Source of the DNA: Paracoccus sp. JM45
GTDB lineage: Bacteria > Pseudomonadota > Alphaproteobacteria > Rhodobacterales > Rhodobacteraceae
Assembly (NCBI RefSeq): GCF_003590715.1
Contig: NZ_QQVY01000002.1
Coordinates: forward strand, 240,460-304,459
Length of the DNA stretch: 64,000 nucleotides
Reading direction: 5' to 3'
Below, piece by piece: positions 1 to 64,000 of the stretch (the stretch's first letter is position 1; each line of letters starts with the position of its first letter). The notes beneath the pieces were generated by a model. It made no database searches. It was not told the origin of the DNA and saw only the letters and a list, made by a program, of their open reading frames with translations. A program made the translations under genes and the position numbers.

Positions 1-1140
1 TCGGTGGCGGTCATCGACCCCCGACCTGCCGATGCCCGCGCCAGCGATACCTTTGACGGGCGGGCCTATGCGCTGGCCGTTTCCTCGCAACGTTTGCTGA
101 AAGCGCTTGGACTGTGGGACGGGCTGGCCGCCGACAGCCAGCCGATCCGGCAGGTCAAGGCATCGCAGGGCCGCGCAGGCGAAGGTGCTGCGCCGTTTTT
201 CCTGCATTTCGACAGCGCCGAGACCGAGGAAGGCCCCGTCGGTCACATGCTGGAGGATCGCTTTCTGTACAAAGCCCTGCTGAACGCAATGCAGGGCAGC
301 GTCACCCATCTGTCCGGTGTGGCGGTCAGCGGCCATCAGGTCGATGCAGCAGGTGTGACGGTGACCCTGTCCGATGGCCGCAAAATGCAGGGGCGGATGC
401 TGGTCGGTGCCGACGGGCGCGGGTCGGGTGTGGCGAAACGGGCGGGTATTGCGCGGCGCGGCTGGGATTATGGCCAGACGGCGCTGGTGGCCGCCATTGA
501 ACATGATCTGCCCCATAACGGCATCGCGCAGCAGTACTTCATGTCCTCCGGCCCGTTGGCAATCCTGCCGCTGACCGGCAATCGCAGCAGCGTCGTCTGG
601 TCCGAAACCCGTGCCAATGCCGAAGCGATCCTGACGCTGGAGGATGATGATTTCCTGTCGGTCCTGCGCCCGCGCTTTGGCGATTTTCTGGGCAATATCA
701 GACTGGCAGGGGCGCGCTTTTCCTATCCACTCAGCCTGTCGTTGGCTGACAGCTATGCCGCGCCGCGTGTGGCATTGGTGGGTGATGCGGCACATGGTGT
801 GCATCCGATTGCCGGTCAGGGGCTGAACCTCGGTCTGCGCGATGTCGCAGCCTTGGCGCAGGTTTTGGTCGAGGCGACGCGCCGCGGCGAGGATATCGGG
901 TCCGAGCTGGTTTTGCAGCGCTATCAGGCGTGGCGGCGTTTTGATGCGACCTCACTGGCGCTTGGCATGGACAGCGTGAACCGGCTGTTTGCGACGGATA
1001 ATCCGGTTATCTCGGCCATAAGGCGCTTGGGGATGGGCGCTGTCACAGCGATGCCCGCCCTGCGGCGCGGATTTATGCGGCAGGCTGCAGGTCTGTCGGT
1101 CGATCCGATGCCGCGTCTTCTGACGGGGCGACCGCTTTAG
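1..1140 (+). CDS. UbiH/COQ6-family FAD-dependent monooxygenase (5' partial)
   Basis: The open frame runs in from the left edge, so the N-terminus with the usual GxGxxG dinucleotide-binding fold is missing. What remains begins near the DGRAYALA segment typical of the UbiH/UbiF/VisC/COQ6 family and carries the second FAD motif GDAAHGVHPIAGQGLNLGLRD around residues 260-280. Members hydroxylate the aromatic ring of ubiquinone precursors at the inner membrane. About 380 residues are visible against a usual 390-410, so only a few tens are lost. The position hydroxylated (UbiH, UbiF or UbiL type) cannot be told from this fragment. The GTG at position 4 is probably internal and not the true start. 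Confidence 0.88.
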   Translation, partial: SVAVIDPRPADARASDTFDGRAYALAVSSQRLLKALGLWDGLAADSQPIRQVKASQGRAGEGAAPFFLHFDSAETEEGPVGHMLEDRFLYKALLNAMQGSVTHLSGVAVSGHQVDAAGVTVTLSDGRKMQGRMLVGADGRGSGVAKRAGIARRGWDYGQTALVAAIEHDLPHNGIAQQYFMSSGPLAILPLTGNRSSVVWSETRANAEAILTLEDDDFLSVLRPRFGDFLGNIRLAGARFSYPLSLSLADSYAAPRVALVGDAAHGVHPIAGQGLNLGLRDVAALAQVLVEATRRGEDIGSELVLQRYQAWRRFDATSLALGMDSVNRLFATDNPVISAIRRLGMGAVTAMPALRRGFMRQAAGLSVDPMPRLLTGRPL

Positions 1141-1197
1141 AACTTTCCCCGCAGCGGCTTTATCTGCATAGGCTGCCATCAATGCGAAGGGGGCAGC

Positions 1198-2115
1198 ATG
1201 ACACAGCATCTGGGCCGGTTTCTGGACGATCTGGACCGTGACATCCGCGCTTCGGCGGATTGGGGCAAGGTTGCCGACTATATTCCGGAACTGGGTGGCA
1301 TCGATCCGGCGCAATTTGGCATCGCCGTCGCTTTGGCGGATGGCCAGCTGTTGACCGCAGGTCAGGCAGGCCAGCCGTTTTCCATCCAGTCGGTCAGCAA
1401 GGTCTTTGCGCTCGCCTGCGTTCTGGGGCGGATCGGGGAACAACTGTGGCTGCGGGTTGGTCGCGAACCCTCTGGCGACCGGTTCGATTCCATCTTGCTG
1501 CTGGAACAGGAAAAGGGCCGTCCGCGCAATCCGTTTATCAACGCCGGTGCGCTGGTGGTGACCGATGAATTGCTGACAGGCCGCAGCCCGAAACAGGCCC
1601 TGTCCGAGGTGATCGGCTTTCTGCGCACCGCCGCAGGGGATGATGACATCCACATCGACAAAGCCGTCGCCGAATCCGAGGCGGCACATGGGCATCGCAA
1701 CGCAGCCCTTGCCCATTACCTGCGCAGCTTCGGCAATTTGCGTAATCCGCCGGATCATGTCACCGGCACCTATTTCCACCAATGCGCGATCGAGATGTCA
1801 TGCATCCAGCTGGCCCGCGCCGGTCGCGTCATTGCCGGACTGGATTGTGCGCCAAATCTGCTGTCGCGTGTGAAACAACGGCGGATCAACGCACTGATGA
1901 TGACTTGCGGCCAATATGACGGGTCAGGTAATTTTGCCTTTCGGGTTGGGCTGCCTGCCAAATCTGGGGTCGGTGGCGGGCTGCTGGTCATTGCACCGGG
2001 GCGCGCCTCTATCGCGATCTGGTCGCCGGGGCTGGATGGCTGGGGCAATTCGCAGGCGGGCACCTTGGCGGCCGAAAAGCTGGCCGAATTTACCGGCTGG
2101 TCGGTCTTCGGCTAA
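1198..2115 (+). CDS. glsA: Glutaminase
   Basis: A 305-residue protein of the serine-dependent beta-lactamase-like glutaminase family, which hydrolyses L-glutamine to glutamate and ammonia. The catalytic SxxK motif is in QSVSKVFAL near residue 65. The family motifs NPFINAGAL, TGTYFHQCAIEM and GLPAKSGVGGG follow in the expected order. Full length for the family. The ATG has an AAGGGGG ribosome-binding site about six bases upstream. It lies 57 bases after the UbiH-like gene on the same strand and its stop is only 6 bases from the convergent stop of the UdgX gene. No signal peptide, so cytoplasmic. Confidence 0.93.
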   Translation: MTQHLGRFLDDLDRDIRASADWGKVADYIPELGGIDPAQFGIAVALADGQLLTAGQAGQPFSIQSVSKVFALACVLGRIGEQLWLRVGREPSGDRFDSILLLEQEKGRPRNPFINAGALVVTDELLTGRSPKQALSEVIGFLRTAAGDDDIHIDKAVAESEAAHGHRNAALAHYLRSFGNLRNPPDHVTGTYFHQCAIEMSCIQLARAGRVIAGLDCAPNLLSRVKQRRINALMMTCGQYDGSGNFAFRVGLPAKSGVGGGLLVIAPGRASIAIWSPGLDGWGNSQAGTLAAEKLAEFTGWSVFG

Positions 2116-2121
2116 AGCAAC

Positions 2122-3546
2122 CTAGGCCGCCAACAGCTGGCCTGCATGGCGCAGGTCCGACAACAGCTCGGCCCGCGCGGTGGCGGCGCGGTCATCAGGC
2201 AGGCGCAGGATCAGGCTGGGGTGCCATGTCACCAGAACCGGCCCGCCATCTGTGGCCGCCTGAACCTTACCACGGCGCGGGGTCAGGGGCGATCTGTCCC
2301 CTGTCAGTGCAAAGGCCGCCGTTGCGCCCAAGGCCACCGTCAGCTTGGGCGCGACAAAGCGACGTTCCAGCCCCAGCCACCAGCTGCAATGTTCGACATG
2401 CGATTTATCGGGCGTCTGGTGCAGCCGCCTTTTGCCCCGCGGCGTAAAGCGGAAGTGTTTGACCGCATTGGTCATCCACGCCTTATCAGGGTCAAGGGCG
2501 GCTTGGGTCATGGTCTGGCGCAGCAACTGCCCTGCAGGCCCGACAAAGGGGCGACCGGCCAGATCCTCTTGATCGCCGGGGGCTTCGCCGACAAACATTA
2601 GACCCGCATCGGGATCACCCTGCCCCCAGACCGTCTGCGTTGCATCATGGCACAATTCACAGCGTGTGCAGCGTGCCGCCTGTTCCTGTGCCTGAGTGAT
2701 GGTTTCCGCAGGCGTATCCTGCGGCTGTTGCCTGATACGTGCTGTCACCTTGGCGGCGAATTGCGGGGCATCGCTGGCCCCCGCATCGCGCATTGCCTGA
2801 ACACGTCGCGGCGCATCGGCCAGCATATGCGGGATCAGATGTGTTTCGGGCAGGTTCTTCCAGTATTTCATCGGCATTTCGGACCGCATCGCATTCGTCT
2901 TGATACGGGCCGGATTGAAAATATTGGCAAAATAGGTCTGCCACAAACCGTGGCTGGCATCCGCCGGCAGGTCGGGACGGGGTGCAGGTGGATCAAAGGC
3001 GATCCGGTCGCCGGTAAAGCGGGCAATCCCTTCCGGCGTGGCAATCAGCCAGTCCATATCGGCAAACCGCTTGGCGAAGAAGGGCGTGCCCGCTTGCAGG
3101 ATCAGATGTTCCGGTTCGAACCATGCGCCGAAGCTGCGGCGGTTGCCCGTTGATGGCAATTCGTGAAAGCGGACAAAGGCGTGCATTTTGTGGATGTCAC
3201 GGCGCACCGATTTGGCCAGACGGTTCAGGCGGTCCATCAGCGGATCGGCAGGGTTGCCCAGAAACGCACGGTCGGTTTGTGCGCGCCACAGGGCGGTATA
3301 AATCAGCGCCCAGCGTTCCGGATCGGAATGGCTGCTGACAGTTCTGGCCAACTGCAGAAAATCCTTGGTGGCGGTGACGGGCGCATCATTTGGCTGCGCC
3401 ATCGGATCACTGCCGAACAGATCGGCGGGGGTGTCAGGATCGGCCCATGTAATCCGATCAGGCGTAACACCTGCACCGACCAGCTGTCGGGCGGCATCAC
3501 GCCAGCCCTCAAAGCGATCAAATCGGGGCAGGTCAATGCGGATCAT
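2122..3546 (-). CDS. UdgX-type uracil-DNA glycosylase with N-terminal DUF4130 domain
   Basis: A 474-residue two-domain protein. Residues 1 to about 280 look like the DUF4130 domain that accompanies this subfamily. The C-terminal ~186 residues are a family-4-like uracil-DNA glycosylase: iron-sulfur cysteines start at C293/C296, the active-site segment GEAPGDQED is near residue 320, and the HPS motif is near 442. The loop RGKRRLHQTP places His376 in the position of the UdgX KRRIH loop, whose histidine forms a covalent bond to the DNA after uracil removal. That chemistry is known for mycobacterial UdgX and inferred here. Its start overlaps the stop of the upstream radical SAM gene by one base (TGATG), so the two are translationally coupled. 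Confidence 0.9.
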   Translation of the reverse strand: MIRIDLPRFDRFEGWRDAARQLVGAGVTPDRITWADPDTPADLFGSDPMAQPNDAPVTATKDFLQLARTVSSHSDPERWALIYTALWRAQTDRAFLGNPADPLMDRLNRLAKSVRRDIHKMHAFVRFHELPSTGNRRSFGAWFEPEHLILQAGTPFFAKRFADMDWLIATPEGIARFTGDRIAFDPPAPRPDLPADASHGLWQTYFANIFNPARIKTNAMRSEMPMKYWKNLPETHLIPHMLADAPRRVQAMRDAGASDAPQFAAKVTARIRQQPQDTPAETITQAQEQAARCTRCELCHDATQTVWGQGDPDAGLMFVGEAPGDQEDLAGRPFVGPAGQLLRQTMTQAALDPDKAWMTNAVKHFRFTPRGKRRLHQTPDKSHVEHCSWWLGLERRFVAPKLTVALGATAAFALTGDRSPLTPRRGKVQAATDGGPVLVTWHPSLILRLPDDRAATARAELLSDLRHAGQLLAA

Positions 3547-4778
3547 CAGAACAGGGACAGCTGTTCTGGCGCGGGGGCAAAGCGGGCGCGCAAACCGTCG
3601 CTGTCGGTCAGGGCGCCGGGGTGCCAGTCGGGCAGCGTTACAAAAGACCGCGCTTTGGACATGATCGCCCCCATCCGCAACAGATCGGCATAGCGCACCG
3701 CACCGCTGCGCCGTGCCGCAAGAATACGCCCCACTGTCTTGGTGCCAAAGCCCGGCACCCGCAGCAGCATTTCACGTGAAGCATTGCGCACATCGACCGG
3801 AAACTGTGCGCGATTGGCCAAAGCCCATGCCAGTTTGGGGTCAATCGCAAGGTCAAGATTGCCCGACGGATGGGCCGCACCAATCTCCTCGGCGTCGAAA
3901 CCGTAAAAGCGCATCAGCCAATCGGCCTGATACAACCGGTGTTCGCGGATCAATGGCGGCTTGATCAGCGGCAGCGCGGCAGAGGCATCTGGGATGGGAC
4001 TGAAGGCAGAATAATAAACCCGCTTCAGATGATACCCCGAATAGAGGTTCGATGACGTTTTCAGGATATCGCGATCTGTCGCGGCATCCGCCCCGACAAT
4101 CATCTGCGTAGATTGCCCCGCTGGCGCAAAACGTGGCGGACGCTTGCCGGTATGGCTGCGATCCTTGGCAGCCTCGCGGCCCAAGCGCACATCCGCCATG
4201 GTGGCACGGATGGTTTCGGGGCGCTTTTCAGGGGCCAGCTGACGGAGGCTGGCGTCTTGTGGCAATTCGATATTCACCGACAGGCGATCGGCATAAAGCC
4301 CGGCCTCGGCCACCAGTTCGGGGGCAGCATCGGGAATGGTCTTCAGGTGGATATAGCCTTTAAAGCCGTGATCGACCCGCAGCATCTTGGCGATCTGCAC
4401 CATATCACCCATCGTCTGGTCAGGGCTGCGGATGATGCCCGATGACAGGAACAGACCTTCAATCATGTTGCGGCGATAGAATTCCAGCGTCAGCTTCACA
4501 ACCTCTTCAGGGCTGAAGCGGGCGCGTTCAACATTGCTGCTGACGCGGTTGATGCAATAGGCGCAATCATAGATGCAGAAGTTCGTCATCAGGATCTTCA
4601 GCAGGCTGATGCAGCGACCGTCCGGCGTATAGGCGTGACAGATGCCCGTCCCGCCCGCCGATCCGATGCCGCCGGATTGCGAATCGCGCCGCGTTGTTCC
4701 GCTAGACGCACAGGATGCGTCGTATTTCGCAGCGTCCGACAGGATCGCCAATTTCTGATCAAGAGTTCTTTGTGCCAT
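3546..4778 (-). CDS. Radical SAM putative DNA modification/repair protein
   Basis: A 410-residue radical SAM protein with the iron-sulfur motif C68-IYD-C72-AY-C75. A helix-hairpin-helix-like segment, LRVPGFGTKTVG, sits near residues 339-350 and suggests DNA binding. This is the family annotated as putative DNA modification/repair radical SAM protein, habitually encoded next to UdgX. The reaction is not known. First gene of a two-gene operon with the UdgX gene, with a one-base overlap. The ATG lies in a 151-base gap shared with the divergent lolA-like gene, and no strong ribosome-binding site is visible. Confidence 0.9.
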   Translation of the reverse strand: MAQRTLDQKLAILSDAAKYDASCASSGTTRRDSQSGGIGSAGGTGICHAYTPDGRCISLLKILMTNFCIYDCAYCINRVSSNVERARFSPEEVVKLTLEFYRRNMIEGLFLSSGIIRSPDQTMGDMVQIAKMLRVDHGFKGYIHLKTIPDAAPELVAEAGLYADRLSVNIELPQDASLRQLAPEKRPETIRATMADVRLGREAAKDRSHTGKRPPRFAPAGQSTQMIVGADAATDRDILKTSSNLYSGYHLKRVYYSAFSPIPDASAALPLIKPPLIREHRLYQADWLMRFYGFDAEEIGAAHPSGNLDLAIDPKLAWALANRAQFPVDVRNASREMLLRVPGFGTKTVGRILAARRSGAVRYADLLRMGAIMSKARSFVTLPDWHPGALTDSDGLRARFAPAPEQLSLF

Positions 4779-4839
4779 GAAGGCAATATATGTTCATGCT
4801 CCGTTCCGATCAAGCGACGTTGAGTGAAACAAACTGCGT

Positions 4840-4865
4840 GGAACTGTCACGCCTTTGCGATTGTT
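4840..4865 (+). promoter_or_regulatory. Possible EcfG-type promoter upstream of lolA
   Basis: GGAAC at 4840-4844 and GTT at 4863-4865 are separated by 18 bases, the same spacing as in the better candidate in front of nepR. The -10 side reads TTGTT rather than CGGTT, so the match is weaker. It lies 65 bases before the lolA-like start. Treat as a candidate only. Confidence 0.25.
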
Positions 4866-4929
4866 CAGTGGCACTGCCATCGTTCAGACGTGATGTGCAT
4901 CGCAACCGCGAAAGGATAAGATCGGCGTT

Positions 4930-5520
4930 ATGAACATTCGCTCACTCGCACTTGCGCCCGCCCTCATCATCGGACTTGCCTTTCCGGCAATGGCCGAGCG
5001 TATCTCGCTGTCCGAGATTTCGCGTTACCTTAACAGCCTGACGACGCTGACGTCGGAATTTACGCAGGTGAACCCTGACGGTACCGTGTCCACGGGCACC
5101 GTCTATATCCAGCGCCCCGGTCGTGTGCGTTTCGAATATGACAACGACTCGACACTGGTTCTGGCATCGGGTGGCAATGTCGCCATCTTTGACAGCAAGT
5201 CGAACGGTGGCCCCCAGCAATATCCGCTGTCGCAGACACCCCTGTCAATTATTCTGGACGCAAACGTCAATCTAGGCCGCGCCAATATGGTCACCGGCCA
5301 CAGCGAACAGAACAACGCGACGGTAGTAACCGCCCAAGACCCCGAGCGTCCGCAAAACGGCAATATCCAGATGGTCTTCTCGAACCCGACCGAATTGCGC
5401 CAGTGGATTGTAACCGATGACAGCGGGCAGAAAACCACTGTAATCCTGGGTGAAATGTCGAAAGGCGGATCCATTCCCGCCTCGCGCTTCTCGATCCGGT
5501 CCGAGCTGAACCGCCGTTGA
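4930..5520 (+). CDS. lolA: LolA-family outer-membrane lipoprotein carrier
   Basis: A 196-residue protein with a signal peptide (hydrophobic stretch about residues 6-20, cleavage likely after AMA). The mature part has the LolA-like pattern SRYLNSLTTLTSEFTQ, then GTVYIQRPGRVRFEYD. LolA shuttles lipoproteins through the periplasm from LolCDE to LolB. Length agrees with the family. It is followed by a strong hairpin, so it is probably monocistronic. Other LolA-fold periplasmic proteins are a possible alternative. Confidence 0.85.
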   Translation: MNIRSLALAPALIIGLAFPAMAERISLSEISRYLNSLTTLTSEFTQVNPDGTVSTGTVYIQRPGRVRFEYDNDSTLVLASGGNVAIFDSKSNGGPQQYPLSQTPLSIILDANVNLGRANMVTGHSEQNNATVVTAQDPERPQNGNIQMVFSNPTELRQWIVTDDSGQKTTVILGEMSKGGSIPASRFSIRSELNRR

Positions 5521-5530
5521 TCTGATATAC

Positions 5531-5564
5531 CGCCGTGGCCATAGGGCATTCTATGGTCACGGCG
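5531..5564 (+). terminator. Stem-loop after lolA
   Basis: Fourteen-base arms (5531-5544 and 5551-5564) pair with one G-T wobble around a six-base loop, 10 bases after the lolA stop. There is no T-run after the stem, so it is either a factor-dependent terminator or a 3'-end stabiliser. Confidence 0.55.
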
Positions 5565-5680
5565 ACCGATGCGACGTTGCGGGCCTTTAACAGCCTTCCA
5601 CCCTGTTGTTTGACGTTGCAAGACTGCCTGCCTAGGGTCGACCCGATGCCGCAAAAGTCGGCCAGATCAGGAAATCCATA

Positions 5681-6349
5681 ATGCCCCTTCCGCCACATGA
5701 CCACGCCATTGCCGTGCGCTATCAGCAGGCATCTGCCGAAATTCGGGCGCTACAGCGGCAATGCTATACTCTGGCAACACTGCGTCTGCGCGACGCGGTT
5801 GCAAAAGCAGGCGGTGGACAAGGGTTGGCGGTCCTTAGCGATATCGACGAGACTATTCTGGACAATAGCGCGGTTATGGCACTGGCCATGCATCAGGACG
5901 GCATGTTCGAAAGTGCTGAAACATGGAAGTTGTGGGAACGCGAAGGCAATCCCCACCTGCTGCCCGGTGCCGCAGAATTTTTCGCGTTGGCAAATGAATT
6001 GGGCGTTACAATCTTCTATGTCTCGGACCGGTTTCAGGAAAACAAACTGGCCACCATTGCGACCTTATCGCAGCTTGGTTTACCACAGGTCCATGCCGGT
6101 CACGTCCTGCTGTTCGGCCCACCCAAGGCCGAACGCCGCGCCGCAGTCGAACGCAATCACAGGATCATCCTGCAACTTGGCGACACACTTCACGATTTCC
6201 ACGAAGCATTTGCCGGCGCCGAACTTGTTGACCAGCACCGTTTGACTGATGATCACAGCGACCGTTTCGGTCAAGACTGGATCGTCTTCCCGAATGCGGC
6301 ACATGGAACGTGGATGAAGGCAGAGTTGAAACCGTGGCAGCGGCCCTGA
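5681..6349 (+). CDS. HAD acid phosphatase, class C / e(P4)-like, without export signal
   Basis: A 222-residue HAD-superfamily phosphatase. Motif I is LSDIDETILDNS near residue 50 (nucleophile and general-acid aspartates). YVSDRFQENK is motif II-like and LGDTLHDF near residue 165 is motif IV-like. The pattern matches class C acid phosphatases / lipoprotein e(P4) nucleotidases, which dephosphorylate nucleotides or other small phosphate esters. Those relatives are normally exported. This one starts MPLPPHDHAIAVRYQQ with no hydrophobic signal or lipobox, and no in-frame upstream extension supplies one. An AGGA precedes the ATG at a normal distance. Substrate unknown. Confidence 0.75.
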   Translation: MPLPPHDHAIAVRYQQASAEIRALQRQCYTLATLRLRDAVAKAGGGQGLAVLSDIDETILDNSAVMALAMHQDGMFESAETWKLWEREGNPHLLPGAAEFFALANELGVTIFYVSDRFQENKLATIATLSQLGLPQVHAGHVLLFGPPKAERRAAVERNHRIILQLGDTLHDFHEAFAGAELVDQHRLTDDHSDRFGQDWIVFPNAAHGTWMKAELKPWQRP

Positions 6350-6427
6350 AGAATACGGGACGCATTTTGACGGTATCAAGGAGGTCGGAACTGATCGACC
6401 GCATTCTGGACAATACGTGCGGGCAAA

Positions 6428-6460
6428 TGGCTTAAAGTGCCTATCCTGCACTTTAAGCCA
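6428..6460. terminator. Bidirectional terminator at the edge of the glycan cluster
   Basis: A perfect 13-bp stem (6428-6440 with 6448-6460) and seven-base loop lie between the convergent ends of the HAD phosphatase (+) and the last glycosyltransferase (-). AT-rich sequence flanks both sides. It marks the right-to-left end of the glycan cluster. Confidence 0.75.
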
Positions 6461-6468
6461 TAAAGGAA

Positions 6469-7701
6469 TTACCCTTTAACTTTTTGAACAAGTTTGTTCA
6501 GCAGGGAATTCGCCTGTTTCTCTTGCGAGGACGGATGGTTCTGTTCGACAAAACCACGCTCCGAAGCAGCGACCATCATATCTTCCAGTTTATCAATTCG
6601 CTTTTTGATAACGATCAAAGCAAAATAGATATCCTCAAGATCAACCCGATCAGGATGTGGTTTTACATCCTCACCTTTTGGAGGGGACGTTTTCTTGTGC
6701 TTTCCGCCATGGGCAAACTTTTTGAACTGCGCCAGGTCGTTTGCTTTGGCAGCCGCAATCATTTTGTAGGTACGGCCATCTTTTGAAAAGGCCAGACCGG
6801 TTATATCCTCGGATGAATACTGTGAAATGATTGCATGAATTTCATTGAACAGCAGATGCAGATCATCTTCAGCCGCTTTTTCACTGATCCAGGCATTTTG
6901 CTTGGCCACCCATTCGATCAGCAGGGGAAGATAGGATTCCTGTTCATGTTTGACCAGCCATTGCCTGATGTTGTCATGATGCTTGAACAGTTTGAACAGG
7001 CTTGGACCGACATTGGACATGGTTTGTCCGGGACGGGCCATCCGGTGATAACACAGCACCTCGGGCAGCAGTACGACTTTTTGTGCTGACAGGACGCTTG
7101 CCCAGTGAAACGGATTGTCTTCAAAGAAATAGTCACCGACCGGAAAGCGGATCTCATTGCGTTGAATCATCTCGCGGCGATAGATCTTCCGCCATGGAAC
7201 AGGCGAGAATTCGATCATGCGTTTTCTGGACTCTGGATCCAGCGAGATCGGCGTGATCGTCTCGATCTGTTCCCAATGCTTTTTGTCATCCGATTCAACG
7301 CGTTCACCAGTCACCGCATTCTGCAGCATGAACTGGCATATCGCCAGATCCGCATCATGTTTGACAGCTGCACGATACATCTTACCGAACATTTCGGAAT
7401 CATAGACATCGTCGCCATCTGCGAAGCCGATGTAGTCCCCCGTCGCGACCTCAAGCCCTGCGTTGGCAGCGGATGCCACGCCGCCGATAGTATTTTCCTT
7501 GAACAGGATCGGTTTCACGCGATTGTCCAAATCGGCATAGCTTCTAATGATTTCTACGGTTTGGTCGGTCGATCCATCATCCACAACAATGACTTCAATC
7601 TCTCCGATCGATTGGGCCAGAATTGAATCAATCGCCTCCGAGATATAGTCCTGAACGTTATAGGAGGTCACAATTATCGAAAGCTTCGGATTCGTCGTCA
7701 T
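6469..7701 (-). CDS. Family 2 glycosyltransferase (copy A of duplicated module, second gene)
   Basis: A 410-residue protein with an N-terminal GT-A fold: LSIIVTSYNVQDYI, VVDDGSTDQT and FADGDDVYD (the DxD nucleotide-sugar/metal site near residue 97). The middle has PWRKIYRREMI and a GDYFFEDNPFHWA block, and the C-terminus is charged and helical, likely coiled coil (LEDIYFALIVIKKRIDKLED). It would transfer a sugar to a cell-surface glycan; donor and acceptor unknown. Two bases separate it from the upstream glycosyltransferase. It shares its middle motifs with the gene at 14085-15221. Confidence 0.85.
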   Translation of the reverse strand: MTTNPKLSIIVTSYNVQDYISEAIDSILAQSIGEIEVIVVDDGSTDQTVEIIRSYADLDNRVKPILFKENTIGGVASAANAGLEVATGDYIGFADGDDVYDSEMFGKMYRAAVKHDADLAICQFMLQNAVTGERVESDDKKHWEQIETITPISLDPESRKRMIEFSPVPWRKIYRREMIQRNEIRFPVGDYFFEDNPFHWASVLSAQKVVLLPEVLCYHRMARPGQTMSNVGPSLFKLFKHHDNIRQWLVKHEQESYLPLLIEWVAKQNAWISEKAAEDDLHLLFNEIHAIISQYSSEDITGLAFSKDGRTYKMIAAAKANDLAQFKKFAHGGKHKKTSPPKGEDVKPHPDRVDLEDIYFALIVIKKRIDKLEDMMVAASERGFVEQNHPSSQEKQANSLLNKLVQKVKG

Positions 7702-7703
7702 GT

Positions 7704-8684
7704 TCAGCCCCTGTAAAAATGGTCTTTGATCTTGTTTCCAAGACCTGGTGCGCGGCGGGACTGGATTAGAACGAAATCCTCAAGATCTATCCGTGACAGA
7801 AGTTGTGTGGTCAATTCGTCGAAACGGCGATGCATTTTCTTATCCACGCGGCTTTTCGACCACGACAATAGCCGCATCGCGAATTCCCAGTAGATATGGC
7901 AATAGCGCCGCCGCATATGCGGGAAATTAATCAGAAAGTCATATACCTGATTAAGTGCGGAAAAGACTTCCAACCGTGTTTCATTGCGATGGTTTGTAAT
8001 ATTTCCACCGGATGATTTCACAATATGCGAACAGATAACATCGCGTGAAATGATAATTTCTTTGGCCATTAGCAAAGTGGTCCAATGGCCCAGAATATCA
8101 TTATTAACCTTTGTGCTACCGAACATAATCTCGGAGGCTTTATAGGTTGCCGTGCGGACAATTTTATTCCACGGATAATTGGTAATCAAAAGCAGCAGTG
8201 AATTACCCTCTAAGGTAAACGTGCTGCTTTCGTTTTTACCTAAAGACTTATTAAAAATCCTGATGTCTTCTTTATTCATTTCCGAACCAAGGTCCGGCGT
8301 ATCCCGTTCGTAAATATAGGAACAAATAGCGACATCGGCCTTTTCGTTGGCTTCCAGCTTATCCAATGCCGAACGGATAGCTGCGGGATGTGGCCGGTCA
8401 TCGACATCGAAGAAGATCGTGTATTTCCCCGTCACCTTTTCCCAACCGCAATTCCTGCAATGTCCGGCTCCAGCGTTCTTCGGTAACTTTATTAGCACAT
8501 CGTTCGATTTAAAATCGAGAATACGTTCAAGAATATTGACTGTATCATCCGTAGAACAATCGTCGACAAAGACAAATTGAACGCCAAGTGGAAGAAGTTC
8601 TGCAAATTCCTGGTGCAAATTCTCGACATATTCAGCACCGTTAAAAACGGGAATTACGATACTTAGAAGGGATGTGTTCATCAC
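7704..8684 (-). CDS. Family 2 glycosyltransferase (copy A of duplicated module, first gene), AT-rich
   Basis: A 326-residue GT-A glycosyltransferase: LSIVIPVFNGAEYV, FVDDCSTDDT, GAGHCRNCGWE and the FFDVDDRPH metal-binding motif. The middle has YPWNKIVRTA, shared with the protein at 15223-16200. Base composition is unusual: the 60-base line starting at 8221 is 18/60 GC, against roughly 60% in most of the window. That suggests recent acquisition. It sits between glf and another glycosyltransferase in an operon-like run. Confidence 0.85.
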   Translation of the reverse strand: MMNTSLLSIVIPVFNGAEYVENLHQEFAELLPLGVQFVFVDDCSTDDTVNILERILDFKSNDVLIKLPKNAGAGHCRNCGWEKVTGKYTIFFDVDDRPHPAAIRSALDKLEANEKADVAICSYIYERDTPDLGSEMNKEDIRIFNKSLGKNESSTFTLEGNSLLLLITNYPWNKIVRTATYKASEIMFGSTKVNNDILGHWTTLLMAKEIIISRDVICSHIVKSSGGNITNHRNETRLEVFSALNQVYDFLINFPHMRRRYCHIYWEFAMRLLSWSKSRVDKKMHRRFDELTTQLLSRIDLEDFVLIQSRRAPGLGNKIKDHFYRG

Positions 8685-8723
8685 AAGGCTTTCGTTCGTA
8701 TAGCGCTTACAGGGGGAAGAACT

Positions 8724-9854
<1,131 letters not shown>

Positions 9855-10224
9855 TTATTCACGTCTAGCTGTCATTTTTTTACCTATTGAAGCAAGGCCT
9901 AATCAAAATTTAGCTGATTTTTTAGGCGAATGGCGATAGCCCGCCGGAACGCAAAGCGCAATTCCATTCCATATAGGCGATTATATGGCCAAGTCGTAGA
10001 AACGTCATATGCATATAGTAAATACATATCGCGAAACACTTGAATCTTGTGCCTGCTATGCGGTTCAGGCTGAACTGATATGACCTGAATCCCAAATGCT
10101 ATTAACAGCATTATGTTCAGTGCAATTCGTGATCACCGTATTCGCAGAAATGTATTTTTGATGAATGCGGAATGTCTGTGAACGCGATTCACGACAAAGC
10201 CATCCTAGTTTTGATCACTAGCTG

Positions 10225-10269
10225 TGTCTTTGCGATAGCGCCGCCATAGCCGGCGCTATCGCAAAGACA
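10225..10269. repeat. Perfect 19-bp inverted repeat / stem-loop
   Basis: The arms 10225-10243 and 10251-10269 pair perfectly around a seven-base loop (core GTCTTTGCGATAGCGCCG). There is no T-run on either side. It could be a terminator for the sulfotransferase operon, a protein-binding palindrome or the remnant of an element end. Confidence 0.6.
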
Positions 10270-10284
10270 TTATGTTCTATCAAG

Positions 10285-10318
10285 CGAAAGACTGCAGATA
10301 CACATCTGCAGTCTTTCG
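10285..10318. terminator. Perfect 15-bp stem-loop after the sulfotransferase gene
   Basis: Arms 10285-10299 and 10304-10318 (CGAAAGACTGCAGAT and its complement) with a four-base loop, 35 bases past the sulfotransferase stop. It most likely ends the minus-strand transcript. The stem closes with a CTTTCG-type end but lacks a long T-run. Confidence 0.6.
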
Positions 10319-10352
10319 TTATGTTCCCCAAGGCAGAAAAGAACCTAGTATT

Positions 10353-11330
10353 CTACTTGATCGGGACCAGCCCATTCGCTCTTATCAGCAATTCAAATTC
10401 GCTTTGTGGATGCGTTTGTGTGAATTTAACCGCATCATTCTTGATCGGCGCAAACAGACCTGAAAGTCCGGTGACATGCGGATACTGTTTCGCAATCGCC
10501 TTATTGCCGTTTTCGTACACAGCAAGCAGCGATTGCCGCTGTTCCGTACTCAGAAGCCTCTGCTTGTGGCCATTAACGGCTTTATACAGCTTATCAAGTC
10601 TGATGACCTGATTGACCAGACGGTTGTGATAAGGTTCTGAAAAGTTCAGGGTGTTGCAATGGCGTACAAACTCCAACGCGCTTAGGGACAGGCTTGCTTT
10701 GTGATCGATCATCGCGCCGGTTGGCTGGACGAAACCTTCCGCACCCGGAAGGCCGATACAGCTCAGGAAATCCTGACCAATATCACCATTAACCATGAAC
10801 TTGCGGTCGAAGACACGAACATGGGTCTGATCGGCGGCTCCGCTCCAACGCTCGATCAGGGCTTTGTAATCCAGATACGGATGGGGTTTACGCAATTGTT
10901 CTTCGATCGTGACGGTAAGTCTGGGCTTAAAGTCACGGATCTGCTGGCCATATAGGGATTCAAAGTAATCATCCTGACGGCGTAAATAGCAGACGACATG
11001 AATTTCAACGTCCGGCAGAAAGTCGCGAATGACCTTCGGATGATGCACCCATTCGAATTCTTCCGAGCTGATGACAATATTTTCGTAGCGCGTTGAACCA
11101 ATTTCACGCTTGAACCGCTGCCAAAGTGGAATGTCGTGAATGGGTGCGGCAGATTTCGGGCGCTGGAAGATTGCCTGGCCAATCCGGTGTTGGGCATGAT
11201 TCACGCGACCAGTTTTAGGATAATAATATCCCATATCTTCTAGCCGGTCAGCGTTCATGCCCAAGAAATGCTGCAACCACGTCGTTGCGGTTTTATGCGT
11301 GCCGATATGAATGAAAAGTTTCTGGGTCAT
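10353..11330 (-). CDS. Sulfotransferase-like protein
   Basis: A 325-residue protein with the PAPS-binding 5'-phosphosulfate loop at its N-terminus (FIHIGTHKTATTWLQ) and a plausible 3'-phosphate-binding segment VVCYLRRQDDYFESLYGQQ. The family transfers sulfate from PAPS to a sugar or other hydroxyl. Next to glycosyltransferases, a glycan acceptor is the natural inference. The ATG at 11330 is chosen because GAGG lies about eight bases upstream. The longer frame would need a TTG at 11360 and would overlap the gene before it. Third gene of the run GT4, GT2, sulfotransferase. Confidence 0.8.
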   Translation of the reverse strand: MTQKLFIHIGTHKTATTWLQHFLGMNADRLEDMGYYYPKTGRVNHAQHRIGQAIFQRPKSAAPIHDIPLWQRFKREIGSTRYENIVISSEEFEWVHHPKVIRDFLPDVEIHVVCYLRRQDDYFESLYGQQIRDFKPRLTVTIEEQLRKPHPYLDYKALIERWSGAADQTHVRVFDRKFMVNGDIGQDFLSCIGLPGAEGFVQPTGAMIDHKASLSLSALEFVRHCNTLNFSEPYHNRLVNQVIRLDKLYKAVNGHKQRLLSTEQRQSLLAVYENGNKAIAKQYPHVTGLSGLFAPIKNDAVKFTQTHPQSEFELLIRANGLVPIK

Positions 11331-11343
11331 CTGATGGCCTCGA

Positions 11344-12246
11344 TTATTCTGCTTGTTCAATCTTCGGGCGGAAGCTTAACCCTTTGATGATTGATCCATA
11401 AACCTCACGGCGCAGGCGGTGGGGAACGTCATTTGCCCGCATCTGGTTTCGAACGCCGTAGGCATAGGCCAGAACGTTCATCAACCCGCCTTCACGACGG
11501 CGGAACGATGTTTCATTTCTGGCACCATACTTGAATTTCCACAGGCTCTTTTCATCAACCAGTCCGAAATTGACGCCACGGTTGTCCGGTGTGTCATGCA
11601 CCACGCGGCTTTCGGGAACGAAGATACCGGGATAGCTGCGGGCAATACGGCGTGTGTATTCCGCGTCATCGAACCAGATGAAATAATCGGCGATTGGCAG
11701 ACCATGTTCAGCAACGGCCCAGCGCGGGATCATGACTGACACGAATGAACAGCTGTCAACCAAAGCCCATGGCTTATCAGGTTGCACGAAACGCGCCCAA
11801 TCCCAGACTGTGCGCGGGCAGTTCATCTCGCAAAGAGAGCCATCAATCCATTCGACACGCGAGCAGGCAAAGCTGGGCCGCCATTCGTTTTGGGATTGGA
11901 ATTCGTTCAAGGCACTGTAAAGGCGTTCAATCGCATCGGGTTCCGGATAGGCATCATCATCCGAAATCCAGAAATATTGCGCGCCCATCTGATAGGCGGC
12001 TTTCATTCCCGCATGGAACCCGCCAGCGCCGCCCACATTGCTTGGCAGTTTCAGGTGACGGATAGAGGGGTCGGTCTTGGCACGTGCCTCGACCATTTCA
12101 GCCGTATCATCAGTCGAGGCGTTATTGACGACAAGCACGATATCGGGCCGCATCGTCTGCGCGGCCAGCGCATCAAGGACCTTCATCAGTTTTTCCGAAC
12201 GATTGAAGGTCACAATCACCGCGGCTGTCTTGTTCAGAACACTCAT
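11344..12246 (-). CDS. GlfT-like family 2 glycosyltransferase
   Basis: A 300-residue GT2 protein with AAVIVTFNRSEKL, VVNNASTDDT, SNVGGAGGFHAGM, WISDDDAYPEPDA (DDD metal site) and WFDDAEYTRRI. The GGAGGF and WFDDxEY blocks are characteristic of rhamnosyl/galactofuranosyl transferases of the GlfT1 type. With glf close by, galactofuranose transfer is a reasonable inference, not a demonstration. Four bases separate it from the upstream GT4 gene. It resembles the protein at 18402-19397 in its N-terminal half. Confidence 0.82.
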   Translation of the reverse strand: MSVLNKTAAVIVTFNRSEKLMKVLDALAAQTMRPDIVLVVNNASTDDTAEMVEARAKTDPSIRHLKLPSNVGGAGGFHAGMKAAYQMGAQYFWISDDDAYPEPDAIERLYSALNEFQSQNEWRPSFACSRVEWIDGSLCEMNCPRTVWDWARFVQPDKPWALVDSCSFVSVMIPRWAVAEHGLPIADYFIWFDDAEYTRRIARSYPGIFVPESRVVHDTPDNRGVNFGLVDEKSLWKFKYGARNETSFRRREGGLMNVLAYAYGVRNQMRANDVPHRLRREVYGSIIKGLSFRPKIEQAE

Positions 12247-12250
12247 TCGT

Positions 12251-13861
12251 TCAGTCCCCCAACGCGTCTTCGACAGCCGCGCGATAGATCGGTTTCAACA
12301 CTTCCTCTGCGGTCGGATCGGCGGATAGCTTTTGCCATTTTGCACGGATGCCGTCCTTTTGACGCTGCAGGAAGCTGTTGTCATTAAACATGCGGTCAAT
12401 CGCGAACACCGTCTGACGCACCCCTTGATAAGGCTGGGCCGGGACAAGAAGATCATCAGGAAGCAGTTCGTCCTGAGAGCCGACGCGGCTTGAAATCGGA
12501 ATGCAGCCATGCGTGATCGCTTCATAGCACACCAAGGCCAGCCCTTCGTTATTGGACGGCAGAATCAGAATATCCGATTGTTCCAGCAGTGCAGGGACAT
12601 CTGTATTCCCCGGCAGCTGTGCGACCTTGCTGCCCAGACCATAGCGGCGCAGCAATCGCGTCACGGCATGCTCGAACGGGCCTTCGCCGACCATTGTGGC
12701 GCTGAAGGCTACGTTGTTCTTCTTCGCCCAGACATCCAGCGCCCGAAGCGTTTCCACAACCACCACAGGGCGTTTCTGGTAATACATCCGCCCGACAAAA
12801 GCGACATGCAGCGTTTTCTGACCTGCCTGCAACCTTAGGTCCGGCATGGGAATCTGGCCATCCTTACGGTCCAGCATCCGGCCAAGAACAACCTTGCTTG
12901 GGGGCGCGTTGAACTGTCCCTGCATATAATCCACCAGTTCACCGCTGATGACATGCTGCACATCCAGATAATTCGACCACACACCCGAAATCCGCGGATA
13001 ACCGCCATCGGCATGTTCGACAATATGAGTGCTGTCGATCGTCTTCACCCAAGGCATGCGGGATCGCAGCAACGGCAGCAATTCATAGAAGGGAATGCAA
13101 TGATGGTTGTGCACAAGCGCGATGTTTTCTTGCAGGACCAGCTTCTCGACAAAGCGGGCCCATAGGTGGTGCGGCAACCACCTGTCCAGCCGGATAAACG
13201 TGACATCGGGGTGATCCGGCAGCCTATCGGCATAGCGCTGAAGCGACGGAACCGAGGCGACGACGAAAACGCGCAAGCCGGATTCAAGTGCCCAACGGAT
13301 GGTATCAAAACCCAGCTTTTCAGCCCCGCCGGTTTCCAGCCAATGCATCCCGATCAAGGCCGCAGGGCGCTGTGTCGTTTCGGGGCGCTGCGCGTCGGGC
13401 AACAGATCGGCGCCCTTATTGAAAGAAATGGCAGTCATCCGGTTACGACGACCCGCATGCCGCTTGCGGCGCATTTCGGCCTGAAACCTAATATATTCAT
13501 AGGCCATCGGGCTCGCGGCGAACAGCCTGCCCAATCTGGCTTGCGGCCTCCACGGAGCATCGGTTTGCTTTGTTTCCGAAGGCAAAGGCGGGCGCGGAAT
13601 CGAAATCCGTATCGTCACCTCTGGCGAATCCTCGCGAAGTCCGGGGCGTTCGATTGTTCCCAAAAATTGTGGACCCAAATCTTGTGGGCCGGGAATATAA
13701 ACGCCCTCGATGACCTCTGGCTTGGACCAGACAGCATTGATCCCCAATTCGACAATATAGCGCAGATGCTGGGTCGTAAAAATCCGTTCATAGATAGCGC
13801 GAAATTCTAGAATCTGGCTCTCGATATAGGAAGAAGCCGCAAGAGAGGCCGTTTTCGACAT
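12251..13861 (-). CDS. Family 4-type glycosyltransferase
   Basis: A 536-residue protein. The N-terminal ~180 residues are not recognised. The rest is a GT-B glycosyltransferase: the acceptor half has IGMHWLETGGAEK near residue 190, and the donor half has VAFVGRMYYQKRP, MVGEGPFEHA and the nucleotide-sugar site PSNNEGLALVCYEAITHGC. The ATG at 13861 is preferred over a TTG 63 bases upstream. First gene of a three-gene run with a GlfT-like transferase and a sulfotransferase. Donor unknown. Confidence 0.85.
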   Translation of the reverse strand: MSKTASLAASSYIESQILEFRAIYERIFTTQHLRYIVELGINAVWSKPEVIEGVYIPGPQDLGPQFLGTIERPGLREDSPEVTIRISIPRPPLPSETKQTDAPWRPQARLGRLFAASPMAYEYIRFQAEMRRKRHAGRRNRMTAISFNKGADLLPDAQRPETTQRPAALIGMHWLETGGAEKLGFDTIRWALESGLRVFVVASVPSLQRYADRLPDHPDVTFIRLDRWLPHHLWARFVEKLVLQENIALVHNHHCIPFYELLPLLRSRMPWVKTIDSTHIVEHADGGYPRISGVWSNYLDVQHVISGELVDYMQGQFNAPPSKVVLGRMLDRKDGQIPMPDLRLQAGQKTLHVAFVGRMYYQKRPVVVVETLRALDVWAKKNNVAFSATMVGEGPFEHAVTRLLRRYGLGSKVAQLPGNTDVPALLEQSDILILPSNNEGLALVCYEAITHGCIPISSRVGSQDELLPDDLLVPAQPYQGVRQTVFAIDRMFNDNSFLQRQKDGIRAKWQKLSADPTAEEVLKPIYRAAVEDALGD

Positions 13862-14084
13862 ATGTGTAGATTCCCGAATTTCCGTTATCACTGTTCTATT
13901 GGCCCAAGTTATCAACCGCAGCAATGAACATGCGAAAAGCTACATGAGAATTCCGGACTGTTCCATCCCTGCCCGAAGATCAGGCTTTCCATCAATAATA
14001 GTTGATAGATATGTATTTTTTCCTTGCCGGACCAAGGGCTCAGGTGCGGTGGATAGACGTTGTGATAGCGAACCCCAAACCCGA

Positions 14085-15221
14085 CTATTGCGCGGCGTCT
14101 CGCATCCGGCGAATGTTTGCAAAGGTTTCAGCCGCACGCAGACCACGGATTTCGGATAACGCTTTTGCACTCTGGCTTTCCAATGCGCGAATCCGGTTGT
14201 TCAGACCTGAAATCGCCTGTTCCAGCGACTTGTTCTGCCATTGAAGAACCTGACCGTCTATATCACCATTCCGCAAACGTTCCGCGACCGGCCAAATCTG
14301 CTTTTCCGAATTTTCCTTGGCAACCCCGGACCAGATATAATCCGGAACCTGTTGAAGCGCGGATGAGGCTGCCTGCCCATAGCGATAGCGTGCGCCCGCC
14401 TCCAGACGCGTGATATGCCATGTCATATTGTTCAGAAGCCACCGGCAGGCCACAAGCAGATTGTCACGGTCATCAACCGCAAAGCCGCCGATAATTGTTT
14501 TGAAATGGGTGAAGAACGCCACCAGTTCGATTCCGGTCGAGGCCATCGTCTGACCGGGCCGGTTGATCCGGTGGCAGCATGTGACAGCATTGATAAAACC
14601 TATGCTGTTGGCGGCCAGACAGACTGCCCAGTGGAACGGGTTGTCCTCGAAGAAAAAATCACCCTCGGGAAAGCGCAGCTTTTCGCGTTCAAGAAAATCA
14701 CGGCTATAGAATTTGCGCCAGGGAACGGCGATCATATCAAGGCCAAGGATGCGGCTTTCGGTCAATGGCAGACCGTTGACCAGTCGTGCCCAACGTTGTG
14801 CATCCGCTGGGTGCTTGATCCTGTCGGCTTTCTGATCGAATTCCAGATAATTGGTAAACAGGATATCGGTCGGGTGCATGGCCCAATGCGCCCTTGCACG
14901 CCGGAAACCTTCCGGTTCGATCCAGTCATCGCCATCAACGAAAAAGACCGTATCCTTGGTCGCTTCTGCCAAGCCGATATTGGCACCGATCCCGACGCCA
15001 CCCATAGTATTTGTACCAAGATAGACCGGACGCACGGCAATATCCGCACCAAAGCCTGCCTGATCGATGAACGTCCGGACCGCCTCGACGGTGCCGTCAT
15101 CAGACCCGTCGTCAATGACAATCACCTCATCGCCGGCTATTGCGACGCCGGCCACGGATTGCAGGCAGCGACTGATATAGGGTTCGATATTATAGGTCGT
15201 CACAATGAAGCTGATCGACAT
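14085..15221 (-). CDS. Family 2 glycosyltransferase (copy B of duplicated module, second gene)
   Basis: A 378-residue GT-A protein: ISFIVTTYNIEPYI, VIDDGSDDGT, FFVDGDDWIE, then PWRKFYSRDFL, a GDFFFEDNPFHWA block and CHRINRPGQTM. These middle blocks match the gene at 6469-7701, and both end in a long helical tail (here SLEQAISGLNNRIRALESQ, likely coiled coil). The ATG at 15221 has AAGGGG upstream and lies one base after the stop of the preceding gene. The longer frame is not supported. Sugar and acceptor unknown. Confidence 0.85.
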   Translation of the reverse strand: MSISFIVTTYNIEPYISRCLQSVAGVAIAGDEVIVIDDGSDDGTVEAVRTFIDQAGFGADIAVRPVYLGTNTMGGVGIGANIGLAEATKDTVFFVDGDDWIEPEGFRRARAHWAMHPTDILFTNYLEFDQKADRIKHPADAQRWARLVNGLPLTESRILGLDMIAVPWRKFYSRDFLEREKLRFPEGDFFFEDNPFHWAVCLAANSIGFINAVTCCHRINRPGQTMASTGIELVAFFTHFKTIIGGFAVDDRDNLLVACRWLLNNMTWHITRLEAGARYRYGQAASSALQQVPDYIWSGVAKENSEKQIWPVAERLRNGDIDGQVLQWQNKSLEQAISGLNNRIRALESQSAKALSEIRGLRAAETFANIRRMRDAAQ

Positions 15222-15222
15222 G

Positions 15223-16200
15223 TCAGGCCCCTTCCGACAATAGGAACTGCACGATATCTGCAGCGCGATCCGGCTGCTGCGCTGAAAAAATCTGGAACTC
15301 GGCCGGGGTAAAGCGCAGATAGCTATCGGTCGCCAGCTTTTGGAACAAAGGGACCAGATCAGGATCAACACGCTGTAAGTTCCAGCGACAGATATCATCA
15401 AGGAAATGGATAAAGCGCGACATCAACTGGTTGTCGTTCGCCTGCCGGACCTGTTCGGTCAGTTCCGATAGAATGCCGCCAAGGCACAGCCGTTCCTCGC
15501 CAGTGCGGGACGTCAAATGGTGTCCGCGATCCCCGATGACATGCAACGCCCCGATATGATCAAGCGCCTGCACCTGACGTGCTTTCAGGAAGCTGAGCCA
15601 ATGCAGACTGATGTCATTGTGCACCGGTGTCTCAGAGCACCTGATATCATTGTCGCGCAAGAAAGCCGTTCTGTAGATCTTGTTCCAAGGATAGGCACTG
15701 ATCATGATCAGGTCCTGCCGCTCTTTCGCGGTCAGAATTTTTGCGGAATTTCCGGCCAAGGCCCTGTTCCACATGGCTTCCTCGGTCTGGAATGTCCCGC
15801 GACGGCCCTCGGTTTCCTCGACCCGGGTATCGCTGTGCCGAAAAATCGTGAAATCGGCTTGCTCCGCCTGCAAATGCCGTTGCCAGATCAGCGGTAGATC
15901 AGCGCACAACCTGTCATCGGCATCAAAGAACAGGACGTTGTCGGTTCTAACGGCGTCCAGCCCCATATTGCGCGCATGTCCCGCCCCTTTCTGAGTGGGC
16001 GAGCGGAGATAGGTGATATCCAGACCCAAGGTATCTGCCCCAAAGCCCACAAGCTGTGGCGTGCAGGCAGGTTCCGAGGCATCATCGGCGATGATAACCT
16101 GAGAAAATATCCCCATCGTCGCGATCTGGTCCAGAAGAATTGCAAGGTCTTCAGGCAGGTTCCAGACCGGGATAACGATAGCCAGCTGACCCTGTTGCAT
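15223..16200 (-). CDS. Family 2 glycosyltransferase (copy B of duplicated module, first gene)
   Basis: A 325-residue GT-A protein: LAIVIPVWNLPEDL, IIADDASEP, GAGHARNMGLD, LFFDADDRLC, then SAYPWNKIYRTAFL and a histidine-rich segment before the helical C-terminus. It parallels the AT-rich protein at 7704-8684 in motif order and length but has normal GC, so the two copies have diverged. The ATG at 16200 follows the upstream gene by eight bases. The annotated longer frame to 16287 would overlap that gene and lacks a start signal. Confidence 0.84.
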   Translation of the reverse strand: MQQGQLAIVIPVWNLPEDLAILLDQIATMGIFSQVIIADDASEPACTPQLVGFGADTLGLDITYLRSPTQKGAGHARNMGLDAVRTDNVLFFDADDRLCADLPLIWQRHLQAEQADFTIFRHSDTRVEETEGRRGTFQTEEAMWNRALAGNSAKILTAKERQDLIMISAYPWNKIYRTAFLRDNDIRCSETPVHNDISLHWLSFLKARQVQALDHIGALHVIGDRGHHLTSRTGEERLCLGGILSELTEQVRQANDNQLMSRFIHFLDDICRWNLQRVDPDLVPLFQKLATDSYLRFTPAEFQIFSAQQPDRAADIVQFLLSEGA

Positions 16201-16208
16201 TTTCAGGG

Positions 16209-16784
16209 TCACACCGCAAACAGCCGAAGATCCAGCAGATCGATATCCACATCCCCTGCCCTGAAGAACAGGATCAGTTCCCGCCATTTGGCCTGTTTGG
16301 GCAGATCAACTGCCGATGCCAGATCCAGCACATCCAGATGCGTGCTGGGTTGGGCAAATGAAACCATCGTCTTGGAGAAGAACGTATCGACGAAATGTTC
16401 GCCATTTCCCGACCGGACACACAGGCGAGTGGTGATCGACGATGCCGCCTGACTGCGCACAACAACCCCCAAAACAGCCGTCGATCCCAGATTCAAATCG
16501 CCCAGTTCGATATGCAAAGCCTGCCAAAGCAGGTTTTTGGACGAACGGATGCTGATATTCAGCATGTTCGAAAGATCCGAGGTGAAATTACCCGATACGT
16601 CCGAATTCGGGTCACATGACATGAAAACGCCATCAATGACCTGATGCTTTCCTCCCAAAATCTCGCCCTGCCCTTCATGCGCGCGCAGCATCTGCAGGGT
16701 AAAGCGGCTATGGGCATCCGGGCCGATAAGGATGTTGTCTTGCATAAGAGGTGTGCCTGATAATATTGGTCTTTCGCGCATCAT
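16209..16784 (-). CDS. Protein of unknown function in the glycan cluster
   Basis: Up to 191 residues, with possible starts at 16784, 16781 or 16745; none has a clear ribosome-binding site. I recognise no domain. The sequence is rich in alternating hydrophobic residues (LHIELGDLNLGSTAVLGVVV) and looks beta-sheet based, with no signal peptide or membrane segment. It lies between ugd and the duplicated glycosyltransferase module and ends eight bases before the next start, so it is probably the first gene of that operon. Confidence 0.6.
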   Translation of the reverse strand: MMRERPILSGTPLMQDNILIGPDAHSRFTLQMLRAHEGQGEILGGKHQVIDGVFMSCDPNSDVSGNFTSDLSNMLNISIRSSKNLLWQALHIELGDLNLGSTAVLGVVVRSQAASSITTRLCVRSGNGEHFVDTFFSKTMVSFAQPSTHLDVLDLASAVDLPKQAKWRELILFFRAGDVDIDLLDLRLFAV

Positions 16785-16830
16785 AGCGACGATGGCACGG
16801 CACTGCCATCGTCAAGACATAGGACCGGCG

Positions 16831-17997
16831 TCAATTGTCGCGGAACAGGTCGCGCGTAAAGATCTTATCTGTAACGTCGGAAATATCTTCGGTAATCCGG
16901 TTCGCAACGATCAGATCGCTGACTTCCTTGAAGCGTAACAGATCACGTTCATTGCGCGAATTGAGGAAGCTGTCTTCCGACATCGTCGGTTCATAGATGA
17001 TGACCTCGATCCCCTCGCCCTTGATCTGTTTCATCAGGTCCTGAACAGAACTGTCACGGAAATTGTCCGAACCTGCTTTCATCACCAGCCGGTAAATTCC
17101 GACACATTGGGGCTTTTGCGCGATAATCCGTTTTGCCAGAAAGCTTTTCCGGGTCTGGTTCGCCTCGACAATCGCACCGATCAGGTTTTGCGGCACGTTC
17201 TGGTAATTTGCCAGAAGTTGCTTGCTGTCTTTTGGCAGGCAATAGCCGCCATAGCCGAACGAAGGATTGTTGTAATGGCTGCCGATCCGCGGATCCAGAC
17301 TGACGCCTTCGATGATCTGACGGCTTTGAAGGCCGTGGGCCAAAGCATAGCTGTCAAGTTCGTTGAAATAGGCGACCCGCATCGCAAGATAGGTATTCGC
17401 GAAAAGCTTGATCGCCTCGGCTTCATCCGGATCCGTCAGAAGAATCGGCACATTCTCTTTTATCGCGGCACCTTCAAGCAGCTTGGCAAAAACCTGCGCA
17501 CGCTCGGATCTTTCGCCGACAACGATACGCGAGGGGTGAAGGTTGTCATAAAGCGCCTGACCTTCGCGCAGGAATTCCGGCGAGAACATGATCTTGTCAG
17601 AGCCGGTTTTGGCGATCAAGGAACGTGTATAGCCAACCGGAATTGTCGATTTGATAACCATCACAGCTTCCGGATTGATCCGGGTCACCTGCTCGACCAC
17701 GGATTCAATGCTTTCGGTATTGAAGGCATTCGTTTCGGGATCATAATTGGTAGGCGTGGCGATAATGACAAATTCGGCGTCGGCATAAGCTTCTGCGGGA
17801 TCCATCGTTGCCTTCAGCGACAAGGTCTCTTCGGCCAGATAACGTTCACATTCGGCATCGACGATCGGGGATACGCCTGCCGACACCATCTTGATCTTGT
17901 CCTGAATTACATCAATCGCAATCACATCGTGATACCGTGCCAGCAAAATTGCATTGGACAGCCCAACATAGCCAAGTCCCGCGATCGCAATCTTCAT
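16831..17997 (-). CDS. ugd: UDP-glucose 6-dehydrogenase
   Basis: A 388-residue nucleotide-sugar dehydrogenase of the short Ugd type. The NAD-binding motif is [34 protein letters not shown] and FSPEFLREG follow, and the catalytic cysteine is in [15 protein letters not shown]. The enzyme oxidises UDP-glucose to UDP-glucuronate in two NAD-dependent steps, feeding acidic polysaccharide synthesis. Length matches the bacterial short form. Only 46 bases separate it from the unknown gene downstream. Confidence 0.94.
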
Positions 17998-18401
17998 ATT
18001 CAGCTATCCTTCAATACTTGTAGATATGGACATTGCAGAAGTCCGGTTAATTCTCCAGTCCGGATTGGAGCCTTTTATATGCTGGCTTCCTGCATCCGGC
18101 CTGTTTGAAATAATTTATTCACCTATTTAATCGCCTTACCTAAATATTTGGCAATCTATGGTCAGGGGATCTTTGCATATTTCTCTGCCATCTCAGCATT
18201 CAGACACTATCAACATATAGACCGTCAACTTGGGCCTGCAGCTTATCCCCTTTGTGAACTGGACAAATTTCTGCAGGGCGTACGGCGCCATCATGACATT
18301 GCCATCTAGTTGCCCGAAGCTTGGCAGTTATGTTAGTGGTCGCGCGAAATGGACGGGCACCACGGGCCTCGTGCGCACCCTATCAGGTCATTTTCAGGCA
18401 T
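17998..18401. other. Divergent promoter region between ugd and a glycosyltransferase
   Basis: About 400 bases between divergent start codons, AT-rich near 18110-18170. It must hold promoters for both directions, but I see no confident operator, -35/-10 pair, strong hairpin or RNA gene. Small open frames at 18230-18448 have no recognisable product. Confidence 0.5.
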
Positions 18402-19397
18402 ATGCTACAGGACGTTCCGACCCTTACCGCAGCCGTGGTCACGCATAACCGGCTGGAAAAACTGGTCACGACAGTCGAACGCCTTTTGTCCGAACCCGTC
18501 AGCCGTGTGGTTGTGGTCAATAATGCCTCGACCGATGGCACGGCGGCATGGCTGGATCAATTAACGGACCCGCGCTTGATTGTGCATCACAGCAAGGAAA
18601 ACCTAGGTGGTGCGGGGGGATTTTCCATTGCGATGGAAATTGCGCGTAATCGTACCGATGCGGATTGGATTGTTGTCATGGATGACGACGGGCGGCCCCA
18701 TTCCGGTACGGTTGCAGCTTTTCAGCAAATGGACCTGACAGGTTGGGACGCGATCGGCGCTGCCGTTTTTCATCCTGACGGGCAAATCTGCGAAATGAAT
18801 CGCCCCTATCGCAACCCTTTCTGGCATGCAGGTCGTTTTCTGAAGACATTGGCAAAGATGCCCTTGGGAAAGGGACGGAACGGCTTCCATCTGTCGGATC
18901 AGGATTACCGTAGTGATGGCCCGATTTTGCCTATCGATATGACCAGCTTTGTCGGGTTCTTCGTTTCACGTTCTGCATTGATCCATGCGGGCCTGCCCGA
19001 TCCGCGCTTGTTCATCTATGGTGACGACCAGCTGTACACGCTGCAAATGCGCCGTAAAAAGCTGCGTATCGGCTTTGCGCCGCAGGTGACCTTCGAACAT
19101 GACACACAGGCCGTTCAAGGCAAAAACGGGTTGATCCTGCGGCCGCTGTGGAAAGTGTTCTATATGTATAGAAACGCTTTGATGGCATATCGGGTGGCGG
19201 CGGGACCGTGGTTCTGGCCTTTGGTTCCAGTTCTGCTGCGCAAATGGCGGCGCAAAGCCGGGGATTATGGCGATGATGCCGCCATGTTCCGGACAATGCT
19301 GGAACTGGCCATAGGCGACGGCCTGCGCCGGAAACTGGATCGCGAACACGCTGACGTCGTCGAACGGGCGGGTGGTGATCCATCCGGCAGGGTCTGA
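18402..19397 (+). CDS. GlfT-like family 2 glycosyltransferase
   Basis: A 331-residue protein with TAAVVTHNRLEKL, VVVNNASTDGT, ENLGGAGGFSIAME, IVVMDDDGRPH (DDD metal site) and FIYGDDQLYTLQ, in the order seen in GlfT1-like rhamnosyl/galactofuranosyl transferases. It resembles the minus-strand gene at 11344-12246. The ATG at 18402 begins just before the conserved fold, with an AGG close upstream. The longer frame would need a TTG. It stands alone on the plus strand at the cluster edge. Confidence 0.82.
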   Translation: MLQDVPTLTAAVVTHNRLEKLVTTVERLLSEPVSRVVVVNNASTDGTAAWLDQLTDPRLIVHHSKENLGGAGGFSIAMEIARNRTDADWIVVMDDDGRPHSGTVAAFQQMDLTGWDAIGAAVFHPDGQICEMNRPYRNPFWHAGRFLKTLAKMPLGKGRNGFHLSDQDYRSDGPILPIDMTSFVGFFVSRSALIHAGLPDPRLFIYGDDQLYTLQMRRKKLRIGFAPQVTFEHDTQAVQGKNGLILRPLWKVFYMYRNALMAYRVAAGPWFWPLVPVLLRKWRRKAGDYGDDAAMFRTMLELAIGDGLRRKLDREHADVVERAGGDPSGRV

Positions 19398-19399
19398 AC

Positions 19400-19420
19400 G
19401 CCGGCCCTGTGAAGGCCGGC
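19400..19420. terminator. Hairpin between convergent genes
   Basis: A perfect 7-bp GC stem (19400-19406 with 19414-19420) with a seven-base loop lies between the glycosyltransferase stop and the convergent fghA stop. It probably ends transcription at the right border of the glycan cluster. Confidence 0.6.
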
Positions 19421-19427
19421 ATCTGGA

Positions 19428-20261
19428 TTACACCAAGCGTTCCGCGTGCCATTCCACATGTTCGCCCATCAGGCTTTGGACAAAGAAATAGCTGTGGTCA
19501 AAGCCCGCCTGCATCCGGAACTGGCCGGGTTGCCGACGCTCCATCATGGCATGGGCCAGTGCTTCGGGCTTTAGCAGGTCAAGGAACTGGTCGCTGCTGC
19601 CCTGATCGATCAACACCTCGCCCGGATAGCCGCGTTCACGCATAAGCAGCGTGGAATCATGGGCGTGCCACGCGTCGGGGTCGTCCCCAAGATAAGCAGT
19701 CAGCTGTTTGCGGCCCCAGTCGGATTCAGAGGGGTTCGCAATCGGCGCAAAGGCCGACACCGACCGGTATTGTTCGGGATGGGTCATCGCGATGGTCAAT
19801 GCCCCGTGCCCGCCCATCGAATGGCCTGTGATGCCCATCGCTTCGGGGTCGATAGCAAAGCTTTCGGTCAGCAGTTCGGGCAGCTCGTGGACGATATAGT
19901 CCCACATCTGATAGTTCGGCTTCCACGGGTCCTGTGTTGCATTGACGTAAAAGCCCGCGCCCTTGCCCAGATCATAAGCCTCGTCATCAGCGACATTGTC
20001 ACCGCGGGGCGAGGTGTCGGGAAAGACGATCGCGATACCGGCTTCGTCGCACCATTGCTGGGCGGCGGCTTTGGTCATGGCGTTTTCATGGGTGCAGGTC
20101 AGGCCCGACAGATACCACAGCACCGGTACACGGCCATAATGCGCCATCTGCGGCAGGAAAACCGCAAAGGTCATATCGGTCCCCGTCACCTGCGAGCGGT
20201 GGCGATAGACGCCCTGTGTGCCTCCAAAGCTGCGGTTTTCTGAAAGGGTCTCAAAGCTCAT
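19428..20261 (-). CDS. fghA: S-formylglutathione hydrolase
   Basis: A 277-residue alpha/beta-hydrolase of the esterase D family with the nucleophile elbow GHSMGGHGAL and the oxyanion-side segment LSGLTCTHEN. It hydrolyses S-formylglutathione to formate and glutathione, the last step of glutathione-dependent formaldehyde oxidation. The matching dehydrogenase, adhC, lies about 1.2 kb upstream on the same strand, separated by two small genes. Its start overlaps the end of the GNAT gene by 11 bases. Confidence 0.94.
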   Translation of the reverse strand: MSFETLSENRSFGGTQGVYRHRSQVTGTDMTFAVFLPQMAHYGRVPVLWYLSGLTCTHENAMTKAAAQQWCDEAGIAIVFPDTSPRGDNVADDEAYDLGKGAGFYVNATQDPWKPNYQMWDYIVHELPELLTESFAIDPEAMGITGHSMGGHGALTIAMTHPEQYRSVSAFAPIANPSESDWGRKQLTAYLGDDPDAWHAHDSTLLMRERGYPGEVLIDQGSSDQFLDLLKPEALAHAMMERRQPGQFRMQAGFDHSYFFVQSLMGEHVEWHAERLV

Positions 20262-20772
20262 GGGGCTCTTCCTTCAGGGTCTGGAACATGACCAGTGCAT
20301 CGACGGGGCCATGCTTGGGATGAAGAAACGCATCGGGCAAACGCCCGACGATATCGAAGCCTGCCTTTTGCCACAGATGGATGGCATCCGCATTGGTCGA
20401 GACGACAAAGTTGAATTGCATCGCCCGGAAACCCTGATCACGGGCCCAGACTTTGGCCTCTGTCACAAGCGTCCGCGCAATGCCCGTGCCGCGTGCGTCG
20501 GCGTGGGTGGCAAAAGAGGCATTCGCCACATGTGAACCGCCCGCCGGACGGTTGGCACCGACATGGCTGGTGCCAAGAACACGGCCATCCAGTTCGGCGA
20601 CAAAAGCAGTGAAAGGGTGGGCGAACCAATCCTGCAAAGCCTCATCCCGATCGATGTCGCGGGGCATGCAATATGTTTCGCCAGCACGATAAACGGGGCG
20701 CAGGATGTCCCATATCGCGTCATTGTCTGCGGGAATGGCAGGGCGGACAACCGCCCTGCCTGCCGTTATCAT
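20251..20772 (-). CDS. GNAT-family N-acetyltransferase
   Basis: A 173-residue GNAT protein: RPAIPADNDAIWDILRPV at the N-terminus and the acetyl-CoA loop ADARGTGIARTLV near residue 95, then MQFNFVVSTNADAIHLWQKAGF. Acceptor unknown. Its start overlaps the ClpP-like stop by four bases (ATGA) and its end overlaps fghA, so it is embedded in a ClpP-GNAT-FghA transcript. Confidence 0.88.
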   Translation of the reverse strand: MITAGRAVVRPAIPADNDAIWDILRPVYRAGETYCMPRDIDRDEALQDWFAHPFTAFVAELDGRVLGTSHVGANRPAGGSHVANASFATHADARGTGIARTLVTEAKVWARDQGFRAMQFNFVVSTNADAIHLWQKAGFDIVGRLPDAFLHPKHGPVDALVMFQTLKEEPHEL

Positions 20773-21407
20773 GCCAGTTCATCCACGCTGCGGATGACCT
20801 TGCCCAGAAGCCCGTAATCCAGCGCCTCTTGCGTGTTCAGCCAGAAGTCGCGGTGGGTGTCTTCCTCGATCTTTTCAACCGGTTGGCCAGTGGCATCGGC
20901 AAAGATGTGGTTCAGACGGTCGCGCATCAGGCGGACCTGTTCGGCTTGAATCATCATGTCCGACGTCGTGCCGCCGATCCCGCCCGAGGGCTGGTGGATC
21001 AGGAAGCGCGTGTTGGGCAGGCAATAGCGGTTCTCTTTTTCCGCAGCGACAAAGATCAACGCGCCCGCACTTGCTACCCAGCCCGAACCGATGGTGCGCA
21101 CGGTGGGACGGATGAACTTGATCACGTCATGGATCATGTCACCCGATTCCACATGACCACCCGGAGAGCTGATCAGCATGTTGATAGGTTCGTCGCTTTC
21201 TTCGGCCAGGGCCAGCAGGTGGGCAACGGTGCGCTGTGCCAGCTTGTCGTTGATTGCACCCGCCACGATGACCGTGCGTGATTTGAAATACAATTTGCCG
21301 ATCTTGTCGCCTTCGGGCAGGCCCAGACCACCGTCCTTGTCGCCCTTGGGCTGGCGGTCGTCGTCTTCTTCATGATCGTCGTCGTCATCCAGCCACTGAT
21401 GGCGCAT
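20769..21407 (-). CDS. ClpP-like serine protease with acidic N-terminal tail
   Basis: A 212-residue ClpP-fold protein. Ser113 in WVASAGAL, His138 in FLIHQPSGG and Asp187 in THRDFWL have the same spacing as the E. coli ClpP catalytic triad (25 and 74 residues), so it is probably active. The N-terminus has an unusual acidic stretch, LDDDDDHEEDDDR, before the fold starts near residue 34. ClpP peptidases work as heptamers with an AAA+ partner. No Clp ATPase is adjacent, so this is probably a paralogue of the main clpP. The ATG at 21407 has AGGAG seven bases upstream; a longer frame starting at 21449 lacks this. Confidence 0.85.
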   Translation of the reverse strand: MRHQWLDDDDDHEEDDDRQPKGDKDGGLGLPEGDKIGKLYFKSRTVIVAGAINDKLAQRTVAHLLALAEESDEPINMLISSPGGHVESGDMIHDVIKFIRPTVRTIGSGWVASAGALIFVAAEKENRYCLPNTRFLIHQPSGGIGGTTSDMMIQAEQVRLMRDRLNHIFADATGQPVEKIEEDTHRDFWLNTQEALDYGLLGKVIRSVDELA

Positions 21408-21488
21408 TGGCCTGCTCCTTCTTCGTTCTTGGGGCGTCGGCGGGGCCATGCGGCCCCGCTATTCTTTTACCTAAGCAGCCATGAACGA

Positions 21489-22619
<1,131 letters not shown>

Positions 22620-22807
22620 ATTTATCGTCTCCTATCGATCCGGCAGGCTTTCGGTCAGGTCGAAGGGGTCGGCCAGCGTCCCCTCCGGCAGGATAAAACG
22701 GTTCTGGCCCATTCACGGCAGGCAGGCAAGGGACCCGCCTGTCCGGCACGCGTTGCAGGTTTAAACCGCAGGAAATAGGGCGCGGAATTGATCAGTTCTG
22801 TGCAGGT

Positions 22808-22836
22808 TAAAAAAGCCCGCCCTGTCAGGGGCGGGC
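22808..22836 (-). terminator. Intrinsic terminator after grpE
   Basis: On the minus strand an 8-bp GC stem (22829-22836 with 22815-22822) is followed by a run of Ts, the classic Rho-independent pattern, 15 bases past the grpE stop. It ends the hrcA-grpE transcript. Confidence 0.85.
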
Positions 22837-22850
22837 CGCAGTCGCTCAGC

Positions 22851-23384
22851 TTAGCTGGCCGGGGTCGATGATACGCCGACCTTGGCCGGACGCAGCAAGC
22901 GGTCATGCAGGCGGAAACCGTTATCCATCACCTGAATCACCTCGCCGGCGACAGTACCGGGGGCGGGGGCTTCGAACATCGCCTCGTGGAAGGTGGGGTC
23001 GAATTTTTCGCCCAATTCGGGGCGGATGACGGTGATGCCATGTTTGGTAAAGACATTGGACAATTCGCGCAGGGTCAGATCGACCCCCTCGATCAGGGCC
23101 GAGGCTGCGGCGCGTTGTTCATCCGTGGCCGCATCCAGCGCGCGGGTCAGCGCGTCATGCACGGGCAGCAGGTCCCGTGCCAAACGCGAACCGCCATAAT
23201 TTTCTGCGTCGCGACGGTCCTTGTCCGCCCGCTTGCGGGAATTTTCCGCATCGGCCAGCGCGCGCATCCATTTGTCGCGCATCTCGTCACGCTCGGCTGT
23301 CAGGCGAAGAACGGCATCTTCGTCCTGATCCGCCAGCGGATCATTCAGGAAATCATCCATAGGCTGTTCATTCTGATCGGTCAT
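22851..23384 (-). CDS. grpE: Nucleotide exchange factor GrpE
   Basis: A 177-residue GrpE: acidic N-terminus, a long helical coiled-coil part (residues ~25-75, with KWMRALADAENSRKRADKDR), and the beta domain ending FRLHDRLLRPAKVGVSS. It releases ADP from DnaK in the heat-shock chaperone cycle. The start at 23384 is eight bases after the hrcA stop, so the two form an operon. dnaK and dnaJ are not in this window. Confidence 0.95.
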   Translation of the reverse strand: MTDQNEQPMDDFLNDPLADQDEDAVLRLTAERDEMRDKWMRALADAENSRKRADKDRRDAENYGGSRLARDLLPVHDALTRALDAATDEQRAAASALIEGVDLTLRELSNVFTKHGITVIRPELGEKFDPTFHEAMFEAPAPGTVAGEVIQVMDNGFRLHDRLLRPAKVGVSSTPAS

Positions 23385-23391
23385 CTTCAGT

Positions 23392-24447
23392 TCATCCTTT
23401 CCGGCCGGACAGCACACGCCCAACCAGCTGCGCGGTATAATCAACGATCGGCACGATCCGGCCATAGTTCAGCCGGGTTGGTCCGATAACACCGACCGCG
23501 CCTACAATCTTACGATCGGCATTCATATAGGGTGAAACCACCAGAGCGGAACCCGAAAGTGAAAAAAGCTTGTTTTCAGAGCCGATGAAAATGCGAACAC
23601 CCTCGCCCCGCTCGGTCAGGTCCAGAAAATCAACGATATCGCGCTTGCGTTCCAAATCGTCGAACAGGATGCGAATCCGGTCGATATCGGCCACTTCGCT
23701 GTCCAGCAGGTTCGCACGCCCCCGAACAATCAGCCGCGGATCGGCGGTTTCGGGACCCCAAAGTGCAATCCCTGATTCGACCAGCTCGGCTGCCAGTACA
23801 TCCAGTTCGCGCCGCCGGTTCGAGATTTGCTGGGACAAATGGCCGCGCAGTTCCGCGACGGTCTTTCCTTCGGCCATGGCGTTCAGGAAATTCCCGGCCT
23901 CGCGCATGGACGACGGGGTCTGGCCCGGTGGCGGGGTGAAAATGCGGTTTTCGACATGGCCGTCGGCAAAGACCAGCACCACCAAGGCGCGGTCGATGCC
24001 AAGGCTGACAAATTCGATATGCCGGATCGGTGCTTCATGTTTAGGCATCAACACCAATGAGGCGCCGCGGGTGATGGACGACAGTGCCGTGCTGACCCGA
24101 TCCAGCAGCACGCCGGTTTCGGGATCGTCATTGCCAAGGGTCTGGTCGATGGCCGCGCGGTCGTTCGGGGCAACCTGATCGATCTCCATCATGCCATCGA
24201 CGAACATCCGCAGCCCCTGCTGGGACGGCAACCGCCCCGCCGAGCTGTGCGGGCTGTCTAGTAACCCCATGAATTCAAGGTCTTGCATGACGTTGCGGAT
24301 CGTTGCGGCGCTGATTTTTTCCGACAGCGTGCGCGTCAACGTGCGGGAACCCACAGGTTCACCCGTATCAAGATAGCCTTCGACCACCCGACGAAAGACT
24401 TCGCGGGACCGGTCGTTCAATTGATTCAACAGCGTTTCCTGGCTCAT
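23392..24447 (-). CDS. hrcA: Heat-inducible transcription repressor HrcA
   Basis: A 351-residue HrcA with an N-terminal winged helix (SREVFRRVVEGYLDTGEPVG, ISAATIRNVMQDLE) and the HrcA core with YVSPYMN-like and IGPTRLNYGRIVPIV segments. It represses groESL and other chaperone genes through CIRCE elements. No CIRCE inverted repeat is visible in the 72-base gap upstream, so autoregulation is not supported here. Divergent from rph, the usual alphaproteobacterial arrangement. Confidence 0.95.
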   Translation of the reverse strand: MSQETLLNQLNDRSREVFRRVVEGYLDTGEPVGSRTLTRTLSEKISAATIRNVMQDLEFMGLLDSPHSSAGRLPSQQGLRMFVDGMMEIDQVAPNDRAAIDQTLGNDDPETGVLLDRVSTALSSITRGASLVLMPKHEAPIRHIEFVSLGIDRALVVLVFADGHVENRIFTPPPGQTPSSMREAGNFLNAMAEGKTVAELRGHLSQQISNRRRELDVLAAELVESGIALWGPETADPRLIVRGRANLLDSEVADIDRIRILFDDLERKRDIVDFLDLTERGEGVRIFIGSENKLFSLSGSALVVSPYMNADRKIVGAVGVIGPTRLNYGRIVPIVDYTAQLVGRVLSGRKG

Positions 24448-24519
24448 ATGCCTCGTGGGGTTGCGGGACAGTGCCCTCGGGCGGTATTGGACAGATTATC
24501 TTCACGAAAAGGATGAACC

Positions 24520-25233
24520 ATGCGCCCCTCTGGCCGGAATCTAAGCGAAATGCGCCCGATTTCAATTGAAACCGGTGTCATGCGCCATGCCGAGGGGTCA
24601 TGTCTGATCCGTTGCGGCAATACCCACGTGCTGTGCACGGCAACCATCGAAGACCGTCCCCCGCGGTTCCTGAAGGGGACCGGTCTGGGTTGGGTCACCG
24701 CCGAGTATGGCATGTTGCCCCGTGCCACGAACAGCCGCAACCGTCGTGAAGCCACCAGTGGCCAGCAAACCGGTCGCACACAGGAAATCCAGCGCCTGAT
24801 CGGCCGCAGCCTGCGTGCGGGCATCGACCGTTCCGCATTGGGTGAACGCCAGATCACCATCGATTGTGACGTCATCCAGGCCGATGGCGGCACCCGTTGC
24901 GCCTCCATTACCGGCGGCTGGGTCGCACTGCGTTTGGCGGTGAAAAAACTGCTGAAGGCTGGTGTTGTGACCAGTGATCCGGTCATCGACCATGTCGCCG
25001 CTGTCAGCTGCGGCATCTATGCCGGACAGCCGCTGGTCGATCTGGATTACGCCGAAGACAGCGAAGCAGGCACCGACGGCAATTTTGTCATGACCGGCGC
25101 AGGCCGCCTGATCGAGGTGCAGATGTCTGCAGAAGGCGCGACCTTCACCCGCGATGAAATGGGCAAGCTGCTGGATCTGGCCGAAGGCGGCATGGCCGAT
25201 CTGGTCGCCGCACAGAAGGCAGCACTGGCATGA
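24520..25233 (+). CDS. rph: Ribonuclease PH
   Basis: A 237-residue phosphorolytic exoribonuclease that trims tRNA 3' ends. It shows the full family signature: [50 protein letters not shown] and [18 protein letters not shown]. Its stop overlaps the rdgB start by four bases (ATGA). Confidence 0.97.
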
Positions 25234-25838
25234 GGAAGTTTACCGAAAAACGCCTGCTGGTCGCCACACATAACGCCGGCAAACTGGCCGAGATGCGTGC
25301 CCTGCTGGCTCCTTACGGGGTCGAGGTTGTCGGCGCGGCTGATATGGGTCTGGGCGAGCCGGTCGAAACCGAAGACAACTTTATCGGCAACGCCCGTATC
25401 AAGGCCCGCGCCGCGATGGAGGCCACCGGTCTGCCCGCCCTGTCCGATGACAGTGGCATCAGCGTTGATGCGCTGGATGGTGCGCCCGGCGTCTATACCG
25501 CCGATTGGGCCGAAACCGGAAATGGCCGCGACTTTCCCATGGCCATGAAGCGCACATGGGACGAGCTGGAGGCCATTAACGCCCCTGCCCCGCGTCTTGC
25601 ACAGTTCCGTTGCACGCTGGTTCTGATGTGGCCGGACAATCACGAGGAAATCTTCGAAGGTGTGCTGCCCGGTCAGGTCGTCTGGCCCCCGCGCGGTGCG
25701 GCCGGACACGGCTATGACCCGATCTTTATGCCCGAAAGCCATGACATCACTTTGGGTGAAATGTCGGCCGAAATGAAAAACATCCTTAGTCACCGTGCGA
25801 TCGCAGTCCAGAAAATGCTGGACGCTGCCTTTACCTGA
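25230..25838 (+). CDS. rdgB: XTP/dITP pyrophosphatase (RdgB/HAM1)
   Basis: A 202-residue house-cleaning nucleotidase that hydrolyses non-canonical purine triphosphates such as dITP and XTP. Signature segments: [32 protein letters not shown] and GYDPIFMPE. Translationally coupled to rph. The pair is followed by a terminator hairpin. Confidence 0.96.
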
Positions 25839-25845
25839 GGGCTTC

Positions 25846-25869
25846 GGCTCGTCCCGTTAGGGGCGAGCC
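25846..25869 (+). terminator. Hairpin after rph-rdgB
   Basis: A 10-bp stem with one G-T pair (25846-25855 with 25860-25869), a four-base loop and a weak T-rich tail (TAATTTT). It separates rph-rdgB from hemW. Confidence 0.65.
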
Positions 25870-25923
25870 GGTAATTTTCAGGACAAACACCCCGATCCGC
25901 ATCAGGGATATGGTATTTCCGAC

Positions 25924-27090
25924 ATGACAACGACCTCCGAAGATTGGCGCGCTGGCGGTTTTGGGCTGTATGTCCACTGGCCCTTCTGTGCATCGAAATG
26001 CCCCTATTGCGATTTCAACAGCCATGTCGTTGCACATGTCGATCAGAAGCGATGGGCCGATGCCCTGACCGCCGAAATCGCCCGTGTGGCCGCAGAAACG
26101 CCGGATCGCCACCTTGGCAGCATCTTCTTTGGCGGCGGCACCCCGTCCCTGATGTTGCCCGAAACCGTCGATGCCGTCATTCGTGCGGCGCAAGCCGGTT
26201 GGGGTTTCACAAACAACATCGAAATCTCGCTAGAGGCGAATCCGACCAGCGTCGAGAAAACCCGCTTTCGGGGCTATGCGGATGCCGGTGTGAACCGCTT
26301 GTCCATGGGCGTGCAGGCGCTGAACGACGACGACCTGCACCGCTTGGGCAGGATGCATTCCGTGGCCGAAGCCCGCGCCGCCTTTGATGTGGCACGTGAT
26401 ACCTTCCGGCGGGTCAGCTTCGATCTGATCTATGCCCGTCAGGGTCAGGAACGCGACGCATGGCGCGCCGAGTTGAACGAGGCACTGTCGATGGCCGTGG
26501 ACCACCTGTCGCTTTATCAGCTGACCATCGAGCCGGGCACAGCCTTCGGTGCGCGTGCAGAAATTGGAAAGCTGCGCGACCTGCCTGATGATGACCTGTC
26601 CGCCGATATGTATGCCGACACGCAAGATATTTGCGCCGCCGCCGGGATGACCGGATACGAGACGTCGAACCATGCACCTGCCGGATCGGAAAGCCGCCAC
26701 AATCTGGTCTATTGGCGTCAAGGTGACTGGGCCGCTGTCGGCCCCGGTGCGCATGGCCGTATCACCCTGCCCCAAGGCCGCATGGCCACCGAGGCCCATC
26801 GTGCCCCCGGCGCATGGCTGGACGCAGTTGAGCAACGCGGAACAGGTGAGCTGCCGCGAGAGTTGATCCCTTCAGAAGAACAGGCAACGGAATATTTGTT
26901 GATGTCGATGCGACTGAACGAGGGGCTGGATATGACCCGCTATGAAAAGCTGGCTGGTCAACCCTTAGATGAAAAGGCAATTGCCTCATTGATCGAACTG
27001 GGGATGGTCGAACAACATCACGACCGACTTTGTGCAACAGATGCGGGGCGACCTGTCCTGAACGCGATTTTGCGCGAATTGGCGCTCTGA
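25924..27090 (+). CDS. hemW: HemW-type radical SAM protein (heme chaperone)
   Basis: A 388-residue radical SAM protein of the HemN/HemW family with the cluster motif FCASKCPYCDFNSH and FGGGTPSLM. Its length and lack of an N-terminal extension fit HemW, a heme-binding maturation factor, better than the true coproporphyrinogen dehydrogenase HemN. In alphaproteobacteria hemW commonly follows rdgB, as here. GC drops in its last 200 bases. Confidence 0.92.
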   Translation: MTTTSEDWRAGGFGLYVHWPFCASKCPYCDFNSHVVAHVDQKRWADALTAEIARVAAETPDRHLGSIFFGGGTPSLMLPETVDAVIRAAQAGWGFTNNIEISLEANPTSVEKTRFRGYADAGVNRLSMGVQALNDDDLHRLGRMHSVAEARAAFDVARDTFRRVSFDLIYARQGQERDAWRAELNEALSMAVDHLSLYQLTIEPGTAFGARAEIGKLRDLPDDDLSADMYADTQDICAAAGMTGYETSNHAPAGSESRHNLVYWRQGDWAAVGPGAHGRITLPQGRMATEAHRAPGAWLDAVEQRGTGELPRELIPSEEQATEYLLMSMRLNEGLDMTRYEKLAGQPLDEKAIASLIELGMVEQHHDRLCATDAGRPVLNAILRELAL

Positions 27091-27091
27091 T

Positions 27092-27448
27092 ATGCGTCGC
27101 AGATTATGGCTGGTGATCGGTTGGTTGTTTACAGGGCTGGCAGTCATCGGCGTTGCCTTGCCCGTCGTTCCAACGGTCCCGTTTTTGTTGGTCGCAGCTT
27201 GGGCCTTTGCCAGATCATCCCCCGTGCTAAGACAGCGTATTCTGGACCATCCGACCTATGGACCCTCGGTCCAAGCGTGGCAGGAACGCGGCGCAGTCGG
27301 CAAAAAAGCCAAGATTTGGGCCATCAGCGCGATGACAGCCGGTGTCGGCTTTTCTTGGTATGTCGGAATGCCCGATTGGGTCGTCGTGACACAAGCCGCA
27401 ATATGCAGCTGCGTTGCGGTTTTCCTGATAACCAGACCATGCAGATAA
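27092..27448 (+). CDS. YbaN-family inner-membrane protein (DUF454)
   Basis: A 118-residue protein with three or four membrane segments (LVIGWLFTGLAVIGVALPVV, then two near the C-terminus) and the DUF454 pattern LPVVPTVPFLLVAAWAFARSSP. Function unknown. One base separates it from the hemW stop, so it is cotranscribed with hemW. It ends 48 bases from the convergent parB stop. Confidence 0.85.
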   Translation: MRRRLWLVIGWLFTGLAVIGVALPVVPTVPFLLVAAWAFARSSPVLRQRILDHPTYGPSVQAWQERGAVGKKAKIWAISAMTAGVGFSWYVGMPDWVVVTQAAICSCVAVFLITRPCR

Positions 27449-27496
27449 ACCACGCTTATTTGGTGAGTTGTTCGCTGGTAAACACCATATAACGTA

Positions 27497-28402
27497 TCAG
27501 GATTGACCGCCCAAAAGTTGGCAAAGCCGGTCCAGTTGATCCAGATCCTTGTAGGAAATTACCAGTTCGCCACCACTTGAACCTTTATCATTAATCTGGA
27601 CATTCATTTTTAGATTGGCCGATAAGTCACCTTCCAAGGCCCAGGTATCCGCATCTTTATCGGTATTTTTGGCTGACTTACGCTGCTGATTTTTCTCGGG
27701 CTGGGACAGTTTACGTACCATTTCTTCGGTATCCCGAACCGAAAGTCCTTTTTCGATGACTTTTCGTGCCAGTTGCTGAGCATTTGGAACCGTAATCAAA
27801 GCCCGTGCATGCCCGGCACTCAATTTGCCATCCTTGACCAGATCCTGAACCTGATCAGGCAGGTTCAGCAAACGTAGCAAGTTCGCAATATGGCTGCGGC
27901 TTTTGTTCAACGCTTCTGCTAAACGTTCCTGCGTATGACCAAAACGGTCCATCAACTGCCGGAACGATGCCGCCTCTTCGATCGCATTTAGGTCCGCACG
28001 TTGAATATTCTCGATAATCGCGACTTCCAGAACCTCGGTATCTGACATCTGGCGGATAATCACCGGAAGCTCGTGCAACTGCGCCATCTGCGCTGCGCGC
28101 CAGCGACGTTCCCCCGCAACAATCTGATAAATGCCGTCATCGTTCGGATGGGGCCGAACAATCAACGGCTGAAGAACTCCACGCTGTTTGAGCGAGGCGG
28201 ATAGTTCTTGCAGCGCATCGGGGTCGAACGTACGACGGGGCTGATCCGGATTCGCAGTAATTTGTTCAATTGGAACAACGATTTGATCTTTTGAACCGCC
28301 CGTTGACGTATCTGCTGGTACAACAGCCAGATCCATATCCGCCATCAACGCTGAAAGTCCGCGACCCAAACCCCGTTTTGCTATTTTGCTGTCAGACATC
28401 AT
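27497..28402 (-). CDS. parB: Chromosome partitioning protein ParB
   Basis: A 301-residue ParB. The N-terminal RGLGRGLSALM contacts ParA. The CTP-binding core includes QPRRTFDP and the GERRWRA motif near residue 95. A helix-turn-helix follows (HTQERLAEALNKSRSHIANLLRLL), and the dimerisation domain ends at QLLGG. It loads at parS sites as a CTP-dependent sliding clamp. Three such sites lie 1.3-3.2 kb upstream in rsmG and mnmG. Overlaps parA by four bases. Confidence 0.97.
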   Translation of the reverse strand: MMSDSKIAKRGLGRGLSALMADMDLAVVPADTSTGGSKDQIVVPIEQITANPDQPRRTFDPDALQELSASLKQRGVLQPLIVRPHPNDDGIYQIVAGERRWRAAQMAQLHELPVIIRQMSDTEVLEVAIIENIQRADLNAIEEAASFRQLMDRFGHTQERLAEALNKSRSHIANLLRLLNLPDQVQDLVKDGKLSAGHARALITVPNAQQLARKVIEKGLSVRDTEEMVRKLSQPEKNQQRKSAKNTDKDADTWALEGDLSANLKMNVQINDKGSSGGELVISYKDLDQLDRLCQLLGGQS

Positions 28403-29184
28403 GCATCCTCCGTCACAAGATTAAGCCTGTCACAGAATTCCTTTGCGAACTGGCGATATGCTACGCTTCCCTTGGATTGCGGATCATAGGTCAGAACAGG
28501 TTGGGCATGGGACGGCGCTTCGGATACCCGCACATTGCGTGGGATCACGGTCGGATAAACCAAATCACCCAGAGTTTCGCGGGCATCAGCTTCCACCTGC
28601 TGAGACAGGTTGTTTCGATAGTCGGACATGGTCAGAAGAATTCCATTAATCCGCAGTGCAGGATTCGCGCCTTGCCGTACCTGTTTTACCGTACCTAAAA
28701 GCTGGGAAAGTCCTTCCAAAGCATAGAATTCAGCTTGAAGTGGGACCAGAACGCTTGTTGCAGCAACCATAGCGTTTACCGTTAGAAGTCCAAGCGCCGG
28801 CGGGCAGTCGATCAGGACAATGGTGCCAGCAGGCGCCAATGAAAGCTGTTTCGTCAGCAAGCGCGTCCGATCCGGCGTTTGCGACAGTTCAACATCTGCG
28901 GATGCCAGATCCGATGTTGCTGGCACGACACTTAGATTCTGAATATCGGTATCAACCGCAGCTTGCAGCAGACCAGCATCGCCGGTCAAAAGATCATAAA
29001 CCGTATACTCACGTTGATCTGTCGATATACCTAATCCGGTCGAAGCGTTCCCCTGAGGGTCTAGATCAACCAATATCGTAGGACGTCCGGATTGCGCCAA
29101 GGCTGCGGCAAGATTAACCGCGGTTGTGGTTTTCCCCACGCCGCCTTTCTGATTTGCGATTGCGACGATCTGCTGCTCACGCAT
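28399..29184 (-). CDS. parA: Chromosome partitioning ATPase ParA
   Basis: A 261-residue ParA/Soj with the deviant Walker A motif NQKGGVGKTTTAVNLA, DLDPQGNASTGLG and LIDCPPALGLLT. It forms ATP-dependent gradients on the nucleoid that move ParB-parS complexes and hence origins. It overlaps rsmG by eight bases, the normal order in alphaproteobacteria next to the origin. Confidence 0.97.
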   Translation of the reverse strand: MREQQIVAIANQKGGVGKTTTAVNLAAALAQSGRPTILVDLDPQGNASTGLGISTDQREYTVYDLLTGDAGLLQAAVDTDIQNLSVVPATSDLASADVELSQTPDRTRLLTKQLSLAPAGTIVLIDCPPALGLLTVNAMVAATSVLVPLQAEFYALEGLSQLLGTVKQVRQGANPALRINGILLTMSDYRNNLSQQVEADARETLGDLVYPTVIPRNVRVSEAPSHAQPVLTYDPQSKGSVAYRQFAKEFCDRLNLVTEDA

Positions 29185-29770
29185 GCGACACTCCGGATAT
29201 CTTCAAAATTGCAGCCTCTGAGTCGGTTTTACTTGGAAACTGTTCTGATTTAAACTGCCAAGTTTCTTCCGCCGCGACCAGTTCTTCTTGCCACTTTCGC
29301 CCTTTCATTAACCAAGCAATACCGTCTGATGAAAGATGCCACGAGATATAACCAAGAAGCTTGGGTAAGGCCGCAAGTGCCCGCGCAGACATATAATCCG
29401 CGTTTAGGGGGCTAATACTTTCAATACGTTGAGGGAGTATAGAAACATTTTTAAGACCAAGCTCACGTATGACAGTTCGCAGAAATTCACACTTGCGCTT
29501 ATCGCTTTCCACAAGCGTTAATTTTAGCTGCGCCTTACGAAAAGCTATTGCAATAACCAATCCGGGCAACCCACCCCCGCTGCCAATATCGACCCAATGA
29601 CCATTTGGCGTTTCCATAATCTCGGTCAGTTGAAGGCAGTCTTCAATATGACGATTGCGAAAATCTACCAAGGTCGAGGGCGCGACCAAATTAATCTTTG
29701 GGTTCCATAGGGTGACAAGGTTCACATACTGATCCAGAAGATCATGTGTTTCACGTGAAACGTTGCTCAT
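29177..29770 (-). CDS. rsmG: 16S rRNA m7G527 methyltransferase
   Basis: A 197-residue RsmG (GidB) with the SAM-binding loop [11 protein letters not shown] near residue 60 and [12 protein letters not shown]. It methylates G527 of 16S rRNA. The N-terminal codons for VSRET coincide with a parS site. Overlaps mnmG by four bases. GC in this block is visibly lower than elsewhere. Confidence 0.96.
29747..29762. promoter_or_regulatory. parS site 1
   Basis: TGTTTCACGTGAAACG, one mismatch to the 16-base consensus TGTTTCACGTGAAACA, with the 14-base palindromic core intact. It lies inside the rsmG 5' coding region about 5 kb from the proposed origin. Confidence 0.92.
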
Positions 29771-31635
29771 GCTGTTTTACGCATATGCATTTTTCCTGCA
29801 GCTATAAGAAGCGTCAAGGCAGCAGGCGTCATTCCCTCAATCTTAGCAGCATCAGCAAGTGTGTCTGGACGGGTTTCGGACAGTTTTTTTACAAGTTCGC
29901 CTGAAAGTCCACCAAGCTGAGTATAATCAAGATCGTTACTTAATCTGGTCTTTTCATTCGCTCTAATAGCAGCGGCATCCTTGCTCTGACGATCGCTATA
30001 TTGTGCATATAAAGCATCATTCCGAAGTTGATGAAGTGTTTCACGTGAAACCTCGCCAAGTTGCGGGACCAAATCGACTAGCTTATCAAATTCGATATCT
30101 ACCATTCCAAGGAGTGTAAAAACGGATCGCATTTGTCCGTCCAACCGAACTTTAAACCCAGCTTTCGACAATTCGTTTGGCGAGAACTTCATAGCGTCGA
30201 ACATAGTTCTTGACGTTAGGTATGCGTCTTGCCGTTTGCTAAATGAAGCCTCTCGCTCGGGGGTTATGCATCCGATTGAAAGACCAAGAGCTGTAAGTCG
30301 TTGATCCGCGTTATCCGCGCGTAGGCTTAACCTGAATTCTGCACGCGATGTGAACATACGATAGGGTTCTGTAACACCCTTCGAAACAAGATCATCAATC
30401 ATTACACCGATATAACTGTCTGCCCGGCTAAAAACCAAAGGTTCTTTATCCTGAGCATGTAGGGCAGCATTTAAACCGGCCGCAAGTCCCTGCCCCGCTG
30501 CTTCTTCATATCCTGTGGTCCCGTTGATCTGACCCGCCAAAAACAGACTTGAAATAGATTTGACTGACAAAGTTTTGTCCAGACTGGTCGGATCCACAAA
30601 ATCATACTCAACCGCATAGCCCGGCTGTAAAATGACCGCATTCTCCAACCCTGCGATCGAACGAACATATGCTTCTTGAACATCTGCCGGAAGCGAGGTC
30701 GAGATACCATTTGGATAGACCGTATGGTCATCTAGCCCTTCAGGCTCAAGAAATATCTGATGGGAAGTTTTGTCCGCAAATCTGACGACTTTATCCTCGA
30801 TTGATGGGCAATATCGCGGCCCACGACCGGCAATATGGCCACCGTACATCGCAGAACGGCCCAAGTTCTTCCTGATAATCTCATGAGTTTCAGAATTGGT
30901 ATGGGTAATCCCGCACGAAATCTGACGCGCTGATGGCTCGTGATTCATATACGAAAAAACTACAGGTTCTTCGTCGCCTGGCTGCATTTCAAGCCTATCC
31001 CAAGCAATAGTGCGGCCATCCAAACGAGGAGGTGTACCTGTCTTCAATCGTGAGAGTGGCAAATTGAATTTTGCCAGTGATACGGCCAGATCATTTGATG
31101 CATTATCACCCCAACGCCCGGATGGTTGGGAGACGTCGCCGATATGAATAACGCCGTTCAGGAATGTTCCAGTTGTTAAAATTGTCGCAGAAGACGTGAT
31201 TTCTGACCTATCAGTCAGTCTAACGCCGGTCACATTCGAAAAATCGCCTAGGAATTCCGATACTTCAGCAAATATCAAATCCAGCCTTGGATATGTGCTT
31301 ATTAATTTCCAAGCTTCCGCACGGTATATTGCGCGGTCCATTTGCGCCCGCGGCCCCTGCACTGCCGGACCTTTACGACGGTTTAACAAGCGGAACTGTA
31401 TACCTGCCTTATCAGCAATACGTCCCATAACGCCATCAAGTGCATCAACCTCTCGGACCAGATGACCTTTCCCAAGGCCACCAATTGCCGGGTTACATGA
31501 CAGGGTGCCAATATCTTCCTTACGCATTGTAATCAACGCAACGGAAGATCCCATACGAGCGGCTGCCGTAGCGGCCTCAAGCCCGGCATGTCCTGCACCA
31601 ATCACGATGACGTCGTAATGTTTCACGTGAAGCAA
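29767..31635 (-). CDS. mnmG: tRNA U34 carboxymethylaminomethyl modification enzyme MnmG
   Basis: A 622-residue MnmG (GidA): FAD motif [16 protein letters not shown], then TCNPAIGG-like [14 protein letters not shown] and a C-terminal tRNA-binding helical domain. With MnmE it installs the 5-carboxymethylaminomethyl group at wobble uridine 34. The start is TTG at 31635 (MLHVKHYD) or possibly the GTG three codons later; no ATG is available. A parS site overlaps the start codons and another lies near the 3' end. Confidence 0.96.
30037..30052. promoter_or_regulatory. parS site 2
   Basis: TGTTTCACGTGAAACC, one mismatch at the last base of the consensus. It lies in the 3' part of mnmG, 290 bases from site 1, where it encodes VSRET. 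Confidence 0.92.
31619..31634. promoter_or_regulatory. parS site 3
   Basis: TGTTTCACGTGAAGCA, one internal mismatch (position 14). It covers the first codons of mnmG, about 3.1 kb from the proposed origin. Confidence 0.85.
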
Positions 31636-31638
31636 TCC

Positions 31639-32904
31639 CTATTTCCCGATGCAAAACGATGAGAATATCTTATCAAGATAGTCTTCCGCATCGATTCGTC
31701 CAAGTAATCTATCCAAGGCGTGATTGGCCTTGCGTAGGTGTTCTGCAAGAATTTCGACAGGTAGATTGTCGATGTCTGTCAGCGCCTCATGCGCCAATTG
31801 CAGTTCGTTTAGCTGACGCTCGTGACTAACGATACCGGCATTGGCCACGCGGACAGATAACATGTCGAAAATCTGCGTCAGCAAACTATCGACACCCTCG
31901 CCGGTCATGGATGACAATTCTAGTTGCTGGTTCGATTTGTGAAGATCACTTTTACTTTTTGCAACGATGTCTCCCTCGACATATAGGTCATCCACCGCAA
32001 AACCGTCTTCCGAAAGATGTATTCGAAGATCCGCCGCAACCGCCCTCGATTTTGCACGTTCGATACCGACGACCTCAACCTCGTCATTGGAAGTTCGCAA
32101 TCCTGCGGTATCCAGAATGGTAACAGGCAGTCCTTGAAGATCCATTCGTAATTCAATGACATCGCGGGTTGTACCGGCAACTGTCGAAACGATAGCAACA
32201 TCCCGCTTTGCTATCCTGTTCAAAAGACTTGATTTTCCAGCGTTTGGCGGGCCAACAATAGCCACTTCAAAACCCTGTCTGATCCGTTCTGCGCCGCTAA
32301 ATCCGTGAATTTCTTGTTCTATAGACTGTCTTAAATTTTCAAGCAGCGAATAGACTGCATCCGGAACATCGTCCGGAACTTCTTCATCAGCAAAGTCGAC
32401 ACTCACTTCGACGAATGCGCCGGCCTCTATTAACCAAGCCCGCCATTCCTCGGATTTTTGCGATAGCTCGCCGCCAATTGAACGCATGGCAAGTTTACGT
32501 TGGGCCTCGGTTTCGGCGGCCAGAAGATCGCCAAGCCCCTCGATTTCTGAAAGATCCATCCGGCCGTTCAAAAAAGCACGGCGTGTAAATTCTCCCGCTT
32601 CAGCAAAGCGAACACCAGCTGCCAGCAAAATCGCCGAAACTCGTTTAGAGATGACCGGGGCGCCATGAAGGTGCAACTCGGCAACTTCTTCACCAGTAAA
32701 GCTGCTTCCTGCGGCGAACCACATGGCCAGGACCTGATCCACGACTTCATTTTCGTCAAACAGATTGCGGAAATAGGCATGTCGGGGATTTGGCATGGAT
32801 CCAACCAATGCCTCTGCAGTCGACCGGGCACCATCGCCGCTCAGTCGAATTACAGAAACTCCCCCCCGCCCGGGCGGGGTGGCTTCGGCAAAAATCAGAT
32901 CCAT
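31639..32904 (-). CDS. mnmE: tRNA modification GTPase MnmE
   Basis: A 421-residue MnmE (TrmE): N-terminal tetrahydrofolate-binding domain starting MDLIFAEATPPGRGGVSVIR, then an embedded Ras-like G domain with GPPNAGKSSLLN near residue 220 and a DTAG switch (ILDTAGLR), and the terminal motif FCIGK whose cysteine is characteristic. Partner of MnmG, encoded three bases downstream. Somewhat short for the family (usually about 430-455). Confidence 0.96.
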   Translation of the reverse strand: MDLIFAEATPPGRGGVSVIRLSGDGARSTAEALVGSMPNPRHAYFRNLFDENEVVDQVLAMWFAAGSSFTGEEVAELHLHGAPVISKRVSAILLAAGVRFAEAGEFTRRAFLNGRMDLSEIEGLGDLLAAETEAQRKLAMRSIGGELSQKSEEWRAWLIEAGAFVEVSVDFADEEVPDDVPDAVYSLLENLRQSIEQEIHGFSGAERIRQGFEVAIVGPPNAGKSSLLNRIAKRDVAIVSTVAGTTRDVIELRMDLQGLPVTILDTAGLRTSNDEVEVVGIERAKSRAVAADLRIHLSEDGFAVDDLYVEGDIVAKSKSDLHKSNQQLELSSMTGEGVDSLLTQIFDMLSVRVANAGIVSHERQLNELQLAHEALTDIDNLPVEILAEHLRKANHALDRLLGRIDAEDYLDKIFSSFCIGK

Positions 32905-32916
32905 TAGCTAACCTCG

Positions 32917-34188
32917 TCAGGCGTTCATCGAATCGAAGAACTCTGAATTGCTTTTGGTTTGCTTCAGTTTTGAAATCAGGAACTCGACAGCATCGGTGGT
33001 GCCCATCGGGTTCAGGATTCGGCGTAGAAGGTAAGTCTTCTGCAAATCCTTGGCATTGACCAGCAGTTCTTCCTTACGCGTGCCCGATTTAAGGATATCC
33101 ATCGCCGGGAAAACGCGTTTATCGGCAACTTTGCGATCCAGAACGATCTCGCTGTTGCCTGTGCCTTTGAATTCCTCAAAGATCACTTCGTCCATCCGCG
33201 AACCGGTATCGATCAATGCAGTTGCGATAATCGTCAGGCTGCCGCCTTCTTCAATGTTACGAGCAGCACCGAAGAACCGTTTTGGACGCTGCAAGGCATT
33301 TGCGTCGACACCACCGGTCAACACTTTGCCGGAACTTGGCACAACGGTGTTGAACGCCCTACCAAGTCTTGTGATCGAATCAAGCAAGATGACGACATCT
33401 CGTTTATGCTCGACCAAACGCTTGGCCTTCTCGATCACCATTTCCGAGACTGCAACGTGGCGGCTGGCCGGTTCATCGAAGGTCGAGGAAACGACCTCGC
33501 CGCGCACACTGCGCTGCATGTCGGTGACTTCCTCGGGGCGTTCGTCGATCAACAAGACGATCAGATAGCACTCGGGGTGATTCTTTTCGATCGAATTGGC
33601 AATATTCTGCAGCAAAACGGTTTTACCGGTCCGCGGCGGCGCCACGATCAACGACCGCTGGCCCTTACCGATCGGGGCAACCAGATCGATGATCCGCGCA
33701 CTGCGGTCCTTGATCGTCGGATCCTCGATTTCCATCGTCAAACGGTCATTCGGGTAAAGCGGCGTCAAATTGTCGAAAGCCACCTTGTGGCGGGCCTTTT
33801 CAGGCGCCTCGAAGTTGATCTGTTCGACTTTCGTCAGTGCAAAATAGCGCTCGTTATCACCAGGCGCACGAATCACGCCCTCGACCGAGTCGCCGGTCCG
33901 CAGCGAATGCTGACGAATCATGTCGGGACTGACGTAAATATCATCCGGTCCGGGCAGATAGTTTGCCTCGGTCGACCGCAAAAAGCCGAACCCGTCCTGA
34001 ACAACCTCCAGAACGCCTTCGCCGCCGATATCCCAGCCCTCTTCGGCATGCTCTTTCAGGATCGAGAACATCATCTCGCCCTTACGCATGGTCGAAGCGT
34101 TCTCGATTTCCCATTCCTCTGCCATAGACAGCAGATCAGCCGGGCTTTTGGCTTTCAGATCGGAAAGATTGAGGCGTTCTTCGGTCAT
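32917..34188 (-). CDS. rho: Transcription termination factor Rho
   Basis: A 423-residue Rho. It has the N-terminal Rho domain ([15 protein letters not shown]), an OB-fold RNA-binding region (DGFGFLRS), and an ATPase with Walker [11 protein letters not shown] and the [12 protein letters not shown] block. A hexameric RNA helicase that ends transcription and limits antisense transcripts. It lies 12 bases upstream of mnmE on the same strand. Confidence 0.97.
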
Positions 34189-34205
34189 ATTGGCGCATAC
34201 TTTCG

Positions 34206-34227
34206 GCCGTCCAATATGTCGGACGGC
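34206..34227. repeat. Stem-loop in the rho leader
   Basis: A perfect 7-bp stem (34206-34212 with 34221-34227) lies 17 bases upstream of the rho start, in the gap after hemJ. No T-run. It may be a leader element of rho, which is often autoregulated by attenuation, but that is inference. Confidence 0.35.
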
Positions 34228-34315
34228 GAAGAAAAAGTGTTCTGGGAATCCTGCACCGGACGGTCAGGGTTGCGGGGCATTTAATCCGCCCCCCGCCACG
34301 AGTCAATCTTTACGA

Positions 34316-34762
34316 TCAGAACTTGACGATAACCGCCAGAACGATCCCGACCATCAAAAACGTCGGTAATTCGTTCATCATCCTGTAATTCCTGCCTGAT
34401 TTCGCCTTTTGAACGGCCAAATTCCGGCGTTCACGGGCACACCACATGTGAAACCAGGTCATTCCCAAGACGCATCCGGCCTTCACCCAGGGCCAGGTCA
34501 GTGACCAATCGATGATTCCCGGCGTCATCACCAAGGTCAAACCGCTGATCCATGTCGCAACCATCGCCGGATTCATGATCAGACGCAGCAATTTGTCCTC
34601 CATGATGACGAAACTGGACGCCGGTTCCGCCGGATTCGCACCACGTTCTGCGTGATAGACGAATAATCTGGGCAAATAGAACACGCCTGCCATCCAGGAA
34701 ATGACGGACATGACGTGAAACGCCTTCACATAGGGATAGATTATCAAAAGCCAGTCGAACAT
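34316..34762 (-). CDS. hemJ: Protoporphyrinogen oxidase HemJ
   Basis: A 148-residue membrane protein with four hydrophobic segments and the HemJ/UPF0093 pattern KAFHVMSVISWMAGVFYLPRLFVYH, whose histidines are conserved and thought to bind heme. It oxidises protoporphyrinogen IX in bacteria lacking HemG/HemY. The ATG at 34762 is preferred, with GAGG five bases upstream; the longer frame to 34783 is not needed. It is the last gene before the proposed origin. Confidence 0.9.
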   Translation of the reverse strand: MFDWLLIIYPYVKAFHVMSVISWMAGVFYLPRLFVYHAERGANPAEPASSFVIMEDKLLRLIMNPAMVATWISGLTLVMTPGIIDWSLTWPWVKAGCVLGMTWFHMWCARERRNLAVQKAKSGRNYRMMNELPTFLMVGIVLAVIVKF

Positions 34763-34827
34763 GCGCACCTCTCTCCTTCTCACTTAAATAAAAGAAAAGA
34801 GAAAAGGAATGTTGTTGAAGTAGGGGC

Positions 34828-34836
34828 TGTGGATAG
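34828..34836 (-). promoter_or_regulatory. DnaA box (one mismatch)
   Basis: TGTGGATAG on the plus strand, one mismatch to the reverse complement of TTATCCACA, at the left of the proposed origin. Confidence 0.6.
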
Positions 34837-34881
34837 GAGGATTTCTGTGTTCTTCACTGGCAAATCCCCAGAATCAAAAGC

Positions 34882-34890
34882 TGTGGATAA
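34882..34890 (-). promoter_or_regulatory. DnaA box (perfect)
   Basis: TGTGGATAA, the exact reverse complement of the strong box TTATCCACA, within the AT-rich segment. Confidence 0.85.
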
Positions 34891-34946
34891 ATGTGTTGAA
34901 AATTAATCCTGTGAAAAGAAAATCTTTTGTAAACAAAGTTATCTTG

Positions 34947-34955
34947 TGTGGATAA
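34947..34955 (-). promoter_or_regulatory. DnaA box (perfect)
   Basis: A second exact TGTGGATAA, 65 bases from the first and in the same orientation, followed by AT-rich sequence. Confidence 0.85.
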
Positions 34956-35016
34956 TTTTGAGGATAATGATTTGGCGACAGATTCGCCCACAGATTCGGT
35001 GTTTTGCGAAATCAAG

Positions 35017-35034
35017 TTATGCACTTGTGGATGA
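35017..35034. promoter_or_regulatory. Two adjacent weak DnaA boxes
   Basis: TTATGCACT (35017-35025, plus) and TGTGGATGA (35026-35034, minus) abut head to head, each close to the consensus TTATNCACA. A further poorer match, CTGTCCACA, is at 35131. Confidence 0.5.
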
Positions 35035-35278
35035 CAGGGGTGTGTTCGTCCTTTGTTTCAGGGCGAAAATCAGCCACCGACAGGGCTTGACCGACTTGCC
35101 ACCAAGTGCCGGACCGATTCCCCCCGCAATCTGTCCACAGGGTTCACGGTGAATGCGTGAAGCGCTTGCGCGCCTTCACGGCCACAGGGACAAATCTTGT
35201 GTATTCTTTGATCTTTTTCCGGCGTGATTTGGGCCATAGTCTGACGGACACCATGAACCGCGAACAACAAAGTCCCCC

Positions 35279-36133
35279 ATGACCGACGATATGCCAGCCA
35301 ATCCGATCATCCATGCCCCGCTTGCGGGGGTTATCGGGATGCCGATCGCCTATTCCCAGTCACCGCGACTTCACGGACATTGGCTGTCCCGATACGGATT
35401 GGCGGGGCATTATGTGCCCATCCCTGTCATGCCGGAACATCTGGCCGAGGTTCTGCGCGTTCTGCCGCGTGCCGGTTTTGTCGGAGCGAACGTGACGATC
35501 CCCCATAAAGAGGCGGTTCTGACCCTTGCCGATACCGTCACAGACCGTGCCGCGTTAATCGGCGCGGCAAATACATTGATTTTCCGGTCCGACGGGAAGA
35601 TCCATGCCGATAACACCGATGGATACGGCTTCATTGCAAATATCCGACAGAAAGCCCCCGATTGGCAGCCCGATGCCGGCCCTGCGGCGGTGATCGGTGC
35701 CGGTGGGGCGGCGCGGGCCGTGGTTGCCTCGCTTCTGGACAGTGGCGTGAAGGAACTGCGGATCTCGAACCGGACGCGCTTGCGGGCCGAACAGATCAAG
35801 GCGGAATTCGGCGCAAGACTGGTCGTTTATGACTGGGCGCAGGTCGGCAATATGCTGGAAGGGGCGACAACCGTCGTCAATGCAACATCGCTTGGAATGA
35901 AGGGAAAACAGCCGCTGCGGGTGCCAATGGATGCGCTGTCGCCGGGCACATTGGTCACCGATCTGGTCTATATCCCGCTGATGACCCCTTTCCTGACCGA
36001 GGCCGAGGCCCGCGGATGCCGCATCGTCGATGGTCTTGGCATGTTGCTGCATCAGGCAGCCCCCGGTTTCGAACGCTGGTTCGGGCGTCGCCCCGATGTC
36101 GATGACGAAGCCCGCCGGATCATGTTGGAATGA
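35279..36133 (+). CDS. aroE: Shikimate dehydrogenase
   Basis: A 284-residue AroE: substrate domain with PIAYSQSPRLHG, NVTIPHKE (catalytic lysine) and DNTDGYGF, then an NADP-binding GAGGAARAVVASL motif. It reduces 3-dehydroshikimate to shikimate in aromatic amino-acid synthesis. First gene right of the origin, in an overlapping run with coaE and dnaQ. Confidence 0.96.
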   Translation: MTDDMPANPIIHAPLAGVIGMPIAYSQSPRLHGHWLSRYGLAGHYVPIPVMPEHLAEVLRVLPRAGFVGANVTIPHKEAVLTLADTVTDRAALIGAANTLIFRSDGKIHADNTDGYGFIANIRQKAPDWQPDAGPAAVIGAGGAARAVVASLLDSGVKELRISNRTRLRAEQIKAEFGARLVVYDWAQVGNMLEGATTVVNATSLGMKGKQPLRVPMDALSPGTLVTDLVYIPLMTPFLTEAEARGCRIVDGLGMLLHQAAPGFERWFGRRPDVDDEARRIMLE

Positions 36134-36717
36134 CCTATCGTCTGGGCCTCACCGGCAGCATCGGCATGGGAAAATCGACAACCGCGCAGATGTTCCGCGA
36201 TCTGGGACACCCCGTCTGGGATGCGGATGAAGCCGTCCACCGGCTTTATGCCGAACAGGGGGCCGCCGTTGCGCCGGTGTCCGCGATGTTCCCAACAGCT
36301 TTGGCAGGTGGGCTGATTGATCGCGCGGCGCTGAAACAGGTCTTGGCGCAAGATCCCTCGGCCCTGGCGCGGCTTGAGGGGATCGTCCATCCGCTGGTCG
36401 CCCGCGACCGGCAGGATTTTATCGACATGCATGCGGATGCGCCTTTGGTGGTTCTGGATATTCCGCTGTTGTTCGAAAGCGCATCGCCGCCGGAACTGGA
36501 CGGTATCGCAGTGGTTTCCACCGATAAACAGACACAGCGGGCGCGTGTCAGGGCACGGTCGGGAATGACCGATGACACCTTTGCGATGATCCTTGCACGC
36601 CAGATGCCCGATGCCGATAAACGAGCCCGCGCCGATTGGATCATCCCGACCGATACGTTAGAGGGCGCGAAAAACGCTGTTGAAGCCATTCTTGGAAAGG
36701 TCATCCCCCATGCGTGA
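36130..36717 (+). CDS. coaE: Dephospho-CoA kinase
   Basis: A 195-residue kinase with P-loop [11 protein letters not shown] and the acceptor segment [11 protein letters not shown]. It phosphorylates dephospho-CoA in the last step of CoA synthesis. Overlaps aroE by four bases and dnaQ by eight. Confidence 0.95.
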
Positions 36718-37411
36718 GATCGTTCTGGACACGGAAACCACCGGTTTTGACGCCGAAAACGGCGACCGTATCGTCGAAATCGGCGCGTTAGAGCTGTTCA
36801 ACCATCTGCCGACCGGCAAAACCTTCCATGTCTATATCAACCCCGAACGCACGATGCCCAAAGGGGCCTTTGATGTTCACGGTCTGGGTGACGAATTCCT
36901 GAGTGATAAGCCGAAGTTCGCGGCTATTGCCCAAGGGTTTGTCGATTTTATTGCCGATGATGCCAAGCTGGTTATTCATAACGCCAGCTTCGATATGAAA
37001 TTCCTGAACGCCGAACTGAAACGCGCGGGTTTTCCGGTCATTCCCTATGAAAGGGCGCTGGATACGCTGATGCTGGCGCGGGAAAAATTCCCCGGCTCGC
37101 CCGCGACGCTGGATGCCTTGTGCCGGCGTTTCGGGGTCGACAACTCGAATCGTGAACTGCACGGAGCTTTGCTGGACAGTGAATTGCTGGCCGAGGTCTA
37201 TCTGGAACTGATCGGCGGTCGCCAGCCCGATCTGATACTGGCGCAGGCCAAGAACGAGGATGATAGCCCTGTCGACGGCCAGATGCGTCCACGTGCCGCG
37301 CGTCCAAAACCCTTGCCCGGTCGTTTAACCGAAGCCGAGGCGGCAGCACATACCGCCTTTGTGGCCAAACTGGGCGAGGAATCGGTCTGGGCGCGGTACG
37401 ATCCGGCCTAA
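36710..37411 (+). CDS. dnaQ: DNA polymerase III epsilon subunit
   Basis: A 233-residue 3'-5' proofreading exonuclease with Exo[11 protein letters not shown], Exo[13 protein letters not shown] and Exo[18 protein letters not shown], and a C-terminal tail that should bind the alpha subunit. The ATG at 36710 lies just before the fold; an upstream frame start at 36680 is inside coaE and not needed. Position next to oriC is conserved in alphaproteobacteria, though secB usually follows and is absent here. Confidence 0.95.
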
Positions 37412-37462
37412 GGGGCAGGCTTGCCCCATAAGACTGCGGGCAAAAACAGGAAACGGGGTACC

Positions 37463-38347
37463 ATGTTTGGCTGGCTAAGGGACATCGGCAGTTTCTGGGG
37501 TGCCATTTTCGAGCGGATGGACCAGACCCATATGACCCTGATCGCAGCAGGCGTCGCCTTCTATGGGATGTTTGCAGTTTTCCCCGGACTTGCCGCCATT
37601 ATCGCCTTATGGAGCCTGTGGTTCGATCCTGCCGTCGTTCTGACCTATCTGAACGTTGCACATGAGTTTCTACCTGACGGAGCCTCGACGATCGTCGATG
37701 ATCAGGTGAATTCTTTGACATCTAACGGGCAGACATCGGTGGGCTGGACCTCGTTTCTGTCCTTCATGATCGCGACGATCGCTGCGCGTGCAGGGGTCGA
37801 CGCGCTGATCCGGGGTCTGAATGCGGCCTATGGGGTCAGGGCACATTCGACGATATTCGGTTTCGTGCTGGCCTATGGGCTGACGCTGGTCATTGTGGGG
37901 ATATCGCTGGCCGGATTGGCAACCATCGTAATTATCCCGATTTTCCTGAATTTTTTCGTCATCGCGCCGGTCCGGTCGATCATGGTGACGGCGCTGCCTT
38001 GGGCAGGAATGTTCCTGCTGGTGATCCTGACAATTGGCGTGTTGTACCGCTATGGTCCCAACGTCAAAACGCCACGGACGCCGATTTTCACATGGGGGGC
38101 CTTGGCTGCGGCCTTGCTGTGGGCGGCAGGATCAATTGCCTTTTCGGCCTATCTTGGCAGTTTCAACAGCTATAACCGCATCTATGGGTCTATCGGTACG
38201 GTGGTCGCCCTGTTGATGTGGCTGTATCTGGCGGGGTTTTCAGTGCTGCTGGGGGCCTTGATCAATGTCGAACTGGCCCGCCGCCGCCGTCTGCGTAAAG
38301 CACGCGAGGCGCGGAAGGGTTTTGTCGAAGCAGTAGCACAGAAATAG
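37463..38347 (+). CDS. YihY/BrkB-family inner-membrane protein
   Basis: A 294-residue protein with about six membrane segments and the YihY pattern: HMTLIAAGVAFYGMFAVFPGLA at the start, GVDALIRGLNAAYGV in the middle, and GSIGTVVALLMWLYLAGFSVLLGALIN-type sequence near the end. Once called ribonuclease BN in error; function unknown. ATG at 37463 has GGGG seven bases upstream. It ends in a strong hairpin. Confidence 0.9.
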   Translation: MFGWLRDIGSFWGAIFERMDQTHMTLIAAGVAFYGMFAVFPGLAAIIALWSLWFDPAVVLTYLNVAHEFLPDGASTIVDDQVNSLTSNGQTSVGWTSFLSFMIATIAARAGVDALIRGLNAAYGVRAHSTIFGFVLAYGLTLVIVGISLAGLATIVIIPIFLNFFVIAPVRSIMVTALPWAGMFLLVILTIGVLYRYGPNVKTPRTPIFTWGALAAALLWAAGSIAFSAYLGSFNSYNRIYGSIGTVVALLMWLYLAGFSVLLGALINVELARRRRLRKAREARKGFVEAVAQK

Positions 38348-38353
38348 CAAAAA

Positions 38354-38375
38354 AAGGCGCCCCGAGGGGCGCCTT
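38354..38375. terminator. Bidirectional terminator between yihY-like gene and phyR
   Basis: A 10-bp arm (38354-38363) pairs with 38366-38375 around a tight loop. On the minus strand the stem is followed by a run of seven Ts, ideal for ending phyR. The plus strand also has a T-rich tail. Confidence 0.85.
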
Positions 38376-38399
38376 ATTGATCATAACATGGTGCTGGGC

Positions 38400-39203
38400 T
38401 TATGCCTGCAACCCTTCGGTCGAGGCAAAGAACATGGCTTGGCTGACTGCCGAACGGACCTGTTCCTCGCTGTAAGGTTTGGAAATCAGGAAAGCCGGTT
38501 CCGGACGGTCGCCCGTCAGCAGGCGTTCGGGGAATGCGGTGATGAAGATCACCGGAATGTCGCCCATGCTGCCCAGCAATTCGTTGACAGCGTCCACGCC
38601 CGACGATCCGTCCGCCAGCTGAATATCTGCCAGAATCAGGTCGGGACGCTGTTTGCCTGCCAGATCGATGGCTGCGGTATGGGTGCGTGCGACGCCTGTA
38701 ACCTCATGGCCCATGGCCTGTACGATGCCTTTCAGGTCCATCGCGATGATCATCTCGTCCTCGATCACCATGACCTTGCCACGCAGGGTGCTGCCCATTT
38801 CGTTCAGGGCGATCTGGACCAGTTCCTCTGCCTCGGCGGTGTCGATCTGCATCACGCGGGCGATCTGATCGGTCCGCAATTCCTCGATCGTGCGCAAAAG
38901 CAATGCTTCACGTGAATTCGGCGTCAGGCCACGCAGGTGGTCTTGTGCGCGACGTTCACGGGCCGACATATCAGCCTCTTCCACGGGCTGGCCGGAACTT
39001 TGCCAGATTGCATGGAAGGTCTTGAACAGCGCGATACGCAGATCGTCTTCACCATCAAGCACGCTCCGGTCGGATAGAATAGCCTCGAGCGTGGCGGCCG
39101 CATAATTGTCACCAGCACTCTGGCTTCCGGTCAATGCGCGCGCGTAACGCCGCAAGAATGGAAGCTGTTTGCCAATGGATTGGGCCAGATCTGCTGCAGT
39201 CAT
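38400..39203 (-). CDS. phyR: General stress response regulator PhyR
   Basis: A 267-residue protein with the reversed architecture of PhyR: an N-terminal sigma-like domain (residues ~1-130, LRRYARALTGSQSAGDNY, LTPNSREALLLRTIEEL) and a C-terminal receiver with KVMVIEDE, phospho-acceptor Asp193 in LILADIQL and the lysine in ISKPY. When phosphorylated it binds NepR and frees EcfG. The ATG at 39203 with AGGA seven bases upstream is preferred over the overlapping GTG at 39206. Divergent from nepR-ecfG. Confidence 0.95.
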   Translation of the reverse strand: MTAADLAQSIGKQLPFLRRYARALTGSQSAGDNYAAATLEAILSDRSVLDGEDDLRIALFKTFHAIWQSSGQPVEEADMSARERRAQDHLRGLTPNSREALLLRTIEELRTDQIARVMQIDTAEAEELVQIALNEMGSTLRGKVMVIEDEMIIAMDLKGIVQAMGHEVTGVARTHTAAIDLAGKQRPDLILADIQLADGSSGVDAVNELLGSMGDIPVIFITAFPERLLTGDRPEPAFLISKPYSEEQVRSAVSQAMFFASTEGLQA

Positions 39204-39233
39204 CACACAGTCCTTTTAATTCGTATATTGCAA

Positions 39234-39259
39234 GGAACCATCTAGACCCCCTATCGGTT
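39234..39259 (+). promoter_or_regulatory. Probable EcfG-dependent promoter of nepR-ecfG
   Basis: GGAACC at 39234 and CGGTT at 39255-39259 (18 bases between GGAAC and GTT) match the GGAAC-N16/17-cGTT pattern known for EcfG-type sigma factors. The -10 ends 41 bases before the nepR ATG. This would make the locus autoregulatory, as in related bacteria. Confidence 0.7.
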
Positions 39260-39299
39260 GCATACCTGTGCGCACAAGTTTGTCGGGACTAACATTAAT

Positions 39300-39446
39300 A
39301 TGACACCAAAGCGAGACGACCGTCGGAGAGCGGCTGTGGAAAAACAGATAGACGAGAACCTGAAGAGGGTCTACGAGCAGGACGCCACCAATGACGTTCC
39401 GGATAGATTTCTTGAGCTTTTACAAAAGCTCAAGGACCAGGGATGA
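39300..39446 (+). CDS. nepR: Anti-sigma factor NepR
   Basis: A 48-residue protein with the two-helix NepR pattern IDENLKRVYEQ and VPDRFLELLQKLKDQG. NepR holds EcfG inactive until phosphorylated PhyR takes it over. The ATG at 39300 starts the conserved part; the frame extends upstream to 39258 without a good start signal. Followed after 55 bases by ecfG. Confidence 0.92.
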   Translation: MTPKRDDRRRAAVEKQIDENLKRVYEQDATNDVPDRFLELLQKLKDQG

Positions 39447-39501
39447 CGACATCCCAGGCTATTTCACACTCTGAATCCCTGTCCCATGGTGTCCCCTTCT
39501 T

Positions 39502-40068
39502 ATGACGAATTCAGCCCTGCCCGATCCCCGCGATCAGTTGGTCGACCATCTTCCGGCCTTGCGGGCCTTTGCCCTGTCTTTGACGCGTGAAGGCGCGGCA
39601 GCCGACGATCTGGTGCAAGACACCATCGTCAAGGCATGGACAAATATGGATAAATTCCAGGCTGGCACCAATCTGCGTGCATGGCTGTTTACCATTTTGC
39701 GCAACACATTCTATTCCGCCCGTCGCAAAACCAAACGCGAGGTCAGCGACAGTGACGGCATCCATGCCGCGCGCCAATCGACCCGTCCGGACCATGATGG
39801 CCGTCTTGCGATGCGCGATTTCCGTGCAGCTTTCGAAAATCTGCCCGACGAACAGCGCGAAGCTTTGATTCTGGTCGGCGCCTCGGGCTTTTCCTACGAA
39901 GAAGCTGCCAATATGACCGGCGTTGCTGTTGGTACAGTCAAATCGCGCGCCAACCGTGGCCGCCGCAAACTGGCGGAACTTTTGCATCTGGAACAGGGCG
40001 AAGACCTGAACATGACCGATCAGGCAACGCTTGCGGTGATGGCTCAGAACAACTCCAGCTCTCGCTGA
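39502..40068 (+). CDS. ecfG: EcfG-type extracytoplasmic-function sigma factor
   Basis: A 188-residue ECF sigma factor: region 2 (LVQDTIVKAWTNMDKFQ, LRAWLFTILRNTFYSARR) and region 4 (LPDEQREALILVGASGFSYE, VAVGTVKSRANRGRRKLAELL), with a short C-terminal tail. It directs RNA polymerase to general stress promoters. Position behind nepR and divergent from phyR is diagnostic. Confidence 0.95.
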   Translation: MTNSALPDPRDQLVDHLPALRAFALSLTREGAAADDLVQDTIVKAWTNMDKFQAGTNLRAWLFTILRNTFYSARRKTKREVSDSDGIHAARQSTRPDHDGRLAMRDFRAAFENLPDEQREALILVGASGFSYEEAANMTGVAVGTVKSRANRGRRKLAELLHLEQGEDLNMTDQATLAVMAQNNSSSR

Positions 40069-40078
40069 GGGGCGGGAC

Positions 40079-41869
40079 ATGCTGAGGCGCATCACGGACC
40101 GGTTGGAATTTACGCGGCGCCTCGGGTTTCGTCTGGGTGCGCTGCTGTCGGTTGCCATTCTGCCCATCGGCCTGATTTCGCTTGTCCAGAACCTGCACCT
40201 GTCACAAGAGGCTGAACGCAGCGCCGAAATTGCCCTGTTAGGCCGGACAGCTTCGGCGGCTTCGGGTGAACGGGCTTTGCTGCAAAGCGCCTTGGGTTCT
40301 GCTGATGCCTTGGGGCCTGCCGTTCTGGAAACAATGGATCGGCCCGAACAATGCGCCGAGCTTTTGCGAAATTTTGTCCAGCGCAGCGGCACTTATTCCC
40401 ACGCAGGTTTCGTTCCGGTGAACGGTTTCATGCAATGCAGTTCCGACCCTGACGCGTTGGAAGGGTTCGATCTGGCGAACAACAACGTCTATAAGGAATT
40501 TCTGGCGTCGCCCTCGACATGGGTCACGTCGGTCCGGCGCGGGGCTGTCACGGGCAAGGCCGTCGTGGTCGTGATGCAGCCGCTGTATCGTGATCGCGAA
40601 CTATTGGGATATGTCTCGCTTTCCCTGACGCAGGAATTGCTGCGTTCTACGCATTCGATGAACTTCGGCACCGAAGGCGCACGGATCATGACGTTCAACA
40701 GCCGTGGAACGGTCCTGAACGGTGATGATATCGCTGCCGAAGATACAAACGACCTTTTGCCCCGCGATCAGGACCTTGTCAGCCTGCTGGACAAGGGTGA
40801 GGCCACATTCCGTGCCACCTCGAACGGCAATGAAACCCGCGTTTTCACCGTTGTCCCTGTCATTCCGGGCCTTGTCTACGCCCTTGGCAGCTGGAGCCCG
40901 CAAACCGCAGGCGTAGGTGTTTTCCAATTGTCACGCTTCGGGGCCGTGCTATTGCCCGCTGCCTTATGGATCGTTTCGCTGGCGGTGGCCTATTTCGCAG
41001 TCTTCCGGCTTGTACTGCGTCATATCACCGTTTTGCGCGGGCAAATGCGCCGTTTTGCCATCGGTAACCGTGAAAGTGCACCCCCCGTCCTGCAGGACGC
41101 CCCGACAGAAATTGCCGATGTCAGTCAAACTTTCCACAATATGGCCCGCATCCTGATCCGCGACGAAGAGGCGATGGAAAAAGCCGTCGCTGAAAAAACC
41201 GTTCTGCTGAAAGAAGTGCATCACCGCGTCAAGAATAACCTTCAGCTGATCGCCTCGATTATCAATATGCAAAGCCGGTTGATCGACGATCCTGATGCCA
41301 AGCGTGTGCTGCGGTCGGTTCAGGACCGTGTGGCGGCGTTGGCGACAATCTATCGCAACCTGTATCAGGCCGAACAGCTGGACGCGGTCAATGCCGACAG
41401 TCTGATCACCGATATCATCAGCCAGCTTGCGAATGTGTCACAGGATTCGGGCCGCAATCTAAAGGTGACAGCCGATATCCAGCCGCTGACCATGCTGCCT
41501 GATCAGGCCGTGCCACTGACCCTGCTGGCGACCGAGGCATTTACCAATGCCCTGAAATATGCCGGACGCGGTCCTGATGGCGAAGGCGCATGGGTCAAGG
41601 TGTCGCTGACGTCCCCCAAGCCGGGCATCGGTGTGCTGGAAATCGCCAATTCCCTTGGGGACGGTGCTGCGGAACGCGGCACGGGTCTTGGCAGCCAGTT
41701 GATCGAGGCATTCTCGATGCAGTTGGAAGGTAATGTCGAAACACAACATCTTGAAGATCGCTACAGTCTGTCGATGTCCTTTAAACTGGCACAGGGCAGT
41801 CATCCGCATGCAGGCGAGACCCGCAAAGTCGTCCTGACCTCGGCTGCGCGGGCAGGATCGCGTCACTAA
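40079..41869 (+). CDS. HisKA_2/HWE-type sensor histidine kinase of the general stress response
   Basis: A 596-residue membrane kinase. A first membrane segment at about residues 16-37, a roughly 250-residue periplasmic sensor part, a second membrane segment at about 285-310, a HAMP-like linker, then the dimerisation/phosphorylation helix LLKEVHHRVKNNLQ (His381/His382) and an ATPase domain with TEAFTNALKYA and a GTGLGSQLIEAF motif. This class phosphorylates PhyR. Ten bases after ecfG, so part of the same operon. The sensed signal is unknown. Confidence 0.9.
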   Translation: MLRRITDRLEFTRRLGFRLGALLSVAILPIGLISLVQNLHLSQEAERSAEIALLGRTASAASGERALLQSALGSADALGPAVLETMDRPEQCAELLRNFVQRSGTYSHAGFVPVNGFMQCSSDPDALEGFDLANNNVYKEFLASPSTWVTSVRRGAVTGKAVVVVMQPLYRDRELLGYVSLSLTQELLRSTHSMNFGTEGARIMTFNSRGTVLNGDDIAAEDTNDLLPRDQDLVSLLDKGEATFRATSNGNETRVFTVVPVIPGLVYALGSWSPQTAGVGVFQLSRFGAVLLPAALWIVSLAVAYFAVFRLVLRHITVLRGQMRRFAIGNRESAPPVLQDAPTEIADVSQTFHNMARILIRDEEAMEKAVAEKTVLLKEVHHRVKNNLQLIASIINMQSRLIDDPDAKRVLRSVQDRVAALATIYRNLYQAEQLDAVNADSLITDIISQLANVSQDSGRNLKVTADIQPLTMLPDQAVPLTLLATEAFTNALKYAGRGPDGEGAWVKVSLTSPKPGIGVLEIANSLGDGAAERGTGLGSQLIEAFSMQLEGNVETQHLEDRYSLSMSFKLAQGSHPHAGETRKVVLTSAARAGSRH

Positions 41870-41938
41870 CCGGTCAATTCTAACCCGCGCTGTCGTGGCA
41901 TGCTTGCGCCGTCGCTGTGGTGGTTTATCTTGGCGGTT

Positions 41939-42619
41939 ATGAAAAACGAACAAAGCTATGATCTGGCGACAGGACGCGGGCTGGTGGCCTGCCCCAATTG
42001 TGACGCCCTGCATGTCGAGGAAGATCTTGAGCTGGGGGAAACCGCACGCTGTATCCGTTGTGGAACGGTTCTGGCAAAACCGCGCGAGGGGGCGTTCGCA
42101 CAGCTGATTGCGCTGTCCTTTACCTCGATGGTGCTTCTGGTGGGGGCTGTCTTCTTTCCCTTTCTTCAGGTGTCGGCCATGGGCTTTGGTAACGCCAGTT
42201 CCCTGTTCGACGTCGCATTGGCCTTTGCTGACGGTGTTCTGCTGCCCTTGGTGATTGCAGTTCTGGCCATGATCATCGGCCTGCCGATCACCCGCGCCTT
42301 CCTGTTGGTCTATGTGCTGGCACCGCTGGCCAAGGGGCGTGCGCCCTATCGCCACGCGGCCCGTGCCTTCCGCTGGTCCGAAGTGATGCGCCCCTGGTCC
42401 ATGGCCGAGATTTTCGTGATCGGCACGGCAGTCGCTCTGGTCAAGGTCGCCGGTCTGGCGTCGGTCCATCTGGGACCGGCCTTCTGGGCGTTCTGCGCCC
42501 TGATCTTCGTCAATATCGCGTCAAAAGCCTTCATGTGCCAGACCTGCATCTGGGACGCGATCGAGGATGCGGGCCAAGCCACCGAATTCGAACCCAAACA
42601 GACAAGGGTCAAGGTATGA
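41939..42619 (+). CDS. pqiA: PqiA-family membrane protein, first half-length subunit
   Basis: A 226-residue protein with an N-terminal zinc-ribbon-like pair of CxxC motifs (CPNCDALH and CIRCGTVL) followed by four membrane segments and a last CQTC. E. coli PqiA/LetA is twice this long, with two such halves fused. Works with PqiB and PqiC in lipid transport across the envelope. The ATG at 41939 starts just before the cysteine motifs; an upstream ATG at 41900 has no ribosome-binding site. Overlaps the next gene by four bases. Confidence 0.88.
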   Translation: MKNEQSYDLATGRGLVACPNCDALHVEEDLELGETARCIRCGTVLAKPREGAFAQLIALSFTSMVLLVGAVFFPFLQVSAMGFGNASSLFDVALAFADGVLLPLVIAVLAMIIGLPITRAFLLVYVLAPLAKGRAPYRHAARAFRWSEVMRPWSMAEIFVIGTAVALVKVAGLASVHLGPAFWAFCALIFVNIASKAFMCQTCIWDAIEDAGQATEFEPKQTRVKV

Positions 42620-43272
42620 GCGCGCCTTCCGAACACAGCGGTCCCGTCATGACCGCCCATCGCGCAGGTCTTACCGGATGCCACAGCTGCGGTCGCGTTT
42701 GGCCGCAAGACCATACCAAATGCCTGCGCTGCGGTACGCATCTCAGCCCGCCGGACCGCCGCAGTCTGCAAAAGGTCTGGGCCTGGCTGATTGCCGGACT
42801 GATCATGTACATCCCTGCGAACCTGTTCCCGATGATGAGCACGCAGACATTTGCCGGTCTTGCAGGCAATTCGGAATCCACGATTCTTGGCGGCGTGGTC
42901 GAACTGATGCATCACGGCAGCTATGATATCGCGATCATCGTATTTGTTGCCTCGATCATTGTGCCGGTCGGGAAATTCATTGCCATCGCATGGCTGGCGA
43001 TTGTGGCGGGACGCCCTGCCACCGTCGATCAGGCCCATACGCGGCTGAAAATCTACGAGGTGGTCGAATTCATCGGGCGGTGGTCGATGATCGACGTCTT
43101 TGTCGTCGCGATTCTGTCGGCGCTGGTCCAGTTGGGCTTTATGGCCTCGGTCCATCCCGGACCTGCGGCAGCGTCATTTGCGCTGTCGGTTGCCTTCACA
43201 ATGCTTTCCGCGCAAAGCTTTGACGCGCGATTGATCTGGCGTGGCCTGCCATTGCGATCAAGAACCGGCTAA
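42616..43272 (+). CDS. pqiA: PqiA-family membrane protein, second half-length subunit
   Basis: A 218-residue protein with the same plan as its neighbour: CHSCGRVW and CLRCGTHL, then four membrane segments including IYEVVEFIGRWSMIDVFVVA, the PqiA signature. It equals the C-terminal half of E. coli PqiA. Start overlaps the upstream stop (ATGA) with AAGG before it. Probably pairs with the first half to form one transporter subunit. Confidence 0.9.
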   Translation: MSAPSEHSGPVMTAHRAGLTGCHSCGRVWPQDHTKCLRCGTHLSPPDRRSLQKVWAWLIAGLIMYIPANLFPMMSTQTFAGLAGNSESTILGGVVELMHHGSYDIAIIVFVASIIVPVGKFIAIAWLAIVAGRPATVDQAHTRLKIYEVVEFIGRWSMIDVFVVAILSALVQLGFMASVHPGPAAASFALSVAFTMLSAQSFDARLIWRGLPLRSRTG

Positions 43273-43313
43273 TACGCCCTGAAATCACCAAGACGGCCAA
43301 GGACAGCAAATAG

Positions 43314-45368
43314 ATGACTGACAAGCCAGAGCCCCTGAAACCGGCAAGTCCGGTCCGAAAGACCGCTGCGCGTGCGGCCCAGGCGGGCGTGAACGTCATC
43401 TGGATCGTGCCCATTGTCGCGTTGATCGTAACTTTGGGCATCGCATGGAATTCCTTTCGTGACCGCGGCAGCCTGATCGAGATCGAATTTGCCGATGCCA
43501 CAGGGATCACCCCCGGCGACACCACCCTGCGTTTTCGTGAAATTACCGTAGGTCAGGTCGAAAGCGTCGCCTTTAACGATGATCTGTCCAAGGTCATTGT
43601 GTCAGTGCGCGTGGACGGCGATGTGGCCCAATATATCGACAGCGACGCGTCTTTCTGGATCGTACGGCCACAGGTCAGCGCACAGGGCGTGACCCGTCTG
43701 GATACCGTCCTGTCGGGGGCCTTTATCGAAGGCTATTGGGACGCCGACGTGCAACAGACTGCGACCGAATTTACGGGCCTGCAGCGTCCGCCGCTGGTCC
43801 GTGGCGATCAGGCGGGCACATGGGTCAAGCTGTCCATGCCAAGCGCCGACGGCATGAGCGAGGGCGCACCTGTCCTGTTCCGCGGTGTCGAAGTCGGTCG
43901 CGTCGAAAACATCCGCCTCTCCGAGGAGGATGACAGCGTTCTGGCCGATGCCTTTATCGAAGCACCCCATAACGCCCGCCTGACCACAGCCAGCGTCTTC
44001 TGGGACACTTCGGGGTTTTCGCTGTCTTTGGGGGCACAAGGGATCAGCTTCAACGTGAATTCGCTGTCGTCGGTTCTGCAGGGCGGCGTTGCCTTTGATA
44101 CCATCGTCAGCGGTGGCAACCCGATCGAGGCGGGGCATGAATACCCGATCCTTGCCGATGAAAGCAGCGCCCGCAGCACCTTGTTCGCGACCGATGACAA
44201 CGACCGCCTGCGGGTCGGCATGTTGATCGACGATTCACTGCAGGGTCTGGAAAAAGGCGCTGATGTCCAGTTCAAGGGCCTGCGGATCGGTCAGGTCACC
44301 GGACTGGCGGTCAATGTCGCCACCGATGATTCCGACAACGCCGAGGTCAAGCAGCTGGTGACGATGGCAATTTCTCCGCGCCGGATGGGTCTGCCTGATG
44401 ATGCCACAGCCGAAGACGCCTTGGCCCTGCTGACCAATGAAGTCGCCGAAAGCAGCCTTCGCGCCCGCGTGGCCAGTGCAGGTTTCTTGGGAACGTCCTT
44501 GATGGTCGAACTGGTGCAGATCCCCGGTGCGGAGCCTGCCACAGTCGATGCGACGGCTGAACCCGTTCCGCTGATCCCCTCGGTCGAGGGTGATCTGGAT
44601 GATTTCACCGCCAGCGCGCAGGGTCTTGTGAACCGCATCGGCAACCTTCCGATCGAGGAATTGCTGAATTCGGCCCGCGATGCCTTGGACAGCGTAACGG
44701 CTTTGGCCAGCAACGAAGACACCCGTGCGATCCCCACCGCCCTACGCAAGGCGATCGAGGATGGCAGTGTCGCACTGTCCGATATCAGCGGCATCACCGG
44801 CGATCTGCGTGAAGCCAATAGCGGCGAAACCATCGCCCGCATGCTGGATGAGGCGTCATCGGCCTTTAAAGCCATCACCGATGCTGCGGTCGATATTCCC
44901 GAAATGGTCGACCAGATCGACGTCGCCGCCGCCTCGGTCGAGGAATTCGGCTTTGCCGAGGTCAGCGTTCAGGTCGAAGGCATCCTTGCCGATTTGCGCG
45001 CCATGCTGGGCAGCGACGATGCCGAAGCCCTGCCACGCAACCTGTCCAACACGCTGGAAGCAGCCAGTGGTCTGTTAAACGATCTGCGTGACGGCAATGC
45101 GGCTGGCAGCCTGAACAACGCCCTGGATTCGGCCAGCAGCGCTGCCGATGAAATCGCCCGTTCGGTGCAACAGCTTCCGCAGCTGATCCAAAGCCTGCAA
45201 ACCACCGCAGCACGGGCCGATACTTTGTTTGCCAGCTATGGCAGCCGGTCGGCCTTTAACAACGAACTGATCAGCGCCCTGCGCGAACTTAGCCGCGCTT
45301 CGGCTTCTTTCGGCTCGGTCGCGCGGCTGATCGAACGCAACCCCCGCGCCTTTATTCTGGGACGATAA
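43314..45368 (+). CDS. pqiB: PqiB, MlaD/MCE-domain lipid transport protein
   Basis: A 684-residue protein: one N-terminal membrane segment (about residues 22-48, IWIVPIVALIVTLGIAW), then three MCE repeats (GITPGDTTLRFREITVGQVE; GMSEGAPVLFRGVEVGRVE; GLEKGADVQFKGLRIGQVT) and a long helical C-terminus. MCE hexamers stack into a periplasmic tunnel for lipids between inner and outer membrane. It sits between PqiA and PqiC, the normal order. Confidence 0.94.
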   Translation: MTDKPEPLKPASPVRKTAARAAQAGVNVIWIVPIVALIVTLGIAWNSFRDRGSLIEIEFADATGITPGDTTLRFREITVGQVESVAFNDDLSKVIVSVRVDGDVAQYIDSDASFWIVRPQVSAQGVTRLDTVLSGAFIEGYWDADVQQTATEFTGLQRPPLVRGDQAGTWVKLSMPSADGMSEGAPVLFRGVEVGRVENIRLSEEDDSVLADAFIEAPHNARLTTASVFWDTSGFSLSLGAQGISFNVNSLSSVLQGGVAFDTIVSGGNPIEAGHEYPILADESSARSTLFATDDNDRLRVGMLIDDSLQGLEKGADVQFKGLRIGQVTGLAVNVATDDSDNAEVKQLVTMAISPRRMGLPDDATAEDALALLTNEVAESSLRARVASAGFLGTSLMVELVQIPGAEPATVDATAEPVPLIPSVEGDLDDFTASAQGLVNRIGNLPIEELLNSARDALDSVTALASNEDTRAIPTALRKAIEDGSVALSDISGITGDLREANSGETIARMLDEASSAFKAITDAAVDIPEMVDQIDVAAASVEEFGFAEVSVQVEGILADLRAMLGSDDAEALPRNLSNTLEAASGLLNDLRDGNAAGSLNNALDSASSAADEIARSVQQLPQLIQSLQTTAARADTLFASYGSRSAFNNELISALRELSRASASFGSVARLIERNPRAFILGR

Positions 45369-45371
45369 GAC

Positions 45372-46022
45372 ATGACGAGACTTTCCCTTCGCCTGCCGCT
45401 GGTCGCCCTGTCAGGGCTTGTTCTTCTGGGGGCATGTTCCGATCCTGAAAAGACCGGTCGTTTCCTGATCGATCCGCCCACCCAGAATGTGCGCGTTGCC
45501 AACCGCCTTGGCACAGCCGAACTCAAGGATGTGTCCCTGCCGGAATATGCGTCCGATCAGGAAGTCGCGTTCCAGACGGCGGATGGTGCCGTGCGGTCGA
45601 ACCCGAAGAACCTTTGGGCGGACACACCTGCGCGTTCTTTCACCACCACGCTGGCACGCGCCATCAGCGATGTGTCCGGCGCAACGGTCATCGGCGAACC
45701 ATGGCCACTGGCCGAACCCCCCGCCCGCGTGTTGGAGGTTCGGGTCGAACGTGCCCTTGCACAGGCCGATAACACCTATCGTCTGTCGGGTCGTTATTTC
45801 GTGTCCGATGACGGGCTGAATGGCAGCGGTGCAAACCACGCGCGCAGCTTTGACATCCGTGTGCCGATGGCAGCCCAAACCCCCGAAGCAACGGCCACTG
45901 CCGCAAGCGAGGCGATTTCACTTCTGGCCCAGCAGATTGCAACCCTGTCTGGGCCGGGTGCGACCATTGCCACCAAACAGCCCGCGCAAAGCGATCCGTT
46001 CAACCTGCCGCCTTTGTTCTGA
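45372..46022 (+). CDS. pqiC: PqiC, ABC-type transport auxiliary lipoprotein
   Basis: A 216-residue lipoprotein with lipobox LVLLGAC (cysteine near residue 22) and the ABC-trans-aux domain (VRVANRLGTAELKDVSLPEYAS, PPARVLEVRVERAL). Likely the outer-membrane-anchored partner of PqiB. Three bases after pqiB. The operon ends at the terminator just downstream. Confidence 0.9.
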   Translation: MTRLSLRLPLVALSGLVLLGACSDPEKTGRFLIDPPTQNVRVANRLGTAELKDVSLPEYASDQEVAFQTADGAVRSNPKNLWADTPARSFTTTLARAISDVSGATVIGEPWPLAEPPARVLEVRVERALAQADNTYRLSGRYFVSDDGLNGSGANHARSFDIRVPMAAQTPEATATAASEAISLLAQQIATLSGPGATIATKQPAQSDPFNLPPLF

Positions 46023-46031
46023 AGATAATGC

Positions 46032-46057
46032 GGGGGCCGGAAACGGTCCCCTTTTTT
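46032..46057 (+). terminator. Intrinsic terminator of the pqi operon
   Basis: An 8-bp stem (46032-46039 with 46044-46051, one G-T pair) closed by a GAAA tetraloop and followed by six Ts. It lies 10 bases after pqiC and touches the stop of the convergent phosphatase gene. Confidence 0.92.
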
Positions 46058-46058
46058 A

Positions 46059-46838
46059 TCAGGCCAATGTGTCCTGCAGCTGTCGATGCAGCTTTGGCCC
46101 TGCGACGATCAATCCGTCAACCTGTGCGCGGGGGCTGTTGAATTGCATGGGCTTGCCACGGCGGTCGGTGACATGCGCCCCCGCCCGTTCGGCAATCAGG
46201 CTGCCTGCAGCAATATCCCATTCCCACGCCGCACGCAGCGACAAAGCGGCGTCAAAGCGCCCCTCGGCTGCCAGTGACAAACGCCATGCCAGCGATGACC
46301 GGAATTCCCGTTTGAAGGGCGGCATCACGCCGCTGCGCCAGTATTGGGCATCAGAAATGGCGCGATAGGTCAGCACCTTGGCCCCGTCGATATCGGGATC
46401 GGTGGGTGAAATCGGCTGGCCATTCAGCAAGGCGGGACCGTTTGCGGTGGCGGTATAGGTCAGATCCAGCACCGGCAGGTGAACGACCGCCGCGATAATG
46501 CGGGCACCATCTGAAATGGCCAATGAATGGGAAAAGCCGTCCTGTCCGTCGATAAAGACACGGGTGCCATCAATCGGATCGACGATAAAGCAATGTCTGG
46601 CATCCAGTCGGGCGGGGTCGCTTTCGCTTTCCTCGGACAGCCATCCGTAATCAGGGCGGGCGCTGCCCAGTATTTCCAACATGGCGTCATTGACCGCCAG
46701 ATCAGCTTCGGTCACAGGGCCTGCATCGCCGCCCTTGTCCCAGACCTCGGGGTTGCGACGCCAGTATTTCATGGCAATGACGCCCGCGTCCTTGGCGGCG
46801 CGGGTCAGCAGGTCAAGATCGGCATCAGGCCCCTGCAA
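46059..46838 (-). CDS. Inositol monophosphatase-family phosphatase, CysQ-like
   Basis: A 259-residue lithium-sensitive-phosphatase fold: GPVTEADLAVND, SEESESD, DPIDGTRVFIDG (metal site) and WEWDIAAGSLIAERAG. The DPIDGTR form and C-terminus fit 3'(2'),5'-bisphosphate nucleotidase (CysQ), which recycles PAP from sulfate assimilation, but inositol-1-phosphatase activity is possible. The start is TTG at 46838, preceded by AGGGG; a stop lies two codons upstream, so it cannot extend. Overlaps pmbA by 14 bases. Confidence 0.85.
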   Translation of the reverse strand: MQGPDADLDLLTRAAKDAGVIAMKYWRRNPEVWDKGGDAGPVTEADLAVNDAMLEILGSARPDYGWLSEESESDPARLDARHCFIVDPIDGTRVFIDGQDGFSHSLAISDGARIIAAVVHLPVLDLTYTATANGPALLNGQPISPTDPDIDGAKVLTYRAISDAQYWRSGVMPPFKREFRSSLAWRLSLAAEGRFDAALSLRAAWEWDIAAGSLIAERAGAHVTDRRGKPMQFNSPRAQVDGLIVAGPKLHRQLQDTLA

Positions 46839-48189
46839 CGGTCATCCCCTGCACCAACAGGCTGGGCACCTGAACGCCGCGCCACGGCAGGGCGTCATCG
46901 GCGGCAATCAGCGTCATCAGCATGTCACGCAGGTTGCCAGCAATGGTGCATTCGTTGACGGCATGGGTGATCTGGCCGTTTTCAACCCAGAAGCCCGCAG
47001 CGCCCCGTGAATAATCACCCGTCGTGCCGTTAATCGAGGCCCCCAGCATCGAGGTGACGACAAGCCCGCGCCCCATCTGCGAAATCAACTGGTCCTGCGT
47101 GACATCACCGGGCGTCAGGATGACATTACCGTGGGTGGGCGACGGCGATGATGCCATCCCGCGTGCTGCGGATGCCGTGCTGTCCATACCCAGCTTGCGC
47201 CCTGTGGCCAGATCCAGCGTCCAGCCCTGCAAGACGCCATTGCTGACGATATTGCGCGGACGCGTTGCTAGCCCTTCGGCGTCGAACGGACGGGACGAGG
47301 GGTATCCGACGCGCAAGGGATCCTCGGACAGGGTCATATGTTCGGGCAGGATCAGTTCGCCCATGTCCTTACGCAGCCAGCTGGCCCCGCGGGCAATGGC
47401 CGATCCGTTCACTGCTGACAACAGATGCGCGATCAGCGACGATGACACGCGGCGGTCAAACAGGATCGGAAAGGCACCGGTGGGCGGCTTTTTCGCACCC
47501 GCCCGCGCCAGCGTGCGTTCGGCGGCCAGCAGGCCGATTTCCTCGGGGGTGGGCAGATCGGCGGCGTAAACGCGGGATTCGCCAGCATAGTCGCGCTCCA
47601 TCCCCGTACCTTCGCCTGTGATGGCGACGGTGGACAGGACATGGCCGGTCCGCGCATAGCCACCCGAAAATCCGTTCGAGGCCGCCATCCACATCCGCCG
47701 GTGGCTGTAGCTGGCATTGGCGCTTTCGATCTGGCTGATACCCTTGACCGACAGGGCGGCCGCTTCGGCGCGCATGGCCATATTCTGCAGATAGGCGGGG
47801 TCCGGTTCGGGCGCGTCATCGCAGATTTTCAGGCTGTCGGCATTGCGGATGGTTGCCAGCTGATCGGGGTCGGCAAGGCCAAGATAATCATCGACCGGTG
47901 CTTCACGCGCCATGGCGACGGCACGGGCGGCCATCTGTGCAATGGCCTCATCTGAATGGTCCGACGATGATACCGCCGCCTGACGCCCGCCAATCAGCAC
48001 CCGCAGGCCGATGTCGATGCTTTCGGCACGTTCCGCCTGTTCCAGCACGCCCCCGCGCACATCGATCCCGACCGATCGGCCATCGACAGCCAAAGCATCG
48101 GCCTGATCTGCGCCAGCGCGTTGCGCGGCGCTGATCAGCGCCTCGGCCAAAGACTTCAGGCGGTCGGGATTGGCAGGGGTCGCGGTCAT
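46825..48189 (-). CDS. pmbA: TldD/PmbA-family metalloprotease subunit
   Basis: A 454-residue PmbA (TldE) protein: an N-terminal helical domain, GIDVRGGVLEQAERAESIDIG, a middle domain, and GASINGTTGDYSRGAAGFWVE near the C-terminus. TldE lacks the zinc-binding HExxxH of TldD and acts with it to process peptides. TldD is not encoded in this window. Cotranscribed with the CysQ-like gene. Confidence 0.93.
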   Translation of the reverse strand: MTATPANPDRLKSLAEALISAAQRAGADQADALAVDGRSVGIDVRGGVLEQAERAESIDIGLRVLIGGRQAAVSSSDHSDEAIAQMAARAVAMAREAPVDDYLGLADPDQLATIRNADSLKICDDAPEPDPAYLQNMAMRAEAAALSVKGISQIESANASYSHRRMWMAASNGFSGGYARTGHVLSTVAITGEGTGMERDYAGESRVYAADLPTPEEIGLLAAERTLARAGAKKPPTGAFPILFDRRVSSSLIAHLLSAVNGSAIARGASWLRKDMGELILPEHMTLSEDPLRVGYPSSRPFDAEGLATRPRNIVSNGVLQGWTLDLATGRKLGMDSTASAARGMASSPSPTHGNVILTPGDVTQDQLISQMGRGLVVTSMLGASINGTTGDYSRGAAGFWVENGQITHAVNECTIAGNLRDMLMTLIAADDALPWRGVQVPSLLVQGMTVAGA

Positions 48190-48222
48190 GCAGCACTCGT
48201 CTATATTGCGAAAAATGGCCAG

Positions 48223-48249
48223 GGGCCGCGACCATCAAGACCGCGGCCC
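48223..48249 (-). terminator. Hairpin after the DUF2125 gene
   Basis: A perfect 8-bp GC stem (48242-48249 with 48223-48230) 13 bases past the stop on the minus strand, with a T-run a few bases beyond it. Likely terminator. Confidence 0.7.
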
Positions 48250-48261
48250 GTTGTCTGATGG

Positions 48262-49812
48262 TTACTTGACCTGCTGGCCGTTTGCAAAGATAGAGCCGCC
48301 TTTGCGGAATTCCAGCTCGGTCGTCAGGGTTTCGGGGTCGCCTTCGGCAGGGCGTGCGAACATCGCCAGCATCATGCGGATGCCCATCATCTGCTGTTCG
48401 GGGGCAAGGCCCATGGCGACGGCATTGTCCAGCAGACCGTTAATACCCGTGAAGGTGCCGTTGATCTTGCCGACCGGCTGGCTGGGATCATCGCCGAAGG
48501 TCAGATCACCCGTCACATCCGCCGTCGCACCCACGGCGTCCAGCGACACATCCTTGATGGTCAGCGCGCGTGGCAGCAGGGGCGTTGTTTCGGATTCGCT
48601 GAAATCGGGGGCGAAGAAATCCTTGACCATGACGGCCATCCCCTCAAGGTCGACCATCAGGCTGGCCGGATCATGTGGCAGCGTGTTTTGCGGATCGATG
48701 GCCTGCCAGATTTCATCGCTGAGGATCAGATCCTTCAGGCCATAGGTCAGGGCAAAGGATTGTTCTTCTTCGGCAGCAAGGACGGGCATCAGGATGCGGA
48801 AGCTGTTTTCGGCCACCGAATAGGAAATCGGGAAGGGCAGGTCATCCGAAACCATCTCTGCCGACATATCCTCGGCCTTGCCCTCATAGCTTAGATGGTC
48901 CTGATCCATCGACATGGTCACAGTGCCATTGGCGGCGTCAAAAGACCCCGAGGTGTTGCTGGGCTGTTGACCGGGCATGCCAGCTGTTTGCGAGTCGATC
49001 GTGCCTGACAATGCCCCCATGGCAAAGCTTGCCTGTCCGGCATAACCCGCCCGCAGCGCACCCGAGGGGTCGGACGCCATATCGGTTTCCTGCGCGGGGG
49101 TACTGCCGTTTCCCTGAAAGGTCACGTCCTTCACGGTGATGGCGGATTTGAAGCTGTCCTTGGGGCCGTCGGGATCAACCGGCTTTACAGGCTCGCCGGT
49201 TGTTTCGTCATATTGGACCGCGGGGCCTGATGCCGAAATCTGGAAAACTGCTGATCCGACCGAACCTTCGAAGGTCTGGTCCGTTGCGCCGTTATCACCT
49301 TCGGATTGCGCCTGCTGCGCCATCAGATCGGTCAGTTTGATCACGACGGGGGTCTTGTTCACCTTGTCCAGCCCCTGACCTTCCATGGTCACCTGCGGTG
49401 CGCTGACGCTGTGGTTCATCGCCTCGGGGGTGCCGGTGGTCAGGGTTTCATTGCCGGGGGCGTCGATCTTCATCGCAAAGCCGATGGGGTCTTTATCCTC
49501 GGTCTGGCCATGCATCTCCAGATCCATCTGCCCTTCGATCACCGAACGCACATCACCGCCGCCGGTCTGTTGCAGGACAATTTTCGGCACTGTCAGCTTA
49601 AGGTCGTGGTCTTTGTCATGGGGCATCAGGACAATGTCGGTGACGGTCAGGGTACCGCCTGCCTCATCCGTGTTACCGACCTGCATCTGATAGCCCATTT
49701 CCGTATAGGTTTCGCGCAGGTTGTCCCAGACTTGTGCTGGGGTCACATCGGCAAGCAGCGGGCTTGCACCCAGAACAAGGGCGATGGTCGATGTGGCAAT
49801 CGGGCGATACAT
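48262..49812 (-). CDS. DUF2125-type secreted protein
   Basis: A 516-residue protein with a signal peptide (MYRPIATSTIALVLGASPLLA) and a repetitive beta-rich body (ADVTPAQVWDNLRETYTEMGY at the mature start). This resembles the long DUF2125 proteins common in Rhodobacteraceae, of unknown function and probably periplasmic. ATG at 49812 has AAAGG eight bases upstream. The open frame continues much further upstream, but without signal peptide or start site. Acidic, like many periplasmic proteins of this group. Confidence 0.72.
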   Translation of the reverse strand: MYRPIATSTIALVLGASPLLADVTPAQVWDNLRETYTEMGYQMQVGNTDEAGGTLTVTDIVLMPHDKDHDLKLTVPKIVLQQTGGGDVRSVIEGQMDLEMHGQTEDKDPIGFAMKIDAPGNETLTTGTPEAMNHSVSAPQVTMEGQGLDKVNKTPVVIKLTDLMAQQAQSEGDNGATDQTFEGSVGSAVFQISASGPAVQYDETTGEPVKPVDPDGPKDSFKSAITVKDVTFQGNGSTPAQETDMASDPSGALRAGYAGQASFAMGALSGTIDSQTAGMPGQQPSNTSGSFDAANGTVTMSMDQDHLSYEGKAEDMSAEMVSDDLPFPISYSVAENSFRILMPVLAAEEEQSFALTYGLKDLILSDEIWQAIDPQNTLPHDPASLMVDLEGMAVMVKDFFAPDFSESETTPLLPRALTIKDVSLDAVGATADVTGDLTFGDDPSQPVGKINGTFTGINGLLDNAVAMGLAPEQQMMGIRMMLAMFARPAEGDPETLTTELEFRKGGSIFANGQQVK

Positions 49813-49887
49813 GGCAAAAACCTTTCGGACGCTTGATGTCTGCAGGATTGTTGACACAGTGGCCCCTAAAGGTGAAGGGAACAGTTC

Positions 49888-50502
49888 GTGATCCACTGCC
49901 AGCATACACAGGGTATTTGCCTGCTGACCATTGATCGGCAGGATAAGGCCAATTCGCTGACCGCCGATATGCTGCGCGCATTGACCGCAGCCCTGAAGGT
50001 GCCGCACGACACTCGGGCGGTGATCCTGACCGGCAAGGGGCGTGTCTTTTCCGCCGGTGCCGATCTGGACGAAGCACGCGCGGGACTGGCCACGTCGCCC
50101 GAATGGGAACGGCTGTCGGCGCGGATGGCCGCAATGCCTTGCCTGACCATTGCGGCGTTGAACGGCACGCTGGCGGGTGGGGCGTTCGGCATGGCGCTGG
50201 CCTGCGATATCCGGCTGGCTGTGCCGGAGGCGCGGTTCTTTTATCCGGTAATGAAGCTGGGCTTTCTGCCGCAGCCAAGCGACCCTGCGCGGCTGGTGCA
50301 TCTGGTCGGTCCGGCACGTGCCAAGGTGATCCTGATGGCAGGCCAGAAAATCACCGCCCCCGAGGCGCTGTCATGGGGGCTGATCGACCGCATCGTCGAT
50401 CCCGCGGATCTGATGCAGGCAGCGATGGATCTGACCGCAGATTGCGTGACCGCCGCGCCCGAACATGTCGCGGCGATCAAGGCAATGTGCGATCAGGCGT
50501 AG
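49888..50502 (+). CDS. Short enoyl-CoA hydratase/isomerase-family protein
   Basis: A 204-residue crotonase-fold protein with GKGRVFSAGADLDEARAG (oxyanion hole) and AALNGTLAGGAFGMALACDIRL. Typical family members have about 255-260 residues, and the C-terminal helical part is shortened here. GTG start with AAGGGA seven bases upstream. Divergent from the DUF2125 gene. Its last ten bases overlap the convergent DUF2853 gene. Substrate unknown. Confidence 0.85.
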   Translation: MIHCQHTQGICLLTIDRQDKANSLTADMLRALTAALKVPHDTRAVILTGKGRVFSAGADLDEARAGLATSPEWERLSARMAAMPCLTIAALNGTLAGGAFGMALACDIRLAVPEARFFYPVMKLGFLPQPSDPARLVHLVGPARAKVILMAGQKITAPEALSWGLIDRIVDPADLMQAAMDLTADCVTAAPEHVAAIKAMCDQA

Positions 50503-50834
50503 GCGGCCTCTTTGCCGAAATGACGGCACAGCATGTAATAGACCACAGCACGGTATTTGCTGCGGTTGCCGCTGCCGTATTGGTCCATCACGGACTGGAT
50601 CGCACCGTCCAGATCATCGGATTCAGCCAGCCCCAGCTTTTTGACCAGATAGCTGTCGCGAACGCGGGCCACCTCGGATTTGTCGCTGCCGGCGATGGTT
50701 TCGGCATCGGCGCTATAGATCGAGGGGCCGCAGCCGATGGTTATTTTGCGCAAAAGATCCATGTCGGGTGTCTGGCCCAGCTTGGTTTCGATATCGCGTG
50801 CATATTTGGCGATCAGGTCGTCACGTTTGCCCAT
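50493..50834 (-). CDS. DUF2853-family protein
   Basis: A 113-residue protein matching the DUF2853 pattern: MGKRDDLIAKYARDIETKLG, then ITIGCGPSIYSADAETIA, then KYRAVVYYMLCRHFGKE. Function unknown, predicted cytoplasmic and helical. ATG at 50834 has an excellent GGGAGG site, so the longer frame to 50894 is not used. Overlaps the enoyl-CoA hydratase end by ten bases. Confidence 0.88.
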   Translation of the reverse strand: MGKRDDLIAKYARDIETKLGQTPDMDLLRKITIGCGPSIYSADAETIAGSDKSEVARVRDSYLVKKLGLAESDDLDGAIQSVMDQYGSGNRSKYRAVVYYMLCRHFGKEAAYA

Positions 50835-51061
50835 CGGCACCTCCCGTTTGCTGTTTGACCTGATCACGATGGTCGCAAGCCAATCATTTATCAAGCGTTT
50901 CGGCCATAAGGCGGAACGATGTTCTGTCAGGGCCGTTCTGTGGCGACGGACTGTTTCGGCACGTCGGGTGCCATCCCAAAGATGTCCTTATTTCTGCGCC
51001 GCGGCTTGCGACCGGCAGGGCAAGGCCGCATCTAAGGGGCAAGAACACAAGGAGATTTTCG

Positions 51062-51823
51062 ATGCGCCACCTTATCGTTGCAGCCGCTTTGGCCATGACC
51101 ACCGCCCTGCCCGCCGCCGCTGATACGATCCGTGTCGGCATGTCGGGGGGCTATTTCCCGTTCACCTTTACCCGCGCCGACGAATTGCAGGGCTTCGAAG
51201 TCGACTTCCTGAACGCCATCGGCGAAGAAACCGGCGATGACATCGAATTTGTTACTATGTCCTTTTCCGGTCTGATCGGCGCCTTGGGATCAGGTCGCAT
51301 CGACACCGTCGCCAACCAGATCACCATCACCCCCGAACGCGAGGCGACCTTCGCCTTCACCCAGCCCTATGTCTATGACGGCGCACAGGTTGTTGTTAAA
51401 GCGGGCAACGAAGATACAATTTCTGGCCCCGAAAGCCTGAAGGGCAAGTCGGTTGCCGTAAATCTGGGATCGAATTTCGAAACCCTGTTGAACGAATTGC
51501 CCTATGCCGATGAAATCGACATCCGCACTTATGAAAGCAATATTACGCAGGACACCGCGCTGGGCCGTGTCGATGCTTTTGTGATGGACCGTGTGTCGTC
51601 GTCGCAGGTCATCGCGCAAAGCCCGCTGCCTTTGACGCTGGCGGGTCAGCCGTTTTCGGAAATCCGCAACGCGCTGCCATTCCGCAACGATGACGAAGGC
51701 AAGGCCCTGCGCGACCGCGTCGATGCCGCCATCACCACGCTGAAGGAAAATGGCAAACTGGCCGAGATTTCGCATAAGTGGTTGGAAGCTGATGTGACCC
51801 AGCCTGCTGCTGCGGCTGAATAA
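51062..51823 (+). CDS. Polar amino-acid ABC transporter, substrate-binding protein
   Basis: A 253-residue periplasmic binding protein of solute-binding family 3: signal peptide ending near PAAA, then DTIRVGMSGGYFPFTF, LQGFEVDFLNAIGEE, TPEREATFAFTQPYVYDGAQ. The pattern is closest to cystine/polar amino-acid binders, but the ligand is not fixed by sequence. AAGGAG precedes the ATG. First of a three-gene operon. Confidence 0.9.
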   Translation: MRHLIVAAALAMTTALPAAADTIRVGMSGGYFPFTFTRADELQGFEVDFLNAIGEETGDDIEFVTMSFSGLIGALGSGRIDTVANQITITPEREATFAFTQPYVYDGAQVVVKAGNEDTISGPESLKGKSVAVNLGSNFETLLNELPYADEIDIRTYESNITQDTALGRVDAFVMDRVSSSQVIAQSPLPLTLAGQPFSEIRNALPFRNDDEGKALRDRVDAAITTLKENGKLAEISHKWLEADVTQPAAAAE

Positions 51824-51824
51824 T

Positions 51825-52499
51825 ATGCGGGGATTGGACACCGCCTATATGCTGGACCTGATCCCCGTGATCGCCAGCTATGTGCCGCTGACGCTGTTTA
51901 TGGCGATTATGTCGATGATCGCCGGCCTTGCACTGGCGGCGGTCATGGCGGTCATTCGTGTGATTAAGGTGCCTTATCTGCACCGGATCGTGGCGGTGTT
52001 CATCAGCTTCTTTCGCGGCACGCCTTTGCTGGTGCAACTGTTCCTGTTCTACTTCGGCCTGCCGCAACTGGTGTCGGGACTTCAGAATCTAGATGGGGTC
52101 AGCGCCGCGATTATCGGCCTGACGCTGCATTTTTCGGCCTATATGGCCGAAAGCATCCGTGGCGCGATCCTTGGCGTCGACCGCAGCCAGTGGGAGGCTG
52201 CGGCTTCGGTCGGGATGACCCAAAAGCAGGTGCTGACGCGGATCATCCTGCCACAGGCTGCGCGGACCGCTGCGCCGACCTTGATGAACTATTTTATCGA
52301 TATCATCAAAAGCACATCACTGGCCTTTACATTGGGTGTGACCGAAATGATGGGTGCCGCGCAGAAAGAGGCCTCTAGCACTTTCCTTTATCCCGAGGCG
52401 TTCCTGGTTGTTGCCGTCTTTTATTGGGTCATCGTCGAGACGCTGTCAGCCGGTCAGCGCCGCTTGGAACACAGACTTGGAAAGGCGGTCTCCAGATGA
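51825..52499 (+). CDS. Polar amino-acid ABC transporter, permease
   Basis: A 224-residue HisM/GlnP-type permease with about five membrane segments and the EAA loop (SQWEAAASVGMTQKQVLTRIILPQA). SFFRGTPLLVQLFLFYFG is typical. One base after the binding-protein gene; overlaps the ATPase gene by four bases. Only one permease gene is present, so it probably forms a homodimer. Confidence 0.92.
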   Translation: MRGLDTAYMLDLIPVIASYVPLTLFMAIMSMIAGLALAAVMAVIRVIKVPYLHRIVAVFISFFRGTPLLVQLFLFYFGLPQLVSGLQNLDGVSAAIIGLTLHFSAYMAESIRGAILGVDRSQWEAAASVGMTQKQVLTRIILPQAARTAAPTLMNYFIDIIKSTSLAFTLGVTEMMGAAQKEASSTFLYPEAFLVVAVFYWVIVETLSAGQRRLEHRLGKAVSR

Positions 52500-53236
52500 G
52501 CTGTCAGATCGACATCAAAGGATTGGTCAAGCGCTTTGGTGATAACACTGTCCTGAACGGCATTGACCTGTGCCTGCAACCGGGTGAACGGATGGCGATT
52601 ATCGGTCCATCGGGCACCGGAAAATCGACATTGCTGCGGTGTCTGAACTATCTGGATCGACCAGAGGAAGGCCGTATCACGATCGGCGATCTGACAGTCG
52701 ATGCAGAAAACGCGCAGAAATCCGATATTCTGGCGTTGCGCCGCCGGACAGGCTTTGTGTTCCAGAACTATGCCCTGTTTGCCAATAAAACCGCCCGTGC
52801 GAATATTATGGAGGGGCTGACCACGGTGCGCGGCTGGTCCAAGGCACAGGCAACGGAACGTGCCGATCAGATCCTGTCACAGATCGGACTGGGCGACCGT
52901 GGCGACAGCTATCCGGCAGCCATGTCGGGTGGGCAGCAACAGCGTGTTGGCATTGGTCGTGCGATGGCGCTGGATGCGGAACTGCTGCTGTTCGATGAAC
53001 CCACCAGCGCCCTTGACCCCGAATGGGTGGGCGAGGTTCTGGATCTGATCCGCCGCGTTGCCGATGGTCGCCAGACGATGTTGATCGTGACCCATGAGAT
53101 GCAATTTGCCCGCGAAATAGCGGACAGGATTGTCTTTATGGAAGGGGGTCGGATTGTCGAACAGGGTCCGCCATCACAGATATTCGGGAATGCTCAGGAT
53201 GACCGGACGCGGGCATTTCTGCGTCGCGTGGGCTGA
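52496..53236 (+). CDS. Polar amino-acid ABC transporter, ATPase
   Basis: A 246-residue GlnQ-type ATPase: Walker A GPSGTGKSTLL near residue 37, signature MSGGQQQRVGIGRAM, Walker B LLLFDEPTSALDPE, and the H-loop in IVTHEMQFA. ATG at 52496 overlaps the permease stop. Its stop directly abuts the convergent stop of the next gene, sharing the palindrome TGATCA. Confidence 0.93.
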   Translation: MSCQIDIKGLVKRFGDNTVLNGIDLCLQPGERMAIIGPSGTGKSTLLRCLNYLDRPEEGRITIGDLTVDAENAQKSDILALRRRTGFVFQNYALFANKTARANIMEGLTTVRGWSKAQATERADQILSQIGLGDRGDSYPAAMSGGQQQRVGIGRAMALDAELLLFDEPTSALDPEWVGEVLDLIRRVADGRQTMLIVTHEMQFAREIADRIVFMEGGRIVEQGPPSQIFGNAQDDRTRAFLRRVG

Positions 53237-53665
53237 TCACAGCCCTGCGACGTCATAGTAATTCTGTGCGTTGGTGTCGTCGTCAAAACCGATACCAGAA
53301 GCAATGATGCAGCTGGTCTGGTCCTGACGGGCAGCAACCAATGTCCAAGTGCCCAATTGGTCCGAACCCCAAAGCTCGGTCCCGTCGACCTGTTCGGCAT
53401 GAACGGGCATTTCGTTAAAATCATGTTCCAGCGTCTTGGCAATTTCCGCGTCACTGGCACAATAGGGCTGATCTTCGGACGCCTGTTCCGACACGGACAG
53501 CGACTGGACGTCGCGCAACAGCGTGGCGGTGTCGGTCCCCTGCATCGCGCTCCAACCCTGAATGGGCTGGTCGGCGGGGGTGGCGGCCAAAGCGGGCATG
53601 GCCGTCAACAGCGTCACGCTGCCGACCATTGCAAGGCGGGCGATGCGGGTTGCGGTGCGGGTCAT
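53237..53665 (-). CDS. Small secreted protein of unknown function
   Basis: A 142-residue protein with a signal peptide (LAMVGSVTLLTAMPALA). The mature part has two cysteines (in PYCASDAEIAKTLEHDF and TSCIIASGIGF) that could form a disulfide. The segments ELWGSDQLGTWTLVAAR and TSCIIASGIGFDD resemble small exported proteins seen beside sensor genes, but I assign no function. It follows the two-component genes on the same strand by about 70 bases without an obvious overlap. Confidence 0.75.
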   Translation of the reverse strand: MTRTATRIARLAMVGSVTLLTAMPALAATPADQPIQGWSAMQGTDTATLLRDVQSLSVSEQASEDQPYCASDAEIAKTLEHDFNEMPVHAEQVDGTELWGSDQLGTWTLVAARQDQTSCIIASGIGFDDDTNAQNYYDVAGL

Positions 53666-53737
53666 GATATCAGCCTTTCGTTTCGTTCTGTGCGTGTGTT
53701 CTGCCAGTAAAACGCGGCTTTTGACGGCAAAGTTCCC

Positions 53738-55141
53738 CTAGGCCCATTGGCGGGCCAGCATCAGCCGTGCTTCCAGCCCTTCGGTCTGGTGGTGAAACTC
53801 CAACCGTCCGCCATGTTGTGCCGCGATGGTCGAGACAATCGCCAGACCCAATCCGACCCCCGTTTGCGCCCCTGCATTTTCGCCCCGCTGGAAGGCACCC
53901 GTCAGGCGGGTCATGTCGGATTCCGTCAGCACAGACCCGCGATCGGTGATGCTGACCCATGCTTCATCCGCACTGGCATCCACGGTGACAACCGCTTCGC
54001 GTCCGTATTTCAAAGCATTGTCGATCAGGTTCGATAAGGCACGCCGCAGGGACGTCGGCTGGCCGCGCATCAGGACGGTGTGATTGTCGATCATCGGGCG
54101 GGTAATGGCCCGCGCAAACAACGTGCCGCTGCGGGTTGGACGGGGGGCAGCGGCAGCCAAAGTGACCGACAGGCCGACATCCTGATAATCGGCGACCACA
54201 GCCTCGGCCAGCGATGTCAGGGACAAGTTCCGGAACGGCTCGGCCCCGATTTCGGCGCGGGTATAGGTCAGAACGCCATCGATCATTGTGGTCATTTCGT
54301 CAATGTCGCGGTCCAGCTTTTCACGCAGGGCCGCATCCTCGATCAAGGCGGTGCGCAGGCGCAGGCGGGTGGCAGGCGTGCCCAGATCATGGCTGACACC
54401 TGACAGCACCATGGCGCGGTTTTCCAACGCTGCACGGTCTTGGGCCACAAACAGATTCACGGCCTCGGCGGTCTGGCGCAATTCCTCGACCCCGCCGATG
54501 GGCAGGGCGGCGTTGCGGGCGCGATGATCGCCAAGGGCGGCGGCAAAGGCGGTAAAGGCGCCCGACACTTCGGCCACCCATCCCAGCAGCAGGGCCGCAG
54601 CGCCGATCAGAATGGCGGCGGCCAGCAGGCGACGGTCCGGGGGGGCGGATTGGCATCCCCAGACAGGACTGCCATCGACGCGCAGCCAAGGGCCGGTGTC
54701 CAGTTGCACAAACAGGCGTGGGTCGCTGCAAAAACTGGCCAGCGTGCGGGTGATCGAGGCCAGCCCCGCGGCTTGCGTCCCGCCACCGACGCTTTCGACG
54801 CGCGATGCCGGATACCGGATGTCGGGCGACTGGATGCGGATCGACAGACGCGCCCCGCGCGCCAGATCGGGGCGCCCGCCCCCCGTCAGCGTGATCAGTG
54901 TTTCGCGCCATCCGGCAGGCAGTGCGGGCTGGTCCCCCAGTTGCGTCAGGCTGATACCGGCAGGCAATGCGCCGCCATTGTCCAGACTGTCATGCAGGGT
55001 CAGCCCTGCGACATAGGCGTCTGTCAGATGCGTCCGCCATGCGGCATTGCTGCCCATCCACAGCCAGACCCCAAGCCCGCCGGACAGCATGGCCAGCATC
55101 ACCCACAGGCTGGCAAGGCGACGCAGGCTAAGCCGGCTCAT
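53738..55141 (-). CDS. Sensor histidine kinase (EnvZ/BaeS type)
   Basis: A 467-residue membrane kinase. First membrane segment about residues 10-30, a periplasmic part, second membrane segment near 175-195, a HAMP linker, the phosphorylation site LSGVSHDLGTPATRLRLR near residue 250, and ATPase motifs NLIDNALKYG and GVGLGLAIV. It should phosphorylate the regulator encoded upstream, which it overlaps by 14 bases. Signal unknown. Confidence 0.92.
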   Translation of the reverse strand: MSRLSLRRLASLWVMLAMLSGGLGVWLWMGSNAAWRTHLTDAYVAGLTLHDSLDNGGALPAGISLTQLGDQPALPAGWRETLITLTGGGRPDLARGARLSIRIQSPDIRYPASRVESVGGGTQAAGLASITRTLASFCSDPRLFVQLDTGPWLRVDGSPVWGCQSAPPDRRLLAAAILIGAAALLLGWVAEVSGAFTAFAAALGDHRARNAALPIGGVEELRQTAEAVNLFVAQDRAALENRAMVLSGVSHDLGTPATRLRLRTALIEDAALREKLDRDIDEMTTMIDGVLTYTRAEIGAEPFRNLSLTSLAEAVVADYQDVGLSVTLAAAAPRPTRSGTLFARAITRPMIDNHTVLMRGQPTSLRRALSNLIDNALKYGREAVVTVDASADEAWVSITDRGSVLTESDMTRLTGAFQRGENAGAQTGVGLGLAIVSTIAAQHGGRLEFHHQTEGLEARLMLARQWA

Positions 55142-55835
55142 CGGCGGTCACTTCGGCGGTCAGCACATATCCGGTGCCGCGTTCGGTGCGGATCAACGCG
55201 GGGTCGGTCTTGTTACGCAGACGGCCCACCAGCACGTCGATGGCGCGGCCTTCGGCGGCTTCGTCATCATCCAGTGCTGCGGCGATTTCTTCGCGGGTCA
55301 GGGGGATCAGGGGGTTGGCCAGAAACACCCGCAGCAATTTTGTTTCACGTGAAGAGAGCGAAACCTGCCAGCCGCCGGGGGCTGTCACCTCGTCCCGACG
55401 GGCATCATAGCGCCAGCCCTGAAAGGTCAGCGCCCCGTCGCGGCGGCGGTGCGACAGGCTGGGCGCGCGACCTGCGCGACGCAGAACGGCGCGGATGCGG
55501 GCCAGCAGCAGGTCGGGGTTGAAGGGCTTGGCGATGTAATCATCGGCCCCCACCTCGTATCCGGCCATGCGCTGGTGGTCGGCTGACAGGGCCGAGACCA
55601 TGATGATCGGCACATCCTGCGCCGCCCTGATTTCCGCACATAACGCCACGCCGTCATCGTCGCCCAGTGACACATCCAGCAGGATCAGATCGACCCGCCC
55701 TGCCTTGAGCGCGGCCAATGCGCTGGCGCGGCTGTTGGCCAGCGTCACATACAGCCCCTGTCGTTGCAAATATGCCGCCAGCATTGTGGCCATATCCGTG
55801 TCGTCTTCTACCAACAGCAACCGATGCAGGCTCAT
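55128..55835 (-). CDS. OmpR-family response regulator
   Basis: A 235-residue regulator: receiver domain RLLLVEDDTDMATML with phospho-acceptor in VDLILLDVSLGDDDG and the lysine in YIAKPFNPD, then a winged-helix DNA-binding domain (LSSRETKLLRVFLANP ... VDVLVGRLRNKTDP-like end). ATG at 55835 has GGGGG eight bases upstream; the longer frame is not used. Divergent from the sugar importer, which it might control. Confidence 0.93.
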   Translation of the reverse strand: MSLHRLLLVEDDTDMATMLAAYLQRQGLYVTLANSRASALAALKAGRVDLILLDVSLGDDDGVALCAEIRAAQDVPIIMVSALSADHQRMAGYEVGADDYIAKPFNPDLLLARIRAVLRRAGRAPSLSHRRRDGALTFQGWRYDARRDEVTAPGGWQVSLSSRETKLLRVFLANPLIPLTREEIAAALDDDEAAEGRAIDVLVGRLRNKTDPALIRTERGTGYVLTAEVTADEPA

Positions 55836-56020
55836 GCGTTGTCCCCCCTGCCGACAGCACTTAGCACCGTGGCATGGCCTTACGTAACAGTTTGTAACAC
55901 GGCAGCGTGATTTATGCGTTTTGCATGGCTGCAATGCGTTGCGGTCATGGCTAATGATTTGCCATTATAGGATCAGCATGCGGATGAGCGAATCCGCGCT
56001 GACAAGATCTGGGAGGATCC

Positions 56021-57262
56021 ATGAACATCAAATCCGTACTGGCGGCCTCGACCGCTGTGATGCTGGCTGGCCCCGTCATGGCTGAACCGACCGTAGAGGT
56101 ATTGCACTGGTGGACCTCGGGCAGCGAGGCACAGTCCGTCGCGGTCCTGCAGGAACAGTTCAAAGCCGAAGGTGGCACTTGGACCGATATGCCCGTCGCG
56201 GGTGGCGGCGGTGACGCCGCAATGACCGCGCTGCGGGCGCGCGTTCTGTCGGGCAATGCTCCGACCGCCGTCCAGCTGAAAGGCCCCGCCATTCAGGAAT
56301 GGTACGAAGAAACCGGTCTGGCCGATATCAGCGCCGTGGCCGAAGAAAACAACTGGGCCGACGTTCTGCCCGCCCAGATCGCCGAGCATATGAAATGCGA
56401 AGGCCAGTGGTGTGCCGCGCCTGTCAACGTTCACCGCGTGAACTGGCTGTGGGGCAACAAGCAGATCCTTGACGATAACGGCATCGAAATGCCGACGACA
56501 TGGGACGAATTCAACGCTGCTGCCGAAAAGCTGCAGGCGGCGGGCATCACGCCTTTGGCCCATGGCGGTCAAAGCTGGCAGGATGCGACCATCTTTGAAA
56601 CGGTCGTGTTGGGTCTGGGCGGGCCGGAATTCTTCCAGAAGGCGCTGATCGATCTGGACCCCGAGGCGCTGAATTCCGACACGATGAAGCAGGTCTTTGA
56701 CGAAATGCGGATCATCCGCGGCTATGTCGATGACAACTTCTCGGGTCGTGACTGGAACCTTGCCACCGCGATGGTCATGAATGGCGAAGCTGCCTTCCAG
56801 ATCATGGGCGACTGGGCCAAGGGCGAATTCCTTGCTGCGGGCAAAGAGCCGGGCACCGATTTCGTCTGCGCACAAACCCCCGGCACCGGTTTCCTCTATA
56901 ATGTTGACAGCTTTGCCTTCTTCGAGCTGGACGGAGAGGAAAAGCAACAAGGTCAGGCATTGTTGGCCAAGCTGATCATGGGTCCGGAGTTCCAAAAAAC
57001 CTTCAACCTGAACAAGGGGTCGATCCCTGCGCGCACCGATATCGCGCTGGATGATTTCGACAGCTGTGCGGTGGAATCCAACAAGGCGATGACTGCCGGT
57101 GCCCAGAACGGTTCGCTGCTGCCGTCCTTTGCGCATGGCATGGCTCTGCGCGGTGCGCAGGCTGGTGCGATCACCGATGTGGTGACGGCGCATTTCAACA
57201 GCGACATGTCCTCGGATGATGCCGTGCAACAGCTGGTCGATGCTGTCGCAAATTCAATGTGA
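56021..57262 (+). CDS. Sugar ABC transporter, substrate-binding protein
   Basis: A 413-residue solute-binding family 1 protein: signal peptide MNIKSVLAASTAVMLAGPVMA, then VEVLHWWTSGSEAQSV, GGGGDAAMTALRARVLSGNAPTA and WAAPVNVH-like CAAPVNVHRVNWLWGN. The pattern fits the glucose/mannose-type binding proteins, and a glucokinase ends the operon. GGAGG precedes the ATG. Followed by a strong terminator before the permeases. Confidence 0.92.
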   Translation: MNIKSVLAASTAVMLAGPVMAEPTVEVLHWWTSGSEAQSVAVLQEQFKAEGGTWTDMPVAGGGGDAAMTALRARVLSGNAPTAVQLKGPAIQEWYEETGLADISAVAEENNWADVLPAQIAEHMKCEGQWCAAPVNVHRVNWLWGNKQILDDNGIEMPTTWDEFNAAAEKLQAAGITPLAHGGQSWQDATIFETVVLGLGGPEFFQKALIDLDPEALNSDTMKQVFDEMRIIRGYVDDNFSGRDWNLATAMVMNGEAAFQIMGDWAKGEFLAAGKEPGTDFVCAQTPGTGFLYNVDSFAFFELDGEEKQQGQALLAKLIMGPEFQKTFNLNKGSIPARTDIALDDFDSCAVESNKAMTAGAQNGSLLPSFAHGMALRGAQAGAITDVVTAHFNSDMSSDDAVQQLVDAVANSM

Positions 57263-57276
57263 TCACGACGTGACGG

Positions 57277-57318
57277 CCCCGCGCCTTGGCCGGATGCCAA
57301 GGCGCGGGGTTTTTCTTT
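57277..57318 (+). terminator. Strong intrinsic hairpin between binding protein and permease genes
   Basis: A perfect 14-bp GC stem (57277-57290 with 57296-57309), five-base loop and a T-rich tail (TTTTTCTTT). It would end or reduce most transcripts after the binding-protein gene, allowing higher expression of the binding protein than of the membrane parts. Confidence 0.92.
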
Positions 57319-57333
57319 GGGAGTAGTCCGATA

Positions 57334-58206
57334 ATGGAATGGCTTGAACGCAACGTACCCAAGATGGTTCTGGCGCCGTCATTCGTGGCAATCATGATCT
57401 TTGTCTATGGCTTCATCGCCTGGACCGCATGGATCAGTTTCACGAAATCACGCCTGATGCCGAAATACGACCTTGATGGCATCGGCCAATACAACCGCCT
57501 GTTCGCAGCCCCCCGTTGGGATGTCGCGATGAACAACCTGTTCATCTTTGGCGGCCTGTTCATCGTCATCTCGATGATCATCGGTCTGGCGCTGGCGATC
57601 TTTCTGGACCAGAAAATCCGCGCCGAGGGTGTCTTGCGCACCATCTATCTGTATCCGATGGCCCTGTCGCTGATCGTGACCGGCACCGCGTGGAAATGGA
57701 TCCTGAACCCCGGTCTGGGCATTCAGGAAACCGTGCGCGGCTGGGGCTTTGAAAGTTTCACCTTCGACTGGATCATCCGCCCCGAGATGGCGATCTATAC
57801 CATCGTTCTGGCCGCCGTCTGGCAGGCATCGGGCTTTGTCATGGCGCTGTTCCTTGCGGGCCTTCGGTCCGTCGATGGCGAAATTATCCGCGCCGCACAG
57901 GTCGACGGCATCCCGACGCATCGTATCTATTCCGCCATCATCATCCCGACGATGGCCCCGATCTTCCTGTCGGCCTTCATCGTGCTGGCCCACCTTGCCA
58001 TCAAGGCCTTCGATCTGGTGATCGCGCTGACGGGCGGTGGCCCCGGCTATGCGACCGATCTGCCCGCGACCTATATGTATGCCATGGCGTTTTCGCGCGG
58101 TGATCTGGGTCAGGCGGCATCAAGCGCCATGATCATGATGATGGTCATCTTCGCCATCGTCGTTCCTTATCTTTACAGTGAATTGAGGCCCCGCCGTGAC
58201 CAGTAA
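57334..58206 (+). CDS. Sugar ABC transporter, permease 1
   Basis: A 290-residue UgpA/MalF-type permease with six membrane segments. The EAA loop lies in GEIIRAAQVDGIPTHRIYSAIIIP. ATG at 57334 follows GGGAG; the annotated frame start at 57286 (TTG) lies inside the terminator hairpin and is rejected. Overlaps the next permease by 11 bases. Confidence 0.93.
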   Translation: MEWLERNVPKMVLAPSFVAIMIFVYGFIAWTAWISFTKSRLMPKYDLDGIGQYNRLFAAPRWDVAMNNLFIFGGLFIVISMIIGLALAIFLDQKIRAEGVLRTIYLYPMALSLIVTGTAWKWILNPGLGIQETVRGWGFESFTFDWIIRPEMAIYTIVLAAVWQASGFVMALFLAGLRSVDGEIIRAAQVDGIPTHRIYSAIIIPTMAPIFLSAFIVLAHLAIKAFDLVIALTGGGPGYATDLPATYMYAMAFSRGDLGQAASSAMIMMMVIFAIVVPYLYSELRPRRDQ

Positions 58207-59050
58207 AACCATGCTGCGACTGGGCCTGTATCTGATCCTGATCCTGTTCGCCCTGTTCTATCTGATGCCTCTGTTCGTCATGCTGACGACATCGCTGAAA
58301 TCGCTGGAGGAAATCCGCACCGGCAGCCTGCTGGCCCTGCCCCGCGACATCACCTTCGCCGCATGGTCCGAGGCATGGTCAACCGCCTGCGCGGGCACCA
58401 AATGCGAAGGCCTGCGTCCGTTCTTCTGGAACAGCGTGTTGATGGCCGTGCCTGCGGTGATGATCTCGACCGTGGTGGGCGCGCTGAACGGTTACGTCTT
58501 TGCGCAATGGCGCTTCAAGGGCGCGAACCTGTTCTTTGCGATGATCCTGTTCGGCTGCTTTATCCCGTTTCAGGTCGTTTTGTTGCCGATGGCGCAGATG
58601 CTGGGCCTGATGGGTCTGGCGGGCACCATCCCCGGACTGATCTTTGTCCATGTCATCTATGGACTTGGCTTCACCACGCTGTTCTTCCGCAACTATTATG
58701 TCACCATTCCGCAGGAACTGGTGAGGGCGGCCAAGGTCGATGGCGCGGGCTTCTTCCGCATCTTCTGGTCGATCTTCCTGCCGATCTCGCTGCCGATCAT
58801 CACCGTCTCGGTCATCTGGCAGTTCACGCAGATCTGGAACGACTTCCTGTTCGGCGTCAGCTTCAGCGGGGCGGGCAGCCAGCCTGTCACGGTCGCGCTG
58901 AACAACATCGTCAACTCCACCACCGGCGTCAAAGCCTACAATGTCGATATGGCTGCTGCGATCATCGCCGCGCTGCCGACCTTGCTGGTCTATGTCGTCG
59001 CCGGAAAATACTTCATTCGCGGCCTGACCGCCGGTTCCGTGAAAGGGTGA
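58196..59050 (+). CDS. Sugar ABC transporter, permease 2
   Basis: A 284-residue UgpE/MalG-type permease: LALPRDITFAAWSEAW near the N-terminus, six membrane segments and the EAA loop PQELVRAAKVDGAGFFRIFWS. Start is GTG at 58196, overlapping permease 1. Heterodimer partner of the preceding permease. Confidence 0.93.
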   Translation: MTSKTMLRLGLYLILILFALFYLMPLFVMLTTSLKSLEEIRTGSLLALPRDITFAAWSEAWSTACAGTKCEGLRPFFWNSVLMAVPAVMISTVVGALNGYVFAQWRFKGANLFFAMILFGCFIPFQVVLLPMAQMLGLMGLAGTIPGLIFVHVIYGLGFTTLFFRNYYVTIPQELVRAAKVDGAGFFRIFWSIFLPISLPIITVSVIWQFTQIWNDFLFGVSFSGAGSQPVTVALNNIVNSTTGVKAYNVDMAAAIIAALPTLLVYVVAGKYFIRGLTAGSVKG

Positions 59051-59054
59051 TCCC

Positions 59055-60161
59055 ATGCCGATCCTAGAAATCGACCACCTGCAGAAATCCTATGGTGACA
59101 CCCATATCCTGCACGACATCAACATCAGCATCGAAGAGGGTGATTTCCTTGTGCTGGTCGGGCCTTCGGGCTGCGGCAAGTCCACGCTGCTGAACTGCAT
59201 TGCAGGGCTGGAACCGATCAGCGGCGGCGATGTCAGCATCGCGGGGCGCAACGTCACCGGCGTCAGCCCCAAGGACCGCGACATCGCGATGGTGTTCCAG
59301 TCCTATGCGCTTTACCCGACGATGTCGGTCGCCAAAAACATCACCTTCGGCATGAAAGTGCGGGGCGTCGACAAGGCCACGCAGGACCAGAAGCTGGCGC
59401 AGGTTGCGGGCCAGTTGCAGATCGAACCGCTGTTGCACCGCAAGCCCGGTCAGCTGTCGGGCGGCCAGCGTCAGCGTGTCGCCATGGGCCGTGCCTTGGT
59501 GCGTGACCCCAAGCTGTTCCTGTTCGACGAACCTCTGTCCAACCTTGATGCCAAGCTGCGCGTGTCCATGCGGACGGAAATCAAGAAGCTGCATCAGGAT
59601 CTGAACGCCTCCATCGTCTATGTCACCCACGACCAGATCGAGGCGATGACGCTGGCCACCAAGATCGTCGTCATGAAGGGCGGCGTGATCCAGCAGATCG
59701 GCACGCCGGCGGAAATCTATAACCGTCCGGCGAATATGTTCGTGGCTGACTTCATGGGCAGCCCGGCGATGAACCTGATTCCCGCCAAGGTCCGCGCCGA
59801 AGACGGCCAGACCCGCATCCAGATTGAACGCGCGGGCATGGACCCGCTGGTCATTACCGATCCGGTGGCCCGCAACCTGCCCGCCGACATCATCCTTGGC
59901 GTTCGCCCCGAGGATATCCATGAAGCGACGGGCAATGCCCATCTGCCCGGCACCGCCGAAGGCGCGGGGGGCGATGTGATGATCGACATCGTCGAACCGG
60001 CGGGTGCCGACACTTTCGCGGTGACGCAGCTGGGCGGTAAGGCGGTCACTGCCCGATTGCGGGCAGAAAGTGCTGTTAAGGCCCGTCAGCCGTTTCCGCT
60101 GGCATTCGACCTCTCGAAAGTGTCGTATTTCTCGCCTAAGGATGGCGAACGGCTGAACTGA
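59055..60161 (+). CDS. Sugar ABC transporter, ATPase (UgpC/MalK type)
   Basis: A 368-residue ATPase: Walker A GPSGCGKSTLL, signature LSGGQRQRVAMGRALV, Walker B LFLFDEPLSNLDAKLR, H-loop VTHDQIEAM, and a C-terminal TOBE domain (residues ~240-360) as in MalK. Four bases after permease 2. Confidence 0.94.
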   Translation: MPILEIDHLQKSYGDTHILHDINISIEEGDFLVLVGPSGCGKSTLLNCIAGLEPISGGDVSIAGRNVTGVSPKDRDIAMVFQSYALYPTMSVAKNITFGMKVRGVDKATQDQKLAQVAGQLQIEPLLHRKPGQLSGGQRQRVAMGRALVRDPKLFLFDEPLSNLDAKLRVSMRTEIKKLHQDLNASIVYVTHDQIEAMTLATKIVVMKGGVIQQIGTPAEIYNRPANMFVADFMGSPAMNLIPAKVRAEDGQTRIQIERAGMDPLVITDPVARNLPADIILGVRPEDIHEATGNAHLPGTAEGAGGDVMIDIVEPAGADTFAVTQLGGKAVTARLRAESAVKARQPFPLAFDLSKVSYFSPKDGERLN

Positions 60162-60176
60162 GGAAGGGTGACGGCG

Positions 60177-61103
60177 ATGGCAATGCTTTTGGGCGATGTG
60201 GGTGGAACCAATGCGCGGCTGGCGATCGCCCGCAACGGGGCCATCGATCCGGCGACTGTCACCCGTTTCAAGGGCGACGATTATGCCAGCTTCGATGATG
60301 TTGTGCGCCAGTATATGGCAGAACAGCATCAGCCGCATGTGTCATCCATGTGTATTGCTGTGGCCGGTCCGGTCAGCGGCGGGCGGGCCAGCCTGACAAA
60401 CCGCGACTGGTCCTTTGATGAAACCAATCTGGCGCGCCTGACCGATGCCGATCATGTGCGCCTGATTAACGACCTGACCGCACTTGGCTATGCCACGCCG
60501 GTCCTGTCGGGCGATGGCGTCAGCGTCCTGCGCCCTGCCCTCGAAGATCGCGCCCGCAACGGCCAGTCGCTGGTTGTCGGTCTGGGCACCGGCTTTAACG
60601 TCTGTGCCGTGCGGGTGTTGCCCGGCGGCACCATCACCGCGCTTGAGGCAGAAGAGGGTCACACCCACCTGCCCGCTAATATCATGGCATGTCTGATTGA
60701 CCGCGTGGGTGCAAATGCCGCCGCCGGTTTCTTCTCGACCGAGGAAACATTTGCAGGTCGCGGGCTGTCGCGTCTGCACGCAGCCATGACTGGTACCGAA
60801 CCCGTCCGCAGCGAACAGATCGCTGCCGCGGTGGCGGCGGGCGATCCGCAGGCGATTGAAACCTATGACTTCTTCGCCCGGCTGGTCGGTCTTTTGTGCC
60901 GCGAACTGGCTTTGCGTTTCATGCCGCTGGAAGGGCTGTTTCTGGCAGGCAGCGTCGGGCGCAGTATTGCTGACCGCATGGGCCACTTCGAACCGGCCTT
61001 CCTGTCGCAGACCCATATGGGCCATATCCCCGAAAATACGCCGGTTATGCTGATCCGTGACGATATGGCGGCGTTGCACGGATGTCTGGCCGCGCTGGGC
61101 TGA
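60177..61103 (+). CDS. glk: Glucokinase
   Basis: A 308-residue glucokinase of the proteobacterial type: ATP-binding MAMLLGDVGGTNARLAIA, NDLTALGYA, GTGFNVCAVRVL and EAEEGHTHLP. It phosphorylates imported glucose. ATG at 60177 has GAAGGG eight bases upstream; the GTG at 60168 would sit on the ribosome-binding site. Fifth gene of the importer operon, which supports glucose as the transported sugar. Confidence 0.94.
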   Translation: MAMLLGDVGGTNARLAIARNGAIDPATVTRFKGDDYASFDDVVRQYMAEQHQPHVSSMCIAVAGPVSGGRASLTNRDWSFDETNLARLTDADHVRLINDLTALGYATPVLSGDGVSVLRPALEDRARNGQSLVVGLGTGFNVCAVRVLPGGTITALEAEEGHTHLPANIMACLIDRVGANAAAGFFSTEETFAGRGLSRLHAAMTGTEPVRSEQIAAAVAAGDPQAIETYDFFARLVGLLCRELALRFMPLEGLFLAGSVGRSIADRMGHFEPAFLSQTHMGHIPENTPVMLIRDDMAALHGCLAALG

Positions 61104-61169
61104 ATACCGCCGAACGCAGGTGTGCCATACGCATCTGTTATCCAACTATTGCTGGATTCCATGACCTAA

Positions 61170-61206
61170 CCCTGTTTCAATTGCGTTAAGCAATTAAGAA
61201 ACAGGG
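61170..61206 (+). promoter_or_regulatory. Leader stem-loop covering the tamA ribosome-binding site
   Basis: Two stacked helices: 9 bp (61170-61178 with 61198-61206) and 6 bp (61179-61184 with 61190-61195), with a five-base loop and a two-base bulge. The right arm contains AGGG (61203-61206), the probable ribosome-binding site seven bases before the tamA ATG. It could also end glk transcription, but there is no T-run. Confidence 0.65.
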
Positions 61207-61213
61207 CGGTGCG

Positions 61214-63076
61214 ATGCAGGCATATTTCAAGGCAATTCTGGTGGCCTCGACGGCGCTTGTTGGTCCGGGGGCGGCTTTGGCGCAATCCTCATCACCATTT
61301 TCGGGGCTGTTCGGCGGTGGTGACAGTCAGGCCGACAGCCCGGTGACACTGGACATCAATGTCACCGGCCCTGACGAGGGGCTGGAAAGCCAGATCCGCA
61401 ACACCTCGTTGGTGTCGGGTGCGTTGGATGAAGACCGCACCACCGGACAGGACGTTCTTGCCGCCGCACGCGGCGATTACGCCCGTATCCTTGGCGTGCT
61501 TTACAACGAAGGCTATTACGACGGCACCGTGGATATCCTGCTGGACGGGATCGAGGCGTCGTCAGTGGCCCCGCTGGATGCCCCCGAGGTGATCCGCCGG
61601 GTCGAAATATCGGTCAATCCGGGTCCGGTTTTCCGCTTTTCGCGTGCTGAAATGGCACCTGTTGTCCCGGGCAGCAAGGTATCGGACGAATACGCCGTCG
61701 ATCAGGTGGCAGGCACCGGCACAATCCGTCGTGCTGCATTGGCAGGGGTTGATGACTGGCGCAACTATGGTCACGCCAAGGCGGATCTGGGCAGTCAGGA
61801 CATTATTGCCGATCACGACCGGCAAAGCGTCGACAGCCGCATCGCGCTGAACCCCGGGCCTGCAGTAACCTTTGGCCAGATGACCGTCAGCGGCAATGAA
61901 CGCCTGAATGAACGTCGCCTGCGCAAGATGGCCGGCTTTCCCGAAGGCGAACGCTTTGATCCGAAAGAATTGGACACCGTCCGCACCCGCCTGCGCCGCA
62001 GCGGCGTGTTTTCGGCCATCACGCTTCAGGAAAGCGACAATCTGAATGCCGATGATTCACTTGATGTCGATCTGGCGGTGATTGAACAGAAGACGCGCCG
62101 GATCGGGGCAGGGTTCGAAATTTCCAGCACGGACGGGGCGCAGGTGTCGGCCTATTGGTTGCACCGTAACCTGTTTGGTGGCGGCGAACGTCTGCGTATC
62201 GACGGAGAGATCAAGGACGTCGGGTCCGACACCAGTGGCCGCGATGACGCCTTTACCATCCGTCTGGATCGCCCTGCGACGATCACCCCCGATACCACCG
62301 CCTATATCGAGCTGGAAACCGAACGTAACCGCGAAGAGGATTACGACGAGGATACGGCCAGCATCGGGGTCGGTTTCAACCATATCTTCAACGAACAGCT
62401 GACCGTGAACACCGAATTGGAATACCAGTATTCGCGTGTTTTCGACGATGGCGAAGAAACCGACTTCAATGTTCTTGCCCTGCCGACCGAGGTGACATGG
62501 GACAAGCGCGAAGAACCCAATAACGCCAAGCGTGGCTTCTATCTGTCGGGCGAGATCGAACCCTTCATCGGCTTTGACGACACCGGATCGGGCGCAAAGG
62601 TTCTGGGTGAGGGGCGCGTCTATAAATCCTTTGGCACGGATGACAAATTCACACTGGCCGGACGCGCCCGCTTTGGCAGCATTTTCGGCAGCGAGATCGA
62701 GGAAACTCCGCGCAACTATCTGTTCTTTTCCGGCGGTGGCGGCACCGTGCGGGGGCATCCTTATGAATCACTGGGCGTCGATGTGATCGAAGGCACGGAT
62801 GGCACCATCACCACCGGCGGGATGAGCGTGGCAAACGCCACCGCCGAAATCCGTTTCCAGGTCCGCGAAAAGATCGGCCTGGTGGCCTTTGCCGATTACG
62901 GCGAGGTCTGGACCGAGGACGGTTTCGGCGGCGACAGCGGCAGCCAGTCAGGGGCCGGCGTCGGCGTCCGCTATGACACGCCGGTCGGGCCTTTGCGCTT
63001 TGACGTGGCAGGCCCCGTCAGCGGCGATACCGCTGACGGGGCGCAATTCTACCTTGGATTAGGGCAGGCATTTTGA
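61214..63076 (+). CDS. tamA: TamA, Omp85-family outer-membrane translocation/assembly protein
   Basis: A 620-residue protein: signal peptide ending AALA, three POTRA domains (one around RVEISVNPGPVFRFSRAEM, one at VTFGQMTVSGNERLNERRL), then a beta-barrel from about residue 290 with the lid motif GGGGTVRGHPYESLG and a terminal aromatic residue pattern GLGQAF. TamA works with TamB in lipid and autotransporter handling. Stop overlaps the tamB start (TGATG). Confidence 0.94.
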   Translation: MQAYFKAILVASTALVGPGAALAQSSSPFSGLFGGGDSQADSPVTLDINVTGPDEGLESQIRNTSLVSGALDEDRTTGQDVLAAARGDYARILGVLYNEGYYDGTVDILLDGIEASSVAPLDAPEVIRRVEISVNPGPVFRFSRAEMAPVVPGSKVSDEYAVDQVAGTGTIRRAALAGVDDWRNYGHAKADLGSQDIIADHDRQSVDSRIALNPGPAVTFGQMTVSGNERLNERRLRKMAGFPEGERFDPKELDTVRTRLRRSGVFSAITLQESDNLNADDSLDVDLAVIEQKTRRIGAGFEISSTDGAQVSAYWLHRNLFGGGERLRIDGEIKDVGSDTSGRDDAFTIRLDRPATITPDTTAYIELETERNREEDYDEDTASIGVGFNHIFNEQLTVNTELEYQYSRVFDDGEETDFNVLALPTEVTWDKREEPNNAKRGFYLSGEIEPFIGFDDTGSGAKVLGEGRVYKSFGTDDKFTLAGRARFGSIFGSEIEETPRNYLFFSGGGGTVRGHPYESLGVDVIEGTDGTITTGGMSVANATAEIRFQVREKIGLVAFADYGEVWTEDGFGGDSGSQSGAGVGVRYDTPVGPLRFDVAGPVSGDTADGAQFYLGLGQAF

Positions 63077-64000
63077 TGCGCAAGTTCTGGATATACGCTT
63101 TCGCCCTTCTGTTTCCGCTGGCCATCATGGCCCAGAGCGTGGCCGAAATTTCCGAAGATACGGATGACGACAAAGGCTTTCTGACAAACCTTCTGGAAAA
63201 GAACCTGTCCGGCGATGGCCGTCAGGTGCAGATTGACGGCTTCGAGGGCGCATTGTCGTCCCGCGCCACCTTTACCGAAATCCGCATTCTGGATGACGAC
63301 GGCGCATGGCTGACGCTGAAGAACGGGGCCATCCAGTGGAACCGTTCGGCGCTTCTGCGCCGCCGCGTGGAAATTGCCGAACTCTCGGCCGAGGAAATCC
63401 TGCTGCCACGCAAACCCTCAAGCCAGGATTCGGACGTGCAGGCCGAAGCAACCGTTTTCGCACTGCCCGAATTGCCGGTGTCGCTGAACATCGAAAGCAT
63501 TCAGGCCGATCGGGTCGAATTGGGCGAACCTGTAATCGGGGTCGAAGGTGCCTTGCGCATCAGTGGCGGCCTGTCCCTTGAAGGGGGCGAAGGTAAGGCG
63601 CAGCTGACCATCGACCGCCTTGACGGCCCGCGCGGCCAGTTCGTTCTGGATGCAGGTTACGCCAATGAAACACAGGTCCTTAGCCTGAACCTTGCCTTGG
63701 ACGAGGCGAAGGACGGCATTCTGGTCAACCTCGCCAATATCTATGAAAAGCCCGCCGTGACCGCGCAGATCAGCGGAGAGGGCGAAATCAAGAATTTTGC
63801 CGCCGATATCCGCCTGTCCACCGACGGCACGCAGCGCATTTCGGGCCGCGTCAGTGCCAATGGCGAACAGCAGGACGGTACGGATGGCACCGGATTCCGG
63901 TTCCAGCTGGGCGGGGATGTCGCCAGTTTGCTTAGCCCCGAAAACGGTGCGTTCTTCGGGAAAAACACCCAAGTGCTGGCCGAAGGCTGGCGTGCCGAAA
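63076..64000 (+). CDS. tamB: TamB-like inner-membrane/periplasmic protein (3' partial)
   Basis: The first 308 residues of a long protein cut off by the right edge. It starts MRKFWIYAFALLFPLAIMAQ, a membrane/signal anchor, and continues with the TamB N-terminal pattern LLEKNLSGDGRQVQIDGFEG, DDDGAWLTLKNGAIQWNRSALL, RVEIAELSAEEILLPR. TamB spans the periplasm as a lipid-carrying beta-taco and binds TamA. Full proteins have about 1,100-1,500 residues, so most is outside the window. Confidence 0.93.
   Translation, partial: MRKFWIYAFALLFPLAIMAQSVAEISEDTDDDKGFLTNLLEKNLSGDGRQVQIDGFEGALSSRATFTEIRILDDDGAWLTLKNGAIQWNRSALLRRRVEIAELSAEEILLPRKPSSQDSDVQAEATVFALPELPVSLNIESIQADRVELGEPVIGVEGALRISGGLSLEGGEGKAQLTIDRLDGPRGQFVLDAGYANETQVLSLNLALDEAKDGILVNLANIYEKPAVTAQISGEGEIKNFAADIRLSTDGTQRISGRVSANGEQQDGTDGTGFRFQLGGDVASLLSPENGAFFGKNTQVLAEGWRAE

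Follow-up and report, generated by a model that had tools for sequence, protein, structure and literature searches.

The basal unwinding system (BUS) of Bacillus subtilis consists of a DnaA box, a short spacer and a series of 3′-GAT-5′ trinucleotides (DnaA-trios), the spacer averaging 4 bp and having formerly been termed GC-rich (PMC8287927, available sections). The survey published there in 2021 required at least three NAN trios; 15% of 2070 origins were without DnaA-trios, and deviant trios lacking the middle adenine were suspected by Pelliciari et al. (PMC8287927, same sections). According to the accessible part of PMC10721633, the middle adenine is bonded by Asn187 in the B. subtilis BUS structure, a middle T reduces strand opening in vitro and initiation in vivo in this species, and the trio-reading residues of DnaA are not universally conserved. 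Within the Alphaproteobacteria, the Caulobacter origin Cori sits between hemE and COG1806 (PMC1914354, in part), and for 101 Rhodobacteraceae the origins have been predicted from skew, DnaA boxes, low GC content and the proximity of parAB (PMC6699656, in part). Judged from the listings returned, literature on DnaA-trios together with Rhodobacter, Caulobacter, alphaproteobacteria or Asn187 named no trios for Rhodobacteraceae, and none was found that joined any three of oriC, hemJ, aroE and rho.

The locus described here resembles the B. subtilis BUS in its succession of box, short spacer and tandem trinucleotides in the same orientation, with a box-proximal trio that is mostly 3′-GAT-5′. Unlike the BUS, however, the box-distal trios in the family are mostly T-centred, and DnaA carries Tyr or Phe instead of Asn at position 187. 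As in Cori, DnaA boxes lie in an AT-richer gap of an alphaproteobacterial chromosome, but the flanks here are hemJ and aroE rather than hemE and COG1806, and neither the CtrA nor the IHF site that the available text of PMC1914354 describes for Cori is present in exact form. The genome under study contained no match to PF03618 (COG1806), the family found to the right of the origin in Caulobacter and Rickettsia. The same origin criteria apply here as in the Rhodobacteraceae predictions, which in the accessible portion of PMC6699656 include no trio or unwinding module.

The hemJ-aroE gap and its surroundings

The window, i.e. the whole stretch of 64,000 nucleotides analysed, corresponds to positions 240,460–304,459 of a contig of 382,780 bases, part of a Paracoccus sp. 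JM45 assembly comprising 81 contigs and 3.6 Mb. Gene direction flips at a non-coding gap of 516 bases, whose coordinates in the initial annotation were exact, with hemJ read leftward from an ATG at 34762 (a GTG at 34783 being a second in-frame option) and aroE rightward from an ATG at 35279 (Table 1). Pfam matches were obtained for the hemJ family (UPF0093), rho, aroE, coaE, an RNase_T exonuclease of the dnaQ kind, parA, parB and rsmG. These matches agree with the names rho, rsmG, parA, parB, aroE, coaE and dnaQ given beforehand. The accompanying comparison with Caulobacter does not hold for the direct flanks. No RNA family was recognised by Rfam at gathering thresholds in the 24–46 kb section of the window. 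Three parS-like sites, identified by similarity to TGTTTCACGTGAAACA, which we take to be the parS consensus, sit 3–5 kb left of the gap, and no further site was found at two mismatches in the scanned part of the contig.

Table 1 Features of the predicted origin and its surroundings in window coordinates
Feature	Position	Strand	Basis
Predicted oriC intergenic region, hemJ (-) to aroE (+)	34763..35278	.	box cluster, skew, conservation, GC
hemJ (UPF0093), left flank	34316..34762	-	ORF + Pfam
aroE, right flank	35279..36133	+	ORF + Pfam
parB and parA	27497..29184	-	ORF + Pfam
parS-like site	29747..29762	.	1 mismatch to TGTTTCACGTGAAACA
parS-like site	30037..30052	.	1 mismatch to TGTTTCACGTGAAACA
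parS-like site	31619..31634	.	1 mismatch to TGTTTCACGTGAAACA
A/G-rich tract, proposed DNA unwinding element	34786..34808	+	low GC, 70-locus alignment
Five period-3 trinucleotides ATG TTG TTG AAG TAG, proposed deviant DnaA-trios	34809..34823	+	
4-base GC-rich spacer GGGC	34824..34827	+	
DnaA box TGTGGATAG, 1 mismatch, proposed anchor of unwinding module	34828..34836	+	motif scan, 70-locus alignment
CAG AAT CAA AAG + one spacer base before 34882 box, rival unwinding site	34870..34881	+	
DnaA box TGTGGATAA, exact	34882..34890	+	motif scan
Second AT-rich stretch, 25.5% GC, part of the unwinding candidate of the initial annotation	34892..34946	+	
DnaA box TGTGGATAA, exact	34947..34955	+	motif scan
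DnaA box TGAGGATAA, 1 mismatch	34959..34967	+	motif scan
Weak box AGTGCATAA (TTATGCACT on +), 2 mismatches	35017..35025	-	
DnaA box TGTGGATGA, 1 mismatch	35026..35034	+	motif scan
Weak inverted box TGTGGACAG, 2 mismatches	35131..35139	-	CACA invariant in 14 aligned genus loci

For comparison across the family, 60 genomes were hand-picked from 295 for hemJ, of which 57 matched. Leaving out the weak matches L251–L254 and the second match L226 resulted in 53 family loci and, together with 18 genus loci (own included), in a set of 71; a further one (L222), whose upstream DNA resembles coding sequence and in which aroE could not be detected, was dropped to give the 70 loci used for alignment. Of 31 genomes, counting the one under study, 26 contained a match to hemJ, aroE lay right of the gap in 15 of 18 genus loci, and both genes occurred within one 3.4-kb locus in 66 of the 71 genus and family loci. 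Four genus or family loci (L010, L013, L014 and L223) had no detectable aroE and retained the hemJ side, which suggests that it is the right flank that undergoes rearrangement. Compared with the window, the locus of Paracoccus sediminilitoris (L190) was 99.5% identical in rho and 81.8% in hemJ.

DnaA boxes with at most one mismatch numbered 11 in the window, 5 of them inside the gap where 0.067 were expected (Poisson P about 1e-8), a cluster well beyond chance. The total of 11 itself, compared with 8.31 ± 2.79 in shuffled sequences, was reached by 20 of 100 shuffles, and the motif is therefore not enriched window-wide. Likewise, the exact box TGTGGATAA occurs in 9 copies in the 3.6 Mb assembly versus 14 for the reversed control, which makes the signal one of clustering rather than frequency. 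Two of these nine copies lie in the gap, 65 bases apart, and the same distance from the 34882 box to the next one is kept in 7 of the 18 genus loci, counting the locus under study. No other 516-base stretch of the contig held more than two boxes of the one-mismatch class (302,881 bases counted, small overlaps included, of 382,780). The initial annotation had correctly positioned both exact boxes, the one-mismatch copies at 34828 and 35026 and the TTATGCACT at 35017; a third one-mismatch copy, at 34959, had been overlooked.

A separate group of boxes was seen on the genome's own contig C12 at about 31.0–31.6 kb (L032:6007–6015, 6436–6444 and 6571–6579), where two exact boxes stand 429 bases apart and are joined, by eye, by a TGTGGATAG, within and upstream of a gene that presumably is uvrC. 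This uvrC-like gene is possibly a DnaA-regulated repair gene.

The gap contains AT-rich DNA of the kind expected for unwinding: GC content was 33.3% at 34861–34920 and 30.0% at 34921–34980, in agreement with the 30–33% noted earlier, and only 0.03% of 120-base segments (sampled every 5 bases) were as AT-rich as 34861–34980 taken together. The cumulative GC-skew minimum of the window falls at 34–36 kb, and skew pooled over stretches of the contig changes sign from -0.023 left of the gap to +0.012 right of it. Four relatives, each sampled as 20 hand-chosen, unevenly spaced 20-kb stretches from one large chromosome contig, displayed a shift of mean skew in the expected sense across the place of hemJ (permutation p = 0.0001, 0.0013, 0.034 and 0.062). 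Neither an IHF site (WATCAN5WTR) nor a CtrA site (TTAA-N7-TTAA) was found in exact form in 34701–35300, the latter occurring in 1 of 18 genus loci, and the raw count of GANTC sites in the gap was four.

Proposing an oriC at this place, as the initial annotation did, fits with the box cluster, the local skew minimum, parS and parAB next door and a position conserved family-wide. On these sequence features, 34763–35278 is almost certainly the chromosomal oriC of a Paracoccus-like bacterium from the Rhodobacteraceae. As an origin, the gap is ordinary.

The block on the hemJ side

Positions 34786–34836 form a block in which an A/G tract, the trinucleotides ATG TTG TTG AAG TAG, the spacer GGGC and the box TGTGGATAG follow one another, so that the trios read GAT GAA GTT GTT GTA from 3′ to 5′ away from the box. 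GC content at 34786–34809 was 20.8%, equalled or beaten by 0.09% of segments compared. The 4-base spacer at the 34828 box lies within the limit of 16 bp set for box-to-trio distance in a BUS; two trios with a middle adenine are in phase there, where the 2021 survey asked for at least three.

A strict trio pattern, which matched 6 of 295 genomes, the one under study among them, and none of the 295 when reversed, was too narrow for the family, hence the use of loci anchored on hemJ. Of the 70 loci, 26 had a run of at least four WWG trinucleotides within the 130 bases above hemJ. No locus had such a run on the opposite strand or in the adjoining 130 bases, and none of 200 shuffles gave more than 3 loci with one. 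In the hemJ-anchored alignment of the 70 loci, which was made without the pattern and had letters for 69 of them at the block, the four distal trios had a middle T in 88, 88, 75 and 71% of sequences, and the middle base of the box-proximal trio was A in 84% and T in 15% (69 family sequences). The third base across the five trios was G in 97, 97, 59, 88 and 94% of the same 69 sequences; with just 59% in the middle trio, the phase is least clear there. Across the 14 genus loci that could be aligned, the invariant positions include T and G of the first and second trios, G of the third, and T and G of TAG.

A block with a 4-base spacer and within two mismatches of the anchor was found in 27 of 71 loci, the others having a longer spacer or a poorer match. 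Outward from the box, the middle base in these 27 loci was A in 21, then T in 17, 17, 22 and 21, and a single locus had three A-centred trios in a row. No clear trio run was visible by eye in L198 and L221.

From the block we derived the degenerate pattern WWGWWGWWGTAGGSSCTGTGGA, in which the first and the middle base of three trios may be A or T; it is neutral between A and T in these variable trios, has the box-proximal trio fixed as TAG, and was applied to a non-random sample. At least 116 stretches of genome contigs matched; among the matches listed, 74 carried dnaA, 14 carried hemJ and 28 carried neither, with a median of 6 boxes within 500 bases in each group. Again among the matches listed, the variable trios read TAG TAG TAG in 58 of the 74 dnaA-bearing stretches, which come from several phyla, and a middle T was seen in 3/74, 3/74 and 0/74 of these stretches, in 13/14, 13/14 and 9/14 of those with hemJ, and in 5/28, 2/28 and 2/28 of those with neither gene. 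Comparison of hemJ with dnaA stretches gave Fisher p values of 6e-12, 6e-12 and 4e-9 for the listed matches, with relatedness ignored. Nine of the 14 hemJ stretches are from Paracoccus. Phase and orientation of the block are common with those of the TAG-trio places in other phyla.

The T-centred run is clear in the family only and weak across the class. After removal of 2 of 30 class loci that were cut by contig ends, a WWG run of at least four was found in 6 of 28, with 1 of 28 on the other strand and a mean of 1.0 (maximum 4) in shuffles. Searching 30 class genomes for canonical TAG trios with up to two mismatches produced matches in 25, each genome remaining below its reversed control, and every listed match had one or more mismatches.

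The initial annotation had placed the unwinding segment at 34861–34980. Opening in this AT-rich stretch, perhaps from the 34882 box with A-centred trinucleotides and with the hemJ-side run employed otherwise, would suit the 25.5% GC of 34892–34946, and the CAG AAT CAA AAG located one base before that box is the only place in the gap with at least three NAN trios. Since this NAN run is not kept, by eye, in the alignment of 14 genus loci, it is treated here as a rival site. The same loci have 2 of 55 invariant positions at 34892–34946 versus 11 of 51 at 34786–34836, and it is the hemJ-side block that has the order and orientation seen on dnaA-bearing stretches of several phyla. An AT-rich opening site at 34861–34980 is accordingly regarded as unlikely. 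Strand opening would more likely take place at the conserved hemJ-side block, at 34786–34823, and 34892–34946 is possibly a spacer or bending site.

We rejected as very improbable the idea that the block is a promoter or leader of hemJ and no part of an origin. It does lie no more than 75 bases from the hemJ start, but in class relatives outside the family the 160 bases above hemJ were free of DnaA boxes within one mismatch and of WWG runs exceeding two (8 of 8 relatives). In 4 of these 8, hemJ lies 1.4–2.8 kb from the COG1806 gene. Moreover, other phyla have the same pattern on stretches that carry dnaA and not hemJ. An origin elsewhere, for instance beside dnaA 53 kb to the left, with the gap acting as a DnaA-titration cluster, is hardly credible: skew fits are loose (free fits in the four relatives put the origin 0.06 to 0.49 Mb off hemJ) and in the vicinity of dnaA, at contig positions 215–240.5 kb, skew is close to zero or weakly positive, but the 3.5 kb around dnaA hold just two one-mismatch boxes and no exact one, and parS, box density and conservation favour the hemJ-aroE gap.

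DnaA position 187

Position 187 was located by alignment to chain 8btg_A, with B. subtilis numbering counted from the alignment. The residue at this position is Tyr in the DnaA of the genome under study, and Tyr in 29 and Phe in 1 of 30 family DnaAs (7 of the 30 being from the genus), the Asn of the BUS being found in none of them. Among the matches listed for WWGWWGWWGTAGGSSCTGTGGA, in contrast, the 74 dnaA-bearing stretches had Asn in 63 cases and Ser in 3, with 8 not aligned. Thirty further class genomes had Tyr (24), Phe (3), His (1), Asn (1) and Arg (1), and with Tyr or Phe in 27 of 30 the residue change is class-wide.

There are counter-cases, in that Asn187 is present together with one or two T-centred trios at five dnaA-bearing loci (L083, L084, L086, L113 and L165). 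The alphaproteobacterium G368 (L389) has Asn at the trio-reading position, against Tyr or Phe in 27 of 30 class genomes; matches to the TAG-trio pattern in this genome were limited to those with two mismatches, and no clean canonical trio was found.

The T-centred trios, taken together with Tyr or Phe at position 187, suggest that a deviant DnaA-trio is recognised by an altered residue. Few lineages were compared, so the correlation between base and residue could be explained by shared ancestry alone. It is therefore only tentatively proposed that in Rhodobacteraceae, and perhaps in most Alphaproteobacteria, a T-centred deviant DnaA-trio and the change from Asn187 to Tyr or Phe have arisen together for a functional reason; we would put this at somewhat below an even chance.

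A proposed opening reaction and its meaning for the family

A mechanism can be outlined from the arrangement of motifs. DnaA would bind the five boxes on the + strand and the weaker inverted boxes, and an oligomer would then load leftwards from the 34828 box across the GGGC spacer. This oligomer would engage the period-3 run on the + strand at 34809–34823, upon which the A/G tract at 34786–34808 would be opened, in the manner of the B. subtilis BUS. Tyr or Phe at position 187 would go with the middle T of the trios. The unwinding module is probably a variant form of the one already known from bacteria, and a change in the initiator would correspond to it. The explanation as a whole, an oriC with BUS-like opening leftward from the 34828 box, appears on balance to be the right one, albeit with considerable room for doubt.

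If true, the presence of T-centred trios throughout a family, along with an altered reading residue, would represent the deviant-trio case suspected in the available sections of PMC8287927, and a clean test would be possible by swapping one residue and one base. For the Rhodobacteraceae, which include laboratory strains, a candidate oriC and a candidate unwinding site are hereby given to the base.
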